Part shown: one piece after another, positions 1 through 64,000 of the stretch | Numbering within the stretch: the stretch's first letter is position 1 | Layout: every line of letters begins with the position of its first letter | Source of the DNA: Sulfobacillus thermosulfidooxidans | Lineage (GTDB): Bacteria > Bacillota > Sulfobacillia > Sulfobacillales > Sulfobacillaceae | DNA length: 64,000 nt | Assembly: GCF_001280565.1 (NCBI RefSeq) | Contig: NZ_LGRO01000001.1 | Location: 1,798,001-1,862,000 of the forward strand | Direction: 5' to 3' | The notes under the pieces: model-generated | Told to the model about the DNA's origin: nothing | Databases searched by the model: none | What the model saw: the letters and a program-made list of their open reading frames with translations, nothing else | Made by a program: the position numbers and the translations under genes

Positions 1-165
1 GTAAAAACAAAAAAACCCAGTAATTTATTGAAAATCCCTCAAAAGAGTTATGTCATAATAAACCCAAAATTATCATGAATTCAAATGGATAACCGCCGAA
101 ATGGTTTGTGAATCCTAAACGTTATTGCCTGTTTGCAAAACCCCAGGGGAAAGGATTAAAAGCTG

Positions 166-1389
166 ATGTCAAAAGATTTTCAGAAGTTTCGCTCCGCCAT
201 GACGAGACCCGTTCTCGTTCTCTTTTTCATGTCCTTTGTTGTGCCTTTTTCCGCTTTTATGCTCTATCCTTTCCTGATCATTTATCTCACGCACGTCTTG
301 CACTATCAGCCGTGGGAAGCTGGACTGCTGTTATCTGTGCGCTTCTTATCCAGTGGCTTATTAGGATTTGTCGGAGGATTGGTATCGGCGAGAATTGGTA
401 CCATGCGCACCTACGTTATATCTGCAGTCATTAGTGCCGTATCCATTATGGCCCTGGCTTTTACGCCAGGAGCGGTATTTCTCGTTATCGTTTTGGCCAT
501 CTTAGGACTCGCCGCGTCAACGGTCAATGCCATGGCCCGGGGTTTAGCTAATGAACATATCCTAGATGAATACCGTGGTGTCATTCAGAACTACATTCAT
601 TGGCTTAATAATATTGGTATGGCCGCTGCTTTACCCTTTTCCGCTCTCTTGTTAGGTGGGGGGTATTCCCGTTGGCCATATTTCGTGGCTGCATCCGGTT
701 ACGCATTAGCAGCAGGTGCTCTTTTTATCACTTTTCGCCCATCAAAGCCGAAACCTGTCGCTGCCGCGGATAATTCACGGCCATCTTTTTCACCATGGAA
801 AATCCTTCAATATGACCGAGCATTTTCCTGGCTTCTCCTCGCTTTTGCTTTAGTTGTCGTCGTTGAAATGCAGTTTGAATCCGGCGTTCCTCTCGACTTG
901 TCTTTTCATTTTGTTCAAGGCGCCAAACTATATGGTGTTCTTGGCGCTATTGATATGACTCTCGTCTTTTTGCTGCAACCACTTGTTGCCCACTGGGTCG
1001 ATAATCATCCCTCGTCGTGGTTCGGATCATTGGCCATGTTATTGCTCAGTGGATTGGTCATTGGTGCGCTCTGGCAAACAGTATGGGGATGGACTCTGGC
1101 CATCATTTGCCTCAGTGTAGGTGACGTCTTTGCTTTCGGTCAAATTTTTTCTTTAGTCGGCGTGCTGCCTAAAGCGGGTCAACACGGGTTATATTTTAGT
1201 CTATTAAGCATGGTTCAAGGTTTAGGAACATTTGCTGCCTACGCATTCGCTGGAATCGGTTACAATATATTGCATCCCCTGGGGATGTTTTTACTGACCA
1301 TTCCCTTAACCTTATTCGCCATCATCTCTTACCGAAACGCTTCCCGTCTTCGGACAGTACAAGAAGAAGCTATCACAACAACGGGATGA
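166..1389 (+). CDS. MFS transporter
   Basis: A 407-residue integral membrane protein with about twelve hydrophobic segments, fitting a major facilitator superfamily carrier that moves a small solute across the cytoplasmic membrane. The N-terminal half has the usual short basic loop after the second helix (SARIG near residue 75), and a longer polar stretch near residues 195-215 separates the two halves. The ATG at 166 is chosen because a purine-rich GGGGAAAGGA lies about ten bases upstream. It stands alone on the plus strand and the next gene is convergent, so context says nothing about the substrate. Drug or metabolite efflux is possible but not shown. Confidence 0.85.
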   Translation: MSKDFQKFRSAMTRPVLVLFFMSFVVPFSAFMLYPFLIIYLTHVLHYQPWEAGLLLSVRFLSSGLLGFVGGLVSARIGTMRTYVISAVISAVSIMALAFTPGAVFLVIVLAILGLAASTVNAMARGLANEHILDEYRGVIQNYIHWLNNIGMAAALPFSALLLGGGYSRWPYFVAASGYALAAGALFITFRPSKPKPVAAADNSRPSFSPWKILQYDRAFSWLLLAFALVVVVEMQFESGVPLDLSFHFVQGAKLYGVLGAIDMTLVFLLQPLVAHWVDNHPSSWFGSLAMLLLSGLVIGALWQTVWGWTLAIICLSVGDVFAFGQIFSLVGVLPKAGQHGLYFSLLSMVQGLGTFAAYAFAGIGYNILHPLGMFLLTIPLTLFAIISYRNASRLRTVQEEAITTTG

Positions 1390-1636
1390 CTTAAATCCTT
1401 AAAAACGCAAAGGGATATTTCTTGGATAGGAGGGCCAATCAGAAGTTTCGGCACCTTTGTTTTGCGGGGATCGACTTCTTTGTTAATGTGGTATCATGGA
1501 CAAGGTTCGTGGAATACTGGCGATGTCTAAATTCTTTTAAATGGGTTGCGCTTCGCAGATGCGATGAGCTAGCGGCGTCGATCATGGATGCAGCACAATG
1601 GTTTTCAAGGTTATGTTTGAGAAGATCAACGCCCAC

Positions 1637-2563
1637 TCAGCGCCACATCGTCCCCTGATCGACACAGCACAAAAAATCATCGATCCGTGCGAGTTGTGTT
1701 TGTGCAAAATCTAGGTTGACATAACCGCGCAAGGATAATGCCAAGTTGATGATTGTCGACATGATGACCCGTGCTTGAAGAACATATTGAAACATGACAC
1801 GGTCTTCTAATACCTCCGGAAGTGCTGCGACAGATTGGACAAGAGGGTGTTTCAACCCTTGAAATAATGCCGTGTTCCCAATGAAACTGGCCAGGTCCCA
1901 GAATTTCGGCATTAACGATACATCCTCAAAATCAATCCATTGCCACCCCATTTTGGTAGCGAGCAGGTTTCCCGGGTGCGCATCTCCATGGGCCGGATAA
2001 AGCACTTCGTGATGTATCCTCTCATTCACGTTGTTGTAACGCATGAGCAATGTAACAACTCTACTGTCATCGTGCACTGTTGATAAATCGTCGGCTGCTT
2101 GAGCAACGTTACGCCAAGCCCCAAGCAGCGGGAGAGGATCTTTATACTTTGCCAAGGCCGTATCCAAATCATGAACCATTTTCATGGCTTGTTGGGTTGT
2201 TAACCCAGAAATCGGGGCGGGTTCTGCATATTCCCAAAGCGTCATCCAAGTATCCGAAACAAGATAGGGTCCAGGAGACACCTCACGCGCATAGGGAACC
2301 ACGGGTATCCCATGCGCGATTAGGTGCTTTGCAACTTTTATCTCTCGAACCCAGACATCTTTCCACAATAAGGAATCATCGTCCGGGAACAATATAGCCA
2401 CTCGGGCCACAATTTGATACGGTGCAAGATAAATAACTAAGTTTCCCGCATTTCCTAAGACGACGGGATGAATGTTGTGAAATCCGAGATGTTCTGCTAC
2501 CGCTAACACGCCCGAAATTAACGGGTTATTCGTCTTGGCACACCTCTGTTCTTTACACCACAA
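1637..2563 (-). CDS. APH-family phosphotransferase
   Basis: A 308-residue protein of the aminoglycoside phosphotransferase/choline kinase fold. The catalytic loop HGDAHPGNLL (about residues 190-200) and the following metal-binding segment WIDFEDV match the Brenner-type motif HxDxxxxN and the kinase DFG equivalent. The N-terminal lobe is less conserved. These enzymes transfer phosphate from ATP to small hydroxylated molecules; the substrate cannot be read from sequence, and antibiotic resistance should not be assumed. The start is uncertain: the longest frame opens with TTG at 2563 without a clear ribosome binding site. It is a single gene, convergent with the MFS gene to its left. Confidence 0.75.
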   Translation of the reverse strand: MWCKEQRCAKTNNPLISGVLAVAEHLGFHNIHPVVLGNAGNLVIYLAPYQIVARVAILFPDDDSLLWKDVWVREIKVAKHLIAHGIPVVPYAREVSPGPYLVSDTWMTLWEYAEPAPISGLTTQQAMKMVHDLDTALAKYKDPLPLLGAWRNVAQAADDLSTVHDDSRVVTLLMRYNNVNERIHHEVLYPAHGDAHPGNLLATKMGWQWIDFEDVSLMPKFWDLASFIGNTALFQGLKHPLVQSVAALPEVLEDRVMFQYVLQARVIMSTIINLALSLRGYVNLDFAQTQLARIDDFLCCVDQGTMWR

Positions 2564-2797
2564 AGATTTTCTTATCAGGGTACATCAATCATATGATGTT
2601 AAACCCATCGTGTGAACATAAAGAACAGAGAAAGGTCAATTTTAATGCTTCAAAACGCAACCGACGTGTCACTTACGGCTCTACTTCTGCTGGATTGTCA
2701 TGCTGTCTATCGGTGTTCTAGGGCATAAGATAACGGAGGACACTCCCGCTCTCATCTAGATTAAACAGTACAAGGAATTCTTGTCATGAGTGTGATT

Positions 2798-4447
2798 TTA
2801 AAAATTCTGATCAAAGCTACTCAGCTCAGGTTCTTGTACTCGCACTTCTACGGACGTTTGTCGTCCGCCCATGAGAGCTTGATCAATAGGCAGTCCTGAC
2901 GCATAGCCCCAGCCCCACAGCAACAGGGACCCGACAGCTACTGCTAAGGAATCCCAAGGTGCAGGAATCACGTGACGACCCCCGTAGGTTCCAAGCCACG
3001 ACATCCCTGCTAAAAATCCCATAAAGACTAAAAACCATATACCATGTGTAATATGACTTGTCGGCCATTTTTGCTTCTTAAACGATACCGCATAAAACAC
3101 AATGCCAATCGCAAAAAACAAAATCACCTGACCATTGATTGGCCATCCTACCCAATAAATGATGAGAGCCGAGATCATGGTAGCCAGCGGGCTGACTACC
3201 ATCGCCCAGGGCGTGCGAAAAGGCCTGGGTTGGTCAGGCAATGTCTTTCGCATCACCATATGCGATATGGGAATGACGAGTCTGATAAATAAGGCACAGG
3301 TCACAATAACTCCGACCAACGCTTGCCAACTGGGAAAGGGCAACAAGAACAACACACTAAAGAGCAAGTTGATCAATAAAGCCCTGGTCGGCACACCCGT
3401 TTTCTCACTCACGTACGCCAGAAATTTTGGTGCCCATCCTTCTAGTCCTAAAGCATAAACGATGCGGGAAACAACCGCGGTTCCCGATAACGCCGTGCCC
3501 GAAGGAGACAATATGGCATCCGCATAAAGAAAATAGGAAAACCATACGAGATTTACGGCAATTAACAAATTGGCAAATGGCGCATTAAACGACAAACCAC
3601 TCCAGCTAACATGATTGAGCAAAGAAGGCGGCACTGCTGCCAAGAAAACAAGCTGCAGCAATGTGTAGAGCAAAAAGGAGAAGCCCACCACCATCAATAA
3701 GACGCGCGGAATTTGTTGGCTCGGATTTTTTGCTTCGGCGGCTAACTCCAAAGGACCGCTCGAACCCAAATAGGCATAAACAATCCCGGATGTTGCGAGA
3801 GCTAGAAAGATACTCTTCGCATGATAAGGCATAAAGCCATGGGAGGTAAGATTACTCGCATGAAAACTCGTAGCAAATAAGATGATAATCGTCGCCACTG
3901 GCACCGCTAACTTAATGACCGTAATCGGACCATTAATCTTGGCAAAAACTCGGATGCCAAGCCAATTAATATACGTAAACAATACCACTAACGCCGCCGC
4001 AACCAGCACCCCTTCAGGCGTCATGGTGGTCCCATTAAACAATCCGGGAAGATAAGAACTAGCATACTGAATGACGGCTGCGGCCTCCGTAGCCGCCCCG
4101 GCTGCTCCAGGAATCCAGCTGCCCCACCCAATCAAAAACGCAACCAAAGAACCATGAGAGTACAAAGGATAGCGCATGGCACCGCCAGCACGCGGAAACA
4201 TCCCCACTAATTCACCATTAATTAAAGCCCCTAATAAAACCACGATCCCTCCGATAACCCATGCTATCAGCGATGCAGGCCCCGCAATTTTTGCCGCATT
4301 ATAAGAACCAAATAACCATCCCGATCCCACTACACCAGTAATAGAGACAAAAACAAGATCCCAAAAAGTCAATTCACGGCGATATGGCGCCACATCAGGA
4401 TCTAAAGACATGGTAGTGACAGGTGATTCTTTAACCATATCAATCAT
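2798..4447 (-). CDS. APC-family amino acid permease
   Basis: About 549 residues with twelve or more membrane helices. The first helix carries the APC signature (residues about 35-48, SITGVVGSGWLFGS), the unwound substrate-binding helix of the amino acid-polyamine-organocation family, which imports amino acids by proton or sodium coupling. The last 130 residues add two further helices and a short polar tail. The ATG at 4447 follows AAAGGACGG closely; an ATG at 4438 is also possible, and an in-frame start at 4495 is less likely. The upstream region is AT-rich and includes the palindrome ACAAATTTGT near 4599, a possible operator. No partner genes flank it. Confidence 0.85.
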   Translation of the reverse strand: MIDMVKESPVTTMSLDPDVAPYRRELTFWDLVFVSITGVVGSGWLFGSYNAAKIAGPASLIAWVIGGIVVLLGALINGELVGMFPRAGGAMRYPLYSHGSLVAFLIGWGSWIPGAAGAATEAAAVIQYASSYLPGLFNGTTMTPEGVLVAAALVVLFTYINWLGIRVFAKINGPITVIKLAVPVATIIILFATSFHASNLTSHGFMPYHAKSIFLALATSGIVYAYLGSSGPLELAAEAKNPSQQIPRVLLMVVGFSFLLYTLLQLVFLAAVPPSLLNHVSWSGLSFNAPFANLLIAVNLVWFSYFLYADAILSPSGTALSGTAVVSRIVYALGLEGWAPKFLAYVSEKTGVPTRALLINLLFSVLFLLPFPSWQALVGVIVTCALFIRLVIPISHMVMRKTLPDQPRPFRTPWAMVVSPLATMISALIIYWVGWPINGQVILFFAIGIVFYAVSFKKQKWPTSHITHGIWFLVFMGFLAGMSWLGTYGGRHVIPAPWDSLAVAVGSLLLWGWGYASGLPIDQALMGGRQTSVEVRVQEPELSSFDQNF

Positions 4448-5394
4448 CCGTCCTTTCTTTAGGGAAATTGCAAACCATGCAGGATTTCTCACCACAGATT
4501 AAGAAGCGATCAAAGAAAATTATCGAAATTAAATAACTCTCATATTTCAACTCTAACATGTAATGACGAATAAATCTGAGACAAACCTCGTAAAATGTCA
4601 CAAATTTGTCGTATATACAACGATATTTCATTAACAATAACAATAAAATGTTATGTTTCAGCGAGTAAATCTTAATATCTTACATAAAATAGGTATGATG
4701 GTTTGCGCATCAAATTATGAGCTTTAGGATCTCATGCCTCGAAGGACGAGTCACGCTGAAGGTCGAAAGCCTTTGTTAATTGCTTCGCCGTGCCGAGTCC
4801 ATTCATGGTGGTTCCAAAGAGGCGAGAGAATAATTGCGAGGATGACTTTAATCAAAGGTTCTGTGCGATACCAGCGGCATTAAGTGAATGCCGGACTCAG
4901 TAATCTCCTTCATCGCAATGTATGAGACACGTCCCATATATCCGACGGCAACGATTATCGCCACGACACTAGGGAAATCAGGATAAATGGAACGAAGACG
5001 GGCCCGAGGGCCCAAACGACGATGGTCCGCTTGTCGATAGGGCCTTGAGTCGGTCATACGACATATATCTATTACTGTTATTCGGTTCTTTCTTCATGCT
5101 GAAACGTATTCAGAGACTTTGTTAAGCGAAACGCCATTTCGTCTTACGGGCAGTAAGACTAGAGAAGCAATGACGCCTAGCCAATGATATTTTCCCATAA
5201 TGATTGCTGCTGAAGACAAGTTAACGCAGCCGGACACTTCGTCCTTGAGGTCGCTATCACGCCCGGTTCAATGGCAGGGCAATTGATTCCGCTGTCCATG
5301 AGCATTGTCCAACAAGAGAACTCGTTAACTTCGCCACAAAATAAATCTACACACCCAGTAACCGATTAACCTGCATGAGTCTCAAAAAAAGTTT
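4448..5394. other. Long intergenic region with one degraded reading frame
   Basis: About 950 bases between the APC permease and the next MFS gene. The part next to the permease is AT-rich and presumably holds its promoter. The middle holds a broken minus-strand reading frame listed separately. The rest, about 5060-5394, shows no convincing gene, RNA or terminator. Confidence 0.5.
4732..5057 (-). pseudogene. Degraded reading frame, possibly a transposase remnant
   Basis: Two minus-strand segments in different frames look like pieces of one decayed protein. The first ends with VGYMGRVSYIAMKEI and GIHLMPL, which resembles the second catalytic Asp region of DDE transposases (an Asp-x-Gly-Tyr block followed by a helix). 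The second, after frame loss, reads LFGTTMNGLGTAKQL and ends at a TGA at 4732-4734. No intact start, terminal repeats or target duplication were found. Assignment to an insertion-sequence family is not possible by eye, and the transposase reading is a guess. Confidence 0.25.
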
Positions 5395-6633
5395 TCATGG
5401 AGAAGATACTTCCTCGGATGATGGTTCCATTTGGAGAGGCTTTGGCAAGGGAAGTCCGATAAAACCCGAGGATAGTGCCATTATCACGAATCCTGCAAAA
5501 CGAAAAAGCCAATTCAAGCCCAACATACCACTAACCCATCCCACCAAAATTTCTCCCAGCGGCGTGGCCATACTCATACCAGCCGCGACAATACCTCCAA
5601 TACGGCCTCGCACATCGGCTGCCGTCATAAGAACGATCTGAGTCGATAATAAGGTATTGATGGTACCCAATGCAGTTCCCGCAATGACCAAACATATGAT
5701 ATTTGCCCAAAGATGCGGGTACAAGGTGATACTCACGAACGCTGTGCCTAGGATGAGAAAGCTGCCAATAATCGTCTTGGACATCGCCCATTGTTTCTGT
5801 ACGACCGGACTCATTAGACTCCCGACGATTATGCCGACAAGGATCGCCACGCTGAAGAACCCATAAGCCACTGCTCCTTGGTGGAGTATCTGTCGAACCC
5901 AAGCCACATCCATAATACTAAGGGGAGTTAGCACAAAATTAATCGCGACGACCAAGGGAATTATCCGGCGAAGAAATGCACTGTCAACAATGATCGATAG
6001 TCCCTCTGTCAAATCCTCCCTAATCCTCCGGTGGGATGCCGTGTTTTGGACGGGCATAGTTTCCGGACGGGTCATAAACAAGCTCAAGGCGGAAATGAAA
6101 AAACTTATGCCATTGAGTAAAAACAGCAAAACCGGTCCCCCAAGCGTTAACAGCCAACCTCCCGTTCCAAGCCCCACAAGTTGTGACAGGGCGCTACTGC
6201 TTTGATTCACGCTATTAGCGGCCGGATAGAGGTCTTTTCCTGTGACTTCGGGCAAATATGCCATCTCGGTCGCATTGAATAATGTTTCAAGTAAATTGAG
6301 TAAAAACAGGATGACTGCAAGCACAATGAGATGCAGATCATGAAAGCTCAACAAGGCCACCAAACCTAGACTTAAAACGGCCCGAATCAAGTCCGTGAAT
6401 ACCAATGTGCGCCGGTGATTCCAGCGATCGGCAAAAACACCCGAAACAATTCCCATAAGTCCGGCAATGCCTGCGATACCAAGGACATAACCTAAATCAG
6501 TGCGGTTATGGGTGCTGCTCAAAATAAACCATGATACGCCCATCAAAAAGAGGGCATTTCCCACTTGTGAAATCCATTGACCTGAAATTAAGATGACGAA
6601 TGGTGGATGCTTCCATAAACGCGGTTGTGCCAT
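5395..6633 (-). CDS. MFS transporter, MFS_3/EntS-like
   Basis: About 412 residues with twelve predicted membrane helices. The pattern GVSWFIL...FADRWNHRR (residues about 20-70) and the loop with NATEMAYLPEV are typical of the MFS_3 group, which includes enterobactin- and macrolide-efflux type carriers. Translation most likely starts at the ATG at 6633, seven bases after a perfect AGGAGG; an upstream in-frame extension to 6705 lacks such a site. It is a monocistronic unit flanked by long gene-free stretches. The substrate is unknown. It is similar in type to the MFS gene at 39930-41165. Confidence 0.85.
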   Translation of the reverse strand: MAQPRLWKHPPFVILISGQWISQVGNALFLMGVSWFILSSTHNRTDLGYVLGIAGIAGLMGIVSGVFADRWNHRRTLVFTDLIRAVLSLGLVALLSFHDLHLIVLAVILFLLNLLETLFNATEMAYLPEVTGKDLYPAANSVNQSSSALSQLVGLGTGGWLLTLGGPVLLFLLNGISFFISALSLFMTRPETMPVQNTASHRRIREDLTEGLSIIVDSAFLRRIIPLVVAINFVLTPLSIMDVAWVRQILHQGAVAYGFFSVAILVGIIVGSLMSPVVQKQWAMSKTIIGSFLILGTAFVSITLYPHLWANIICLVIAGTALGTINTLLSTQIVLMTAADVRGRIGGIVAAGMSMATPLGEILVGWVSGMLGLNWLFRFAGFVIMALSSGFIGLPLPKPLQMEPSSEEVSSP

Positions 6634-7275
6634 CGCCGACTCCTCCTTATGTGTATGTGGTGTTCTAAGAAGGATGTCGGAAATAACTGTCTTAAGGTTC
6701 GGCATTTTTACTTAATCATGGAACGAAATTTACCACCACGACTTAGTAAAAAACAGCAAATGGAGTCCAACGGTATCGCGCAAATCTGTAAACATCATCA
6801 TCAAGCTAAGAGTGCCGAAGCCGCCGGGCACCCTATGGACTTAGTAACTTGACTGAGTCGGGATTATAAGAAAACAAAGATAACCTCAAACTGCCAGCAT
6901 CGCCGTCCATCTGATTACACCGCAGGGCTGGCACCAACCCTCCCATCATAGGCGCCAACTAGATCCACCATAGATTTCTTTCTTGTCCCTCACTTCGCGA
7001 TCGTCTCTCTCAGCTGGTTTATCCAGCCCTGTTGCCTCGTGTTCCCAAGAAAAATTGTCAGCACGTAATCGGGGTTTGGAGGGTACCATTTAGGAAAGAA
7101 AGAAACGCCAGGCCCTCCTTCCCATATCTCATGCATAACCGCTTGAGAAAAACGCTGAGGTCATCTGAGCTTCTCGATTGAAACTTTAGCACGAGTATTG
7201 AGGATTCCTTAAATAATGACTCGGCACTTACAGTAGAAACCGTTCCAGAATTCATATTCCCCTATGTCTAGGGAT
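6634..7275. other. Gene-poor intergenic region
   Basis: About 640 bases. The right-hand part could encode a 65-residue minus-strand peptide (7058-7255) with a weak AGGGG upstream, but it has no recognisable domain and I do not call it. A short imperfect hairpin CCCTA...TAGGG lies at 7260-7273 just after the sigma-factor stop codon but lacks a T-run. Nothing else is evident. Confidence 0.4.
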
Positions 7276-8364
7276 TTAAATTTTCGCCTCACACTCGGTA
7301 CGAAATAACCGCTCCGATTTCTCCACCTGATAGACAAGATATTGTCTGTCATTGACCACAAGATGTTGCTCAGGCTTTCGTATCCGACTTTTGGCGCGCC
7401 ACCGGGACGGCAAAACTAAAGCAATGTGTGAGGAAATACGGAGATTATGGGGAGGAGACGATACGGGAATGGTTTCAAATCCCACATAAAATCCAGATCG
7501 TGTCATTGTAACCAGATCAAGTTGTTGAGCTTTTTGTGGAGGAAGAAAGAATGACAACTCTAAATCCACCGGACGATTTAAGGCGTTCACTTGATATTCA
7601 TGCCAAACCGCCTCCGAAGATGTGGGCTCACTTCGGTAAATCCGAGTGTTCGTCACCAATCGCCTGGGCCAACCCAAATTGGGCCAGCGCATAAACAATT
7701 GTGGCACTGCGGTCATTTTAGTGGTCACAACGCGGATATCAAGCCATATTGATCCCTGTGGATTGACACGAACAGCCCAAGTGATTCGGATGTCGGCGTC
7801 CTTAGCGATCAACCATTGCCAAAGGGCCCGTTCTCTATCAGACAGAATACGAGACGGTGCAGAGAACAATGACGGTCCCTCGTTATTCGGAAAAGACAAC
7901 ACCCGCCGTTGTAATAATTGGCGTGCTTGATGTAATCGCGATTTCACGGTGCCCACGGGTAGATGATAGACACGCGCCAAGTCCTCAAGCGTCACGTCCG
8001 CAAATAGCCATTCTCGTGTCAATGCTTGTAACGAGTCTGGCAATTGCGTAACCAACAGACGGATTTCCTGCTCAAATTCTTTATCCACCACATCATTTGC
8101 AGGACTCAAGGCTAATTCTTCTCCAAAACGGTTTTCCGTTCTTTGCTTTCTCCAATAATCCGCTACGGTATGCTTAGCAATACCCATCACATAACCTTGG
8201 CCGTTTCCCTCTAAGATGGCGTTCAAGTGAGCTACCGATCTGTCAAAGAGTTTGACCCATATCTCTTGCACCACATCCTCAACATCTTGTTCCGGAATCC
8301 TTTGTTGGCAATACCGCCTAATCGATGCATCGACGGCAGTACACCAACCATCCCAGTGATGCAT
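7276..8364 (-). CDS. ECF-like sigma-70 factor with C-terminal extension
   Basis: About 362 residues. The first 160 form an extracytoplasmic-function sigma factor: region 2 with DVEDVVQEIWVKLF and the GYVMGIAKHTVADYWRKQ segment, then a region 4 helix-turn-helix (LEDLARVYHLPVGTVKSRLHQAR). Such factors direct RNA polymerase to stress or envelope genes. The remaining 190 residues do not match a domain I recognise and are longer than in ordinary ECF factors; they may be a built-in regulatory module. The ATG at 8364 is preferred because GGAGGAGAGAGG precedes it; in-frame upstream starts reach 8442. It lies about 450 bases downstream of the BNR-repeat lipoprotein gene on the same strand. Confidence 0.8.
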   Translation of the reverse strand: MHHWDGWCTAVDASIRRYCQQRIPEQDVEDVVQEIWVKLFDRSVAHLNAILEGNGQGYVMGIAKHTVADYWRKQRTENRFGEELALSPANDVVDKEFEQEIRLLVTQLPDSLQALTREWLFADVTLEDLARVYHLPVGTVKSRLHQARQLLQRRVLSFPNNEGPSLFSAPSRILSDRERALWQWLIAKDADIRITWAVRVNPQGSIWLDIRVVTTKMTAVPQLFMRWPNLGWPRRLVTNTRIYRSEPTSSEAVWHEYQVNALNRPVDLELSFFLPPQKAQQLDLVTMTRSGFYVGFETIPVSSPPHNLRISSHIALVLPSRWRAKSRIRKPEQHLVVNDRQYLVYQVEKSERLFRTECEAKI

Positions 8365-8817
8365 CCTCTCTCCTCCAAGCTCTTTCCCCTCCCGCATGAC
8401 TCCTCCCCTATAGACCAACACCATCAGATGAATCTCTTTCAAACGCTTTTTACTGTTCCGCTTTTAAGACTCGGTCGTGGTGACGGTGTTCATTGCTGTT
8501 TATGTTACATTAAATCATTTGGGAAAGTTGTGTGTAGCGCACAAAGTGTTTAGATTGTTAAAGAGAGATACGCTGGTATCTGCTAAGACGTCCAGTCAAC
8601 CCCGTTGTTTGTGACCGAAGCTGATGCTCCCCAACCAACAGTGTTCTTTTTTCCTGGCATCCCATTCGCTAAATGCTTAGAGCCCTGTGACCCTCTTATA
8701 AAAAGAAATCTCAAGGGTCATTCCCCAAAAGACGTACTATGGTCACGGTTTCTCTCCTCTGGGGAAATTTGCCCCTTAAGAAAAAACAAATTGTCACGCT
8801 CTTAGCCGTTACAACGG
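8365..8817. other. Intergenic region upstream of the sigma-factor gene
   Basis: About 450 bases with no supported gene. The left part should hold the sigma-factor promoter. Next to the lipoprotein stop codon, the hairpin TAGCCGTT/AACGGCTA (8803-8820, two-base loop) includes the stop codon itself; a T-rich run follows only about 15 bases later on the minus strand, so it is at best a weak terminator. Confidence 0.35.
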
Positions 8818-10719
8818 CTATCTTACCGGAACCCAACTCATGCCCGCATTGGTGGTATGGTACAACGTTCCCGGAGCACTTTGAAGCCATCCATCTGTCG
8901 CGCTGGTAAAACCGAAATCTCCCCAAATATAACCCAATGCATTCGGAAATGAGTGTATGGTCCACAATGCACCATCATTCCCTGATAATGCCCAGCTCTG
9001 ATCCTGAAAGGCAATCCACACAATTTCTCCATGCGATCCCGCTATTTCTAAGGGTTGCCCAACGCGTTGCACTTCCTGATTAACAGCCGGATTTATATCG
9101 GTTAAGGCTTGGGAAAAACTTTCGTGCTGATCCTCATTCCATGTTTGTCCCCCATTTGCCGTCCACCAACAGGTATTGGCATAGGGTGAGCCGACCACCC
9201 CATGTTTCCCAATGAAACTCACCTCAGTTAACCCGTCTTTAGGAGCCCATCCCCCTAACGTCACCATTGACCAGGTTTTCCCGCCATTCGTCGTCTTGAA
9301 TAAATGACTTTGGCGTACAACCCATCCGGTCGTAGCATTCATAAAATCCATCGCACTGCCACTTCCATCAAATTCCCACTGTGATGATAAAGGAAGTTTT
9401 CCAACAACCTGCCAGGTGTTTCCCCCATTTTTTGTCATGACAATATCATTGGGATGACCAGGGAGACCTAATCCATAGCCTATATGGCGGGACACAAAAC
9501 TGATAGACTTTACTGGATCTGGCGGGGGAAAAATTTGATGCCAGGTTCTCCCGCCATCGTTGGTACTCAGCACTTGCGTATTATCAAGCCCATCCACTAG
9601 CCAGCCCTTGTCCGGTGAGATAAAGCTCAAGGCAAAGTATCCTGGTACACCATTAGCACCGTAAATAGGGGGATAGGTATTCCATTTCTGTCCGCCATTG
9701 CTTGTCGACCAAATGGCTGTCGTACCGAAATTTCTGGCTGCACTGACTCCCCCTAAAAATGCGGTCGTCCCTGTAACCGCAGCAAAAGGTCCCGGTGCCA
9801 ATTCTGGGGCTAAGGGTGCCGAACTCGGAGCATCGGGTGCTGGGCCTGCGCCCGCCGTCGATTTGGCGGCCACTACACGCCATCCTGTTGAAGGGCTATA
9901 ATGAATGACCGTATAAGAGGTCTGGTTCATACCCGACATTCCTTGCAATATGACCCAAATACTATTGGGAGACTCAACCGTGATATGTGCCGCCATAGGA
10001 ACGGTCGATCCATAAATGTAAATGGGTTGCCATTGTTTTCCCCCATCTGTGGTATGCCATATACGGCTGTCACCAGCCACCCAGCCTAATTTCCGTCCCC
10101 TAAAAGCCACGGCAAGAGGATGAAATGGGGTGGATAACACATGCCAATGATATCCTCCGTCATCGGTTTGATAAAGACCATACCCGGGTCCGCCATTTCC
10201 TAATAGAGCACTTGAAGTTCCCATTACGGCATAACCGGTATGATTTCCCTCAAAACTTACGGAAATAAACGAAGACGTGCTGTGGTCGCGAATCTGCCAT
10301 GTTTCGCCTCCATCGGTGGTAGCCATCAAAGTGTGGTAGCTCCATACCCATCCGGTTTGCTTATTAGGAAATTGAATTCCCCAAAAATTTGCTTTGGAAG
10401 AAGATACCGAGTCCCACGTATTCCCCCCGTCAGTCGTTTCCCAAATACCTCCTGGTCCGGCCAAAAATCCTTTAGAACCACTGAGAAAATCAATGGCCTG
10501 CATACGGGTTTGATCGGCCGTGGCCCAGGAAATAGGTTGTAAAGCGTGCACAGCAGAGGACGTCGTAGGTGTCACAGGAGCCTTTGAAGACGGAGATGAT
10601 GAAGGTGATGAGCGTGATGTCGGAAGCGAAGAAGAAGGTGTGGTATTAACACTCACACCACACCCGGTTATAGAAATAATCAGTGTCAGTGCCATAAGTG
10701 GCATTTTCGGTGATTTCAT
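8818..10719 (-). CDS. Ycf48/BNR-repeat lipoprotein
   Basis: About 633 residues. The start is the ATG at 10719, behind AGGAGG; an in-frame start at 10761 is less likely. A signal peptide ends in a lipobox (ISITGC, about residue 21), followed by a Ser/Pro/Thr-rich linker to about residue 55, so the protein is probably anchored outside the membrane. The rest is built from many repeats of the Asp-box type (TTDGGNTW, TTDGGETW, TNDGGRTW, TTNGGKTW), as in Ycf48-like and sialidase-like beta-propellers. These form scaffolds or assembly factors rather than defining one enzyme. No sialidase catalytic set was recognised. It lies downstream of the BREX operon but is separated by about 195 bases and is probably unrelated. 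Confidence 0.8.
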   Translation of the reverse strand: MKSPKMPLMALTLIISITGCGVSVNTTPSSSLPTSRSSPSSSPSSKAPVTPTTSSAVHALQPISWATADQTRMQAIDFLSGSKGFLAGPGGIWETTDGGNTWDSVSSSKANFWGIQFPNKQTGWVWSYHTLMATTDGGETWQIRDHSTSSFISVSFEGNHTGYAVMGTSSALLGNGGPGYGLYQTDDGGYHWHVLSTPFHPLAVAFRGRKLGWVAGDSRIWHTTDGGKQWQPIYIYGSTVPMAAHITVESPNSIWVILQGMSGMNQTSYTVIHYSPSTGWRVVAAKSTAGAGPAPDAPSSAPLAPELAPGPFAAVTGTTAFLGGVSAARNFGTTAIWSTSNGGQKWNTYPPIYGANGVPGYFALSFISPDKGWLVDGLDNTQVLSTNDGGRTWHQIFPPPDPVKSISFVSRHIGYGLGLPGHPNDIVMTKNGGNTWQVVGKLPLSSQWEFDGSGSAMDFMNATTGWVVRQSHLFKTTNGGKTWSMVTLGGWAPKDGLTEVSFIGKHGVVGSPYANTCWWTANGGQTWNEDQHESFSQALTDINPAVNQEVQRVGQPLEIAGSHGEIVWIAFQDQSWALSGNDGALWTIHSFPNALGYIWGDFGFTSATDGWLQSAPGTLYHTTNAGMSWVPVR

Positions 10720-10914
10720 TAAAATGCCTCCTGAGGTTATGCAGAAATTACATCCCTGCAAATAACGCCAGAAAGCGCAGACTGGTTACTTCCTGAAATC
10801 ATGAAAACTTCACCAACAAACTGGCTTTGGGTCAGAACCGACTGCGAAATTGTTGATTTCTCATTTATTCATTGTTCTTGATTAGACTTTTGATGTCCGT
10901 CGCAGCTTAATGTG

Positions 10915-11619
10915 CTAGCATTCCCTTCCCACCATTAAATGCTCTCCGCCAGAAGGCTCAATAATCAAATTGGCGTCTTTTAAGGCCCACCGCGACATCT
11001 CAATCTTAAAGGGGAACCACCATGGCAAATGGCTTACTGTTTCAAGCGCAACGCGGTCTTGGCCGAGTGCCTGCAGTGTCGCGAAAAGCACAAAGGTTAG
11101 TGTCTCGCCATCCGATATCTGCAGGGGAGAAGAATGCACAACATAGTGGCCGATTTTTTCTCGTCTTAATACCTGCCATTCGGTCAGTGATCCCAAAATC
11201 ATCCGCACCCCAACACGGACCCGTTCCCTATCCCCATAAATCCCCGCAATTTGCGAGTAAAGTTGACGGGTGGTAAATCCATCTGACAACGCTAATAATC
11301 GGCCTATGGCGCTGACGGTGTTGTAGAAAAATGGATAAGCGGTGATAAATAAGCCCCAATATCCTAAAAGTCGGTTTACAGCCAAGGTCTGTCCTAAAAC
11401 TTTGTGATTTAAAGAATCTTGCCAAAAAGGCTGATTCCACAGCCGCGTCATGATGGTAGCCGCCTTTTTGCGTGCTGCCTGTCCTTGAATATGCTGCCAC
11501 TGGGGTATAATAGTCGCGGGGGAAATAGGCTCTCCCTTTAACCACCAGTGATACACCATGTCTAAATCGGCCCAGCGAATCTTATGATCGATCCCCACAC
11601 GCGGCCCATATCTCACCAT
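10915..11619 (-). CDS. brxA: Probable BrxA of the BREX system
   Basis: About 234 residues, last gene of the BREX operon. It overlaps the end of pglZ by seven bases when started at the ATG at 11619; a longer frame to 11652 exists. I assign it mainly by position: type 3 BREX loci end with the small DNA-binding protein BrxA. The region QLYSQIAGIYGDRERVRVG followed by a helix and LRREKIGHYVV looks like a winged helix, which agrees with a DNA-binding role, but similarity to the DUF1819 family cannot be verified by eye. The gene has no catalytic motif. An accessory protein specific to this lineage is the alternative. Confidence 0.55.
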   Translation of the reverse strand: MVRYGPRVGIDHKIRWADLDMVYHWWLKGEPISPATIIPQWQHIQGQAARKKAATIMTRLWNQPFWQDSLNHKVLGQTLAVNRLLGYWGLFITAYPFFYNTVSAIGRLLALSDGFTTRQLYSQIAGIYGDRERVRVGVRMILGSLTEWQVLRREKIGHYVVHSSPLQISDGETLTFVLFATLQALGQDRVALETVSHLPWWFPFKIEMSRWALKDANLIIEPSGGEHLMVGREC

Positions 11620-13409
11620 ATGATCACCACCGGCACCATGAGTTCCTCCCAAGAAATACTGCCATGACTCACACCTTGCGCATCCGTATTGAATGCTTCA
11701 TGCGCGCGCGCTAATAAGGGATACGTTCCGGGTGGCAAGGTATGGGTAAAGGGCCAGTCAATACCCCACCGATTATCATGATTAATCCCCCGGCGGAGCG
11801 TGTCCGATCCAAAAATTTGAACGCGTTCCCCTTTAGTCGCACTTAATGATCCGGTAGGAGGTTTGCCAATCCCCCGCACCGGGGTATGCCCGTGGTCGCT
11901 CGTAATGACAATATGGAAGTGTCGATCCTGAAGTGCTTTGATAAATTGAGACAACCAACCCACGTCTTTCATCCACTGTTTTAAATCAATGAGAATTTGC
12001 TTCATGCCCATTTGAGCATGATGCGCTAAATCATCGACCATGTTCGCGACACATCCTACCACGATCGCATCGCGGCTGTCTATTTCCTGCATGAAGTCTG
12101 TCACTGTCATTGTATCTACAGTATTTCGGTAAAGAACACGGTATAAATCCATGCCCTGTTCCTTCCAAAAGGTTTTCCATGCCTTCTCTTCCCCTTGGGT
12201 TGTATAAATGGATCCGGCAAAGGCCCGAGGAATGCGTCCTGAAAATATTGCTTGGCGCGAAACACTGGTTATGCTCGGCACCCACGCCATCGCTGCCCAT
12301 TGATCGCACCCATCCCATCTCAATGGAAGAAACTGGCGCAGATAAATCCATTCCGGCAAACTAAGTCCGTCAAGCACCACCAGAGCCCACCGGTTGTGGA
12401 CACTAGGATCCTGACGGCTTATCCATTGGGGAATATGATGAACCATTTTAGGACGGGGCTGAGAGGGTAAAGATGCCATCAGTGCGTACTGATGCAGCAC
12501 CCATTCATAAAAGATGCGGTCAATGTCTTTGGTGATCTCAGAACGCGAATCATCTCCTAAATAGGCAGCCAGGTAAATACGTGCCATGTCATACGCTTTA
12601 TCAATCCAATCCAGACCGACGATATGCTCCCGGTGCAAAAACTCTTCAATGCCTTGATAGGTTTCCTCGCCAACAATCACCTTCTGTTCGCCAATCTGAT
12701 CATCGCCGCCTAAGCGTTTCAACCAATATCTGCCTTGCAAGGATAATAGGTCGTTTCTTTGAGACCAATTGGCAAGACATTGTTGCCATTTTTCCTTGGA
12801 TGTCAGCACTTCTGATAACATGATGTCATTATGCCAATGCTGGCTCAAAGAAGCACTCAGCCACGTCGCCAATCGAGATGGTAACCCAAAGCCCATGGAA
12901 TGAATCCGGAAAATCAAGGCAAGAAGGTCTTCTTCGTTGCCCACTAATTCAGGATCGACCCGGTATAAAGTACGCATAATGAATACGAGACTTTCTTCAT
13001 AACTCAAGCTCCGTCGCGGATAACGGGGTGATTCCAGAATCAGGTCGAAAGCGCGGGAATCAAGATCCTGTAGTGCGTTCAGATCCAAATGGGGAAATAT
13101 CTGTCCCAAGGACAAATAGAGCCGGAACCCGCGGCTCACCAGGTCATAGGGCAGATGATGGAAATCGAAATCATCTGTTCGTACCACCAAATCCGGAGTG
13201 CTCTGATGCTGATCCCACTTCATACGAAAATCCTCTTCATAAACTAAACGAAACCGCAGGGGATCCTCGTAGGTGAGGAGCACAATGCCTTGCTCCTGCA
13301 ACAGCGCCAGTAATGCTTCATCTAATAACAGGCTAGCAGGATCAGAGACAACCCGTACCCTTGTGCTGGACGCACAAATGAAATCGACAATGCGTTGGCG
13401 CCACGTCAT
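11613..13409 (-). CDS. pglZ: PglZ-domain protein of the BREX system
   Basis: 598 residues. The C-terminal half has the alkaline-phosphatase-like fold of PglZ: RWALVVLDGLS (about residue 343), a metal-site Asp, the SITSVSRQAIFSG block with the usual phosphatase nucleophile position, and VITSDHGHTPVRG (about residue 507), the Asp-His metal ligands. The N-terminal 330 residues are helical and poorly conserved. PglZ is present in every BREX type and is needed for phage restriction; its hydrolase substrate is unsettled. The start ATG overlaps the brxHII stop by four bases (ATGA), showing tight translational coupling. The length is usual for type 3. Confidence 0.85.
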   Translation of the reverse strand: MTWRQRIVDFICASSTRVRVVSDPASLLLDEALLALLQEQGIVLLTYEDPLRFRLVYEEDFRMKWDQHQSTPDLVVRTDDFDFHHLPYDLVSRGFRLYLSLGQIFPHLDLNALQDLDSRAFDLILESPRYPRRSLSYEESLVFIMRTLYRVDPELVGNEEDLLALIFRIHSMGFGLPSRLATWLSASLSQHWHNDIMLSEVLTSKEKWQQCLANWSQRNDLLSLQGRYWLKRLGGDDQIGEQKVIVGEETYQGIEEFLHREHIVGLDWIDKAYDMARIYLAAYLGDDSRSEITKDIDRIFYEWVLHQYALMASLPSQPRPKMVHHIPQWISRQDPSVHNRWALVVLDGLSLPEWIYLRQFLPLRWDGCDQWAAMAWVPSITSVSRQAIFSGRIPRAFAGSIYTTQGEEKAWKTFWKEQGMDLYRVLYRNTVDTMTVTDFMQEIDSRDAIVVGCVANMVDDLAHHAQMGMKQILIDLKQWMKDVGWLSQFIKALQDRHFHIVITSDHGHTPVRGIGKPPTGSLSATKGERVQIFGSDTLRRGINHDNRWGIDWPFTHTLPPGTYPLLARAHEAFNTDAQGVSHGSISWEELMVPVVIIW

Positions 13410-16132
13410 AGGCTTTTAACCTCCACAATCAATAAAGGGGTAAATTGGGGGATTGTTTTTGCCATGTGGTCAAGTTGCACTTGCCGTTTGTCTAATTCTT
13501 GTCGCAACCGCTTCAGACGGAACTCGCGCACTTCCGGCAAGCCAACATGCTCTGCCATTTGTGCGCGGATACGAAATGCTTTGCGCGCTTTGTCTCTTTC
13601 TCGCTGCAAAAAGGCCTGATGAGAGGCGGTGAGTTCTTGGTACAAAGGGCGGGCTTCTTCTTCGGCCACTTGGCGAAGCGCATCGTAATCCGCATCGCTC
13701 AGACCTTCGCGGAAAGTTATTTCTCCCTGAAACTCGGGTTGGCATATCTGTTCCCATATCTTTTGCGCTGTTGTCCTGTAGCGTTTGCCATCTTCTGAAA
13801 CAAATACGGGGATGAGCCGGGAGCGATTCTTCTCTCGAGTCTGCAAGGTCAATTTCCATAGGCTCCACAGCCCTTTTAGACCTTGTGGAAATTGGGACGA
13901 GACAAGAATCACAAACGCTTCACCGGGTGTCACCCGAGGCACTTTGTCAATAAGTGAAGCAATGCGGGGATGGTGAATACCGACGTAGTGGCTCTGAGCC
14001 GCCCGGTCCCGTTTGCGGAACACAGCTTGGGATATCACTTCGCCATCAGGGAAATGAATATCGATGCCAAACAGACGCCGTTCAACCATACCGCCCCGGG
14101 CCATCACATACTGCTCAGTCATGGCCTCTACCCATTCCGGAAAAGGATGCCCTAACGCCTTCGACACTTTTTCCAAATCGGGTGGCAAGGCACTAATCAC
14201 ATCCACGAAGTTTCGGCTGTTCTTGGCTTGCATCTCAACGCTTTCCACAAATTCGTTAAGATACTGGTCCGTCCGTTCTGGAGCCATTAAAGATTCCATA
14301 AAGAGATTCGGATAATTCACATCCATACCAGAGGAATCTAATACATCCCCCAGTTTATCAATTCCCATTTCATCTAATATTCTCTGCAGTTTTTCTAATA
14401 AAACTTGATGTACCCGGGCTTCGACGGTATCTTGCAGGACAAAGTTGAATGCCCAAACATCGTGGGTTTGTCCGATTCGATCGACTCGGCCGATGCGCTG
14501 TTCGATTTTCATGGGATTCCATGGTAAGTCATAATTAATGACAACATGAGCAAATTGTAGGTTTAGTCCCTCTCCGCCGGCATCGGTCGATATCAAAATT
14601 TGACTGGCATCGCGAAACTCTTCTTGAACCAAGATCCGTTCCTCCAGACTCATTTGCCCATTCAGTATACTAACCCGGTATCCCGCTTCTTTCAGCATTC
14701 GCTCGAGCATGGCTTGAGTAGGGAGAAATTCGGTAAAAATGAGCAATTTAATTTCGCTCGTTTCCTTCTCCCGCAATTGATCGATTAACCGTAGTAAACG
14801 ATCCAAACGAGCATCCGCATGATTTAAGGCCGTCAGAGCTAAATCCTTGAGACTTAACAAATGCTGCCGTTCGCCACTGAGAACCGATCCGGCCATGATC
14901 TCCTTATTATCTTCTTCATACTCGCTGATTATGGGAGTCTCGTCCTCGTCCTCTTCGCGCCCCTCTAAGACTTGAAGCCGCCTTTCAATAGCGCGCAAAA
15001 TCGCTGCCGGTGATGATGTCACTAAACGCTGCATGAGAATCAAGAGAAAGGCTTGAGAAAATTGTTTGGCTCGCATAGCCTTTTGATAACGGTTCCGAAC
15101 GTAGTCGCTCACAGCCTCATACACGGCTCTTTGCGCGTGATATTGGGAATCGCTCCAGTCAACCAAAATCAGTTCCACGATTCGCGGCTTAAACAGAGGC
15201 GTCCCGTCTAATGCCAATGCTTGGCGTTTAGCTGTGCGAATCACATACGGTCTGACATCCTCCGGCGTCATGTGTTCTGCGTCAATAAAGCGTTCGGCAT
15301 CAAGCAAGGACAAGAGCCGTACAAATTGATCCGATTTCCCTTGATGCGGTGTTGCTGAAAGCAGAAGCAGATACGGCGAGGCCATAGCCAGTGCTTGCCC
15401 CAGGCGAAAGCGAGCCACGTAATCCGTACTCCCGCCAAGCCTATGCGCTTCATCGATAATAATCAGGTCCCATGGCACATGAGTGACAGCATCAAAGTGT
15501 TTTCGGTTATATTCCACAATCCGTGTTGTTTCCCATCCCGCGCGTTTCGCCAGCGGTTTGATGCTATCGTGAGACACAATCACCTGATCGTGACTGAGCC
15601 ACAATTCTTCGGGCTGATTCCCATCTACCCGTTTGATGTCCTCTCCGGTAATGAGCCAAAAGGTCTCATCAAAATGCATCCAGAGTTCACTTTTCCATTG
15701 CTGCATAAGGCCTTTGGGCGTGACAATTAAGATCCGCTGGATTAGTCCACGCAACTTCAGTTCGCGAATCACAAGTCCCGCTTCAATGGTTTTCCCCAAA
15801 CCCACTTCATCGGCCAACAGAAGCCGCCCCTGCCCTCCATAAATCACGCGCTCTAACACCGCGAACTGGTGAGGCATCGGTTCAATTTGTCCTTCCAAGG
15901 GCGCTAACAGCACGTCTTGATTTAAGGCCTGTATAATTCGGCCAGCCAAAGCGCGGTAGCAAATTTCTGCTAACGAGAGATGTGGCGCATCACCAAAATC
16001 CTCTTCGCGGACGGTGATGACCCGCTCTTCGTTAGGTAACCATATCTGACACGTTTTTTGGCCGAACACGGTATGGCAGTCTAAGATACGCACCATTTGC
16101 CGATATGAGGGAAGATATCGCCAGGTATTCAT
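13406..16132 (-). CDS. brxHII: BREX helicase BrxHII (SNF2/DEAH type)
   Basis: 908 residues of superfamily 2 helicase. Motif I LADEVGLGKTIEAG (about residues 104-117), motif II IIDEAHRLGG, motif III LLSATPHQGK, then the C-terminal helicase half with ILISTDAGGEGLNL and IEQRIGRVDRIGQ. A long C-terminal tail ends in charged coiled-coil sequence (about residues 820-900). It resembles RapA/DrmD-like helicases, as expected for BrxHII in type 3 BREX. It probably remodels or translocates on invading DNA together with the methyltransferase. The start overlaps the pglXI stop by four bases and its stop overlaps pglZ by four. DISARM was considered because DrmD is similar, but PglZ and BrxC genes on either side favour BREX. 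Confidence 0.85.
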   Translation of the reverse strand: MNTWRYLPSYRQMVRILDCHTVFGQKTCQIWLPNEERVITVREEDFGDAPHLSLAEICYRALAGRIIQALNQDVLLAPLEGQIEPMPHQFAVLERVIYGGQGRLLLADEVGLGKTIEAGLVIRELKLRGLIQRILIVTPKGLMQQWKSELWMHFDETFWLITGEDIKRVDGNQPEELWLSHDQVIVSHDSIKPLAKRAGWETTRIVEYNRKHFDAVTHVPWDLIIIDEAHRLGGSTDYVARFRLGQALAMASPYLLLLSATPHQGKSDQFVRLLSLLDAERFIDAEHMTPEDVRPYVIRTAKRQALALDGTPLFKPRIVELILVDWSDSQYHAQRAVYEAVSDYVRNRYQKAMRAKQFSQAFLLILMQRLVTSSPAAILRAIERRLQVLEGREEDEDETPIISEYEEDNKEIMAGSVLSGERQHLLSLKDLALTALNHADARLDRLLRLIDQLREKETSEIKLLIFTEFLPTQAMLERMLKEAGYRVSILNGQMSLEERILVQEEFRDASQILISTDAGGEGLNLQFAHVVINYDLPWNPMKIEQRIGRVDRIGQTHDVWAFNFVLQDTVEARVHQVLLEKLQRILDEMGIDKLGDVLDSSGMDVNYPNLFMESLMAPERTDQYLNEFVESVEMQAKNSRNFVDVISALPPDLEKVSKALGHPFPEWVEAMTEQYVMARGGMVERRLFGIDIHFPDGEVISQAVFRKRDRAAQSHYVGIHHPRIASLIDKVPRVTPGEAFVILVSSQFPQGLKGLWSLWKLTLQTREKNRSRLIPVFVSEDGKRYRTTAQKIWEQICQPEFQGEITFREGLSDADYDALRQVAEEEARPLYQELTASHQAFLQRERDKARKAFRIRAQMAEHVGLPEVREFRLKRLRQELDKRQVQLDHMAKTIPQFTPLLIVEVKSL

Positions 16133-18966
16133 CGCATCAACGACTTGGCATTATTAACAAACTGCGACAAAAAGATATCATCGTGAACTAAACCAGGTGG
16201 TAATTTATCGCCAACCAAAATAATGTCCGCATATTTTTGCTCGGTCCACAATCGCTTAAATCCCACCTTCAGCGCCTCACTCCGGCATGTTTTCAGGCGT
16301 TTGCTGCTGGTTTTGGCATCCTCAAGATAATGCTCAAATTCTCGCCACAAGTCCCGTTCACGCAATTTCTCGAGGTCTGCCGCTTTGCGGGGATCAGGCA
16401 CATACCAAAATCCTTTGGCCTTTTGGCGCATTTCGCTGGTAACCTCTGTTCCCCTAAAATTGTGGTAGTTAGCTCGTAAATAGCTCACGATTTGTTCCGG
16501 CATTTCCTCTTCTCCGTCATATTTCAAGAAATTTTGTTCTAGGAGTTCCATTAACTCGGGCAAGCTCTCGTATTTCTCCAGATGTTGAATGGCTTTCATG
16601 AAATCCGGTTGCAAATTTTGATAGGACTGAGGTTTGCTCATAAGCCGTTGGCGAATCCATTCAATGGCTGTTGATTCATTCGAGACAAAAAGATCTGCTT
16701 GAAGTAATTCCTTCACCAACATCTTCTTCTGATCATATTCTGCCACTTGATCCTCCATAAACACCATGCCATCGCGCACGGGATAACGCCGAATCAATTC
16801 TGATTGGAAGTCTCCTGATGTGAGAATGGGCAAAGGCCAACCCCGGGACACGTAATATGCTACAAGCCGGTCATAGATTTGGCGAGGTTTGCGTTCCTCA
16901 ATAATCTGCGCTTGACCGCGTTTGCCTAAAAATACTGGCAAATGACGCAGATGTTCATCTACAAAGGTCCAGATCCCAGCATTCTGTCCTGCAGTCACTG
17001 TCATCTGTTCATTCATGGTCTCAGACGGCTTATAGGCAGAGATGACAAGATCTTGCCTGACTGCGGTAGTTGTTGTGACCGCTTTAAAACTGCCTTGCTG
17101 TTTATCTAACGCGGAAACATTGGCAATGACAAACCCTGCTTGTTGAATAGCTTGAGTAATCGCATTCCACACCGCCGTTTGTGTATTGCTAAATTCTACC
17201 GTCATCCAGCGACCGGGCTTTAACATCCGGTATGCCGCCTCGAAACTTTTTGTCATGAGTAGTTGATAATCCTCTAAAGTCTTCTTTTGAGCTTTGTTAA
17301 CAACGGCTTCTGGTCCATTATTGGTAAAAACCTTCAACCATGCTTCCCACAAAAAGTTCAACTCTGAATACATAATATTGGAACCAAAAGGAGGATCAAG
17401 AAAGATGTAATCGAGAATATTGGAAAAATCCGTAAAACTACTAAATGGTGCAGTAGAATGCGCAACGTCCCATTTTCTTATGGGAACAGAAAGAGAAAGA
17501 TCATTAATCTTAGAATAAAGTAGTTTTAAAGATGAATTTTCAGTCCATAATGATGGTAGATATAGGGTGCCACTTACCGTGCCCATCTTTCTATCAAGAG
17601 TGAATTTATATAATTTCGAAGTTCGAATCATTGATGAGGTTATCCAAAAGCACGGAATCGTAGGATTAATTTTATTACCTTGACATGGTGTTGCGGTGGC
17701 CATCAGTAATAACAAATTCCTCTTCGTATAAAACTGATGCACATGCGTTATCCCTAGTGGATCATTTCGTCTACTTTCTTCTCCCTCCGGCATCCTATCA
17801 GTTGGAAACCAATATGGTATCGGTTGGTTGTTAATAGCCTCTAATAACGCCATATCAAAATCATCTGGAGTCTTGTCTTCTCGTCTTTTCCCTATGGAAT
17901 AATTAATCAAGACTGGTACTTGTTTGGCATGGCGAACGGTTTCATGAATTGCATCATCGTATTCCGTCACCCATGCTCGTTCAAGTTTCTTTTTCGTTAA
18001 TTCAACACCGCACGACGGACAGGGAAATTCATCGAGGACCTTTCCTTGCTCTTTGTTAACTGCTGCATCCCAGAAAATGATTTCATGCGAACAGTTAGGG
18101 CAAACAAAAACATCAGACCATACGGTGTAGTTAATTTTGGCCCATGGTAATGATGTATCTTCTAAAATGGTTTGAGGATTTTGCCGCAATGCTGCTAACG
18201 CTTTCTCGCGTTGCTCCTGGGTGGCATAACTGGGTAATGTGGCATACATCCAGCCACACTCTTTTTCCACATCATGTAAAACGTGCTCGGCTTGCTCTTG
18301 AAAAAGGTGAGGGTCAGTGGGGGTATTGTAATTATATGCAATGAAGGACGCAGCAGGACTCAAGTCATTCAATATGGCATGGCGTACACCTAATTTGGAA
18401 ATCGGCTTCCACACTGATTCATCTTCTTCATTTGACAAAATGGTGCCATCTTTCTCGACGCGGTAGCCTAAAGATTCCACTGTTTTTCGGTCTCCACACA
18501 ACTGAGCCGCCACTCCCGTCATTCCCGTTCCCGCAAATCCGTCAAAGACAATATCCCCAGGATTCGTGTAATGAAGGATATAGCGCATAATTGCCTTATG
18601 AGGCACTTTGGTGTGATAAGAATGGGCATTGTAAATTGGGTCATTCTTACCCTCAGACACATCGGACGCATAGGGTTCCCGGAGATAGGGTTCGTCGTCT
18701 TGGGGACTCTCTTTTTCCCATTCTTCCACAATTTGTGGTAGAAAGGGATTGGGACAGGCGGTGTAATAAGGAGGATCGGATAACGCTAAAATATCCTCGT
18801 CGCGCGCTTTGGGAAACCCTTCGATGTGTTTCAATTCCGGTAATTTCTTCCGGAGCTCTTCTGTAAAATAGGCACGTCTCTCTTCATCGCTTTCAAACAC
18901 AATGCCAAGGCAGGTCACTGGACCCTTTTTCTTTTTGGATTGGTCGAATTCTAAACCCCATGTCAT
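16129..18966 (-). CDS. pglXI: BREX adenine-specific DNA methyltransferase PglXI
   Basis: 945 residues. Motif IV comes first (SDPPYYTACPNPF, residues 63-75), then the SAM-binding motif I FDGFAGTGMTG (141-151), an order seen in the DUF1156/COG1743 methylases used as PglXI in type 3 BREX. Two CxxC pairs (FVCPNC, FPCPSC; about residues 290-325) suggest a zinc ribbon, and a second DPPF lies near residue 525. The enzyme should methylate adenines in host DNA so BREX can tell self from phage. The segment at about residues 440-520 is AT-rich (34% GC over 17401-17640 by hand count, against about 50% in a 240-base stretch at 16741-16980), perhaps an exchanged target-recognition region. Upstream lies a relic transposon, so this gene may have its own promoter. 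Confidence 0.85.
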   Translation of the reverse strand: MTWGLEFDQSKKKKGPVTCLGIVFESDEERRAYFTEELRKKLPELKHIEGFPKARDEDILALSDPPYYTACPNPFLPQIVEEWEKESPQDDEPYLREPYASDVSEGKNDPIYNAHSYHTKVPHKAIMRYILHYTNPGDIVFDGFAGTGMTGVAAQLCGDRKTVESLGYRVEKDGTILSNEEDESVWKPISKLGVRHAILNDLSPAASFIAYNYNTPTDPHLFQEQAEHVLHDVEKECGWMYATLPSYATQEQREKALAALRQNPQTILEDTSLPWAKINYTVWSDVFVCPNCSHEIIFWDAAVNKEQGKVLDEFPCPSCGVELTKKKLERAWVTEYDDAIHETVRHAKQVPVLINYSIGKRREDKTPDDFDMALLEAINNQPIPYWFPTDRMPEGEESRRNDPLGITHVHQFYTKRNLLLLMATATPCQGNKINPTIPCFWITSSMIRTSKLYKFTLDRKMGTVSGTLYLPSLWTENSSLKLLYSKINDLSLSVPIRKWDVAHSTAPFSSFTDFSNILDYIFLDPPFGSNIMYSELNFLWEAWLKVFTNNGPEAVVNKAQKKTLEDYQLLMTKSFEAAYRMLKPGRWMTVEFSNTQTAVWNAITQAIQQAGFVIANVSALDKQQGSFKAVTTTTAVRQDLVISAYKPSETMNEQMTVTAGQNAGIWTFVDEHLRHLPVFLGKRGQAQIIEERKPRQIYDRLVAYYVSRGWPLPILTSGDFQSELIRRYPVRDGMVFMEDQVAEYDQKKMLVKELLQADLFVSNESTAIEWIRQRLMSKPQSYQNLQPDFMKAIQHLEKYESLPELMELLEQNFLKYDGEEEMPEQIVSYLRANYHNFRGTEVTSEMRQKAKGFWYVPDPRKAADLEKLRERDLWREFEHYLEDAKTSSKRLKTCRSEALKVGFKRLWTEQKYADIILVGDKLPPGLVHDDIFLSQFVNNAKSLMR

Positions 18967-20076
18967 CTGCTTTATTCATCCTTTCATTGGTGTAAGCGTG
19001 AATAATCTCAATATTTTCATTAGGAATTGGTTATGTTTGAGAGTTTTCGGTGAAAGATGTAAGTCGATAACGTGGGTGAGCGGGGTAAGCAATCGGCCCA
19101 GATTGCGACATCGGCCAGGTTGTATTGTGGCCACGGCTCAAATAGATATTGTAAATAAGAGTGCGTCTCTAAATGTGCCCAATGTGCCCAGAACGTGTTG
19201 GCAAAACGCCAATTTTGCGAGCCGTCACAAAGGGATTTGATGGCCCTGTCACTCCGATTAGCGTCCACCTGCAGCCGCCCATTTTCGAGAAACTGCGTAA
19301 GCGGTTGCCATCGATTCAGGCAATAGGTGACTGCCTGGACCATGGGCCTCCGAGGCAAGGTGTGACATTTTTCCGCTCGCAACCATCGGGAGAAGTCGCC
19401 GAGGACTGCGCAACTCCGCAATTGATGCACGGTATTCCTTCGCCCGACAGGCGAATGGACTGAGGACAGTTCCGGCTGCTCCCGCATCTTATTCTTGAGC
19501 GTTTCAAGGGGTTCCGCTTCGTTAAAGTGTTGCCACCGTCGGGCAACGTGCCGTTCTTGGGATACCCCCAATGGGCAATGCTTCAGTAAGTGAAACGAAT
19601 CTTCACCCCACGGTACATATTGCTGCCGTTCCGCACTTTTGTGTTCCAGCCGGATGACTTCGGTCAGCCATTTTCCAGAGGTTCGTTCGGATGACATCTT
19701 CATCTATCATTAATTCGCCATGAATAGGTCCAATTCCTTGTTCGACTAAAAATTTCATTAATAATGTTTGATCTGACTGGGGGCCTTAATTCCTTTCCCC
19801 AGGTCCAGTTGCTGAATCTGAAAAATCGCGTCACGATTCCTCTCAGCGTTACAGAGATCACGAATGTATAAAATTGAGATGTGGAATCGAGGGTGGGGAG
19901 ACTCCTTGCGCAGCCGACCTCTGGCAATGACAAACCTTGCGGCCGCCCGGAAACTAGCCGCTCCGGATGATGTCCTCTACGCCGCGCGGAGAATACTTAA
20001 CCAATATGGTAATTTGTCTAAATATTAGGGGTTCCCTCTGTGTAGAACTCGACGGTTTACTGTCCAAACGCCTTAC
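18967..20076. other. Insertion splitting the BREX operon
   Basis: About 1.1 kb between brxC and pglXI, where BREX genes are normally adjacent. It holds an IS66 transposase relic (listed separately) and other broken minus-strand frames, for example around 19700-19930. No intact gene is present. The sequence just before pglXI has GAAAGGATG as its ribosome binding site. No target duplication was found by eye. Confidence 0.6.
19058..19390 (-). mobile_element. IS66-family transposase relic (tnpC 3' end)
   Basis: The minus strand encodes the C-terminal part of an IS66 TnpC transposase: PMVQAVTYCLNRWQPLTQFL, ENGRLQVDANRSDRAIKSL and NWRFANT match the conserved block around the catalytic Glu-side (usually a run like EDGRLEIDNNxAERAIRP and KNWLFA). 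After FANT the family's middle piece (about 15-20 residues around an AxLYSLIETAK block) is missing, and the end resumes with YLQYLFEPWPQYNLADV. The frame continues upstream to 19703 with sequence I cannot assign. The element is therefore truncated and internally deleted and should be immobile. Confidence 0.7.
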
Positions 20077-23000
20077 TTAGTCAACATCCGGGAGTTTAAA
20101 CACCAGCCGCACTTTACTGCGGTCATCACTCCCTCGAATCACGTCATCGATAACTTTGACCAAGGCAGCCTTAGCCTCTTCGGCTGTTAACGCCTTAGCG
20201 TTAGTCAAGTGTTTACGCAAGATATCTATGGTCACTTCCTTAGCTTCGATTCCTCCAAGGACAATCTTTATGTCTTCAACAAATCCGCGGGGTAAAGGCA
20301 GAGGCAATTTTCCCGACTTTAGAAAGTCCTCAATGAAGGGTCGCGATGCATTATCGACATAGATCAAACTCTCTTGGCAATAAGGATCTTGAAGCGATTC
20401 ATACAGAGTTTGCGTCCACTGATCCAGTAACTCTTGTATCTTCATTTCGAACCAGTTGAGATCCCGCACGGTTCGCTGTTCTTCCAGAGGTTTGAAATGA
20501 CAGTGAGGACATACAGGGTCACGGACAAGATCGGTGGAGGTCAAACGGCTGCACATCTTTAGAGTCATTAACTCCTTTTGAAGATGATCAAACGGCTCTC
20601 CACTGATTACAGGTAATAATTTCAAAGAAGCCAGTGCTTGCCATTCGGGGGATGAGACGAGTTGGGCTTTGCGCTCATCATCCGCCTTGTTCAATCGGTG
20701 CTCCCTATGCAGAGTGAAATAAATCTCCTGATAATGATCGATTAATGGTGCGATCTGTTGTTTTATGTGGGTGATGCTTCCATCCCCCTTCAGATCCTCC
20801 ACCACACGCTCTTTAAGATGCAAAGCATCGTTTTGCCAGGGATCGTCTGAGGGTAAGACCTGTGATGCCTTATCCAGGTAGGTCAACATTGGCTGAACTT
20901 CCTGAACCCGTTTGATAATGGGCTCGAACTCCCTTTTCAAACGCCGTAACATGTTATCATATTCGTTAATTTGTTCAGAGGTATAAGAAAATGCCACCAG
21001 TTTTCCGACCGTATTATATTTATTCAGTTCATCAAGAAACCGATGCAATGTATGAAGCCATTCCGCCCAAATTTGTTGCTCCTCGGCAGACCATAAAGAT
21101 TTGCCCCATACCCTAATCCCTTCTTGTGCAATCTTTTCCCAATGTATGATCTCATCCAAGACCCGGTAGCGTTGTTCTTGTAAATTTTGCAAACCTGTTT
21201 CTCGCTGGTTCTCTTGCTGAATCAGTACCGGTTTGAGATCGAACATGTCAAATAACGCGATTAACGCCGCCAACGGCATTTCTTTAGGCCGTTCAATATG
21301 ACTAAAATGAATCTTGTCCACAAGGGGTAATTTTGCCCAGTCGCTCAAGCGGCTCGCATCATGTTTAACTTTGCCCGCAGCAATCACTAAATCGCCATTA
21401 TAGACGAGCGCAGTCAAAACCACTAAGAGGAGAACCGGTTCCAAATGGAATTGGGGAGTATAGGCCACATCCTCTACACCGTTGCGCGTAAATTTCTCCT
21501 CAATCAACAATCCCCGGTTGACCAGATGGGCCGGCGCTGGCTGTTGTTCCATGAGTTCCAGAACCCACTTGGCATAGGGCGAACGCCGGGGATGAATCTT
21601 GTTGTCTTCCAATAATCCTAAAGATTCAAGCAACATCCCTGTCGCTGCCGAAGTCGACTTTCCGGCTATGCGGTCTATCGCTTCTTTGGCATAGGATTCG
21701 AGGCTAGACTGAGTGACAGGCATTTTAAATGGAGTAAATGATGGATACCCAGCACATTGTCGTTCAAATGCTTTTTCCAAAAAATAGCCCGCAATCTTAG
21801 GCACCATCTCATGAATCAGCGTATCTGACGGCAAATTGAGGTTTTTGACGACACCAGCAAGACGTCTGGGTTGACGTTCATACACCACTTCAAAATGCGT
21901 TATAAAATGCTGACCTAACCAGTCATTGAAATTCTTAAGCGCCCGGTCGCTGCGGATTGTATATTCCCTTCTCGCAGGACTATTGCTTGGAGAATCATTG
22001 GCGAGTTCTCTCGCAGCGGCATAATAACGCAACATATCTGTCAACTCGTCATTCATTTCAGCAAGACGGAAAAACACGTCATCGTCACGCCCTTCATCCT
22101 CAAAACGGCTCGTTTTGAAAGGCGGAAGAAAATAGACATAAAACTCCCGTGGCGGTTGTGCTGTGGAGCGCTCATTAGGAGTCCCCAGAAATAAATAACC
22201 GGGGCGCTCCACATTGTGCGATAACCACGGCACATCATAGCGCCAAATTCTCGTATTAGGCTTATAAGGCAGGTCTGTCCGCTGCAAGATGCGCGTCAAT
22301 GCTTCAAAATAGTGACGGTTGAGAGTATCAGGACTGAGAACCGAGGCCTTATCTTTCAACATCCCATCATAGTCGACCATAGTCCCCATATCCAGGTAGT
22401 ACTGATCATTGGTCTCGTTGTGAAGAATCACCTGATGGCCTAAAATGCTGGATATTTGTTCACAAATCGTGTTAATCGTAATGGTGAGGAAACTCATGTC
22501 CATCACCATCATGGGCAGATACAAGCATAGGTCATCGCGCAAATTGGCTGGTGTTAAGCCCAAGGGTAAATCATAATCATCTGTGGTCAAACGCGAAATG
22601 GCCAAGGCACGAATAATGCGTTGAGCCACAGGCCAATATTGCGGAGATTCCAATCCCTTTTCAACACGTTCTAAGGCTAAATGAGTGCGTCGCTTTAGCT
22701 TGTCAAAGGTGGGATCTGCAGTCAGTGCCGTATTGGCATCCAAGTAATCCCAGTAACTATCGTAACTTAATAGACGAAGCGTCGATTCGTCAACATCCTG
22801 GTCCAATAAGCTCCGAATCTCATCACTAATCGTACGCAGAATTTCGCGTTTTTCTCCCAGCAAAACCTGTTCAAATGTTGTTAAAAATTGAGGGTGAACC
22901 GGAAAGAGCTCAACAAAACGCTCTATATCTGTAGACAAACTCTGGTAGAGGGGCATAAAAGGCTTGAGATATTGCCGAATCCAAGTTTTTTGCTCAGCCG

Positions 23001-23787
23001 TTTTGGCTAAAATCCGTTGGCTAACAACATACGCCACATCTTGACGCACAATGTGGAATTGTAAGAAACGGGCTTGCACATGTTTAATGGACTCAGCCAC
23101 AAATTGAAAATGGGGATTACCAAAGAGCATTTCTTGAATCCCAGCCATAAGCCTCAAACGGGTAGACGTAGCGAGTTCACCGATTTCCCGCAAAAATCCC
23201 AAATCTAGAACAATTTCTTGTTCGTTACGCGCTCTTAAAAAATCTAGTAATTCATCCACAACAATCAAAAGACCCTGTTCCGGAAAGTGTTCATGAAAAA
23301 TCCCCATCATGTCCACAAAACTTTCCTTGTTATTAATAATGCGGTTGACGGGAGGAAATTGGTAATCAATTCCTTCCCGTTTGAGCGCTTTCTCAAGCTC
23401 GAGGCAAATGGCATCGCGCAAATCAATTTTGGTACTTCCCAGTTCCATCCGTACAACATGAAACTTTCCCGCTATTGCTTCGAATGATTTCGCCACCCGT
23501 TGATTTTGCAGAACCGTCAAGGCCTCGGCATTTTCAGCAATAGTTGAGATGACCGCCATCAAGTGGGATTTACCCGTCCCGTAATTTCCGACAATCAACA
23601 ACCCTTTATTATCAAAGGGCGCATCAAATTGAAGATTGGGAACTATGTGATCGCGAATTTCTTCTTCCATTCGCTCGGAGATCACATAGTTCCCAACGAG
23701 TTCCATAGCTTTCGTTTTTTCATTGGCTTCTTGTACTTTAATCACCGATTCAATCGGCTGAAAATGGATTAAATCATGATATTTCAT
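20077..23787 (-). CDS. brxC: BREX ATPase BrxC
   Basis: 1236 residues, the usual size of BrxC/PglY. An N-terminal AAA+ module has Walker A GNYGTGKS (residues 67-74) and Walker B LLIVVDELLDFL (about 175-186). The remainder is mostly helical with coiled-coil stretches (about 880-1090) and one CPHC pair near residue 1127. BrxC is an essential BREX ATPase thought to assemble on DNA with PglX and PglZ. Its ATG overlaps the brxF stop by four bases. Downstream the operon is broken by about 1.1 kb of insertion-sequence debris before pglXI. The frame is intact to a natural end (KLPDVD), so the insertion did not truncate it. Confidence 0.85.
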   Translation of the reverse strand: MKYHDLIHFQPIESVIKVQEANEKTKAMELVGNYVISERMEEEIRDHIVPNLQFDAPFDNKGLLIVGNYGTGKSHLMAVISTIAENAEALTVLQNQRVAKSFEAIAGKFHVVRMELGSTKIDLRDAICLELEKALKREGIDYQFPPVNRIINNKESFVDMMGIFHEHFPEQGLLIVVDELLDFLRARNEQEIVLDLGFLREIGELATSTRLRLMAGIQEMLFGNPHFQFVAESIKHVQARFLQFHIVRQDVAYVVSQRILAKTAEQKTWIRQYLKPFMPLYQSLSTDIERFVELFPVHPQFLTTFEQVLLGEKREILRTISDEIRSLLDQDVDESTLRLLSYDSYWDYLDANTALTADPTFDKLKRRTHLALERVEKGLESPQYWPVAQRIIRALAISRLTTDDYDLPLGLTPANLRDDLCLYLPMMVMDMSFLTITINTICEQISSILGHQVILHNETNDQYYLDMGTMVDYDGMLKDKASVLSPDTLNRHYFEALTRILQRTDLPYKPNTRIWRYDVPWLSHNVERPGYLFLGTPNERSTAQPPREFYVYFLPPFKTSRFEDEGRDDDVFFRLAEMNDELTDMLRYYAAARELANDSPSNSPARREYTIRSDRALKNFNDWLGQHFITHFEVVYERQPRRLAGVVKNLNLPSDTLIHEMVPKIAGYFLEKAFERQCAGYPSFTPFKMPVTQSSLESYAKEAIDRIAGKSTSAATGMLLESLGLLEDNKIHPRRSPYAKWVLELMEQQPAPAHLVNRGLLIEEKFTRNGVEDVAYTPQFHLEPVLLLVVLTALVYNGDLVIAAGKVKHDASRLSDWAKLPLVDKIHFSHIERPKEMPLAALIALFDMFDLKPVLIQQENQRETGLQNLQEQRYRVLDEIIHWEKIAQEGIRVWGKSLWSAEEQQIWAEWLHTLHRFLDELNKYNTVGKLVAFSYTSEQINEYDNMLRRLKREFEPIIKRVQEVQPMLTYLDKASQVLPSDDPWQNDALHLKERVVEDLKGDGSITHIKQQIAPLIDHYQEIYFTLHREHRLNKADDERKAQLVSSPEWQALASLKLLPVISGEPFDHLQKELMTLKMCSRLTSTDLVRDPVCPHCHFKPLEEQRTVRDLNWFEMKIQELLDQWTQTLYESLQDPYCQESLIYVDNASRPFIEDFLKSGKLPLPLPRGFVEDIKIVLGGIEAKEVTIDILRKHLTNAKALTAEEAKAALVKVIDDVIRGSDDRSKVRLVFKLPDVD

Positions 23788-24260
23788 AAATTCCCACCAC
23801 TTTTGTGTTCCAGAGTTGTCACCAAGACTGACATATCGCGAAAATAGTAATAATCATCCAAATTCGGCATAGAATATTGAAAAATCCCGTCCTCAACGGT
23901 GCCCGGCCAAATCACGACGGCAGGATGATAGCGGGAAAATTCCTGAAATAAGGGGACGACCTGAAGCTTTAACGTCATTAACAATTCAATGTTGTCAAAT
24001 ACGAAAAGTCCCGATGAGTAAATTTCCTCGCAACACATCAACAGATCGTGAACACTCACCAAATCGATATCTTGCTGCCGCAGAAGATATTGGGCCAACG
24101 CGAAACTTAAGTTAACGTAGACACCCAATCCCTCGTCCGCGATCCGCCGAGCCATTGCAGTTTTTCCCGTCCCTGGTTTTCCAGCAATGACATAAAAAGG
24201 ATGCAATTGGGTAGGCAGTTGTTTGACCTGTTGGCTGATGACATCCCAACTTTCTTGCAT
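23784..24260 (-). CDS. brxF: BREX small ATPase-like protein BrxF
   Basis: About 158 residues, first gene of the BREX operon. It carries a P-loop GKPGTGKT (residues 27-34) and a second hydrophobic strand ending in Asp (LFVFDN) as Walker B. Size, motif and position directly before brxC match BrxF, the hallmark of type 3 BREX. The start at 24260 is chosen because GGAAGGG lies just upstream; an in-frame start at 24305 has no such site. About 285 bases separate it from the end of zorD, so the BREX genes may have their own promoter; TATAAA at about 24357-24362 on the minus strand is a possible -10 but no good -35 was found. Confidence 0.75.
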   Translation of the reverse strand: MQESWDVISQQVKQLPTQLHPFYVIAGKPGTGKTAMARRIADEGLGVYVNLSFALAQYLLRQQDIDLVSVHDLLMCCEEIYSSGLFVFDNIELLMTLKLQVVPLFQEFSRYHPAVVIWPGTVEDGIFQYSMPNLDDYYYFRDMSVLVTTLEHKSGGNL

Positions 24261-24545
24261 GACACCCTTCCTATTTCCTTGGGCTTGCCTATGCGAAGAG
24301 AGCATTCCCCATATTCATGATCCCTGTAAAACACTCATACCTTGCCAATATCTATTTTATAAGATTCGTCATAAGGACGCATAATCCTTCACGAGTGCTG
24401 CAACCATTATGAATTTTCCAGATGATAACTAATCATCAAAATCAAGGAGCGATCAAATCACTCTATTCTCTGTTATTAACCAATGATAATTTTCTCTAGA
24501 GCAACTTGCAGATAGGGTTTAGATATTACTGACCTCGAAGTGAGC

Positions 24546-27287
24546 CTAAAAGGTTTGACGTAAAATTTCTTGTTCCAAATCCAGATCACTAGAAGGCACA
24601 ACAACATAATCCGCTAAGAGTTGTTTCTCCGATAAGAGCCGGTCCACGATTTCATCTACAGTTCCCTGTTGCGTAAAGGAGTCCCTGTCCACGGCCAGCG
24701 GATAATAAACGGTGACCGTGCGATTTTGCCCCAAACGGTGCACCCGGTCTGTGGCCTGATTTTCCACAGCAGGGTTCCACCAACGGGTATAGTGGATCAC
24801 GTGATTCGCTCCGGTTATGGTAAGTCCTACTCCACCAGCACGCGGAGTTAAAATCATGACACCAAATCCTTCATCAGCATTAAATCGCTGAACAAGATTT
24901 TGCCGATCGAAAGTTTCACCATTCACGATGTAAGCCATTTTATCGAATTCCTTCATGATCCACTCTTGCAACATCCGCTGCAAACTCAGACTAGTCGTGA
25001 AGATTAATGCTTTTTCATGACGAGTTTTTACCGATTCAAGAATTTTCAAAGTCTCATGTAATTTGGGGACTCTCTCAAAAGGCAGCGCTGTCCATGTGGC
25101 ATGGGGTCTTAATGCCCATGGATGGCCTAAAATATTGCGTAAATAATCTAACGCTGCCAGACGACTCAGTTCTCCTTGTTTCACTTGCATAACAATTTTC
25201 TGGTACAGCTCTTTTTGTTCTGGTCCGAGAGGCACACAATGTTTTTGGATTTTCTTTTCCGGCAGGTCTAACTGGACTTCACTTTTGGTTCGGCGCAGGT
25301 AAATGGGTCGGATAGTTTGAGTCAGGCGTTTTTCCAATAGCGCTGCCACCTCGGAAGTCAGCGAGTTTTCTCGTGTGGGCTTTTCAAATTGATCACGAAA
25401 TTCCTTAAGGCTCCCCAAAAATCCCGGTTGCACAAAATCAATGAGCGACCATAAATCACGCAAACTATTTTCAACCGGGGTTCCCGTCATTGCTATACGA
25501 CAGTGATTTTTTAAGGCTTTAACCGCTTCAGTACGAGCCGTCGAGACATTCTTAATATTTTGTGCTTCATCCAGAATGACACCATGCCAATTTATCTTGC
25601 CGAGTTCCAATTGATCGCGTGTCACAGTCTCATAAGTTGATACCACCACATCGTAATGCTCAATTTTGGGCCGCATTTCGTGGCGGTTCGGGCCGTAGTA
25701 ATGCAAAACCTGTAAACTCGGTGCAAATCGATGAATTTCGCTTTTCCAATTGTCTAATACAGACAGTGGCGCCACAATCAAGTTCGGCCGTTTATTATCT
25801 TGCTGGAGATAAGTTAAGAAAGCGATAGCCTGAATGGTCTTACCTAAACCCATTTCGTCTGCCAAAAGCACCCCCCACTGGCGACGGTGCCGGCGAATCA
25901 AAAATTGAAATCCTTCCCACTGATGAGGTAAAAGCTGTCCACAAAAATTGGAAGGAATATCGGTATGAATATCCTCATCATCTAGAGATAGCTGTTCATG
26001 CAGCGGCTGATTAAAATCAATGACATCGAGATTGGTAAAAATATCTAGTACATAAGGAAGCCGGTGAGGCGCAATTGGCCCTTGTTGGGTTATCTCCTCA
26101 ATGGCTTTGACCGTTTCGCGGTAATGATGCGGCAATTCAATCCAGCCATCTTCAAAACGGACAAACCGGTCCTCGTCCGTTGCGTGATTGGCCAAATCCC
26201 GCATCATTTCAGAAGACAAAATTTTCGGTTCTGCTTGGTCTTCCCCATCACCCGAAAATTCTACGCGCACGCCTGCATCGAGTTCGAACCACCCACGATC
26301 GTTCGCTTGCCCATTGACAAAAGGCTGTGCCCGGTAAACTCGTAGTTTCAAACCCCGTACCCGCTGTGAGAATTGTGCCAGGTCTATGGCTAAGTTCTCC
26401 GGAATGAAAGCCTCCGGATTTTTGAGAAATTGGGGCACTTGACTTCCATAAAGAGATGGCAACTGCCTTCTTATTTGCTGCACGCGTTCTTTTGTCACTC
26501 TCTTGGCAACAACACGCTGTCGTTGTGTTCCATGTCGAATTTCAATATATCCTGCCGTATTCGCCGATAACTCGCGCAATACCCCTTCATCAAGACCTTC
26601 ATGTCGGTACTGAATTTCACAATGCAAGTGTTCCGGATCATCAAGGACGGGCTGTATTTCAATGTCATCCACCAGCACATAGTTTTCACGGTTTAAATAG
26701 TCATCGAGTTTTGCCTCAATACTCTGGGCTACTTCCTTAATTTCGGCCATCCATGCCATTTTTTCTTCCAATGCCGTCGGCGCGGGTTGTTCTAATAAAG
26801 TAAGCAGACGGTAGGTTACCGCATCCATCATGAGGGGTCCTTTACTTGTTACAATCCATGGTCCTGTGCGACGTCCCCATAATAAAAGGTTTCCATCATA
26901 GCCTGGATAACGGACGTCCGCACGGATGCGAAACCCGGGATGCACAATACTCCCCGTTGAATATAAAGAGACGTGAGGCGTCACGGGTAAAGGCCAATTT
27001 GTGCCTTCCAAATCGTCTTTCTCTAAGTTGAAATACACGGACCATGGCACGAGATAACCATTATCACCGTGAGATATGAGGAGTTGTTGATGCCATAAGT
27101 CATCAAGCAGAGCTAATTTAGGCCAAGACGCGTCATGAACTAATTGCCGCATGGAAACGGCTAAGCCCACTAATGGAAGTTCCAGCCTCTTATCGCCATA
27201 CATCAACCGAATTGCGAGTCCCTCAGGCAGCGGATGGTCCTCGGTGTAAAATCTTCGTATGCTATGCTTCATATCTTTTCTTTTCAC
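24546..27287 (-). CDS. zorD: Zorya helicase ZorD
   Basis: About 913 residues ending a four-gene Zorya unit. The C-terminal half is a SNF2-type helicase: LADEMGLGKTIQAIAFL (about residues 477-493), the DEAQ box VILDEAQNIKN, MTGTPVENSLRDLWSL, then PRAGGVGLTITGANHV and NQATDRVHRLGQ. The N-terminal 400 residues are specific to this family. In type I Zorya, ZorD is an ATP-driven effector acting on invading DNA. It opens with GTG at 27287, directly after the zorC stop codon; an ATG at 27272 is an alternative. No separate nuclease domain was recognised, so any DNA degradation must come from the N-terminal region or another protein. Confidence 0.85.
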   Translation of the reverse strand: MKRKDMKHSIRRFYTEDHPLPEGLAIRLMYGDKRLELPLVGLAVSMRQLVHDASWPKLALLDDLWHQQLLISHGDNGYLVPWSVYFNLEKDDLEGTNWPLPVTPHVSLYSTGSIVHPGFRIRADVRYPGYDGNLLLWGRRTGPWIVTSKGPLMMDAVTYRLLTLLEQPAPTALEEKMAWMAEIKEVAQSIEAKLDDYLNRENYVLVDDIEIQPVLDDPEHLHCEIQYRHEGLDEGVLRELSANTAGYIEIRHGTQRQRVVAKRVTKERVQQIRRQLPSLYGSQVPQFLKNPEAFIPENLAIDLAQFSQRVRGLKLRVYRAQPFVNGQANDRGWFELDAGVRVEFSGDGEDQAEPKILSSEMMRDLANHATDEDRFVRFEDGWIELPHHYRETVKAIEEITQQGPIAPHRLPYVLDIFTNLDVIDFNQPLHEQLSLDDEDIHTDIPSNFCGQLLPHQWEGFQFLIRRHRRQWGVLLADEMGLGKTIQAIAFLTYLQQDNKRPNLIVAPLSVLDNWKSEIHRFAPSLQVLHYYGPNRHEMRPKIEHYDVVVSTYETVTRDQLELGKINWHGVILDEAQNIKNVSTARTEAVKALKNHCRIAMTGTPVENSLRDLWSLIDFVQPGFLGSLKEFRDQFEKPTRENSLTSEVAALLEKRLTQTIRPIYLRRTKSEVQLDLPEKKIQKHCVPLGPEQKELYQKIVMQVKQGELSRLAALDYLRNILGHPWALRPHATWTALPFERVPKLHETLKILESVKTRHEKALIFTTSLSLQRMLQEWIMKEFDKMAYIVNGETFDRQNLVQRFNADEGFGVMILTPRAGGVGLTITGANHVIHYTRWWNPAVENQATDRVHRLGQNRTVTVYYPLAVDRDSFTQQGTVDEIVDRLLSEKQLLADYVVVPSSDLDLEQEILRQTF

Positions 27288-28466
27288 CTACCGATGGGGG
27301 AAGCCCAAATAGGATTCTAACTCCCATTTAAAATTTTCCTGCCATGCCCCACTGTGCAATAAACGTCTTTGAGCTTTTTCCTGATCTTTTAAATGCAGCG
27401 AATTATGGGCATGACGGCGAACGATGTCTATGTCTTGAGGTAAATAGAGGTAACACGCATTTCCCACATAGGAATATTCCACAGCCACAATCTTATCGAA
27501 ATACAGAACCACCGCAGAGTGTGCCGTCAGTTCCTCCCAAATTTCAACGTGGCGGCAACGATCCAAGTATCCTTTCCAAAACTGGAAGCGGGCATTGTCT
27601 TGGCTAAAAAATTGTTTGAGGCGTTGAAGACGCAACCATTGCCGGACCCGTTCACGGGCATCATCACCCACTTTCCGCCACGCTTCCGTGGGAAGTTCGG
27701 GATTGCCCCATTTTCCAAGAAAGCTCTGAATCACTGTCGTATCGTATTGATCTACCGGAACCTTTAACAAATACGACCGCATCACCTGTTGGGCTCGTCC
27801 CCGTGATTTGTCATCTATTTGGACACTCCAAGAAGACCATGAAAAGTTCTTCGTCGCCAAGATTTCTTGCCAAATTAGTGGGGTCGCCGCAACTAAAACA
27901 TGGCTCACCAAAACATGCGCCAAAGTGTGTTGCCGCGACAAACCTAAAGCCTGCAGATCATATTCAAGCGCCCCCGGGCGCAAACTGTTTGCCCAGGTTA
28001 TTAACGGCTCATTTTCTAAAAACGCCAAACGAACGGCTTCCACCATCGCCGGCGGTGTCTTTGACCACCACGGGAATTGTTCAACGGTATGAAGAATCAG
28101 ACGCATCAGTTCGATATAAGCACTTTCAGGAGATTCGACAAACATGTCCCAAATCAAAGATAGTACCAAATCATCCCACCGTGTTTTGGCGAGTTGTTGA
28201 ACCTTTGCATGCAGTGATGCAGGCACGTGTGTTGTATAAAACACAATGAGAACATATAAGTCGATACGGTCCATCGTATCAGCCCATTGCAAAATTTGCA
28301 TATCAGACATACCCTCAAGAATTTCTAACAAACGCGGTAAACGGCCCTTATGCAATGCCGCAAGAAATCGAGGATTGTCTTGGTCATGAGGATACACTTT
28401 TGCGAGGTTTTGCCTCTTTTGCTGAAGTTTTTCAGGCACGTAGCGAAACCCATTCGCCGTTGTCAT
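27288..28466 (-). CDS. zorC: Zorya protein ZorC (EH-signature type), short form
   Basis: 392 residues. The C-terminal third has features of the EH_Signature domain that marks ZorC: an RFQFWKGYL block (about residue 295), IVAVEYSYVGNACYLYL, with the conserved Glu (about residue 335), and a late His-x-x-x-Trp-Gln (LLHSGAWQENF). The N-terminal 270 residues are all-helical. ZorC works with ZorD after the ZorAB motor senses infection. The protein is clearly shorter than the roughly 560 residues I remember for E. coli ZorC, so this may be a trimmed version. The ATG overlaps the zorB stop by four bases and the stop abuts zorD. Confidence 0.75.
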   Translation of the reverse strand: MTTANGFRYVPEKLQQKRQNLAKVYPHDQDNPRFLAALHKGRLPRLLEILEGMSDMQILQWADTMDRIDLYVLIVFYTTHVPASLHAKVQQLAKTRWDDLVLSLIWDMFVESPESAYIELMRLILHTVEQFPWWSKTPPAMVEAVRLAFLENEPLITWANSLRPGALEYDLQALGLSRQHTLAHVLVSHVLVAATPLIWQEILATKNFSWSSWSVQIDDKSRGRAQQVMRSYLLKVPVDQYDTTVIQSFLGKWGNPELPTEAWRKVGDDARERVRQWLRLQRLKQFFSQDNARFQFWKGYLDRCRHVEIWEELTAHSAVVLYFDKIVAVEYSYVGNACYLYLPQDIDIVRRHAHNSLHLKDQEKAQRRLLHSGAWQENFKWELESYLGFPHR

Positions 28467-29161
28467 GGGCCATTCACCGTGCTTTGCACAGCATCCATAA
28501 TTTGCGTGTCATTCAGTTTAAAAGAAAATACTACACGTCTGGACGCACTAGCACTGTAACGGCCATGAATATACACCGGATCATTATAGGAACGGCCTTC
28601 TGCGGTAATATATTTCTGCAATTCTTCCTGATAAGGAAATGGGCCAACAGCCGGACTAAAAATGGTGTTCACCACTGCCAACGCCCGTTCTTGAGAGAGA
28701 TTTAAATTGTACAGGTAACTTCCTTGCCGATCCGTATAACCCTCGACAACGATCGCCGAAATATCCTGTCGGTATTTTGGACTCAACAACACAGAAATAT
28801 AGGCCGGAATGAAGGATTTGAGGCTTTTGACCCCGGCTGGAGAGACTTTGTAGGAATTAAAGGCAAAAAACACATCGCTGGCAAATTGTATATCGCCGGT
28901 CTTCGGATTTATCGTCATATGCAGATGAGATTTTTGAAATTCCTGTTCCAATGAATGCACAATCGCTGTTTGAACTCCTAACAAAGCATTAATGCGGGCT
29001 TCTTTTTGCTGTAATAAATGGTGATAGGTTAAAACACTCGCTGCCAAAAACAATATGAACATCATAACCAAACCGGCCATAAGATCCGAATACATTATCC
29101 AGTGATCAAATTCACTTGGAGATCGCTCACCATGCCTGCCCCTATGCCGCCGTACCATCAT
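28463..29161 (-). CDS. zorB: Zorya motor subunit ZorB (MotB/OmpA type)
   Basis: 232 residues. A single N-terminal membrane helix follows YSDLMAGLVMMFILFLAAS; Asp26 just before it sits where the ion-carrying Asp of MotB and ZorB lies. The periplasm-side domain has the OmpA-like peptidoglycan-binding pattern VVEGYTDRQGSYLYNLNLS followed by ERALAVV and a terminal SASRRVVF. It should anchor the ZorA5B2 ion-driven motor to the cell wall. The gene overlaps both neighbours by four bases. In a Gram-positive cell this would bind the thick peptidoglycan. Confidence 0.85.
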   Translation of the reverse strand: MMVRRHRGRHGERSPSEFDHWIMYSDLMAGLVMMFILFLAASVLTYHHLLQQKEARINALLGVQTAIVHSLEQEFQKSHLHMTINPKTGDIQFASDVFFAFNSYKVSPAGVKSLKSFIPAYISVLLSPKYRQDISAIVVEGYTDRQGSYLYNLNLSQERALAVVNTIFSPAVGPFPYQEELQKYITAEGRSYNDPVYIHGRYSASASRRVVFSFKLNDTQIMDAVQSTVNGP

Positions 29162-31083
29162 GAGCGGTTCACCTCATCTTGCGGAATCGGGTACTGAAAC
29201 CTACTCATTAGTTGTGAGAGGGCATTCATATGGTAGTGTAATGTTTTTGCCGCTTCGTCCACCTGTTGAACGGGAATCGCAAGAGTTTTTACACCATGTT
29301 CGACCACTTTCACCCCATTGGACAGATAATCCACAGCTTGAGCCAGTTCGTTGTCAAATTGTGAAAAGGTATATTGAAGGCCTGTGTGAAGATTTTCCTG
29401 AAGGGTATCCATGGCTTTCCCCATATGGTTCTGAAGCGTCTGGGCGGTGGAAGTGAAAGTTGCGGTTAACCGCAACATTTCCTCAGCCATTGCGGTCTGA
29501 AGCCCTTGCAATTCCGTCATATGATTGGATAAGACTTGATTCATCGACTCCCCGTAGTGCGTCATGGCTGTTGCCCACTGCGTCAAGGCCTGACTCGCTT
29601 TTTCCTCTGTATCCCGCACCGATGTTGTCAACTCTTGAACCAATGCGGGAAAACGGTTTATGGCCGAGGACATGTGATCGGCAAAGCGCAACTGTTCATC
29701 ATGAAAATGCTCCTGGGCAGTCGACAGCATCAGCTTTTCTGATTCAATGACCTCCATAACATCTTTCATCTCGGAAACCAAACTTTGCAGATCTCTTAAC
29801 ATGGCTTGTTCAATAAGTTGAAAACGTTCGACAAAACCCACCGATTGTGTTTCCATCTGGCTAAAGAAATGATCCAACCGACTTTCTAACCCTTGTGTCA
29901 CCTCTTTTAAGGATTCTACAAATTGCGACCAGTACCCAGCACTTTCGAGAAGTTGACGGTGAATCGTTGCACTTTGGTTCCAGAGTTCAAGCTGAACTTG
30001 GTTCACTTGTTCTGCTTGTTCCATACTGCGCTGAGCTTCTTGAAATGCTTGACGTGCGATATCTAATATTTCATGTTGGACCTCTACCGTTCGCGCAAAG
30101 GCTTCATGTAACGAACGCGTTAATTCAACGGTTTGCATGCTGACTTGATCTATAAAGGTATGGGCAATCTGCTCAAGCCCACTCATTTGAGTCTGCGTCG
30201 TTTTTTCTGCCATTTTGGTCAGTTCTTCGCCTAAGGCATTTAAATGGGCGACGGTCTCTTCTTCTTTTACGCCCAACTGGTGAATTTCGGGAACCAGGAT
30301 CTTAGACAGGGCGTCTTGAAACCCCCCGATTAACTGGGGAATTAGCGCGTCAGTGACGAGTGTCGATAAATCATCGCGTTGGGCTTTTTGTAGCAGCGTG
30401 AGTTGGTGCAACAAAAATTCTTCCGGCGGCACCTCAAACAATTTTTCTAAACGATCCAAGAGATCGATGACCGCTTTCTCAAGTTTGGGACTCCAAAACA
30501 TTCTATCGACTAAAATCCATGACAGTGCAAACAAAATCCCAAATACTGACGAGGTAAATTTTAGACTTAGTCCCTCCACAAGTTGGCCAATTCCCGAATT
30601 CAACTCATTAGGGGAATTGATATTAAGCCCATGAAGACCCGCTACCAAACCCAAAAAGGTTCCCAAAATCCCTGCCATCGTTAACAACGAAGGAATAATC
30701 TCGGTGATGCGGCGATGGGCAATATGATATAAAATCGCATACTCAGAAAAATAGCGAAGAGGATCGACCACTGCGGGTTCACCGTTAGCGTCATGCATCT
30801 GAAGGGCCTTGCGGTATTGTTCCCACAAAGGGTTTAGCTTAGGAGTCTTCGGTTGCTTGGTGAACCACTCTTGTAACTGAATCCGAGGATCCTCTCCCGG
30901 AATGTCGACCAAATCCTGGGTTAAGTTTCGAACTTCATGAAACACTGCTCTTTCTACCACGAAACGCCAAGTTCCCACCCCTACAGTAAATAAAATTAAA
31001 ATCCAAATATATAAAGCGCCAAAGTTATTTATACCTTGGGCTAAATGAATCAACCCAAATATGAGTTCCCCAGGATTCCACAT
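29158..31083 (-). CDS. zorA: Zorya motor subunit ZorA (MotA/ExbB type)
   Basis: About 641 residues. Three membrane segments: about 20-42, then TMAGILGTFLGLVAGLHGL (about 135-155), then SSVFGILFALSWILVDRMF (about 180-198), the MotA/TolQ/ExbB channel core. After that a long, almost wholly helical tail of about 430 residues rich in Glu, Gln and Leu projects into the cytoplasm, the diagnostic tail of ZorA that relays the infection signal to ZorC/D. The ATG at 31083 is preferred, seven bases after GAAAGAGGA; a frame start at 31122 is also open. It is the first gene of zorABCD. MotA of a flagellar motor is excluded by the tail and neighbours. Confidence 0.88.
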   Translation of the reverse strand: MWNPGELIFGLIHLAQGINNFGALYIWILILFTVGVGTWRFVVERAVFHEVRNLTQDLVDIPGEDPRIQLQEWFTKQPKTPKLNPLWEQYRKALQMHDANGEPAVVDPLRYFSEYAILYHIAHRRITEIIPSLLTMAGILGTFLGLVAGLHGLNINSPNELNSGIGQLVEGLSLKFTSSVFGILFALSWILVDRMFWSPKLEKAVIDLLDRLEKLFEVPPEEFLLHQLTLLQKAQRDDLSTLVTDALIPQLIGGFQDALSKILVPEIHQLGVKEEETVAHLNALGEELTKMAEKTTQTQMSGLEQIAHTFIDQVSMQTVELTRSLHEAFARTVEVQHEILDIARQAFQEAQRSMEQAEQVNQVQLELWNQSATIHRQLLESAGYWSQFVESLKEVTQGLESRLDHFFSQMETQSVGFVERFQLIEQAMLRDLQSLVSEMKDVMEVIESEKLMLSTAQEHFHDEQLRFADHMSSAINRFPALVQELTTSVRDTEEKASQALTQWATAMTHYGESMNQVLSNHMTELQGLQTAMAEEMLRLTATFTSTAQTLQNHMGKAMDTLQENLHTGLQYTFSQFDNELAQAVDYLSNGVKVVEHGVKTLAIPVQQVDEAAKTLHYHMNALSQLMSRFQYPIPQDEVNRS

Positions 31084-31485
31084 CTCTAATCCTCTTTCTT
31101 TATTATGTGACTGATTGAGCAAAGCAAGGCATGATGGTGAGGCAAATTCGACGACAATGCCCCAAAATCCTCTCTAATCTTGTCAGATAAGGTAAAATTT
31201 TTCTTTTATACAATGTATTGCCAAAGAGGCCCACGTTACATCGTTTCATGCCCATACCGTGTCATGTCTTAATGAATATGCCCTTACAAATTGGTGAAAT
31301 GACCAAAAGCATGGTATATCTATTCATTTTTTTCGGAGGATATGTCATAATTTCGCTACAATCCTTATGATTTTCTTCTAATGAACACATTTATCGTCAA
31401 CTTTTCTCTCTCTATCAAAAATCTCTGACAATCATTCTTTCCAGAACAACCAAGTCTTCACACATCGTCGTGAGGGAGAAACACC
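31084..31485. other. Divergent promoter region between zorA and the ABC importer
   Basis: About 400 AT-rich bases separating the minus-strand defence island from the plus-strand importer operon. It must contain the zorA and importer promoters. Several TATA-like runs occur (for example around 31205-31220), but no pair of -35 and -10 boxes with good spacing stood out, so none is assigned. Confidence 0.5.
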
Positions 31486-32445
31486 ATGGGAAGTTTCTTA
31501 GTGCGGCGCTTAATGCAGTCCATTCCTGTGCTATTTGGCATTAGCGTTCTAATGTTTATACTCGTTCACGTGTTGCCCGGAGGTCCTCTAGCCCTCTACA
31601 GAAATCAACCAGGGGTCAGTGCTGCCCAGCTCCACCAAGTGGCGGTGAACTTAGGGTTGACCGCACCTTTATATGTCCAATATTGGCATTGGCTTAGTGG
31701 AGCGCTGCGTGGCAACTTTGGTTATTCCTATATTTACGGGCTTCCCGCAACCCAGATGATGCTTCAACGTTTGCCAGCTACATTAGAACTCATGGGCGCC
31801 GCATTTCTGTTAGCGACGTCGACGGCATTTGTCATCGGCGTGTATAGTGCTGTCCACTATCGTTCGAAGTGGGATCACCTTTTTACCACACTGAGTTATA
31901 TTGGCATTGCCGTTCCGGCATTTTGGTTCGGATTGCTTTTGATCATACTTTTTTCGGTCGACCTCCATTGGCTACCCTCGGGAGGCATTCTCACTGCCGG
32001 TCAGCCATTTTCCATAGGGGATGCTTTGCGCCACTTGATTCTTCCGGCCACAGTCCTTGCGTTTTACATTGTCGCGCAAGAAAGCCGTTATGTGCGCGCT
32101 GCGATGTTAGATGTGCTAAACCAGGACTATGTCCGCACCGCTCGAGCCAAAGGGGTTGGAGAGCATGTCGTGATTTGGAAACACGCCTTGCGCAATGCCT
32201 TGTTACCCGTTATTACCGTCATGGTATTAGATACCGCCTACTTGTTTGGAGGGTCAGTTGTAGTGGAAACGATTTTTTCGTGGCCCGGCATGGGCCGCTT
32301 GTTTATTCAAGCACTCTCACAAGGCGATTACCCCGTTCTTCTGGTCATCGTCTCATTTTTGTCCGTTGTGATTGTGTTTGCCAATATTGTGGCCGACATT
32401 TTATATGCCGTCTTGGACCCACGAATTCGTATCCTATACCAATAA
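31486..32445 (+). CDS. ABC peptide/nickel-type permease, DppB family
   Basis: 319 residues with six membrane helices, first gene of an importer operon. The N-terminus MGSFLVRRLMQSIPVLFGIS is typical of DppB/OppB permeases, and the EAA loop that docks the ATPase is visible as DYVRTARAKGVGEHVVIWKHALRNALLPV (about residues 220-250, key residues Ala-Lys-Gly). It pairs with the DppC-type subunit that follows 17 bases later. Substrates are di- or oligopeptides, or sometimes nickel or sugars. No ATP-binding protein gene lies in the operon within this window, so an ATPase encoded elsewhere must serve it. Confidence 0.88.
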   Translation: MGSFLVRRLMQSIPVLFGISVLMFILVHVLPGGPLALYRNQPGVSAAQLHQVAVNLGLTAPLYVQYWHWLSGALRGNFGYSYIYGLPATQMMLQRLPATLELMGAAFLLATSTAFVIGVYSAVHYRSKWDHLFTTLSYIGIAVPAFWFGLLLIILFSVDLHWLPSGGILTAGQPFSIGDALRHLILPATVLAFYIVAQESRYVRAAMLDVLNQDYVRTARAKGVGEHVVIWKHALRNALLPVITVMVLDTAYLFGGSVVVETIFSWPGMGRLFIQALSQGDYPVLLVIVSFLSVVIVFANIVADILYAVLDPRIRILYQ

Positions 32446-32461
32446 CCGGAGGATTCTTATC

Positions 32462-33352
32462 ATGTCACTGCCCCTCTTTGATGCCTCTCTTGAGGATGTG
32501 AAAGATTCTCTGCCTGAGACCAAGGTGCAATCCAATCGCTTTATCGGGCGATTCAAATCACATCGACCTGCATTACTAGGTTTAGTGTTGTTGACCATCG
32601 TCACATTGGCCTCGATTCTCGCACCCGTTATTGCCCCTTACCCTTTAAACGCACCCGATCTCAATGCCCTTCTCGCCCCGCCGAGTTTCCATCACCTCAT
32701 GGGTACAGATGATGTGGGAATCGATTTGTTTACCGAAGTGCTCTACGGAGGGCGCGTTTCGATAGCAGTCGGCATTTTTAGTGCCATTGTGGCGATTACC
32801 GTAGGGACCGCCATTGGTTCGACCGCTGGTTATTATGGCGGCATCATTGACGGCATCCTCATGCGGTTAACGGATATCGCCTTATCCACTCCGGTGCTCT
32901 TTATTATTCTTCTCGTCACCGCGCTGACCGGTCCCCATCCTGTCACGGTGGTTCTCGTCATTGGGCTCACGGCATGGATGTTTCCAGCGCGCATCTTGCG
33001 CAGCCAATTTCTCACGTTCAAATCACGCGACTTCGTGGAAGCTGCCCGGGCCATGGGAATGACAGACACCCGCATTATCATTCGCCATATTCTTCCCAAC
33101 GCCCTGCCGCCGCTTATTGTGAATGCCACCCTACTCGTGGGTCAAGCCATATTGACGGAGTCTACAATGAGTTTTCTCGGCGCGGGTTTGCAGCCGCCCA
33201 ATATTTCCTGGGGATATTTATTGAACCAGGCCCAAACCTATTTGACAACCGCTCCCTGGATGGCCTTTTTTCCCGGGCTCATGATATTTATTGTCATTTT
33301 GTCCGTAAACCTGGTGGGTGATGGACTGCGTCACGCATTAGACGTGCGTTAG
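32462..33352 (+). CDS. ABC peptide/nickel-type permease, DppC family
   Basis: 296 residues; start at 32462 behind CGGAGGATT. It has an extended cytoplasmic N-terminus (to about residue 35), then six helices. The region HHLMGTDDVGIDLFTEVLYG is the DppC signature, and the EAA loop reads DFVEAARAMGMTDTRIIIRH. It forms the heterodimeric membrane channel with the DppB-type subunit just upstream and receives substrate from the lipoprotein encoded 83 bases downstream. Confidence 0.88.
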   Translation: MSLPLFDASLEDVKDSLPETKVQSNRFIGRFKSHRPALLGLVLLTIVTLASILAPVIAPYPLNAPDLNALLAPPSFHHLMGTDDVGIDLFTEVLYGGRVSIAVGIFSAIVAITVGTAIGSTAGYYGGIIDGILMRLTDIALSTPVLFIILLVTALTGPHPVTVVLVIGLTAWMFPARILRSQFLTFKSRDFVEAARAMGMTDTRIIIRHILPNALPPLIVNATLLVGQAILTESTMSFLGAGLQPPNISWGYLLNQAQTYLTTAPWMAFFPGLMIFIVILSVNLVGDGLRHALDVR

Positions 33353-33435
33353 TTCATATAAGATATGATTTCCACAAAATCGAGAATATTCTGTTCTTTA
33401 TTTCCTATCATCTTAACTCAAGGAGTGAATAGAGG

Positions 33436-35085
33436 TTGTCTATACAACGTCCACTAACATGGTTAGCGACTACTCTGACTTTAACGGCGATTGCCGCTGG
33501 GTGCGGATCCCCCTCCACCCCGACATCCCAAGGAACAACCACAACGAAAACTACGGCTGTTGCCAACGGTACTGTCGTCGACGGGATTTTTGAAGAGCCT
33601 GATAACTTAAACCCGATCCTCGGTCCCAATATGACTTTCGCAGCAATTGTTAAAACATCCATGTTTCACAATCTGTTTCAAGTGTTACCCAACGGTACCT
33701 TAGAACCCGATATTGCCACCGTCGTACCGACTGTCGCCAATGGCGGGATTTCCGCTAACGGTTTAGTGTATACATTTCACCTCAAACAAGGGCTGAAATG
33801 GTCAAATGGACAACCTATCACGAGTAAAGATGTATGGGAAACGTATAAATTAATCACCAATCCAGCGGTCAATGCTGTTACCAAACTAGGCTGGTCTGAC
33901 GTCAAAACGTTCAAGATATTGAGTCCTTATAGCTTCCAACTGATTCTAAACGCGCCATTTGCTCCTCTAATCGACACCGTGTTTACAGGCAGTAGTCCTG
34001 GCATTTTGCCGTACTCAGTCTTCAAAAATATTCCTGCCAGCCAAGTGAACACCGCTCATTTTAATGTCGATCCATCAGTGAGTGATGGACCTTTCATGTT
34101 CAAAAGCTGGATTCCCGGGGTTGCTATTACTGTCGAGCGCAATCCCTACTGGTGGGGACCCAAGCCCAAAGCCAGCCAAATTATCTTCAAGGTCATTCCG
34201 AATGAAAACACCTTGTTGGCTGATGCCCAGTCCCATGCGATCAATGTCTACTATTTTGCTCCTATCGAGCAAGCACAACCCTTATCCGCTATCTCCGGCG
34301 CCAAAGTCTTCTTTACCTCTGCACCCAACGAAGAGATGGCGGTGGTGAATATGCGCGATCCAGTTTTAGACAATGTCAAGGTACGGCAAGCGTTAGAATA
34401 TGCCATCGATCGGCCGGCTTTGGTCTCAAAGGTCTGGATGGGCCATGCAACACTGGTTGGGGCCGATCAACCTCCTGATGCTTGGGCCTATGACCCCCAA
34501 GTCAAACCCTACCCGTATAACCCCCAAAAAGCGGATGCGTTGTTGACAGCAGCGGGATGGAAAATGGGCTCCAATGGGTTTCGCACCAAAAACGGTCAAG
34601 AACTGAGTCTAATTTACTCCACGACAGCCGGGAACCCTTACCGCGATGCGACAGAGCGCTTGTTGCAATTTTGGCTCAAGCAAGTCGGGATTAATTTAGT
34701 CATCCGCAATTACCCCGCCAACGAATTTTTCGGCACGATACTTCCTGATGGCAAGCCATGGGACTTGGCCGAGTATGAATATGGCCAGGGACTTGATCCC
34801 GGTGTCCGGCCCCAAGTCATGTATGAGCCGGGTGGTGCGGAAAACTTTGGAGCTTATAATAACCCAACCGTAACGTCCTTGCTTCAAGCCCAAAGCACAC
34901 TGGTGACCGAGTCCCAACGCCGTCCCTACCTGTTCCGTGTTGAACAAATCTTGCACAACGATCTCCCCGATCTTTTCTATTACAGTCCTCAAGGAGTTTC
35001 CGCATCAATCAATATGTCTGGATATCAGCCTAATCCTTGGTCAGTAGACACATGGAATTGTTGGGATTGGCAGTTAACCAAATAA
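33436..35085 (+). CDS. Peptide-type substrate-binding lipoprotein
   Basis: 549 residues of the SBP_bac_5 family (DppA/OppA). It opens with TTG at 33436 after AAGGAGTG. A signal peptide ends in the lipobox IAAGC (about residue 23), followed by a Thr-rich linker. The family features EPDNLNPILGPN near the N-terminus and YTFHLKQGLKWSNGQPITSK (about residues 115-134, with the KWSDG-like motif) are present, and the C-terminal half holds LEYAIDRPALVSKVW. It should capture substrate outside the cell and pass it to the two permeases upstream in the operon. The exact ligand cannot be read. Confidence 0.88.
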   Translation: MSIQRPLTWLATTLTLTAIAAGCGSPSTPTSQGTTTTKTTAVANGTVVDGIFEEPDNLNPILGPNMTFAAIVKTSMFHNLFQVLPNGTLEPDIATVVPTVANGGISANGLVYTFHLKQGLKWSNGQPITSKDVWETYKLITNPAVNAVTKLGWSDVKTFKILSPYSFQLILNAPFAPLIDTVFTGSSPGILPYSVFKNIPASQVNTAHFNVDPSVSDGPFMFKSWIPGVAITVERNPYWWGPKPKASQIIFKVIPNENTLLADAQSHAINVYYFAPIEQAQPLSAISGAKVFFTSAPNEEMAVVNMRDPVLDNVKVRQALEYAIDRPALVSKVWMGHATLVGADQPPDAWAYDPQVKPYPYNPQKADALLTAAGWKMGSNGFRTKNGQELSLIYSTTAGNPYRDATERLLQFWLKQVGINLVIRNYPANEFFGTILPDGKPWDLAEYEYGQGLDPGVRPQVMYEPGGAENFGAYNNPTVTSLLQAQSTLVTESQRRPYLFRVEQILHNDLPDLFYYSPQGVSASINMSGYQPNPWSVDTWNCWDWQLTK

Positions 35086-35117
35086 TTCCCATTTGATGAT
35101 TAGGAGGTGTAAACGCT

Positions 35118-38100
35118 GTGAAAGACTTGATGTCATGGCGGTTGATTGGTCCTTTTCGTGGAGGGCGGGTTGTCGCCGTAACCGGTCATCCGTGGCATTC
35201 TCAAACCTTTTATTTCGGGGCTGTTGCAGGCGGTGTCTGGAAAACGACAGATGCTGGCATAAGCTGGCATAATATTTCCGATCAGCGTTTACACGCCTGG
35301 TCTATCGGAGCCTTGGACATCTCTCTTACAGACCCAAATATTCTCTATGCGGCAACCGGAGAAGGATGTCTTCGCGGTAATGTGACCCACGGTCAAGGAG
35401 TGTTTCGCACGCTTGACGGCGGTCGGCATTGGGAATTCCAGGGTTTAAAGGATTCCCGTCACATTGCTCGCATTCGCATCCACCCTTCTCAACCCAATTG
35501 GGTTTACGTGGCGGCTGTCGGCCATGCTTTTGGCCCAAATACCGAACGGGGAGTGTTTCGAACCCGCGACGGCGGAAAAACTTGGGAACGCGTATTGTAT
35601 TTAAATCCAGAAACCGGTGCGACTGACCTAGTGTTGGATCCTTTTAATCCACGGCGTCTGTGGGCAGCCATGTACCAGGTTAAACGCGAACCTTGGAATT
35701 TCACCTCAGGCGGTCCCGGAAGTGGATTGTGGCGAAGCGAAGACGGGGGTAACACATGGACTAATCTTAGCCAGTCCCCAGGCCTTCCCCACGGTCCCTT
35801 CGGCCGCATAGGAATCAGTGCCTCAGGCGCCCAGGAAGATCTTTTGTACATGTCCCTTGAAGCCCCTGAGGGCGGAATCTTTATGTCCCGTGATGGGGGT
35901 GATCATTGGGAACTGGCTACCCAAGATCCGGAAGTTCGCCAACGCCCCTGGTATTTTAGTCACATTTTTGCTGATCCCAAAGTGTCTGGTACGGTTTATG
36001 TGCTCAATTTTGAATTTCTGCGTTCAACCGATTATGGACGGCATTTTGAAAGCATCCCGACCCCGCATGTCGACCATCATGATCTGTGGATCGATCCCCA
36101 CAATTCGCAACGCATGATTAATGGCCACGATGGAGGTGCTGCCGTTAGTCTAGACGGGGGCCAGTCCTGGTCGACGATTTTGAACCAACCCACTGCCCAA
36201 TTTTATCATCTAGCTGTGGATCACCAGGTTCCGCCCCGTGTTTACGGCACTCAGCAAGACAACAGCAGTATTTCCGTCCCTCTTCGCAGCTTTAAATCCG
36301 CAATCACGGTGGCGGAATTGGGTGAAGTTGGGGGCGGAGAAAGCGGGTATATTGTCGTCCATCCAGCCCACAATCACATCGTCTTTGCTGGCAACTATGG
36401 TTTGTTAACGCGTTACAACCAACATGAGGGCACCACTCGGGTGATTACTCCCTGGCCTGAAGATCAAGCGGGGCATGGAGCGGGCAGTCTTCGCTACCGG
36501 TTTAACTGGACCTTCCCTATAGCTATAGACCCTCACCCCCCCTATGCCCTTTATGCGGGGGCCCAAGTTGTCTTCCGCAGTCTTGATGAAGGACAATCTT
36601 GGGACGTCATGAGTCCCGACCTGACACGGGCTGATCCCAACAAAATGGAACCATCAGGAGGTCCTATAACCAAAGATAACACCAGTGTGGAATATTTTGG
36701 GACACTTAGTGTCATTGCCATCAGCCCGTTGACAGGAGAAGAGATTTGGACAGGATCAGATGATGGCCGGGTACACTGCTCCCGGGATGGAGGACAAACT
36801 TGGCATGACGTGACTCCCGAGGGAACCCCTCCTTGGACCTTTATTAGCGGCATTGAACCCTCCCATCATGTGCCCGGCCGTGTTTACGTTGCGGCTAACC
36901 GGTACAAGCTGGATGATCTCAGCCCATATTTGTGGCGCTCGGATGATTATGGGCATACCTGGACATCTTGTCATTCCGATTTTCCCGTGGACGCGGTGGT
37001 CCGTATCGTGCGAGAAGATACAGTCAATCCCCATTTGCTCTTCTCAGGAACAGAAATTGGCGTCTTCTATTCTCCTGATATGGGTCATCATTGGTTCACC
37101 CTAAATTACGAATTACCGCTCGTACCCGTGCATGATTTAATGGTGAGCGGAAATTCCTTGGTGGCTGCCACACATGGCCGATCATTTTGGGTTCTCGACG
37201 ATCTGACGCCTTTACGGGTATTTTCAGCATCTAACATTGATGGGTTAGCGGTAGCGGTCGCGCCTACACAAATGATATGGCCAGAGCCGGCCCGTTTATC
37301 CACAGAGGATAAACGCGAAGGCTTTGTTTCCACCGGACCTTATACAACACGATGGAAACTAGCGAATCAACGCGTAGAATTTGTTGATGCGGGCCAAAAT
37401 CCTCCGGAGGGAATTCCCATCTATTATCAGTTACCTGACGATGTCGAACATCTCACAATCACCATAAAAGATAGTGAAGGAGTGCCCATCACCACGGTCA
37501 GCGAACGAGACAGTCTTGCCGTTTGCAAAGGACTTCACTGCTGGCGATGGTCCGGGCGTTATCCTGAAGCAGAAAATCTTGACGGGGCTGTCTTTCGTGG
37601 GGGCCGAATGAAAGGACCATTGGCACCTCCGGGGACGTACATTGTAGAATTGGCCACGGGTAAAGACACGATTAATGCAACCTTTCAAACGGTTCCTCTT
37701 CCCCACACCAGCGCTTCTGATCTGCAACAACGATGGAAGCTGTTAATGGATATCAGAGATACCTTAAGCGAAGTGCATCATTTGTTCAAAGACATGGTGA
37801 CCATCAGAGATACCCTGGATCGATGGCAAAAGAATAATGACTTTATCATTGAATCGGATTCCGCCAAGTTATCCCAGCATATTTTAGAACAGATTGATTT
37901 ACTCAGTAACCAGCTAAACCAGTCCAAAGCCGTCAGTCCCAAAGACCTGTTAAATTATCCAATTCAACTCAATGGCAAATTAACGTCTTTGGCGCGCTGG
38001 GTGGCCGCCACTTATGGCAGTCCCACTACGGCGATGCACCAAGCTTTTGCCGACCTCCATCGCCGTGTTCTTGAGATTCAGAGTTCCTGGGAGAGCCTGA

Positions 38101-38183
38101 TTAAACAGGTGCAGGAGTTGAATCAGTTGCTATATACGGAAGGATATACTCCCATAGGGGTTCGGATACAAGCCGATGACTAA
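35118..38183 (+). CDS. Large BNR-repeat (VPS10/sortilin-like) protein
   Basis: 1021 residues without a signal peptide, so probably cytoplasmic or released in another way. It starts with GTG at 35118, nine bases after AGGAGG. The first 700 residues carry many Asp-box repeats (TTDAGISW, TRDGGKTW, SEDGGNTW, SRDGGDHW, SDDYGHTW), giving two linked beta-propellers as in VPS10-domain and xyloglucanase-like families. The last 200 residues are helical and charged. It sits between an ABC importer and an MFS carrier whose start overlaps its stop by eight bases, hinting at work on the imported substrate. A glycoside hydrolase or peptidase role is possible, but catalytic residues were not identified. Confidence 0.75.
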   Translation: MKDLMSWRLIGPFRGGRVVAVTGHPWHSQTFYFGAVAGGVWKTTDAGISWHNISDQRLHAWSIGALDISLTDPNILYAATGEGCLRGNVTHGQGVFRTLDGGRHWEFQGLKDSRHIARIRIHPSQPNWVYVAAVGHAFGPNTERGVFRTRDGGKTWERVLYLNPETGATDLVLDPFNPRRLWAAMYQVKREPWNFTSGGPGSGLWRSEDGGNTWTNLSQSPGLPHGPFGRIGISASGAQEDLLYMSLEAPEGGIFMSRDGGDHWELATQDPEVRQRPWYFSHIFADPKVSGTVYVLNFEFLRSTDYGRHFESIPTPHVDHHDLWIDPHNSQRMINGHDGGAAVSLDGGQSWSTILNQPTAQFYHLAVDHQVPPRVYGTQQDNSSISVPLRSFKSAITVAELGEVGGGESGYIVVHPAHNHIVFAGNYGLLTRYNQHEGTTRVITPWPEDQAGHGAGSLRYRFNWTFPIAIDPHPPYALYAGAQVVFRSLDEGQSWDVMSPDLTRADPNKMEPSGGPITKDNTSVEYFGTLSVIAISPLTGEEIWTGSDDGRVHCSRDGGQTWHDVTPEGTPPWTFISGIEPSHHVPGRVYVAANRYKLDDLSPYLWRSDDYGHTWTSCHSDFPVDAVVRIVREDTVNPHLLFSGTEIGVFYSPDMGHHWFTLNYELPLVPVHDLMVSGNSLVAATHGRSFWVLDDLTPLRVFSASNIDGLAVAVAPTQMIWPEPARLSTEDKREGFVSTGPYTTRWKLANQRVEFVDAGQNPPEGIPIYYQLPDDVEHLTITIKDSEGVPITTVSERDSLAVCKGLHCWRWSGRYPEAENLDGAVFRGGRMKGPLAPPGTYIVELATGKDTINATFQTVPLPHTSASDLQQRWKLLMDIRDTLSEVHHLFKDMVTIRDTLDRWQKNNDFIIESDSAKLSQHILEQIDLLSNQLNQSKAVSPKDLLNYPIQLNGKLTSLARWVAATYGSPTTAMHQAFADLHRRVLEIQSSWESLIKQVQELNQLLYTEGYTPIGVRIQADD

Positions 38184-39396
38184 TTCACGACAGGTTATTT
38201 TTATCTTTTCCCTGATTAGCATCTTCGTAGCAACCTATAATTTAACTCTTACATCCGGTCTTCTTCACCATTTTCGCGAGGTATGGCATCTGGAACCAGC
38301 TACATTGTCCTTAATCAACGCCGCTCCCTTATTAGGAATGGCAGGGGGCGGACTGGTTTTAGGACTGCTTAGTGACCGCGTTGGACGTGTTACGATCCTC
38401 CAGTGGAATTGGCTCATCATTTTGCTAAGCAGTGCTGCAGCTTTGGTGCTCTATTCACCTAGCACTATCATTGGCGCCCGGATACTCTTAGGAATAGGTC
38501 TTGGCAGCGATTTTGCCATTGTCTTTCCCTACATTGTGGAATTAGGAAACACCTCACGGATGGTTATCGCCGTGTTAGGATTGGGTGACGTCGGCCAATG
38601 GCTAGCCTATGCCATAGATGCGTTGAGCCGGCACCTGCACTGGTACCGTATGCCCTTTGCTCTCAGCCTCTTGTGGGGGATTCCTTTAGCCTTATGGCGC
38701 CATCAATTGCCAGAAAGCCGTGTGTGGCAACAACAACGCGTAACAAGTTATACCCAGTGGGCTCGGTCTCTGATCACACCAAGCACGCGCACCCACATCA
38801 TCCAAACTGGCGTGCCCTGGGCTCTTCACCAAATCAGCGGACAAGGATTAGCCTTGTTTTTACCATCAATCTTGTTAAAAGTCATGGCAACGACCGTCCA
38901 CTGGGGCTCTTCGATTATCAAGTTATTGGTGTTGCCCGCTTTTATCGTCGCCTTGCAGATTGTGCCATTGATAGGACCCGTCAAGTGGCAGATTATAGGC
39001 TTTTGCTTGCGAGCTCTTAGCTTTGTCGCGGCAGTTGTCACCTTATTGGTTCATGGGTCCCCGTGGCTCACCATAGTCATGCTCACATCAGCCTTATTCT
39101 GGGGATCAGCGGGGCCCGATAAGACGACCGTCCTTATTCCGGCTCTTCTCTTTGGTCCAAGGATTCATACTTCAGGTCAAGGAATGGCTGAATTGATGGG
39201 ACGATTGGGAAGTCTGGTCGGCGTGCTTATATTCGGATCTCTCGCGATCACGGGTCATACAGTTACCGCTCTCAGCGGATTTGCATTAACGGATTTTTTG
39301 GGCGCCGTTGTCAGCCTCAGTCTTTTAACTACCCAATTCCCCACTGTTTTCATCCGCCGCCAAAAATTACATACTTCCTCCCTGTCCCAAGATTAG
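38176..39396 (+). CDS. MFS transporter, sugar-porter-like
   Basis: 406 residues, twelve predicted helices. The signature GLLSDRVGR (about residues 60-70) after the second helix and the long hydrophobic PESR segment (HQLPESRVWQ, about 177) resemble the sugar/metabolite porter subgroup. The ATG lies inside the end of the upstream BNR-protein gene, so the two are translationally coupled. As last gene of the importer operon it may export a product of, or import a substrate for, the same pathway. The substrate is unknown. Confidence 0.82.
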   Translation: MTNSRQVIFIFSLISIFVATYNLTLTSGLLHHFREVWHLEPATLSLINAAPLLGMAGGGLVLGLLSDRVGRVTILQWNWLIILLSSAAALVLYSPSTIIGARILLGIGLGSDFAIVFPYIVELGNTSRMVIAVLGLGDVGQWLAYAIDALSRHLHWYRMPFALSLLWGIPLALWRHQLPESRVWQQQRVTSYTQWARSLITPSTRTHIIQTGVPWALHQISGQGLALFLPSILLKVMATTVHWGSSIIKLLVLPAFIVALQIVPLIGPVKWQIIGFCLRALSFVAAVVTLLVHGSPWLTIVMLTSALFWGSAGPDKTTVLIPALLFGPRIHTSGQGMAELMGRLGSLVGVLIFGSLAITGHTVTALSGFALTDFLGAVVSLSLLTTQFPTVFIRRQKLHTSSLSQD

Positions 39397-39483
39397 AGCC
39401 TTAATTGGCGGATTTCTCAAAACAGGTCAATACATCATTAAGTAATCTTTCGCTTGGCATCTCTCTTTGGCCACCCACATGCA

Positions 39484-39822
39484 CTAATGTTTGCGGTAAA
39501 AAATTCCTGTAATAATTAAGGCATCTAATCCCAGCACTCCCACCATCCCAATGGTCGAACCATGAGCCACAGCCAACAAAGGAATAGATAAGGCCAAAAC
39601 AGATGGCACTGTCGCTACCGGCCCGCGCTCCTTATGCCGCGGCTTAATGCGAACCGGTGTGGTTAAATCGTTTTCCGTTAGAGTCGTTGGCTTGTTGCCT
39701 TTGTGGATGAGGTTTAGTAATTGCTCAGCTGTATGTTCATCATAGTCCGGTCCTAATTCGCGATTAGCCTTCAAAATGGCGATAATGTCCTCTTTTTGAA
39801 TTGTCCAAAACTCCTCCGTCAT
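39484..39822 (-). CDS. Small hypothetical membrane protein
   Basis: 112 residues. The N-terminal half is polar and helical (EEFWTIQKEDIIAILKANRE, then a Thr/Pro-rich linker), and the C-terminal 45 residues form two hydrophobic helices ending in a basic tail (FYRKH). No family was recognised. The start ATG at 39822 follows GGAGGCC. It lies convergent to the importer operon and about 107 bases from the MFS gene on the same strand; co-transcription with it is possible. Confidence 0.6.
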   Translation of the reverse strand: MTEEFWTIQKEDIIAILKANRELGPDYDEHTAEQLLNLIHKGNKPTTLTENDLTTPVRIKPRHKERGPVATVPSVLALSIPLLAVAHGSTIGMVGVLGLDALIITGIFYRKH

Positions 39823-39929
39823 TGTTCGGCCTCCCTATGATTCTTCTCAGAGTCTGCTTTTACCCTATGGGGTGACGCGCCGTGTGCGCAAGTGCCATTA
39901 TGCACTTGTTGCGGTCGACTCGGCAGACC

Positions 39930-41165
39930 TTAGGATTCCGGTGCCAGAACTGTTCCCGATGAGCCGTCTAAATGCCTCGGCATTATTCGCCATAACGACA
40001 GACCAAAAGCGACATCGCTGATAGCCATAGCCACATACCAGCTGATTGTGGGGATGATATTGACGGATATCCCAGCCAAAAACACCGCTAACGGCGTTGC
40101 CGCGGTGACAATCGTAATGAGCATCCCGAAAGTACGTCCCCGAATCGCCTCGGGAATCAAACGCTGCAACATCGTAAATATCAAAGCATTGGTGGCCCCA
40201 TTACAAATACCGCCAACTAAGAGCCATAAAATGTCAGCCCATGGCGCATGCGTAAAAGCAAAAGCTGCCATCACGCTCCCTTGAAGAATACCGGAAACAC
40301 TTATCGTTTTTTCTAAAGAAAAACGGCCGAGCCACCCCGCGTTAAGACTTCCAATCATCATCCCTAATGACCAAGCTCCATCAGTGAGCCCATACCAAAA
40401 TGCCGTCGAATGCAGGTCATGATGGATCCAATAGGGCAGAAGAATCAAGCCTCCCGCAAACGTAAAGTTGGTTAGCAAAATAAGGGGGAGCAATATCACA
40501 AACCAACGCATGGTCGTAATCATTTTCCAGCCTTCTTTAAATCCGGCAAAGGGCCGCTTGATCTCAGCCGATGTCTCGGGCTTGGGTTCTAAAGGCCTCG
40601 AGAACCGCATCATGATGAAAATGGCAATGGCACTAAACCAAAATGAGACAAGATCAAAACCAAATACGGCAAAAATGCCAACTGTTGCAATCGCTGCCCC
40701 TCCAATGCCTGCGCCAATGGCCGAAGTCATCTGAGAGGTTAACGAATAGAGACCATTGGCGGCGGACAAGTCCTTATCCGGAACCAGAAGGGGCAGCACA
40801 ACCGCTTCAGCCGGACCAAAAAATGCGGTGCCGAAGGCGTTCACTCCAATAACTCCGATAATGATATAAGGACTGGCCGGCGGATCCAGGGCAAGCACCA
40901 AAAGTCCGAGGCCGACCGCTATCCCGCGCAACAAATCTGTCCACAACATGATGCGCTTGGCATCAAACTGATCCACTACCGCTCCCCCAATTACCGCTAA
41001 TAACTGGGGAATCACCATTGCCAGCCCGGCAATCCCTAATAAAAAAGGACTCTTAAGCTGGATTATCCAAAATCCCATAATTAAAAACACTGCATTGCCA
41101 AATTGGGACAGTAACTGACCTAACCACAACCAACGAAACCCGGTGGCTCTGAGGGAAGCAATCAT
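39930..41165 (-). CDS. MFS transporter, MFS_3 type
   Basis: 411 residues with twelve membrane helices. The start FRWLWLGQLLSQFGNAVFLI and the loop VVDQFDAKRIMLWTDLLRG (about 64-83) match MFS_3 exporters, as does the PAEAVVLPLLVP segment. It resembles the gene at 5395-6633 in family. The upstream DNA (41170-41260) is very AT-rich and probably holds its promoter. The substrate is unknown. Confidence 0.85.
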   Translation of the reverse strand: MIASLRATGFRWLWLGQLLSQFGNAVFLIMGFWIIQLKSPFLLGIAGLAMVIPQLLAVIGGAVVDQFDAKRIMLWTDLLRGIAVGLGLLVLALDPPASPYIIIGVIGVNAFGTAFFGPAEAVVLPLLVPDKDLSAANGLYSLTSQMTSAIGAGIGGAAIATVGIFAVFGFDLVSFWFSAIAIFIMMRFSRPLEPKPETSAEIKRPFAGFKEGWKMITTMRWFVILLPLILLTNFTFAGGLILLPYWIHHDLHSTAFWYGLTDGAWSLGMMIGSLNAGWLGRFSLEKTISVSGILQGSVMAAFAFTHAPWADILWLLVGGICNGATNALIFTMLQRLIPEAIRGRTFGMLITIVTAATPLAVFLAGISVNIIPTISWYVAMAISDVAFGLSLWRIMPRHLDGSSGTVLAPES

Positions 41166-41341
41166 CTTAGCACCCCAACCTTAATTTTATTTATTAACTT
41201 TTTACTAATATAGATCTTTAGATTTATATTTTCTACAACATTAATGTAAATTTGAAAAAATGATAGGAAGAAATATGGGCACGCGAATCCCAAGACGTCT
41301 ACTTCAAAATGCGATATTTACATCGACATACCCGATCTTTC

Positions 41342-42190
41342 TCAAACATAGGGATTTTCTAATTGCGGCAAGAGATTATTTAAAATTACCGTGGCTAAAG
41401 AATGTTCACCCGGGGGCAATATGGTTTCGGCTTGGCGAAACAGGATCTGGTCATGACCATTAGGATTTTCGATAAAGGGTGCGTAGGCGATCCCGTTTAC
41501 ATGATAGCCCATGGGAGTATTAGGAGCATGGTAAGCTCTTAAATCGGCCGAGAGGGCATAGCCCGAAATCACAGGACCGTGATAGGTTCCCCATCCTGCG
41601 CTAGCAAAATGCTGTCGTACCCACGAAAAATATGGAGCAGCAGCAAACCACGCACAACCCACACACGCGCTTGACGTATTCAAAAGGATGCGGGGGCCAT
41701 GTTGAGCGGAGCCTCCGGAAGGATATAAAATCACCCGCTTAGAGCCATCAGCCCCTTCTTGTGCCGTACCTGACCATCCTTTGGGAGTGAGAATGACAAA
41801 ACCCAAAGCCCCCACGGCTTGCAATTGAGAAGCCCACTCAACAGGAACCGTCACGCTCACAGTCTTAGGATAATGAAAAGTCACCACCTCGCCTCCAAAA
41901 CTCGGTGTCACTATGGAAACAGGAAGTGTCACAACTTGCATTAAAGATACAGGATTTGCAGACGGCGATGGCTGATGGGGAATCGAAGAAGGCGAAGACG
42001 GCGAGGGAGATGAGATAGACACAGAAAGCGGAGAGGAAGAAGGAGAAAAAGAATGGGCAGCTGAATGACTTGAAAACCCACCCGTCGTCGGTTTCGGGCC
42101 ACCTATGCTCGTTGGATGATCCCCACAAGCCGTAATCACGAGCATTATGACCAAAATCACGACTCTCCGCATCCATCCTGTGCCCTTCAT
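41342..42190 (-). CDS. Secreted lipoprotein of unknown function
   Basis: About 282 residues; the ATG at 42190 follows GGAGG. A signal peptide ends in the lipobox VITAC (about residue 23). A low-complexity Ser/Pro/His linker spans about residues 30-80, then a globular domain of about 200 residues with a CVGC pair (NTSSACVGCAWFAAAP, about residue 185). The globular part resembles DUF4850-like bacterial surface proteins only in outline, and I do not assign a family. It is monocistronic, convergent with nothing, and about 220 bases from the cox cluster end. Confidence 0.65.
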   Translation of the reverse strand: MKGTGWMRRVVILVIMLVITACGDHPTSIGGPKPTTGGFSSHSAAHSFSPSSSPLSVSISSPSPSSPSSIPHQPSPSANPVSLMQVVTLPVSIVTPSFGGEVVTFHYPKTVSVTVPVEWASQLQAVGALGFVILTPKGWSGTAQEGADGSKRVILYPSGGSAQHGPRILLNTSSACVGCAWFAAAPYFSWVRQHFASAGWGTYHGPVISGYALSADLRAYHAPNTPMGYHVNGIAYAPFIENPNGHDQILFRQAETILPPGEHSLATVILNNLLPQLENPYV

Positions 42191-42406
42191 TTTCCCTTTT
42201 GCCTCCGCGCGCAAGTTTATGGTCCAAACTTAAGAACCCCGATTACTTTCCACTATAAAATCATTCGTTTTCGTATGCAGGGTCCTTAAAGAATTTTGGA
42301 GTGAAGATTATTACGAGAGAAAACGGAAGGGGAAAGACGAAATTCGGGGAGGAAGCAAATCGCGTTGGGTGCTATTTTAGGCTCACATTTATGTTTCTAC
42401 AATAAG

Positions 42407-43036
42407 CTAGTCATATTCTTGATAGAGTCTTTTCAGGGACAAAGCCTGAGCATAATCGCTTGCGGTATCCAAATCAAAATTGGGATGGGGACGTGAAAGC
42501 ACAGGGGGTGCTGAGATGCTTAAGGTATCGGGGCGTTTATGCCAAACTTGACCGAGCCCGACGTCTCCCTGCAATTGAAAAATAACGGGGTCAAATTGGG
42601 CATCAAAAATCACGGGATGGCCGATATGATTATTGTAAAGAGGTCTTATTGCGTGAACATCTGCAGGACGCTTTGCAAACTGCTCCCATGTCCACAAAAT
42701 ATCATCTGACGTCACAAAAGGTTGATCAGCTAAAAGAATGAGAACAGGAACCATGCCTTTATGGTTTCGAATCCACGTTAATCCTCGTTGAATGGAAGTC
42801 GCAATCCCCTGGGATGCGTGAACATTCGTCACCCAGTCTCCGGCCAGGGGAAAAGAAGGATCAAATCCCAGAACCGCCAGAGTCTCACAGCCAGTTTGCT
42901 GCGCTTGACCAATCACGTGATCAAGCACTGTACCCTGTCCCCAAGGCAATAACGCTTTGGGCTGTCCCATTCTTGTACTGAACCCTGCGGCTAAAATCAG
43001 TGCGACGGCGTCATGAATGGACGTGCTTACGTCCAT
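42407..43036 (-). CDS. mocA: Molybdenum cofactor cytidylyltransferase, MocA-like
   Basis: 209 residues of the MobA-like NTP-transferase fold. The nucleotide-binding signature LILAAGFSTRMGQPKALLP (about residues 12-30) and the metal-binding LILLADQPF (about 98-106) are clear. MocA attaches CMP to molybdopterin to make the dinucleotide cofactor (MCD) that CO dehydrogenase needs. It overlaps the XdhC/CoxF-like gene by 26 bases and is the last gene of the cox cluster, which fits maturation of CoxL. MobA (GMP transfer) is excluded by context rather than by a decisive residue. Confidence 0.8.
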   Translation of the reverse strand: MDVSTSIHDAVALILAAGFSTRMGQPKALLPWGQGTVLDHVIGQAQQTGCETLAVLGFDPSFPLAGDWVTNVHASQGIATSIQRGLTWIRNHKGMVPVLILLADQPFVTSDDILWTWEQFAKRPADVHAIRPLYNNHIGHPVIFDAQFDPVIFQLQGDVGLGQVWHKRPDTLSISAPPVLSRPHPNFDLDTASDYAQALSLKRLYQEYD

Positions 43037-44033
43037 GTAGCGTTCCTCCTTTGGTGCCTTTCCGACAAGCCATTAACTCTCCCACGATACTGACCGCCAC
43101 TTCTTCGGGCGTCTCGCCCCCGACGTCTAGTCCTACTGGTGCGTGTAAGGGCAGTTGTTGAGAGGAGAGTCCAACGTTTGTCAACATCTCCAACGTCCTT
43201 TCCAACGGTCCCAACACTCCGATAAATTGAGGATGGGAAGCCGCTGCAAGAGCCACCGCCTCTTCATCACGGCGCTGATGATGATTCATAATAACCCAAT
43301 AAGCCCCCATCAAGGTAGCCGGTTTAATTTGTGCAATCGGGGTGAGACAATGTGTGGTATGCGGAAAATGATGATCGTTATTGATATGAGGCCGAGAATC
43401 CATAATCATCACAGAAAATCCGACCTGATGGGCCAAACGCGCAACAGGCTCGGCATCATGTCCCGCACCGGCAATAATCAGCTGAGCAGGCGGCTTCATG
43501 ATATCCCACCAAAATCCGTTGAAAAACCCCGAGTCCCTCTTGTTCTCTGATGATGCTAAGAATGCCGCAGCCCACGAAGGAACTTCTCCGCACTCTGTAG
43601 CGTGAGAGAAAAGGAATCGGCGTCCGATAGGCAGTTCAGCTCCCCAAATAACGGGTTCTTCACCGTGCAGACATTCATTAAATGCGGTCCAAAAGGGGTC
43701 AGATGAACTAATCGGTTCCAGCCATACATCGACACTACCTTTGCATCCAATACCTAGTCCCCACATATCATCTTCGGTCAAATCATAATGCTGCAGGCAC
43801 GGTTCATGCGTTTTCATGACACGTTGGGCGTGAAGAAATAAATCGCCTTCAAGACATCCCCCACTCAAGGTCCCTTGCATTCGGCCATCCTCTCGCATCA
43901 CCATTTTCGCGCCGGGACGGCGATATGCAGATCCGTTCACCGTTACCAAGGTAGCTAAGACCACTTCGTGCCCCGATAATTCTGCATCTTTAACCAGCTG
44001 CCACAAATTCCGCGCCTCTTTAATCGACGACAA
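43011..44033 (-). CDS. coxF: XdhC/CoxF-family maturation protein
   Basis: 340 residues. The N-terminal XdhC_CoxI domain shows LATLVTVNGSAYRRPGAKMVM and a GTLSGGCLEGDL loop (about residues 50-65); the C-terminal Rossmann part has QLIIAGAGHDAEPVARLA (about 188-205) and GLDVGGETPEEVAVSIVGE. Members hold the sulfurated molybdenum cofactor and insert it into xanthine- or CO-dehydrogenases. It lies between coxE and the MocA-like gene. A second XdhC-type gene occurs at 46477. The symbol coxF is given by position and should be read as family-level. Confidence 0.8.
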   Translation of the reverse strand: MSSIKEARNLWQLVKDAELSGHEVVLATLVTVNGSAYRRPGAKMVMREDGRMQGTLSGGCLEGDLFLHAQRVMKTHEPCLQHYDLTEDDMWGLGIGCKGSVDVWLEPISSSDPFWTAFNECLHGEEPVIWGAELPIGRRFLFSHATECGEVPSWAAAFLASSENKRDSGFFNGFWWDIMKPPAQLIIAGAGHDAEPVARLAHQVGFSVMIMDSRPHINNDHHFPHTTHCLTPIAQIKPATLMGAYWVIMNHHQRRDEEAVALAAASHPQFIGVLGPLERTLEMLTNVGLSSQQLPLHAPVGLDVGGETPEEVAVSIVGELMACRKGTKGGTLHGRKHVHS

Positions 44034-44051
44034 TGTTCATCCCTCCCTTAG

Positions 44052-45161
44052 TCATTGCAAACACGTACGCACATAATGAATCCACGAGAGGCTGTCGGAT
44101 ACCCCAACATGTTCCGGATTGTAAGCCAAAATAACTTTTAAAGCAGCCGATTGCGGAGTATAATCTGGCAATAATAATAATGGATTCAACCATACCACAC
44201 GCTGAGCAAGGCGAACCAGAACAGGAAACGATTGGGATAGCAACCACAAATCTCCTGTGTCAAAACCATCTGAGGCAATAAGAAAGGTTGTTTGCCTCGT
44301 AAACAACTGAGCATACTCATGCAATAGCCACGAGAAAGCCCATCCTAACCGAGTTCCTCCTCCCATTTGTTGCGCATCAGCTACGGGCGGGCTGCCTGGT
44401 CCACTACGGCGTAAAAACGGCGTCACTCGCTTGACTTGATTGCTCGACAAAATACATTCCACTCGATTGGTCTCATGCATCAATTGCCATGCCAAACCCA
44501 AATAGAATGGCACATAGGTCTGCATCGAACCGGAAACGTCTACTAACACGACGATCCGTGCGTGTTCTTGATGACGAGGGTGCCAAAGCCACTGTACGGG
44601 GTCTCCGCCATGGCGGAAAGCAGCTTGGACCGTACTGCGCCAATTCAGGCTACGGCCGCATGAACTTTTTCCTCGCCATGGCCCGGTATTCGCTGCCCAA
44701 TGCCGGGCCATATAGCGCGTCCAGCGTTTCATTTCATGATAGGGAACATCCTGGCCTGGAGCCAATGTGCAGGGACTTCCCCACATGGGACTATAGGCAA
44801 AAAGAGCCGGAGAGGGATTTTTTGATTGCGCTTGCATCCGCGTTTGACCAGGTGTTGAGAACATCCCATCAGTGCTATCTTGGATACGTTCTGGAACCAT
44901 CAACCGAGGCCTTTCGGGATAAAAGAAACGTAGAAACAAGTTCGGAAATATTTCCCATTGGTCGGCCGTCTTGGCATACACGGGGCGCCACATCCTCAGA
45001 AGATTTTCAGCATGCTCTACAGGTGAGTCAGCAAGTAATTGAAGAGCCTCCTGCGTCTCGCTGACTGCAGGACGAAATCCATGGTGCCGCAGAAAATGCG
45101 AAAACTCAGTTACTTGCATTTCCAGACGCCGAGAAAACTGATCAACCGTTAGTCCACCCAT
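44052..45161 (-). CDS. coxE: CoxE, VWA-domain protein
   Basis: About 369 residues; start taken at 45161, inside the end of coxD (a longer frame to 45197 exists). The C-terminal half is a von Willebrand A domain with the metal-site motif DVSGSMQTYVPFYLG (about residue 210) and ASDGFDTGDLWLL. CoxE pairs with the AAA+ protein CoxD, and the two are thought to build the copper-sulfur part of the CO dehydrogenase active site. The gene order coxD-coxE is conserved across form I clusters. Confidence 0.82.
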   Translation of the reverse strand: MGGLTVDQFSRRLEMQVTEFSHFLRHHGFRPAVSETQEALQLLADSPVEHAENLLRMWRPVYAKTADQWEIFPNLFLRFFYPERPRLMVPERIQDSTDGMFSTPGQTRMQAQSKNPSPALFAYSPMWGSPCTLAPGQDVPYHEMKRWTRYMARHWAANTGPWRGKSSCGRSLNWRSTVQAAFRHGGDPVQWLWHPRHQEHARIVVLVDVSGSMQTYVPFYLGLAWQLMHETNRVECILSSNQVKRVTPFLRRSGPGSPPVADAQQMGGGTRLGWAFSWLLHEYAQLFTRQTTFLIASDGFDTGDLWLLSQSFPVLVRLAQRVVWLNPLLLLPDYTPQSAALKVILAYNPEHVGVSDSLSWIHYVRTCLQ

Positions 45162-46006
45162 AATGCACGAATCCCCCGTTTTTCTATTACAGCCCAATCA
45201 TCTTGGGTCTTTAGAACACTCGACAAAGTCCACCGCACCGTTGTCTCCGAATAACCGTCCTCATCAAATTCCGCCAACATCCGAGCCCAGTCAATCGATT
45301 CCGCCAGACCCGGGGGTTTAAGCAAATTCCATCCTCGTAAAGTTTTTACCGCTGCCACTACACGCTTGGCTATATCTAAGGGCAAGTGTGGCACATGCTG
45401 ATGTATAATCGCCAATTCGCGGTCTGGTGTCGGGTAATCTAACCATAGATAAAGGCAACGCCGTCTTAACGCATCAGACAAATCTCGAGTACGATTAGAC
45501 GTCAACACAACCCAAGGAGGTTCCTGTGCAGCAATAGTTCCAATTTCAGGAATAGTTATTTGAAACTCACCCAAGATTTCCAGTAAGAGCGCTTCAAACT
45601 CTTCATCGGCCCGTTCCACTTCATCAATAAGCAGGACAGGCGACGGGCGAAGACGAATAGCTTTGAGCAGTGGCCGTTCCAATAAATATTCCCAGCGATA
45701 AAAATCGTCGACGACGTTTCCTGTTTCAGTACTATGTGCTGCTAACAGTTGCTTAGCATAATTCCAATCGTACAGTGCTTGGGACGCATCCAGTCCTTGG
45801 TAGCATTGAAGACGTACCAAAGGCTTGTTAAGGCATTGGGCAAGCGCTTTCGCCAGAAAGGTTTTTCCTACTCCCGCTGGTCCCTCCACGAGTAGAGGAC
45901 GGCGTAAACGATCTACGGCATAACACACCGCGGACAGCATCTCATCCGCAATATATCCCGCTTGATTCAATTGTTGAATCCAGAGCTCGCACCCATTCAC
46001 CCGCAT
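45149..46006 (-). CDS. coxD: CoxD, MoxR-type AAA+ ATPase
   Basis: 285 residues. Walker A GPAGVGKTFLAKALA (about residues 41-55), Walker B VLLIDEVERADEEFEALLLE, sensor-1 VVLTSNRTRDLSDALRRRC. MoxR-family chaperone of the CO dehydrogenase cluster; in Oligotropha CoxD is needed to introduce sulfur and copper at the Mo-Cu site. It starts directly after AAGGAGA. Its stop lies inside coxE. CoxG precedes it by 13 bases. Confidence 0.87.
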   Translation of the reverse strand: MRVNGCELWIQQLNQAGYIADEMLSAVCYAVDRLRRPLLVEGPAGVGKTFLAKALAQCLNKPLVRLQCYQGLDASQALYDWNYAKQLLAAHSTETGNVVDDFYRWEYLLERPLLKAIRLRPSPVLLIDEVERADEEFEALLLEILGEFQITIPEIGTIAAQEPPWVVLTSNRTRDLSDALRRRCLYLWLDYPTPDRELAIIHQHVPHLPLDIAKRVVAAVKTLRGWNLLKPPGLAESIDWARMLAEFDEDGYSETTVRWTLSSVLKTQDDWAVIEKRGIRALWVD

Positions 46007-46019
46007 TCTCCTTATCCGG

Positions 46020-46472
46020 CTATTCGGCTAACTGAGCCGCAATCCCTTGCCGAATATTTTCAAAAACTTGTTCCGTAATCTTTTTAACTTGATTATCTAA
46101 CAGCCGCCCGCCTAGGGTCGCCAAGGGCCCACTCACACTGACTTCCGCGACCCAGTTGAGCGATACGTGGTCCTGCTCTTGCGCAATATGCATCGTGCTC
46201 AGGAGATGAAAACCACTGCCCATACCTCCCCCTTGGGCATCTAAGCAAGCCTTATAGGGTTCAGGCAATAATTCAATTTTGGCATTCATATCAAAAACCG
46301 CGCGAATAGGGCCCACACCGACCCGCACTTTCGCGTGCAAATGACGTTCATCCAATACCTCATATTCGATAACGTCCGGCATGCAACGGCCTATCGCATC
46401 AGGGTCTTGGACAAAATCCCACACTACATTCCGGGGAGCATCCATCACGACAACACCTTGATAAGTTTTCAT
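46020..46472 (-). CDS. coxG: CoxG, SRPBCC-fold membrane-recruitment protein
   Basis: About 150 residues. YQGVVVMDAPRNVVWDFVQ and the run up to RCMPDV (about residue 32) match the CoxG/polyketide-cyclase-like family. CoxG is thought to bind quinone or recruit CO dehydrogenase to the membrane so electrons reach the respiratory chain. The ATG at 46472 is behind AAGGAGG; a frame start at 46499 is less likely. The last 15 residues form an amphipathic helix. Confidence 0.85.
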   Translation of the reverse strand: MKTYQGVVVMDAPRNVVWDFVQDPDAIGRCMPDVIEYEVLDERHLHAKVRVGVGPIRAVFDMNAKIELLPEPYKACLDAQGGGMGSGFHLLSTMHIAQEQDHVSLNWVAEVSVSGPLATLGGRLLDNQVKKITEQVFENIRQGIAAQLAE

Positions 46473-46476
46473 CGAT

Positions 46477-47448
46477 TCATGCCTCCTTACTTCGAACATA
46501 ACGTTCTGGATCTTCTAAAAATGCGTCTCGACACGATGAAGCACAAAATCCCCAGGTTTGATCGGCATATACTGCTTGATAGGGCGTCTCGGAAAGATTT
46601 ACCGTCATATGACAGACGGGATCGATTACCACAGTCTTAGTTAGAAGAGATGAGACCTCTACGGAGGTGGGCTTAGTCTGCCGCCGAATCTGAATAATTT
46701 CTGCCACAATACTTACGGCGATTTCTTCGGGAAGTCGCGAATGCACATCTAAGCCGGCCGGGATTGAGAGAATGCAGGCATTGTCAAACTTTCGTCCTTG
46801 CGAGAACCGCTCTCGCAACAATGCTCCGCGCCGATGTGAAGCCACGACGCCCAAGTAGGAAAGCGGAGCATCTTGTAGCGCGTCGATTGCCCAATCGTCA
46901 TATTGTCCCATGGTAGCCAAGACAGCGAAACCGCCATCTTGGCTCAATTGACGAATCTGTTGTTTGAAAGTTTCCCAGTTGGCATCGGGTGTCATGGCGG
47001 CACCTTGCACCCGAAAATTCAAATGAGACGCAATTTGCAGTACATACCGCGCCACTGGTGAATCACCGATGACTAAGAGCAAGGGACTAGCAAGATGCGG
47101 CTCCACAAATAGTTCCACCGTTCCCCCCGAGTGACACGTCATCGGTTTAATCAAGACGCCCCTGTCTTCAACATTTTTCTGGCGAATCCACTCATCATCG
47201 TCTTCCGGATGCGGGGATAACAACAACAACCGCGGTTGTCCATCAGTCAAAGCGCCTTCGGCGACTTCTAGTAAAATCCGACGCGTGCATTCACCGCCCA
47301 CATATCCTGTCAACTGGTGATCTTGGCTAACAATTGCATGTGCTCCGAGGATGGCTGAAGTCGGGGGCCGTGTTCGTACCACAGTTACTAAGACATAGGG
47401 TTCCCCCGCTAAATCGCGTCGCGCTGCCTCTTGCAAGACCGGATCCAT
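46477..47448 (-). CDS. XdhC-family protein fused to a YHS domain
   Basis: 323 residues. The first 270 are an XdhC/CoxI-type protein: a GYVGGECTRRILLEV loop (about 50-64), a Rossmann-like LLLVIGDSPVARYVLQIA segment, and IPAGLDVHSRLPEEIAVSI. The last 50 form a YHS domain, DPVCHMTV ... WGFCASSCRDAF ... DPERYV, which has Cys residues that bind metals such as copper. The ATG at 47448 follows AAGGAGG. It sits between coxL and coxG, where clusters known to me usually have coxD. The fusion suggests a role in delivering cofactor and perhaps copper to the Mo-Cu site. That role is inference. Confidence 0.82.
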   Translation of the reverse strand: MDPVLQEAARRDLAGEPYVLVTVVRTRPPTSAILGAHAIVSQDHQLTGYVGGECTRRILLEVAEGALTDGQPRLLLLSPHPEDDDEWIRQKNVEDRGVLIKPMTCHSGGTVELFVEPHLASPLLLVIGDSPVARYVLQIASHLNFRVQGAAMTPDANWETFKQQIRQLSQDGGFAVLATMGQYDDWAIDALQDAPLSYLGVVASHRRGALLRERFSQGRKFDNACILSIPAGLDVHSRLPEEIAVSIVAEIIQIRRQTKPTSVEVSSLLTKTVVIDPVCHMTVNLSETPYQAVYADQTWGFCASSCRDAFLEDPERYVRSKEA

Positions 47449-47467
47449 GCGCTTCTTCCTCCTTCAC

Positions 47468-49822
47468 CTAGGATACTGTTAGCCCATGTTGTTTCAATAC
47501 TTCCCAGATTTTCCACGGGAACAAGGGAATCTCAAGATTGGTGACACCATACGGAGCCAAGGCGTCGACTACTGCGTTAACAAATGCAGCAGGAGATCCA
47601 ACATTGGGAGATTCACCTACGCCTTTGGCCCCTATAGGATGGTGTGGTGAGGGAGTGACGGTACGACCCGTTTCCCAGTGCGGAGTTTCTACAGCGGTTG
47701 GCACCAAGTAATCCATGAAATTAGGGGCTAGATTGTTACCATCAGAATCAAAGGCAATTTCTTGCATGAAGGCAATGCCAAAGCCTTCAGTAAGTCCTCC
47801 ATGGATTTGTCCTTCGACCACCATCGGATTGATGACTGTTCCACAATCATCTACTGCAACAAACCGTTCCACATGCACTTGTCCCGTCCCCCGATCAATT
47901 GAGACAACAGCAATATAAGCACCATTGGGGAATGTCAGATTCGGCGGATCATAATAATAGGTTGCTTCCAACCCCGGTTCCATGCCTTCGGGCAAATTGG
48001 TATAGGCTGCCAAGGCCACATCTGCCATGGTCACACTGCGAGAACTTAATCCTTTTGCGGAAAATCGTGTCCCGTCCCATTGCACATCATCCTGGGATAC
48101 CTCGAGCAAATGAGCGGCAATTTGTTCGGCCTTCTTTCGGACGCGCCTGGCTGCCAGTGCCGCGGCTCCCCCTGCGGTTGGCGTACTACGACTAGCATAG
48201 GTTCCTAATCCGTAAGGTGCAGTATCGGTGTCACCTTCTTCAATGAGTACATCTGCCGCCGATAGTCCTAGTTCTTGCGCAATGAGTTGGGCAAACGTGG
48301 TTTCATGTCCTTGTCCTTGATGACGCGCGCCGAGTCGGGCAATGACTTTGCCTGTAGGATGGATCCGAATTTCACAGCTATCGAACATTTTGATGCCAAG
48401 AATATCAAAAGTATGGCTAGGACCTGCTCCAACAATTTCGGTAAACGTCGATATCCCAATGCCGACTAATTCGCCTTGTTCGCGCCGTTTTTCTTGCTCC
48501 CTTCGCATCTGAGAATAATCAATGATAGCAAGAGCGGTATCTAAGGTTTTAGCATAGTTTCCGCTGTCATAAACCCAACCCAATGGAGATTGATAAGGAA
48601 ACTCTTCAGGCGCAATAAAATTGCGCCGCCGCAATTCGACGGGATCGAGGCTGAGTCGGTAAGCCAGAGTATTCATCACCCGTTCAATCAAGAACGATGC
48701 TTCTGTCACTCGAAACGAACAACGATAAGCCACACCTCCTGGCGCTTTATTCGTATAAACCCCATCAACTTCGGCGAAGGCAACAGGAAAACGGTAGGAT
48801 CCGGTAACAATGGAAAATAATCCTGCAGGAAACTTGGAAGGGTCAGCAGCGGCATCAAAGGCTCCATGATCGGCAATGGTCGTGACCTTTAAAACCGTCA
48901 CATGACCATCTTCTGTGGCTCCGATCTCTGCTGTCATATGATAATCACGGGCAAAATTGGTAGTGGTAAGATTTTCTGTCCGCGTTTCTATCCATTTGAT
49001 GGGCTGCCCTAATTTTATCGACATAACCACAGCACAGACATAACCGGGATATACGGGTACTTTATTACCAAATCCTCCACCAATGTCGGGTGACACAACA
49101 TGAATCATATGCTCCGGAAGTCCAGACACCATAGCCAAGACAGTTCGATGCGCATGTGGTGCTTGTGAAGTAACATACCACGTGAGTTTGCCTGTAGAAT
49201 TCTGATAATCGGCGATACAACCGCATGGTTCCAGCGGAGCTGGATGGACTCTAGGCATCCGAATCTGTTCCTTCACTACCACCGGTGAGGAAGCCAATGC
49301 CGCATCCGTGTCTTCTTTGTTCCCCACTTCCCAATGAAAAATATGATTATTTGTCTGTTCGCGGTCTTCCCGGAGTATGGGAGCGTCACTACTTAAAGCA
49401 AAAAACGGATCCATAACCGGGGTGAGAGGCTCATACTCAACATCAACGCGGGACACGCCGTCTTCAGCTGCTTCCCTGGTTTCAGCCACAACGGCCGCAA
49501 CTTCTTGATACTGAAATAAGACCTTTCCGGTCGCTAAAACCATTTGCTGATCTCCAGCTAATGTCGGCATCCACGCCAAGTTCATCGCAGCTAAATCTTC
49601 CCCCGTGAGAACGGCCTTAACCCCTTTAACGGCATAAGCATCCTCAGTGCGAACAGATTTAATGCGGGCATGGGCATAAGGACTGCGAACCAGTGCCATA
49701 TAAAGCATATGCGGCAGAACAATATCGTCTAAATATCGCCCCTGCCCTCGAATAAACCGTGGATCTTCCTTGCGTTTTATAGCCTTACCTAAAGGTTGCG
49801 TTTCCGTAACATCCATACTCAT
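47468..49822 (-). CDS. coxL: Form I CO dehydrogenase, large subunit CoxL
   Basis: 784 residues. The form I active-site loop AYRCSFR is at 48710-48730, with the copper-binding Cys at residue 368. The cofactor-binding pieces are present, such as GGGFGNKVPVYPGYV (about residue 255) and ARHQGQGHETTFAQ, and the C-terminal Glu region GAKGVGESPNVGSPAAF. This enzyme oxidises CO with water to CO2, passing electrons to the small and medium subunits and then to quinone. The length is normal (about 800). The ATG overlaps coxS by four bases. The form II motif AYRGAGR is absent, so this is genuine aerobic CO oxidation, not a xanthine dehydrogenase paralogue. Confidence 0.95.
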   Translation of the reverse strand: MSMDVTETQPLGKAIKRKEDPRFIRGQGRYLDDIVLPHMLYMALVRSPYAHARIKSVRTEDAYAVKGVKAVLTGEDLAAMNLAWMPTLAGDQQMVLATGKVLFQYQEVAAVVAETREAAEDGVSRVDVEYEPLTPVMDPFFALSSDAPILREDREQTNNHIFHWEVGNKEDTDAALASSPVVVKEQIRMPRVHPAPLEPCGCIADYQNSTGKLTWYVTSQAPHAHRTVLAMVSGLPEHMIHVVSPDIGGGFGNKVPVYPGYVCAVVMSIKLGQPIKWIETRTENLTTTNFARDYHMTAEIGATEDGHVTVLKVTTIADHGAFDAAADPSKFPAGLFSIVTGSYRFPVAFAEVDGVYTNKAPGGVAYRCSFRVTEASFLIERVMNTLAYRLSLDPVELRRRNFIAPEEFPYQSPLGWVYDSGNYAKTLDTALAIIDYSQMRREQEKRREQGELVGIGISTFTEIVGAGPSHTFDILGIKMFDSCEIRIHPTGKVIARLGARHQGQGHETTFAQLIAQELGLSAADVLIEEGDTDTAPYGLGTYASRSTPTAGGAAALAARRVRKKAEQIAAHLLEVSQDDVQWDGTRFSAKGLSSRSVTMADVALAAYTNLPEGMEPGLEATYYYDPPNLTFPNGAYIAVVSIDRGTGQVHVERFVAVDDCGTVINPMVVEGQIHGGLTEGFGIAFMQEIAFDSDGNNLAPNFMDYLVPTAVETPHWETGRTVTPSPHHPIGAKGVGESPNVGSPAAFVNAVVDALAPYGVTNLEIPLFPWKIWEVLKQHGLTVS

Positions 49823-50328
49823 ACTTTTCTAGTCTCCTCTCCCATCCGGCGTTTGGCTTCTAGTACCGCTTTGACAATATTGACGTATCCAGTGCATCGG
49901 CAGAGATTCCCAGAAATCGCCCGACGTACCTCATGCTCGGTGAGATCTACAGAATTTCGTAGGAGGGCTGTGGTTGTCATTAGCATGCCCGGGGTACAAA
50001 ACCCGCATTGCAAGCCGTGATTGTCCCAAAACGCTTGTTGCAAGGGATGAAGTTGGCCATTGTGTCCCAGACCTTCTACCGTTTCAATATCATGACCGTC
50101 GGCTTGCACAGCCAAAACCGTACACGATTTAACTGGAACGCCATCTAAGAGTACAGTACAAACCCCACAACTTGTGGTATCACAACCCACATGAGTTCCC
50201 GTTAATCCAAGATTATCCCGAATGAAATAAGCTAGTAACGTTCGAGGTTCCGCCAAGGCATGGCGCGACTCCCCATTAATGGTGACGTGAACCATAATTT
50301 GATCATTTATAACCGTTCGACCCATCAT
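49819..50328 (-). CDS. coxS: CO dehydrogenase small subunit CoxS
   Basis: 169 residues, the usual size. Two [2Fe-2S] sites are visible: GCDTTSCGVC with a later Cys (CTV) for the plant-type ferredoxin cluster (about residues 49-70), and CGFCTPGM ... NLCRCTGY (about 112-152) for the second cluster. It passes electrons from the Mo-Cu centre towards FAD on CoxM. The start could be the second ATG (50325), since GGAGGTAAC precedes both. The gene is 33 bases after coxM and overlaps coxL by four. Confidence 0.95.
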   Translation of the reverse strand: MMGRTVINDQIMVHVTINGESRHALAEPRTLLAYFIRDNLGLTGTHVGCDTTSCGVCTVLLDGVPVKSCTVLAVQADGHDIETVEGLGHNGQLHPLQQAFWDNHGLQCGFCTPGMLMTTTALLRNSVDLTEHEVRRAISGNLCRCTGYVNIVKAVLEAKRRMGEETRKV

Positions 50329-50361
50329 GTTACCTCCAGTCCTTCGTTGGTTCAGACGATA

Positions 50362-51249
50362 TTAGGCAGACACATCCATCAGCCGTTGCCAGTCGTGATG
50401 TACGGCCGTTAGACCACGTTCTACAAAAACATTAACCATAGCCCGTTTGTACTCTTCACTGCCACGCCGATCCGTCACCGGATCAGATTCCTTGGCCGCC
50501 TCAGAGGCGACATGTCGAATGAGTTCGGGCGTTAAAGGATGACCCTGCAATAAGGATTCCGCCTTCACCGCAGCCAGGGGAGTCGCTCCCACGGCGGCTA
50601 ATCCAATACCAGCATCCAAAACAACCCCGTGGGGATCTAATACCAGTGTGACGGCAACCCCAACAACCGCAAAGTCCCCGACTTTTCGCTCAAGCTTCAA
50701 ATAACGCGCGCCCACAAATCCAGAATCGTAATGCAAGGGAATACGTATACCGGTGACCAATTCTTGCGGTTCAAGAACGGTCGTAAATGTATCCACAAAG
50801 AACTCGCGAAGAGGCACTTCCCGGGAACGATGTGCACTTTGGATGGATACCGATGCTTTGAGAGCCAATAATGCGGCCCCCCAATCAGCTGCGGGATCAG
50901 CGTGAGCTAGCGACCCCCCCATAGTTCCCCGATTTCTGACAAGAGGATCCGCAATATGCCTCGCCGTTTGGTGTAGTAAGGGAACGCGAGAATCTAGCAC
51001 ATACTCCCACTTGCGATGACGAACAAGGGCTCCGATATGAAGCAGGTGAGCCTGTTCCGTGACATTATCCCACGAGGAAATTCCATTGATGTCAATAAGA
51101 ATAGAAGGGGCTACCAAACGTAGCTTCATCATGGGTAACAAGCTTTGTCCCCCTGCTAGAATTTTAGTTTCATCTCCGTATTGCTCTAATAATCCGAATA
51201 TTTCTTCTACTGATCGGGGTGCATAATACTCAAAGGAATTAGGAAACAT
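50362..51249 (-). CDS. coxM: CO dehydrogenase medium subunit CoxM
   Basis: 295 residues of the FAD-binding PCMH family. KILAGGQSLLPMMKLR (about residues 30-45) and the NRGTMGGSLAHADPAADW segment (about 103-120) are the two FAD-binding motifs typical of CoxM. It receives electrons from CoxS and reduces quinone. It is the first gene of the cluster, with AAGGAGGATA before the ATG at 51249. The divergent two-component genes begin about 250 bases upstream. Confidence 0.94.
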   Translation of the reverse strand: MFPNSFEYYAPRSVEEIFGLLEQYGDETKILAGGQSLLPMMKLRLVAPSILIDINGISSWDNVTEQAHLLHIGALVRHRKWEYVLDSRVPLLHQTARHIADPLVRNRGTMGGSLAHADPAADWGAALLALKASVSIQSAHRSREVPLREFFVDTFTTVLEPQELVTGIRIPLHYDSGFVGARYLKLERKVGDFAVVGVAVTLVLDPHGVVLDAGIGLAAVGATPLAAVKAESLLQGHPLTPELIRHVASEAAKESDPVTDRRGSEEYKRAMVNVFVERGLTAVHHDWQRLMDVSA

Positions 51250-51342
51250 TCTTATCCTCCTTACTTATCTAAGAATGCTTGTCATCTAACAAGGCTTGTG
51301 TAAATTCTATTGTCATTGTGGCAATTGGAGCATTCATAAGCG

Positions 51343-51380
51343 ATACCTAAAAAGGTATATTCTCGTATCCTTTTTGGTAT
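51343..51380. promoter_or_regulatory. Inverted repeat between coxM and the sensor kinase
   Basis: Arms ATACCTAAAAAGG (51343-51355) and CCTTTTTGGTAT (51369-51380) pair across a 13-base centre with one extra base. The left half also forms its own short palindrome ATACCT/AGGTAT. The arms are TACC-rich, recalling the TACYYMT half-sites of NarL-type regulators, and such a regulator is encoded nearby at 52676-53302. It is a candidate operator for coxM, the kinase gene, or both. Confidence 0.45.
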
Positions 51381-51500
51381 TTTTTAAAAATTACCCGTAA
51401 AAACTTAAATCATAAGTGGTAATATAGAACTACCTTAAATAAATCGAAGACATCGTAAGTAGCAAACTGGTGGTGTTGTTGCGAAAGAAAGGTTACACTC

Positions 51501-52688
51501 ATGGCGCTCAAAAAGGGACATACCGCCATTCCGTCCGATTTAACTAGACAGGTTCGTGAACTCGAAACGTTAATCATGCTTAACCAAAAAATTGCCATGC
51601 AGGTCGACCTCGACAGTCTCTTACAAACCATCGTTGATTGCGCTCGTGATCTCATTGGGGCTAAGATGGGTGGGCTCGTCGTCGTAGACGAGAATAATCC
51701 GCGCCAACTTCGGCATTTCAAAGTTTCTGGTGTCCCACCCGCCAAGGAACTGCCGAGAGGTCATGGATTGTTTATGGTTCCTTATCGCACTGGACAAGCC
51801 GTTCGGCTTGATCAAATCCCCTTGTCGCATCATGTCAATAAACCTCCCAATCATCCTCAGTTGGGGTCGTTTCTAGGAGTCCCTTTGAAATCCTTCGAGG
51901 CGTTACTAGGCAGCTTATTTTTGGCTGAAAGTCCGTGTGGTCGACATTTTACCCAACGAGATCAAGATTTGCTATCTGCCTTCGCCACGCAAGCAGCCAT
52001 TGCTCTTGAAAGTGTTCGCAGTCGTGATCAGTTGGCTAGAATTTTAGTGCTGGAAGAACGAGAGAGAATTAGCATGGCCCTGCATTCCTCAGTGGCCCAA
52101 ACCTTATTTTTGTTGAAAGTGGAAATAAGCCGATGCCAACAACATCTCCCTCAAAGCAACGAAGAATTACTAACTAGATTAACCGCCATGCAAGAACTTG
52201 CTGAAAAAGGACTGCGAGACGTGAAAACGGCAATTTTTTCTTTGACTGATAATGCCCCCTCCCGGGGATTAGTCCCATTAATTTCACAGATGTTGATAGA
52301 ATTCGAGAAAGAAACCGGGATCAAAACTAAGTTCTTATGCACGGGCAACGACCAAAAAATTGGCCCGGCCCCAATATCTGTTGCTCGTGATATTGTGCGT
52401 GAAGCGTTAACCAATATTCGGAAACATAGTCAAAGTGACATAGCGATAATAACATTATCGATAAAAGCTAATGAAACTATCCTCGCTATTCACGATATGG
52501 GAATAGGACTGCCCCCATCATGGCAGACTCCCCTTAGCTATGGCATCCGATCTATGGATACCTTGGCCCGCCGAATTGGAGGCCATTTTGCGATATTCGG
52601 TCATGACGAAGGTGGCACGACAGTCCGCGTTATTCTCCCTAATAATGCTAAACCGACTAAATCGAGGACCTCACCATGTATCGAGTAA
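51501..52688 (+). CDS. GAF-domain sensor histidine kinase
   Basis: 395 residues, no membrane helix, so a cytoplasmic sensor. An N-terminal GAF domain (about residues 35-170) should bind the signal. The HisKA_3 dimerisation region reads ERERISMALHSSVAQTLF (about 186-203); the phospho-acceptor His is present, but the usual following Asp is Ser. The ATPase domain has DIVREALTNIRKHSQ (N box), DMGIGLPP and the GIRSMDTLARRIGG glycine region. It overlaps the response-regulator gene by 13 bases. Divergent position next to coxM suggests control of CO oxidation, but the signal (CO, redox or oxygen) is unknown. Confidence 0.88.
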   Translation: MALKKGHTAIPSDLTRQVRELETLIMLNQKIAMQVDLDSLLQTIVDCARDLIGAKMGGLVVVDENNPRQLRHFKVSGVPPAKELPRGHGLFMVPYRTGQAVRLDQIPLSHHVNKPPNHPQLGSFLGVPLKSFEALLGSLFLAESPCGRHFTQRDQDLLSAFATQAAIALESVRSRDQLARILVLEERERISMALHSSVAQTLFLLKVEISRCQQHLPQSNEELLTRLTAMQELAEKGLRDVKTAIFSLTDNAPSRGLVPLISQMLIEFEKETGIKTKFLCTGNDQKIGPAPISVARDIVREALTNIRKHSQSDIAIITLSIKANETILAIHDMGIGLPPSWQTPLSYGIRSMDTLARRIGGHFAIFGHDEGGTTVRVILPNNAKPTKSRTSPCIE

Positions 52689-53302
52689 TCATAGCCGATG
52701 ACCACGAACTGACCCGACGAGGTCTACGACAAGTCTTATCAGATACCCATGAATTTCGCGTAGTTGGTGAGGCAGCCGACGGGAATACAGCATGGGATCT
52801 CATCCAGAAATTTCATCCCGAAATCGCCTTGTTAGACATTCGCATGGATGGACTCCAAGGACCGGCAGTCTGCCGTTTAGTGAAGGACGCCGGTCTACCT
52901 ACGGCTTGCATTATCCTGACCAGTTATACGGATGAAATCTTATTACGGTCTGCGCTGGTCAATGGTGCCCGCGGTTATATCATTAAAGATGTTACAAGTC
53001 TGGAACTGATTGACAACATTCGGCAGGTTTTAACTCAGGGAGCTGTGTTAGACCCCAAATTGACAGCACATGTCATACGATGGGTTGAAGAGGATCATCT
53101 CAAATTCCCAGACCCGCTCAAACCCTTAGATATCCGTATTTTATCTCTCGTCGCTGAAGGCTTTACAAATAAAGAAATTGGTATGACCCTAAATCTCTCT
53201 GAAAACACAGTTAAGGCGCATATCAACGCGATAGTCGAAACTCTTGGTGCCAAGAACCGTGTAGAAGCCGCCATCATTGCCTACCGCTACGGTTTGATAT
53301 AA
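52676..53302 (+). CDS. NarL/LuxR-type response regulator
   Basis: 208 residues. Receiver domain with the acidic pair DDH (residues 8-10), phospho-acceptor Asp in LLDIRMDG (about residue 54), TSY and the IIKD Lys. The C-terminal helix-turn-helix reads LVAEGFTNKEIGMTLNLS and ENTVKAHINAIVETLGAKNR, the LuxR/NarL DNA-binding domain. It is the partner of the upstream kinase (13-base overlap). Its target may be the TACC-rich inverted repeat in front of coxM. Confidence 0.92.
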   Translation: MYRVIIADDHELTRRGLRQVLSDTHEFRVVGEAADGNTAWDLIQKFHPEIALLDIRMDGLQGPAVCRLVKDAGLPTACIILTSYTDEILLRSALVNGARGYIIKDVTSLELIDNIRQVLTQGAVLDPKLTAHVIRWVEEDHLKFPDPLKPLDIRILSLVAEGFTNKEIGMTLNLSENTVKAHINAIVETLGAKNRVEAAIIAYRYGLI

Positions 53303-53706
53303 AAGACTTAGTGCTTTACCGCCTCCCTTTTAACTCTATCTGTTCAGATCCTCTCTCCCAACGAACTGCCGACGCCGAAAAGGATTCTTAACCTGTTACG
53401 CTGTTAAGAATGATGGGTTTTAGCCCAATTTCCCTTCCCTGTATGCATATCTTATTTATTTGTCAAGTCAATGGGGATTATGGAAACCTCTTTGCCTTAG
53501 GGACAAATTTTTCCAAGGTGTTCAAAATATCTCACCGAATTCCGACTCGATTTTCTCGAGACGGAGAAGTGAGTTGTATCTTTCTAGAGCCCAAAGATGA
53601 TTCGTGTTACAATTGCCGATATATGGCAAGAATGTTGTGAAAGAATTGAATAACTTATGACGCCCGTTATTTCTCTATTATAGTTGTCATGGAAAAGGAG
53701 ATCCCG
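53303..53706. other. Intergenic region between response regulator and nuclease-helicase
   Basis: About 400 bases with no supported gene. A 76-codon plus-strand frame at 53410-53640 lacks a domain and a good ribosome binding site. No clear hairpin terminator was seen after the response-regulator gene. Confidence 0.4.
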
Positions 53707-56700
53707 ATGCAACTCATTCATGGCCAATTCCTATTAACTGCCTCCGATGTGGTCGACCATCTCGAATGCCCTCAAAGAAGTTGGCTTAACCTGCAAGTCG
53801 TGCAAGGCGAGATGGAACCCCCTGCCCTTGACGATCCCCAGCAACAAATGTTAAGCCGCATGGGGAACGATAGGGAACACCAATACCGGAAAGAACTTCT
53901 CTCCCAAGGTTTGTCAGTATGGGACGGAACCCATGAACTTCCTCTTACAGAAAGGGTCCATTTAACACGCTTCGCTTTGCGTCGAGGTGAACCGGTTATC
54001 TATCAAGGCACCTTGCAGCAAGATATCTGGATTGGGACGCCGGATTTTCTGGTCCGACATGAGGGTTCCTCAAAGCTCGGTTCTTTTTCTTATCATGTCG
54101 AAGAAGTCAAATTAGCCCATCATGCCCGCGTTTCAGCACTCGTGCAAGCCACCTTCTATAGCCTTTTATTAGAGGCCATACAAGGGCAAGCGGCACCCAT
54201 CACTTTGATCTTGGGACAAAATGAACGGATGGATTTTCCTTCCGCATTTGCCCGTTCTTATGTCAAATTAGCCGCTTCTCGGCTCAAACACTGGATAAAG
54301 GATCCTGTCCCTTCATATCCCGATCCAAAGCCTGCCTGTGAATCCTGTATGTGGCTTAATATCTGCGAAGCTAAAAGACGCGAGGATGATCATCTCTGGT
54401 ATGTCGCCAACATTACCAAATCTCAAATGAAAAAATTACAGCAACACGGCATCCACACACTGAGTGCTTTAGCCCATACCGATCCTTCCTGGCATATCAA
54501 GGGCATGAGTAATGACACGTTACGACGATTAATCAAGCAAGCCCATCTGCAGTGGGAACAACGCACTTCTAATCAGGTGATTTTCGAGATACTCCCACCT
54601 CATGCGGAGCACGGATTTCACCGGCTTCCAGACCCGCAGCCCGGGGATGTCTATTTTGACTTGGAAGGAGATCCTTTAGCCGACGGAGGGCCTCTCGAGT
54701 ATCTTTTTGGATGGGTCGAAGTGGATAATCTGGGCAAGCCATCCTTTCACGCATTGTGGGCTCATGACCGCGTTCGTGAACGTCATAATTTCGAAACCTT
54801 TATGGACCGGATGATGGATCGTCTCGCCCGCTTCCCTCATATGCATATTTATCATTATGCTCCCTATGAACCCACCGCCTTGAAGCGGTTGATGGGACGT
54901 TATAGCACCAAGGAAGCAGAAGTCGATCATCTTCTTGCTCAACATATTCTCGTCGATTTATATCATATAGTCCGCCATAGCTTAATGGTTTCCCAAGAAT
55001 CTTATTCCATCAAATATTTAGAGCCCTTATATATGGAAAAACGTGATGGAGAAATCACCAATGCCGGAGCCAGTATTATCGCTTATGATCAGTGGAAACA
55101 ATCACATGATGACAAAATCCTCAAAGACATTGAAGCGTATAACCAAGATGATTGTCTGTCAACGTGGCGTCTTCATACCTGGCTTGTGGCTCGAAAACAG
55201 GAATTTATGGCTCAACACCTTGGGAGCATCACACAAAAACCCGCTCCGAATACACCTCCGCCGGCTTTTCAACGGATAGAGGACGACACCCAAACCTTGG
55301 TCGCGGCTCTTCTCAATTCTCTTGACCAAGAACCCAGTCCGAAAGCCCCAGAATACGCCCAGTGGATGCTTGCCCATCTGCTCAATTGGCACCGGCGTGA
55401 AGATAAAGCGGTGTGGTGGCAATATTTTGCACACCGGGATATGTCGTTGGAAGAGTTGATAGAAGATCCCGACAGTCTCGGCGGTTTGGAATTTGTGGGC
55501 ACGCGTCCAGACGGGAGTGATCTATACCGCTATCCTATGCAAGAACATAAAATCAATGTGGGAGATAAACCCGTAAATCCTGCGACTGGAAAGACGGCGG
55601 GAGAAGTAGTAGATGTCGATCCTGCTCAAGGTCTTATTGCTCTTAAGACACATGGCGAGCACTTTCAAGCCCTTATACCCCCAGGCCCTGTTCCCAATAA
55701 GGTTTTGAAGCGCGCACTTAAAGATTTGGCTTCTGCCGTTTTGAAACAAGGGATGGAGGGAACGGGCCAATTTATGGCTTTGAGGCGGCTTTTAATGCGC
55801 AAACGTCCTGAAATCCCGGGATGTTCCTCAGATGGTAGCCTGCGTCTTCCCGGTGAAGAGGCCAGTGCTGCAGCCAGACGCTGCGCTTTGGCATTAGATC
55901 ACCAATATTTGGCCATTCAAGGACCACCCGGTTCGGGAAAAAGTTATACAGCCTCTCACATCATCGTTGATTTGGTAAGTGCGGGAAAAACCGTTGGGAT
56001 CACGGCTCCAAGCCACCAAGTCATTCGCCATTTGCTTGAGGCCGTTGTTCTTAGGGCAAAGGAGCGGGGAATTCCCATTCAAGCTGTGCAAAAAGCCCCA
56101 GATAAGGGCGGCGTGTTGTCGCCATCATTACAGCTCTTAAACGATAATGACAAAGTTTTTACGGCATTTCGCAATGGAGCCCAGATTGTCGCAGGCACCG
56201 CCTGGCTCTTTGCCCGTCCCGAATGGCGTGAAATGTTAGATGCCCTCGTGATCGATGAAGCGGGGCAAATGTCCTTGGCCAACGCGCTGGCCGCAGGCCA
56301 AGCCGCCAAATCTCTCATTCTCTTAGGAGATCCCCAACAACTCCGTCAGCCCAGTCAAGGCCATCATCCACCGGGCGTAGACGTCTCAGTGTTAGAATAC
56401 ATTCTGCAAGGGGCTCAAACTATCGATCCCCGCTACGGCATATTTTTAGACATCACCCGCCGCATGCATCCAGCTATCACTCGCTATATTTCGCACATTG
56501 CCTATGATGACAAACTCACTTCACATCCCAACTGTGCCCGGCAAAATCTCAGCGGCAATACTTCCTGGCCTCACCCCGGTCTCTATTATGTTCCCGTATG
56601 GCATGACGGAAACCGGACTTCCTCGGAAGAAGAAGTGGGGGTGACGCGGCGGCTTGTTGTCGAGCTATTAGCAGCGACCTGGACTGATCAAGAAGGACAC

Positions 56701-57114
56701 ATCCGCCCTTTGACAGCTCACGATATCCTCATCGTCGCCCCTTATAACGCCCAAGTCACCAGACTTCGATCGGCTTTGCCCAAAGACGTTCGGGTCGGCA
56801 CGGTGGATAAATTTCAGGGGCAAGAAGCACCAGTTGTCATTTACAGTACAGCCGCGTCAAATCCCGATGACATTTCTCACGGATTGGAGTTTCTCTATAG
56901 CTTAAACCGGCTCAATGTCGCCATTTCACGGGCCCAAGGTGTCGCCATTTTGATTGCGAGTCCTCTATTGCTATTCCATAAGCCCCTTCATATTGAGCAT
57001 TTGAATTTGATTAATGCGCTTTGCGTGTTTGTTGAACAGAGTGAAATCGTTCCCTTAGCAAATCATTCACCGGTTCCCTCTTCGATCTTTGCCAAAGCCG
57101 TGACTGCTATTTAA
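53707..57114 (+). CDS. TM0106-type RecB-like nuclease with Dna2-like helicase
   Basis: About 1135 residues; start at 53707 behind AAGGAG. The N-terminal 230 residues are a RecB/Cas4-like nuclease: DVVDHLECPQRSWL at the start and CESCMWLNIC (about residues 213-222) as iron-sulfur Cys cluster. Next an RNase H-like domain begins GDVYFDLEGDPLADGG (about 320-335) with YNQDDCLSTWRL as a later acidic motif. The C-terminal 450 residues are a superfamily 1 helicase: GPPGSGKSYTAS (about 740), VIDEAGQM, LGDPQQLRQPSQG, VDKFQGQEAPVVIYS and NRLNVAISRAQ. Likely in DNA repair or end processing. Cas4 was rejected because of size and domain content. Confidence 0.85.
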   Translation: MQLIHGQFLLTASDVVDHLECPQRSWLNLQVVQGEMEPPALDDPQQQMLSRMGNDREHQYRKELLSQGLSVWDGTHELPLTERVHLTRFALRRGEPVIYQGTLQQDIWIGTPDFLVRHEGSSKLGSFSYHVEEVKLAHHARVSALVQATFYSLLLEAIQGQAAPITLILGQNERMDFPSAFARSYVKLAASRLKHWIKDPVPSYPDPKPACESCMWLNICEAKRREDDHLWYVANITKSQMKKLQQHGIHTLSALAHTDPSWHIKGMSNDTLRRLIKQAHLQWEQRTSNQVIFEILPPHAEHGFHRLPDPQPGDVYFDLEGDPLADGGPLEYLFGWVEVDNLGKPSFHALWAHDRVRERHNFETFMDRMMDRLARFPHMHIYHYAPYEPTALKRLMGRYSTKEAEVDHLLAQHILVDLYHIVRHSLMVSQESYSIKYLEPLYMEKRDGEITNAGASIIAYDQWKQSHDDKILKDIEAYNQDDCLSTWRLHTWLVARKQEFMAQHLGSITQKPAPNTPPPAFQRIEDDTQTLVAALLNSLDQEPSPKAPEYAQWMLAHLLNWHRREDKAVWWQYFAHRDMSLEELIEDPDSLGGLEFVGTRPDGSDLYRYPMQEHKINVGDKPVNPATGKTAGEVVDVDPAQGLIALKTHGEHFQALIPPGPVPNKVLKRALKDLASAVLKQGMEGTGQFMALRRLLMRKRPEIPGCSSDGSLRLPGEEASAAARRCALALDHQYLAIQGPPGSGKSYTASHIIVDLVSAGKTVGITAPSHQVIRHLLEAVVLRAKERGIPIQAVQKAPDKGGVLSPSLQLLNDNDKVFTAFRNGAQIVAGTAWLFARPEWREMLDALVIDEAGQMSLANALAAGQAAKSLILLGDPQQLRQPSQGHHPPGVDVSVLEYILQGAQTIDPRYGIFLDITRRMHPAITRYISHIAYDDKLTSHPNCARQNLSGNTSWPHPGLYYVPVWHDGNRTSSEEEVGVTRRLVVELLAATWTDQEGHIRPLTAHDILIVAPYNAQVTRLRSALPKDVRVGTVDKFQGQEAPVVIYSTAASNPDDISHGLEFLYSLNRLNVAISRAQGVAILIASPLLLFHKPLHIEHLNLINALCVFVEQSEIVPLANHSPVPSSIFAKAVTAI

Positions 57115-57128
57115 CAGGGAGTTTTCCC

Positions 57129-57788
57129 TTAAGCTTTGGGGACATTTTTAAATAGGACATCTGTGCGAAGCCCCCGGTGACCATAAGGAACATCTTGCCA
57201 CGCGGTTTCGTTAAGCACTTCGAGGTGATAACTAGCTTCAGGCGGTTTGGTAAACAATACACGTTGTACCCACTGCCACTGCGCTTCTCGTAGACGGTCT
57301 ATATGCTCTGGGTCCGCATCTGCATGGGAGATAAGCTGAGATTCCATTTTTTGTAACGAAGCAGGATAAAGCTCGGGATCTTCCGAAACTCGGACCGTGC
57401 GATCATGGGAGATCCGTTGTATGATATACCATACTCCGGGCGGCTCGTCCCTTACATCTTGGGTGTTAAAACGAATCCGCCCTCCGCTCAAATAGGCTGC
57501 CACGTCCCCTAAACAAGGGCTGTTGCGGGAAATCACACGCAAATCCGTTCGGTCAATGGGTTCATCATCAAACAAAACTGTAAATGCGACCGACAGGGCA
57601 AAAGCTCCACGAAATAAGCCGTCACAGGCATGTCCATGAAACTTAACCAAATCCTTCACCGTAATCCATTTCACATCATTGGCATATCGCCCGTGACTGG
57701 ATTCGGTATCTCGTACACTAAATATGGGAAGCTTTGCCTCGGCAGCCCATCTTGGCCAGTACCATTCCACAATATTATCCATTTGCAT
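57129..57788 (-). CDS. FmdE-family protein (first copy)
   Basis: 219 residues. A central FHGHACDGLFRGAFALSV block (about residues 50-67) is the FmdE signature (HGHxCxG...), a domain found beside molybdenum and tungsten enzymes such as formylmethanofuran dehydrogenase. The protein lacks the C-terminal zinc finger of the second copy. It lies 13 bases after the DsrE gene, with which it is probably co-transcribed. No methanogenic enzymes are present, so the role is not formylmethanofuran chemistry; a cofactor- or sulfur-handling role is a guess. Confidence 0.75.
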   Translation of the reverse strand: MQMDNIVEWYWPRWAAEAKLPIFSVRDTESSHGRYANDVKWITVKDLVKFHGHACDGLFRGAFALSVAFTVLFDDEPIDRTDLRVISRNSPCLGDVAAYLSGGRIRFNTQDVRDEPPGVWYIIQRISHDRTVRVSEDPELYPASLQKMESQLISHADADPEHIDRLREAQWQWVQRVLFTKPPEASYHLEVLNETAWQDVPYGHRGLRTDVLFKNVPKA

Positions 57789-57801
57789 TCGCTCACCCTT
57801 T

Positions 57802-58152
57802 TTAAAACGTCATGACAGTATATCCATCGCGGGCATACCGTGAGAAGGCATCCCTGGCAAATTCGGCTTGCACACCCAACCTGTCTGCTTCATCCTGTAA
57901 GCCCCATTGCTGAAGTTGGTTAGAGCAAGCCCCCACTACAATGCCGTTTGCCATCAGTTTTGATAATAAAGAAGCCACTTGTTTATCGTGTTCCCCTAAA
58001 AGACGAATCCCTTGTGTAAACAAAAAAACCTCAATAGCGTCAATACCATTTTCTATGCGTGCATCAAAAATCCGCTGGGAAACATGTAAACCGGCTAAGG
58101 CCCGGTCTTTTTGCTCTGATTCCGATAAAATCACGATCGCCATTTTTGCCAT
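57802..58152 (-). CDS. DsrE-family protein
   Basis: 116 residues of the DsrE/DsrF-like fold: IVILSESEQKDRALAGLHVS at the N-terminus, EVFLFTQGIRLL (about 40-51), and GIVVGACSNQLQQWGL with a conserved Cys at about residue 75. Such proteins carry or transfer sulfane sulfur. It is the first gene of a two-gene unit with FmdE copy 1; RBS AAGGACAG precedes the ATG at 58152. Its own promoter and a palindromic candidate operator lie just upstream. Confidence 0.8.
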   Translation of the reverse strand: MAKMAIVILSESEQKDRALAGLHVSQRIFDARIENGIDAIEVFLFTQGIRLLGEHDKQVASLLSKLMANGIVVGACSNQLQQWGLQDEADRLGVQAEFARDAFSRYARDGYTVMTF

Positions 58153-58184
58153 ATTATTCTGTCCTTCTTATGGCGCTTTCTAAG

Positions 58185-58208
58185 ATTATAACATAACCAT
58201 ATAGTTAT
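58185..58208 (-). promoter_or_regulatory. Promoter with candidate operator for dsrE-fmdE
   Basis: On the minus strand a perfect TATAAT (58185-58190) lies about 33 bases before the dsrE ATG. Directly upstream, ATAACCATATAGTTAT (58193-58208) is an imperfect palindrome (ATAAC/GTTAT arms) that falls in the space where a -35 to -10 spacer lies. This position suits repression. ArsR-type repressors bind ATA-rich palindromes like this, but no such gene is in the window. A clear -35 box was not found. Confidence 0.45.
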
Positions 58209-58215
58209 CTATATA

Positions 58216-58250
58216 TAGAAAAAAGACTCGCCCGTTGTGGGGAGTCTTTT
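58216..58250 (-). terminator. Intrinsic terminator after the TauE gene
   Basis: Perfect nine-base arms AAAAGACTC (58221-58229) and GAGTCTTTT (58242-58250) around a 12-base loop. On the minus strand the hairpin runs straight into TTTTTTC. It lies 13 bases after the TauE stop codon and upstream of the dsrE promoter, so it separates the two minus-strand units. Confidence 0.85.
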
Positions 58251-58262
58251 ACAACTATAACC

Positions 58263-59003
58263 TTACCACACCAATTTAATTCCCACTCCAACCAGAAGAA
58301 GCGAATAAGCCACTTTAATCCACTGAGGTTTCGCTTTTGTCGCCATGAGACGACTGCCAATGGCAGCGGCCACGATTACCGTAATTGAGAGGATAATGGT
58401 GAATGTCCATGGCGCTTGAAAATATTCAACACGTCCTAAAAATCCCGAGAAGCTTGAAAACGTTACAATGTATGCCGTTGTCGCCACGGCCTTTTTGGTA
58501 GGATATCCCATCCAAATCAGCAACGGACTGATAAAAGTGCCTCCACCAAGTCCCAACATTCCACCAGCTAAAGCAGCTAATCCTGCCCCCAACGTCGCCC
58601 AAATCCAGCGATCACGACCTGGAGAGTCAACAGGTTCCGGTTTGCGCAAGCTTTGCAAGGTTCGAAAAGCAGCAAGAATAATAACAATGAAAAGCAAAAC
58701 AAGAAGAACATGATCGGGAATAAAACGAGCTACCAACGCTCCGACGGGAGCAAGGACCAAGGCAGCCAATGCCATAGGCAGGCTGCCTTTCCAATCGACT
58801 AATCCATGCCGCCAATACGTTATGAGCGCCATTAAACTGGTTAACCCGTTCAAGAGAATTCCTAAAGGTTGGGCCACGGTCTTGAGGTCGAAGCCCAACC
58901 ATAATAAGATGGGCACATGCAACATTCCTCCACCCATCCCCAACATGGCAAACAATACCGAGACGAAGAAAATTAACACAACAGCAGCTGTTAACATACC
59001 CAT
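58263..59003 (-). CDS. TauE/SafE-family sulfite/anion exporter
   Basis: About 246 residues, eight predicted membrane helices arranged as two repeats. Repeat signatures GMGGGMLHVPILLWLGFDL (about residues 22-40) and GLGGGTFISPLLIWMGYPT (about 148-166) are characteristic of the TauE/SafE/DUF81 family, which moves sulfite, sulfoacetate or related anions. The ATG at 59003 is used; GTG at 59006 and ATG at 58997 are also in frame. It follows FmdE copy 2 by nine bases and ends at a strong terminator, so the two form an operon. Confidence 0.85.
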   Translation of the reverse strand: MGMLTAAVVLIFFVSVLFAMLGMGGGMLHVPILLWLGFDLKTVAQPLGILLNGLTSLMALITYWRHGLVDWKGSLPMALAALVLAPVGALVARFIPDHVLLVLLFIVIILAAFRTLQSLRKPEPVDSPGRDRWIWATLGAGLAALAGGMLGLGGGTFISPLLIWMGYPTKKAVATTAYIVTFSSFSGFLGRVEYFQAPWTFTIILSITVIVAAAIGSRLMATKAKPQWIKVAYSLLLVGVGIKLVW

Positions 59004-59011
59004 CACCCACT

Positions 59012-59656
59012 TTATTTCGTGGCAGTATTGGCGTGAATTATTGCGTCAAGACAAGGCTCGCAATACCATTTGCCATCAAATTGTTTGGCATAACTTGTAA
59101 CCACTAACTCTTTGCAAGAATGACACTGAACCGCATCAAAGACTTCAGGAACTTTTTCGTAAGGATAATTTTCAAATGTCTGTATTGAAAAAATTTCTTC
59201 CCACGGACGAGTTAGCACATCCTCAATTAAGGGTGCCACGACATCCGGATCGAGTTCATAGGGAGGCACGCCTTGAGCTCGCAACTTGAAGAAATCCATA
59301 TCCAAGCATTGGCTCATGCGTTCGTACCGAGGAACTACTCGAACAGCTTTACGGGTCTTTGGATTAAGCAAGGTTAACGCAAACTTGCCAACAGGTTTAC
59401 GAACAAAATTGCCTTTTCCAACAGTACATCCTGTGGCAAACATGACCCCGTCGGCAAAGCAGCCAGAAAAATGATGATCGCCTGTTTCCACAATGGCAAT
59501 AAGTTCTCCCCCGCCCTGTGCTCGTTCAACCCCTAGAATATCCATCGCTAAATGTCCGGCACGCAGCCCTTGCGGCATCGCGGGACATTTGTGACCATGA
59601 AAATATTGAGCATCCTTTAATTCCTGAGCGGAAATCGCTGTTTCATTAACAATCAT
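59012..59656 (-). CDS. FmdE-family protein with C-terminal zinc finger (second copy)
   Basis: About 214 residues. The FmdE motif is FHGHKCPAMPQGLRAG (residues about 18-33), followed by a conserved GCTVGKGNFVRKPVGKFAL region. The C-terminus has two CxxC pairs, CHSC and CEPC (about 182-210), like a TraR/DksA-type zinc ribbon. Related proteins are predicted to help molybdenum/tungsten enzymes, but their chemistry is not established. The ATG at 59656 follows AAGGAG; an in-frame start at 59692 would run through the operator. It is the first gene of an operon with TauE. Confidence 0.8.
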   Translation of the reverse strand: MIVNETAISAQELKDAQYFHGHKCPAMPQGLRAGHLAMDILGVERAQGGGELIAIVETGDHHFSGCFADGVMFATGCTVGKGNFVRKPVGKFALTLLNPKTRKAVRVVPRYERMSQCLDMDFFKLRAQGVPPYELDPDVVAPLIEDVLTRPWEEIFSIQTFENYPYEKVPEVFDAVQCHSCKELVVTSYAKQFDGKWYCEPCLDAIIHANTATK

Positions 59657-59681
59657 TAAAAACATCTCCTTATAGATAGAT

Positions 59682-59724
59682 TGATTGATCAATCATATTA
59701 TAGATCACTTTTGGCCCTTTACAA
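59682..59724 (-). promoter_or_regulatory. Promoter with 14-base palindromic operator for fmdE-tauE
   Basis: On the minus strand: TTGTAA (59719-59724), 16-base spacer, perfect TATAAT (59697-59702), then the exact 14-base palindrome TGATTGATCAATCA (59682-59695) at the expected transcription start, 26 bases before the start codon. A repressor bound there would block RNA polymerase. The bases to the left of the promoter, to about 59964, show no gene. Confidence 0.65.
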
Positions 59725-59964
59725 TGTATTTATTCAATGTTTTGTCGTTATTGAAATAAGGTCAGCAAATTAACGAACATAGCACGATTAGCGATTTGTA
59801 TGGGAGATGCGTAAGCAACTGGGCCAAAAATACTGAGGAACCCATCGTAATAATGTAATAGGGGCAATCGTTCCTCAAGGCGCTTAGACTCTTACGACCG
59901 GGCCGCGGCTTAGGATATCGAGAACGAAAGACGGGATGACATTGCCAGCCTTCGTGTTTTTGTC

Positions 59965-60405
59965 TTATTTAGACATCGGAAATTCCCAGAAGAGCATATC
60001 TTGCTGTTCGGCTGTCCTTTGTAGGCCCAGTTTCTCTAATATCCGAATGGATGCGAACTTGTCTGGCAGACATTCGGCGGTAATCTATCTGACGGATGGT
60101 TTCTCCCATACCCAGCTGACGAAGACATTTCCGATCTCCGTGGCATACCCCTTATTCTGGTAAGTCGGCACAATGTCGTATCCGATTTCTACGTGACCGT
60201 CATCATCGGGTAGAGCTTTGCAGTCCATGGAGCCAATGGCGAGCCCATCCGCAGTATGGATAATCATGCCGCTCCACAATCCATAACTGGGATCACGTCT
60301 TAACTGGACTAGTATGGTGGGCAACACAAAGTTACGGACGGCGTGGTTCGGGAACCCTTCAGCAAGCATAACGCCCAATAAAGGGTATAGATGGATGGAC
60401 TGCAC
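59965..60405 (-). pseudogene. GNAT acetyltransferase interrupted by an in-frame stop
   Basis: The minus strand encodes a GNAT N-acetyltransferase. The first 106 codons include the acetyl-CoA-binding side (GYDIVPTYQNKGYATEI, about 73-89). After WEKPSVR the codon is TAG, but the same frame continues with ITAECLPDKFASIRIL and EKLGLQRTAEQ, the normal C-terminal GNAT block, to TAA at 59965-59967. One point change (for example CAG to TAG) explains it. The frame opens with GTG at 60405 and may lack its true N-terminus. Either a recent pseudogene or a readthrough case; the first is much likelier. Confidence 0.7.
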
Positions 60406-60468
60406 AGTCCTGTCTCAGAGAATTCGACGGTCCATGTCGGTGTGTGAGCATGGGCAGCAGTAAGATGA

Positions 60469-62359
60469 GTTTCAATTCCTCATAGGTAGGCTACAAACCC
60501 GTGAGGTGACCGGAGCGATTGCGGGATCCAGTGCGTTTCAATTCCTCATAGGTAGGCTACAAACCCACCACTTCCTGCCATGTGAGACCCCGGTGCCACC
60601 ACGTTTCAATTCCTCATAGGTAGGCTACAAACGTTTAAGAGGTACAGACTTTTATGAGTCTGTCCCAAGTTTCAATTCCTCATAGGTAGGCTACAAACCG
60701 AAATATGAAAAAGTCCGCGAAGCGGTGAAACCCGGTTTCAATTCCTCATAGGTAGGCTACAAACAGGCGCCGACCCCGGTTTGGGGGACGCCGCCCTGGG
60801 GTTTCAATTCCTCATAGGTAGGCTACAAACCGTGTTTCGGAACAATTCAATAATATCACACTCACGTTTCAATTCCTCATAGGTAGGCTACAAACGGTGA
60901 AGAGTCGTGTCTGGACTGTCTCCAGGCAGGGTTTCAATTCCTCATAGGTAGGCTACAAACAGGACAGTACCAGGGTCCTCGTCTCCCGGAAGGCGGTTTC
61001 AATTCCTCATAGGTAGGCTACAAACATTATAGCATGCGCTGTCTGCGCGTGCGTTTTTTTGTTTCAATTCCTCATAGGTAGGCTACAAACTTAAAAAGAT
61101 TGGTTCAATGGAGAGCAGGGGATTTGGGTTTCAATTCCTCATAGGTAGGCTACAAACGTTATTTTTGTTCCGCGTGTTCTCGGAACAGTCATAGTTTCAA
61201 TTCCTCATAGGTAGGCTACAAACCGATAACGGATTATGATAATTATCGAATCCGTAAAGCTGTTTCAATTCCTCATAGGTAGGCTACAAACAGCGAATAT
61301 ACAGGACTTTTTAGTTTTATCTATCTCAAAGTTTCAATTCCTCATAGGTAGGCTACAAACTATCGTAGCATCCGCTTGGAAAAATCCGAGTGGATTGTTT
61401 CAATTCCTCATAGGTAGGCTACAAACCATTGTTTGCAGTCCTAAAAGAGCAATTGGAATTTGTGTTTCAATTCCTCATAGGTAGGCTACAAACTTCGATG
61501 TTGTTGGATTTGTTACTCTCGATATGGCGTTTCAATTCCTCATAGGTAGGCTACAAACCCCTCATAGTCATTGTATCATGTCCTGTATCTAACTCGTTTC
61601 AATTCCTCATAGGTAGGCTACAAACCCAAAATTCGCTGGAAAGAAGGTTGGTTTATGGGCTTTGTTTCAATTCCTCATAGGTAGGCTACAAACTGTGGCT
61701 ACTCTTTTTTTGGCTATGTGGCTATCATGTTTCAATTCCTCATAGGTAGGCTACAAACCCCAGCTACACCAGAAGAAAGCTTAGAAATCCTCTGTTTCAA
61801 TTCCTCATAGGTAGGCTACAAACAAGAAAACCAAACCCCGGCGAACACGATACAACGCCGGTTTCAATTCCTCATAGGTAGGCTACAAACTCCTTCCACG
61901 GATACCCAAGCCCCAGGATGACGAGTGCGTTTCAATTCCTCATAGGTAGGCTACAAACCCCGCCAAAGGACTCTTTCCTGCCTTCTAACCACTCAAGTTT
62001 CAATTCCTCATAGGTAGGCTACAAACCATTTTGGATTGATTCTGATATTGTAGTGGAACCAAGTTTCAATTCCTCATAGGTAGGCTACAAACAAAAAGGG
62101 TGAAAAGTACTGGCGTAATGATAACAAGTTTCAATTCCTCATAGGTAGGCTACAAACTAAATTCCTCGGAAAGATGCACCATCCCGGCCCACCGCAGTTT
62201 CAATTCCTCATAGGTAGGCTACAAACCGCCAGTCGGCCCGGTTTCGTATCGCGGGAAATTGATAGTTTCAATTCCTCATAGGTAGGCTACAAACTGCAAA
62301 TTCCGCAGTTAGACAGGCAATTGTTGGATGTTTCAATTCCTCATAGGTAGGCTACAAAC
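60469..62359 (-). CRISPR. CRISPR array, 29 repeats and 28 spacers
   Basis: A 30-base repeat, GTTTCAATTCCTCATAGG then TAGGCTACAAAC on the plus strand, occurs 29 times, from 60469-60498 to 62330-62359. I located every copy and saw no mismatch. Spacers are 35-39 bases and all appear different. Read on the minus strand, the repeat ends in ATTGAAAC, the usual 5' handle of type I-B/III crRNAs, so transcription probably runs right to left with the leader at 62360 onwards. No cas gene lies in the window, so proteins must come from elsewhere. The trailer-side repeat is not degenerate. Confidence 0.97.
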
Positions 62360-62361
62360 CC

Positions 62362-62390
62362 ATTTTGCGGCTCGGGACTTGGGTTGTCAA
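62362..62390 (-). promoter_or_regulatory. Candidate promoter for the CRISPR array
   Basis: On the minus strand a perfect TTGACA (62385-62390), a 17-base spacer and CAAAAT (62362-62367, four of six matches to TATAAT) sit directly before the array. Transcription would begin within the first repeat, which is unusually close, so another upstream promoter is possible. Its orientation agrees with the ATTGAAAC repeat end. Confidence 0.4.
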
Positions 62391-62427
62391 TCGAATAATT
62401 TGTGGAAAGAATTGGAATTTAACAAAG

Positions 62428-62470
62428 AAAAAATCCCAAAATGCTTATGCCATAAGGATTTCGGGATTTT
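62428..62470 (-). terminator. Intrinsic terminator or leader hairpin after the hydantoinase gene
   Basis: Outer arms AAAATCCC (62430-62437) and GGGATTTT (62463-62470) with inner arms CTTATG (62444-62449) and CATAAG (62451-62456) form a nearly continuous stem of about 20 pairs with a one-base loop. On the minus strand it ends in TTTTTTC. It lies about 100 bases after the dihydropyrimidinase stop and before the array, so it should isolate the two. Confidence 0.65.
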
Positions 62471-62476
62471 CGGAAG

Positions 62477-62522
62477 TGTCGTCGATCCCCGGGGGTTTTT
62501 GCGCTACTGGCGATCGACGACA
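62477..62522. repeat. 11-base inverted repeat on the CRISPR leader side
   Basis: TGTCGTCGATC (62477-62487) and its exact complement GATCGACGACA (62512-62522) enclose 24 bases that include CCCCGGGGG. The structure has no T-run and does not look like a terminator. From memory, GTCGAC-type inverted repeats occur beside CRISPR leaders in other thermophiles, so it may be part of the leader. Alternatively it is a relic of a mobile element. Confidence 0.55.
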
Positions 62523-62568
62523 AAAATAAGGGGTGCCCATGCAATGCCAACAAAGCTATTCATAGTCC

Positions 62569-63951
62569 TTAAGGCTTGACAAAGTGTTTACGCACGAGAA
62601 ATTGACCGCGCCCTGGTTTTCCGTAATATTGCCCGTTGTCCACAATTTTTTCACCGCGGGAATAGACATAGCGGATAGCGCCTTGGGTTACTCGTCCCTC
62701 ATAGGGATTATAATCTACGCGCATATGATGAGTTTTTGCACTCCAGAGCATACTGCCTTCGGGATCGAATATCACCAGATCCGCATCAGAGCCTACAGCA
62801 ATCGTGCCTTTTCGAGGAAACAATCCAAAGATTTTTGCGGGTGAGGTCGAAGTTATCTCCACAAAGCGATTCAAGGACATGCGTGACTGGCGAACCGTTG
62901 CATCATAAAGAAGACTCATCCGTGTTTCCACTCCAGGCGCGCCATTGGGAATTTTGGAAAAATCATTGCGACCTAAGATTTTTTGTTCTTTCATACAAAA
63001 TGGGCAATGGTCAGTCGATACAACTTGCAAATCATTTCCCGCTAAGCCACGCCATAAATGCGGAGCATGTTCATGTGTCCGTAAGGGAGGAGACATAACA
63101 TACTTTGCCCCATTAAATCCCTCTTCTTCATAATTGGTGTAATCTAAAAACAGATATTGTGGGCAAGTCTCTGCGAAAACCGCCTGTCCCTTGTCTCGGG
63201 CCATTGTCACTTCATCTAGTGCCTGAAGCGCGGACAAATGAACAAAATATACAGGACTGTCCGCCATCTCCGCCAACGCGATCACGCGGTGTGTGGCTTC
63301 CGCTTCCGCTTGAGGAGGTCTGGTTAAGGCATGATATTTGGGTTCAACATGTCCCTTCGCTAATGCTTGTTGCACTAAGACATCAATCACACTGCCGTTT
63401 TCCGCATGCATAGCAATTAGTGCCCCAAGTTCTCCGGCTCGTTGCAAGGCTTGAAAAATTTCACCATCTGTCACCATAAAAACCCCGGGATAGGCGGTGA
63501 ACAGCTTAAAGCTCGTCACTCCTCGGTCTACAAGCCACCCCATATCCTTAAGTGTCGTGGGGGTGACTTCGCTTAAAATCATGTGAAATCCATAATCAAT
63601 GGACGCTTTGCCTTCGGCCTTGCCCAGCCAAGTTTCAAATGCTTCTTGGGCACTATGCCCCCGCTGTTGAATAGCAAAATCGATGATTGTGGTGGTGCCG
63701 CCAAAAGCGGCAGCCCGTGTGCCCGTTTCAAAATCATCCGAAGATGTCGTTCCGCCAAATGGCATATCAAAGTGCGTGTGCACATCAATACCACCGGGCA
63801 AAATCAATAATCCGTGAGCATCCAGTTCCTCATCGGCTGTAATGGCTAAGCCCTTGCCGATCTGCGTAATGACGCCATCTTCTATCAACAGATCCGCATG
63901 ATAGTCATCGACGGCGGTGACAATATGACCGTTTTTGATTAACGTTTTCAT
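62569..63951 (-). CDS. hydA: Dihydropyrimidinase / D-hydantoinase
   Basis: 460 residues of the amidohydrolase superfamily. The HTH metal ligands are His58 and His60 in GGIDVHTHFDMPFGG, the probable carbamylated Lys is in VTSFKLFTAYPG (about residue 150), and later ligands appear in MHAENGSVIDV, YFVHLSA and STDHCPF. It hydrolyses the ring of 5,6-dihydropyrimidines or hydantoins in pyrimidine degradation. Normal length. The start at 63951 gives the standard MKTLIKNGHIVTA beginning. Neighbouring genes in the pathway may lie beyond the window edge, to the right. Confidence 0.92.
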   Translation of the reverse strand: MKTLIKNGHIVTAVDDYHADLLIEDGVITQIGKGLAITADEELDAHGLLILPGGIDVHTHFDMPFGGTTSSDDFETGTRAAAFGGTTTIIDFAIQQRGHSAQEAFETWLGKAEGKASIDYGFHMILSEVTPTTLKDMGWLVDRGVTSFKLFTAYPGVFMVTDGEIFQALQRAGELGALIAMHAENGSVIDVLVQQALAKGHVEPKYHALTRPPQAEAEATHRVIALAEMADSPVYFVHLSALQALDEVTMARDKGQAVFAETCPQYLFLDYTNYEEEGFNGAKYVMSPPLRTHEHAPHLWRGLAGNDLQVVSTDHCPFCMKEQKILGRNDFSKIPNGAPGVETRMSLLYDATVRQSRMSLNRFVEITSTSPAKIFGLFPRKGTIAVGSDADLVIFDPEGSMLWSAKTHHMRVDYNPYEGRVTQGAIRYVYSRGEKIVDNGQYYGKPGRGQFLVRKHFVKP

Positions 63952-64000
63952 CCTTCATGCCCTCCATTCCTTAAGTGGTTAAGACAACGATGTAAGTCGG

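Follow-up and report, generated by a model that had tools for sequence, protein, structure and literature searches.

Aerobic CO dehydrogenase is the enzyme of atmospheric CO removal. The published model of how copper is delivered to its Mo-S-Cu site is built on motif guesses from one species. Copper-insertion genetics for CoxF have been reported from Oligotropha carboxidovorans only. The coxE or coxF mutants of this species form a CO dehydrogenase that has Mo but only part of the sulfur, lacks Cu, and can be partly reactivated by Cu(I) (PMC4240915). The authors proposed CoxF as the copper supplier, with M107CPSHGTM as its suspected copper motif (PMC4240915). Since neither CoxE nor CoxF is present in either mutant (PMC4240915), the copper defect is not assignable to CoxF alone. 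The YHS domain is known from other enzymes. The YHS domain of the Mycobacterium phlei adenylyl cyclase responds specifically to copper, which activates the cyclase; a set of one Asp and three Cys was proposed by Linder for copper in YHS domains, and the YHS domain of toluene-4-hydroxylase was metal-free in the crystal (PMC4626032).

The window, the whole 64,000-nucleotide stretch of DNA analysed here, contains a cox operon on its minus strand, in the order coxM-coxS-coxL-[XdhC-YHS]-coxG-coxD-coxE-xdhC-mobA-like (Table 1). Form I CO dehydrogenase was defined by the AYxCSFR signature together with a TIGR02416 score above the cut-off; the CoxL of the window carries AYRCSFR and scores 1221 bits, above the cut-off of 991. 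The first-pass annotation had described an XdhC protein fused to a YHS domain inside a cox operon, and this description was confirmed. The fusion is one chain with three Pfam domains above their cut-offs: XdhC_CoxI at residues 14-75 (52 bits), XdhC_C at residues 124-251 (71 bits), and YHS (PF04945) at residues 274-319 (45.2 bits; cut-off 30.3). Its gene lies directly behind the form I coxL, with coxM, S, D, E and G in the same operon; a gap of 19 nt separates it from coxL, and a clear ribosome site precedes it. The likely ATG of coxG is found just past the CoxF stop, and the coxG ribosome site lies within the final CoxF codons.

Table 1. Positions of the cox genes and of the CoxF elements in the window
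Feature	Position	Strand	Remarks
CoxM, FAD subunit	50362..51249	-	
CoxS, [2Fe-2S] subunit	49819..50328	-	
CoxL, aerobic CO dehydrogenase large subunit, form I	47468..49822	-	AYRCSFR; TIGR02416
CoxF orthologue, 323 aa	46477..47448	-	XdhC_CoxI + XdhC Rossmann + YHS; ATG start
CoxF-specific loop C105-x-S107-x-G109	47122..47136	-	matches the position of M107CPSHGTM, the motif suspected to bind Cu in O. carboxidovorans CoxF
YHS domain, residues 274-323	46480..46629	-	predicted metal ligands D276/C279/C302/C306
CoxG	46020..46499	-	ORF; translation probably starts at the ATG near 46472
CoxD-type AAA ATPase	45149..46006	-	
CoxE-type VWA protein	44052..45197	-	
Second XdhC-family protein (CoxI/XdhC type)	43011..44033	-	without YHS
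MobA-like NTP transferase	42407..43036	-	possible molybdopterin cytidylyltransferase

The AlphaFold model of the full protein is confident (mean pLDDT 91) and has two parts, between which residues 264-270 form a single short, flexible linker. The core matched the folds of 2we8 and 3on5, which together with both XdhC Pfam domains places it in the XdhC/CoxI family. A quick tree with SH-aLRT branch support was reconstructed from 96 CoxF-like cores and five other XdhC proteins. The window protein grouped with the CoxF of plasmid pHCG3 from Afipia/Oligotropha carboxidovorans, apart from the sampled form II and xanthine-dehydrogenase-type XdhC proteins (support 99). The sequence evidence identifies the window protein as CoxF, the maturation factor of XdhC type that serves the Mo-Cu (form I) CO dehydrogenase specifically. 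The proposal of a new maturation factor was therefore only partly upheld: the protein is orthologous to CoxF, which had already been implicated in copper insertion (PMC4240915), and the new element is the YHS domain on it, for which no report was found. A chance fusion, a frameshift or a read-through was excluded, because proteins with this fusion and the same conserved residues were found in dozens of species and the model is confident.

The YHS domain contains the motifs DPVCHMTV (residues 276-283), FCASSC (301-306) and DPERY (313-317). P277, C279, M281, F301, C302 and C306 show no variation among 40 diverse fused proteins, and D276 shows almost none; in a 28-sequence alignment of the YHS domain, the D, P, C, M, V, F, C and C positions are invariant. 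The window protein thus has the Asp and three Cys of the proposed copper set, with D276, C279, C302 and C306 as the predicted ligands. The isolated YHS domain was modelled with a pLDDT of 90.7. In a fold search with this model, the Z scores were modest (up to 6.0); the YHS domains of toluene/phenol monooxygenases were nearest, and YacG and ribosomal L24e were also matched. The sequence search against the PDB gave weak matches only. L24e uses these Cys residues to bind metal. The CoxF of the Deinococcus sp. AJ005 plasmid (L036, 8986-10047) has a YHS domain without the Asp and the first Cys (SPVDGE...FTCANC), so its metal binding may be altered. The linker of the Natronorubrum bangense CoxF (L034) has an extra CCGGG run just ahead of the YHS domain, a possible further metal site. 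The only other YHS protein in the genome of the window is a stand-alone protein of about 55 aa (G000:C1:2281976-2282113; L001, 1492-1656, minus strand), and its gene adjoins that of a copper-translocating P-type ATPase (480 bits to TIGR01511, whose cut-off is 397).

The core of CoxF has a specific feature of its own, a C-x-S-x-G loop, whose correspondence to M107CPSHGTM of O. carboxidovorans was taken from the residue numbering. The loop is invariant in the YHS-bearing CoxF proteins with a residue there (75/75) and in the YHS-less ones (13/13). In 25 of 26 other XdhC proteins the form is two residues shorter at this loop, mostly C-G-G. MCPSHGTM was rejected as a general copper site, the Met being not conserved and only C-x-S-x-G being kept. 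The loop bears on whether the YHS domain handles copper at all. The domain might instead serve for docking or have a structural role, possibly with Zn or no metal bound, and fix CoxF on CoxL or CoxE, while copper would be handled by the XdhC core alone. The presence of the loop in CoxF with or without YHS and its absence from nearly all the other XdhC proteins compared would fit such a role, as would the nearest fold, that of the toluene/phenol monooxygenase domains with their reportedly metal-free toluene-4-hydroxylase member, and the YHS-less CoxF that is evidently enough in Alphaproteobacteria. However, the three Cys residues are invariant in 40 sequences and in nearly all sampled phyla, a constancy that docking by itself would not call for, and the L24e-like relatives bind metal through them. 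A docking role is therefore considered unlikely.

To map the distribution of the fusion, 84,980 species genomes were scanned by pattern (best 80 matches); together with five plasmid records, this gave at least 67 fused loci. Fused CoxF proteins were found in at least 13 bacterial phyla, in haloarchaea and in Thermoplasmata. The bacterial phyla include Chloroflexota, Thermomicrobiota, Actinomycetota, Acidobacteriota, Gemmatimonadota, Deinococcota, Verrucomicrobiota, Bacteroidota, Myxococcota, Rokuibacteriota, Vulcanimicrobiota, Bacillota, and Pseudomonadota. Among the matches listed, a form I coxL is in the locus at 57 of the 67 fused loci. At the 55 of these that were scored, coxL is on the same strand as the fused CoxF gene and within about 4 kb; the remaining two (L071 and L084) have the coxL signature AYACSFR. 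Ten fused loci have no form I coxL in the locus, and nine of these were examined genome-wide. Seven of the nine genomes contain a form I coxL above the cut-off on another contig; the other two are MAGs (L051 and L054), with below-cut-off form I coxL matches and short pieces only. The tenth locus (L064) is a 5.4-kb contig with coxD-coxE-coxF. Unusual CoxL signatures were also observed, namely AYRCSFM in Caballeronia SBC1 (L035, 3779-6223), ALRCSFR (L089, 1372-3726) and SYRCSFR (L067, 4637-7045). At two loci (L042, 4539-5444; L067, 11643-12506), a gene beside a mobA-like gene and not far from the YHS-bearing CoxF encodes a second, YHS-less CoxF-like protein, and a split of labour between the two is possible.

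A profile from 40 fused CoxF proteins was run on 246 actinobacterial genomes irrespective of gene neighbourhood, and form I CoxL was sought in the same genomes. The matches fell into two score classes with a wide gap between them, CoxF at 250 bits or more and other XdhC proteins at about 111 bits or less. Three in-between matches (185, 160 and 123 bits) were each inspected singly: they are a contig-cut CoxF (G424), a YHS-less XdhC by a different molybdoenzyme (G530), and a decayed remnant (G628). This last one (L142, 2642-3046; G628:C11) is an N-terminally broken CoxF-YHS that follows a choline-dehydrogenase-like gene; no cox gene occurs in the 8 kb read. All 39 form I actinobacterial genomes have CoxF. 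Leaving out the contig-cut genes in G556, G596 and G424, the YHS domain is present on 39 of the 40 intact CoxF proteins, the sole exception being a real loss in a mycobacterial genome (G557). Sporadic loss of the domain was rejected for these three contig-cut genes and for L089 (Gemmatimonadetes), which are all cut by contig ends. No YHS extension was found on a non-CoxF XdhC among the matches listed from the 246 genomes; the two score classes, with no lower match listed reaching the YHS domain, exclude a random spread of YHS over XdhC proteins. The fused gene lies 27-135 nt behind coxL on the same strand in 31/31 same-contig pairs. Three apparent orphans of XdhC-YHS (G531, G534 and G510) were rejected as such, since in each a fragment of a coxL-type gene immediately precedes the fused gene, where the contig ends; these fragments are 57-69% identical to the coxL of the window.

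A different picture was obtained for 329 Pseudomonadota, where CoxF is present in all 16 form I genomes and the YHS domain in only two of them (G653 and G980); a CoxF-like protein without form I was found in three further genomes (YHS in 0/3). The genome of the window provides a within-genome control, because it also contains a form II-like cluster (S-L-M-D-E-G-xdhC) and a xanthine-dehydrogenase-type cluster (G000:C1:3060761-3063046 in L147; G000:C1:2296591-2303642 in L148). The XdhC proteins of both clusters lack the YHS domain. Thus the expectation that the fusion would accompany form I cox clusters and be missing next to copper-free enzymes is very well borne out by the fused loci, by the actinobacterial CoxF proteins and by these controls.

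The same controls bear on whether the YHS Cys residues might carry persulfide sulfur to Mo, which would give the domain a role in sulfuration and not in copper supply. Since xanthine dehydrogenases and form II enzymes also need sulfuration, yet have XdhC proteins without YHS, this role is considered very unlikely, although XdhC proteins elsewhere protect and insert the sulfurated Moco (PMC4240915), and the C302/C306 pair and C279 could carry sulfane sulfur. Moreover, sulfuration is assigned to CoxD, and the enzyme of the coxE and coxF mutants is partly sulfurated but copper-free (PMC4240915).

Phylogenetic analysis showed that the YHS-less alphaproteobacterial CoxF proteins form one clade (support 96) nested inside YHS-bearing lineages. 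This nesting suggests that the clade, which holds the laboratory model O. carboxidovorans, lost the domain; the counts alone do not separate gain from loss. On the tree, the YHS label must change six times, and some of these changes depend on contig-cut rows. On sequence grounds, the YHS-bearing form appears to be the normal and commoner state of CoxF, and apparently it has not been reported. A more tentative reading, to which we give somewhat less than even odds, is that the YHS domain might be the original dedicated copper-loading arm of Mo-Cu CO dehydrogenase maturation in bacteria and archaea, and that the O. carboxidovorans lineage lost it. The copper step would then have been studied in an atypical organism.

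To our knowledge, no molybdenum hydroxylase other than the form I CO dehydrogenase contains copper. The YHS-bearing CoxF is tied near-exclusively to this enzyme, so a copper function is the most economical reading of the domain. We infer that YHS is the copper-holding arm of CoxF, and assign a probability of about 0.55 to this reading, which includes both copper binding and copper transfer. In the proposed mechanism, the XdhC core of CoxF would dock on the sulfurated, copper-free CoxL; the C-terminal YHS domain, on its short flexible linker, would hold one copper ion via D276, C279, C302 and C306; and this ion might be passed to the Mo-SH/Cys site, either by the YHS domain alone or through the C-x-S-x-G loop of the core. 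The copper response of the M. phlei YHS domain and the copper-ATPase neighbour of the other YHS protein in the genome of the window also speak for a copper arm. The probability is not higher because a YHS-less CoxF works and because the YHS domain of Deinococcus sp. AJ005 lacks the Asp and one Cys. The mycobacterial loss and the metal-free toluene-4-hydroxylase domain also count against a copper arm. Moreover, the alphaproteobacterial CoxF proteins, including the only genetically studied one, lack the domain, so it is not required for copper insertion as such. The domain could also be a copper sensor that gates CoxF, with maturation proceeding only when copper is present. The best-studied YHS domain with a metal effect is in fact a copper-switched, C-terminal regulatory domain of an enzyme (PMC4626032), but no regulatory partner was identified here and another copper carrier would still be required, which makes a sensor quite unlikely.

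What is known, therefore, is the factor CoxF; what is new is its unremarked YHS domain with a sharp distribution, which makes the copper question testable. In the full-text literature searched, outside which most subscription papers lie, no paper was found that joins the YHS domain with XdhC or carbon monoxide, and the CO dehydrogenase papers examined there do not mention YHS. The XdhC-YHS architecture may well be shown already in curated databases. Carried by the suspected copper donor, this conserved candidate for copper binding offers a small soluble target for tests of metal binding and transfer. Since the YHS domain separates CoxF from other XdhC proteins, it could, together with the CxSxG loop, mark the true Cu-dependent CO dehydrogenase clusters in genomes.

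In comparison with known systems, the XdhC proteins of xanthine dehydrogenase (2we7 and 3on5) share the core fold with the window protein, but they have C-G-G in place of CxSxG, no YHS domain and a copper-free client. The YHS domain of the M. phlei adenylyl cyclase is likewise C-terminal on an enzyme and has the Asp and three Cys, and the copper-specific effect is its own; however, it is fused to a cyclase and acts as a sensor, not as a metal donor (PMC4626032). The CoxF of O. carboxidovorans OM5 (pHCG3) has the same XdhC core with the CxSxG loop, is encoded in a form I operon and falls in the same clade, whereas it has 280 aa and no YHS domain, and its gene order is L-D-E-F-G, compared with L-F-G-D-E in the window. 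The CoxF-YHS proteins of Thermomicrobium roseum, Natronorubrum bangense, Meiothermus granaticius, Mycobacterium, Streptomyces, and Paraburkholderia, which where annotated carry only the label 'XdhC family protein', differ from the window protein in linker length and gene order, but have the same three domains and adjoin a form I coxL as in the window.
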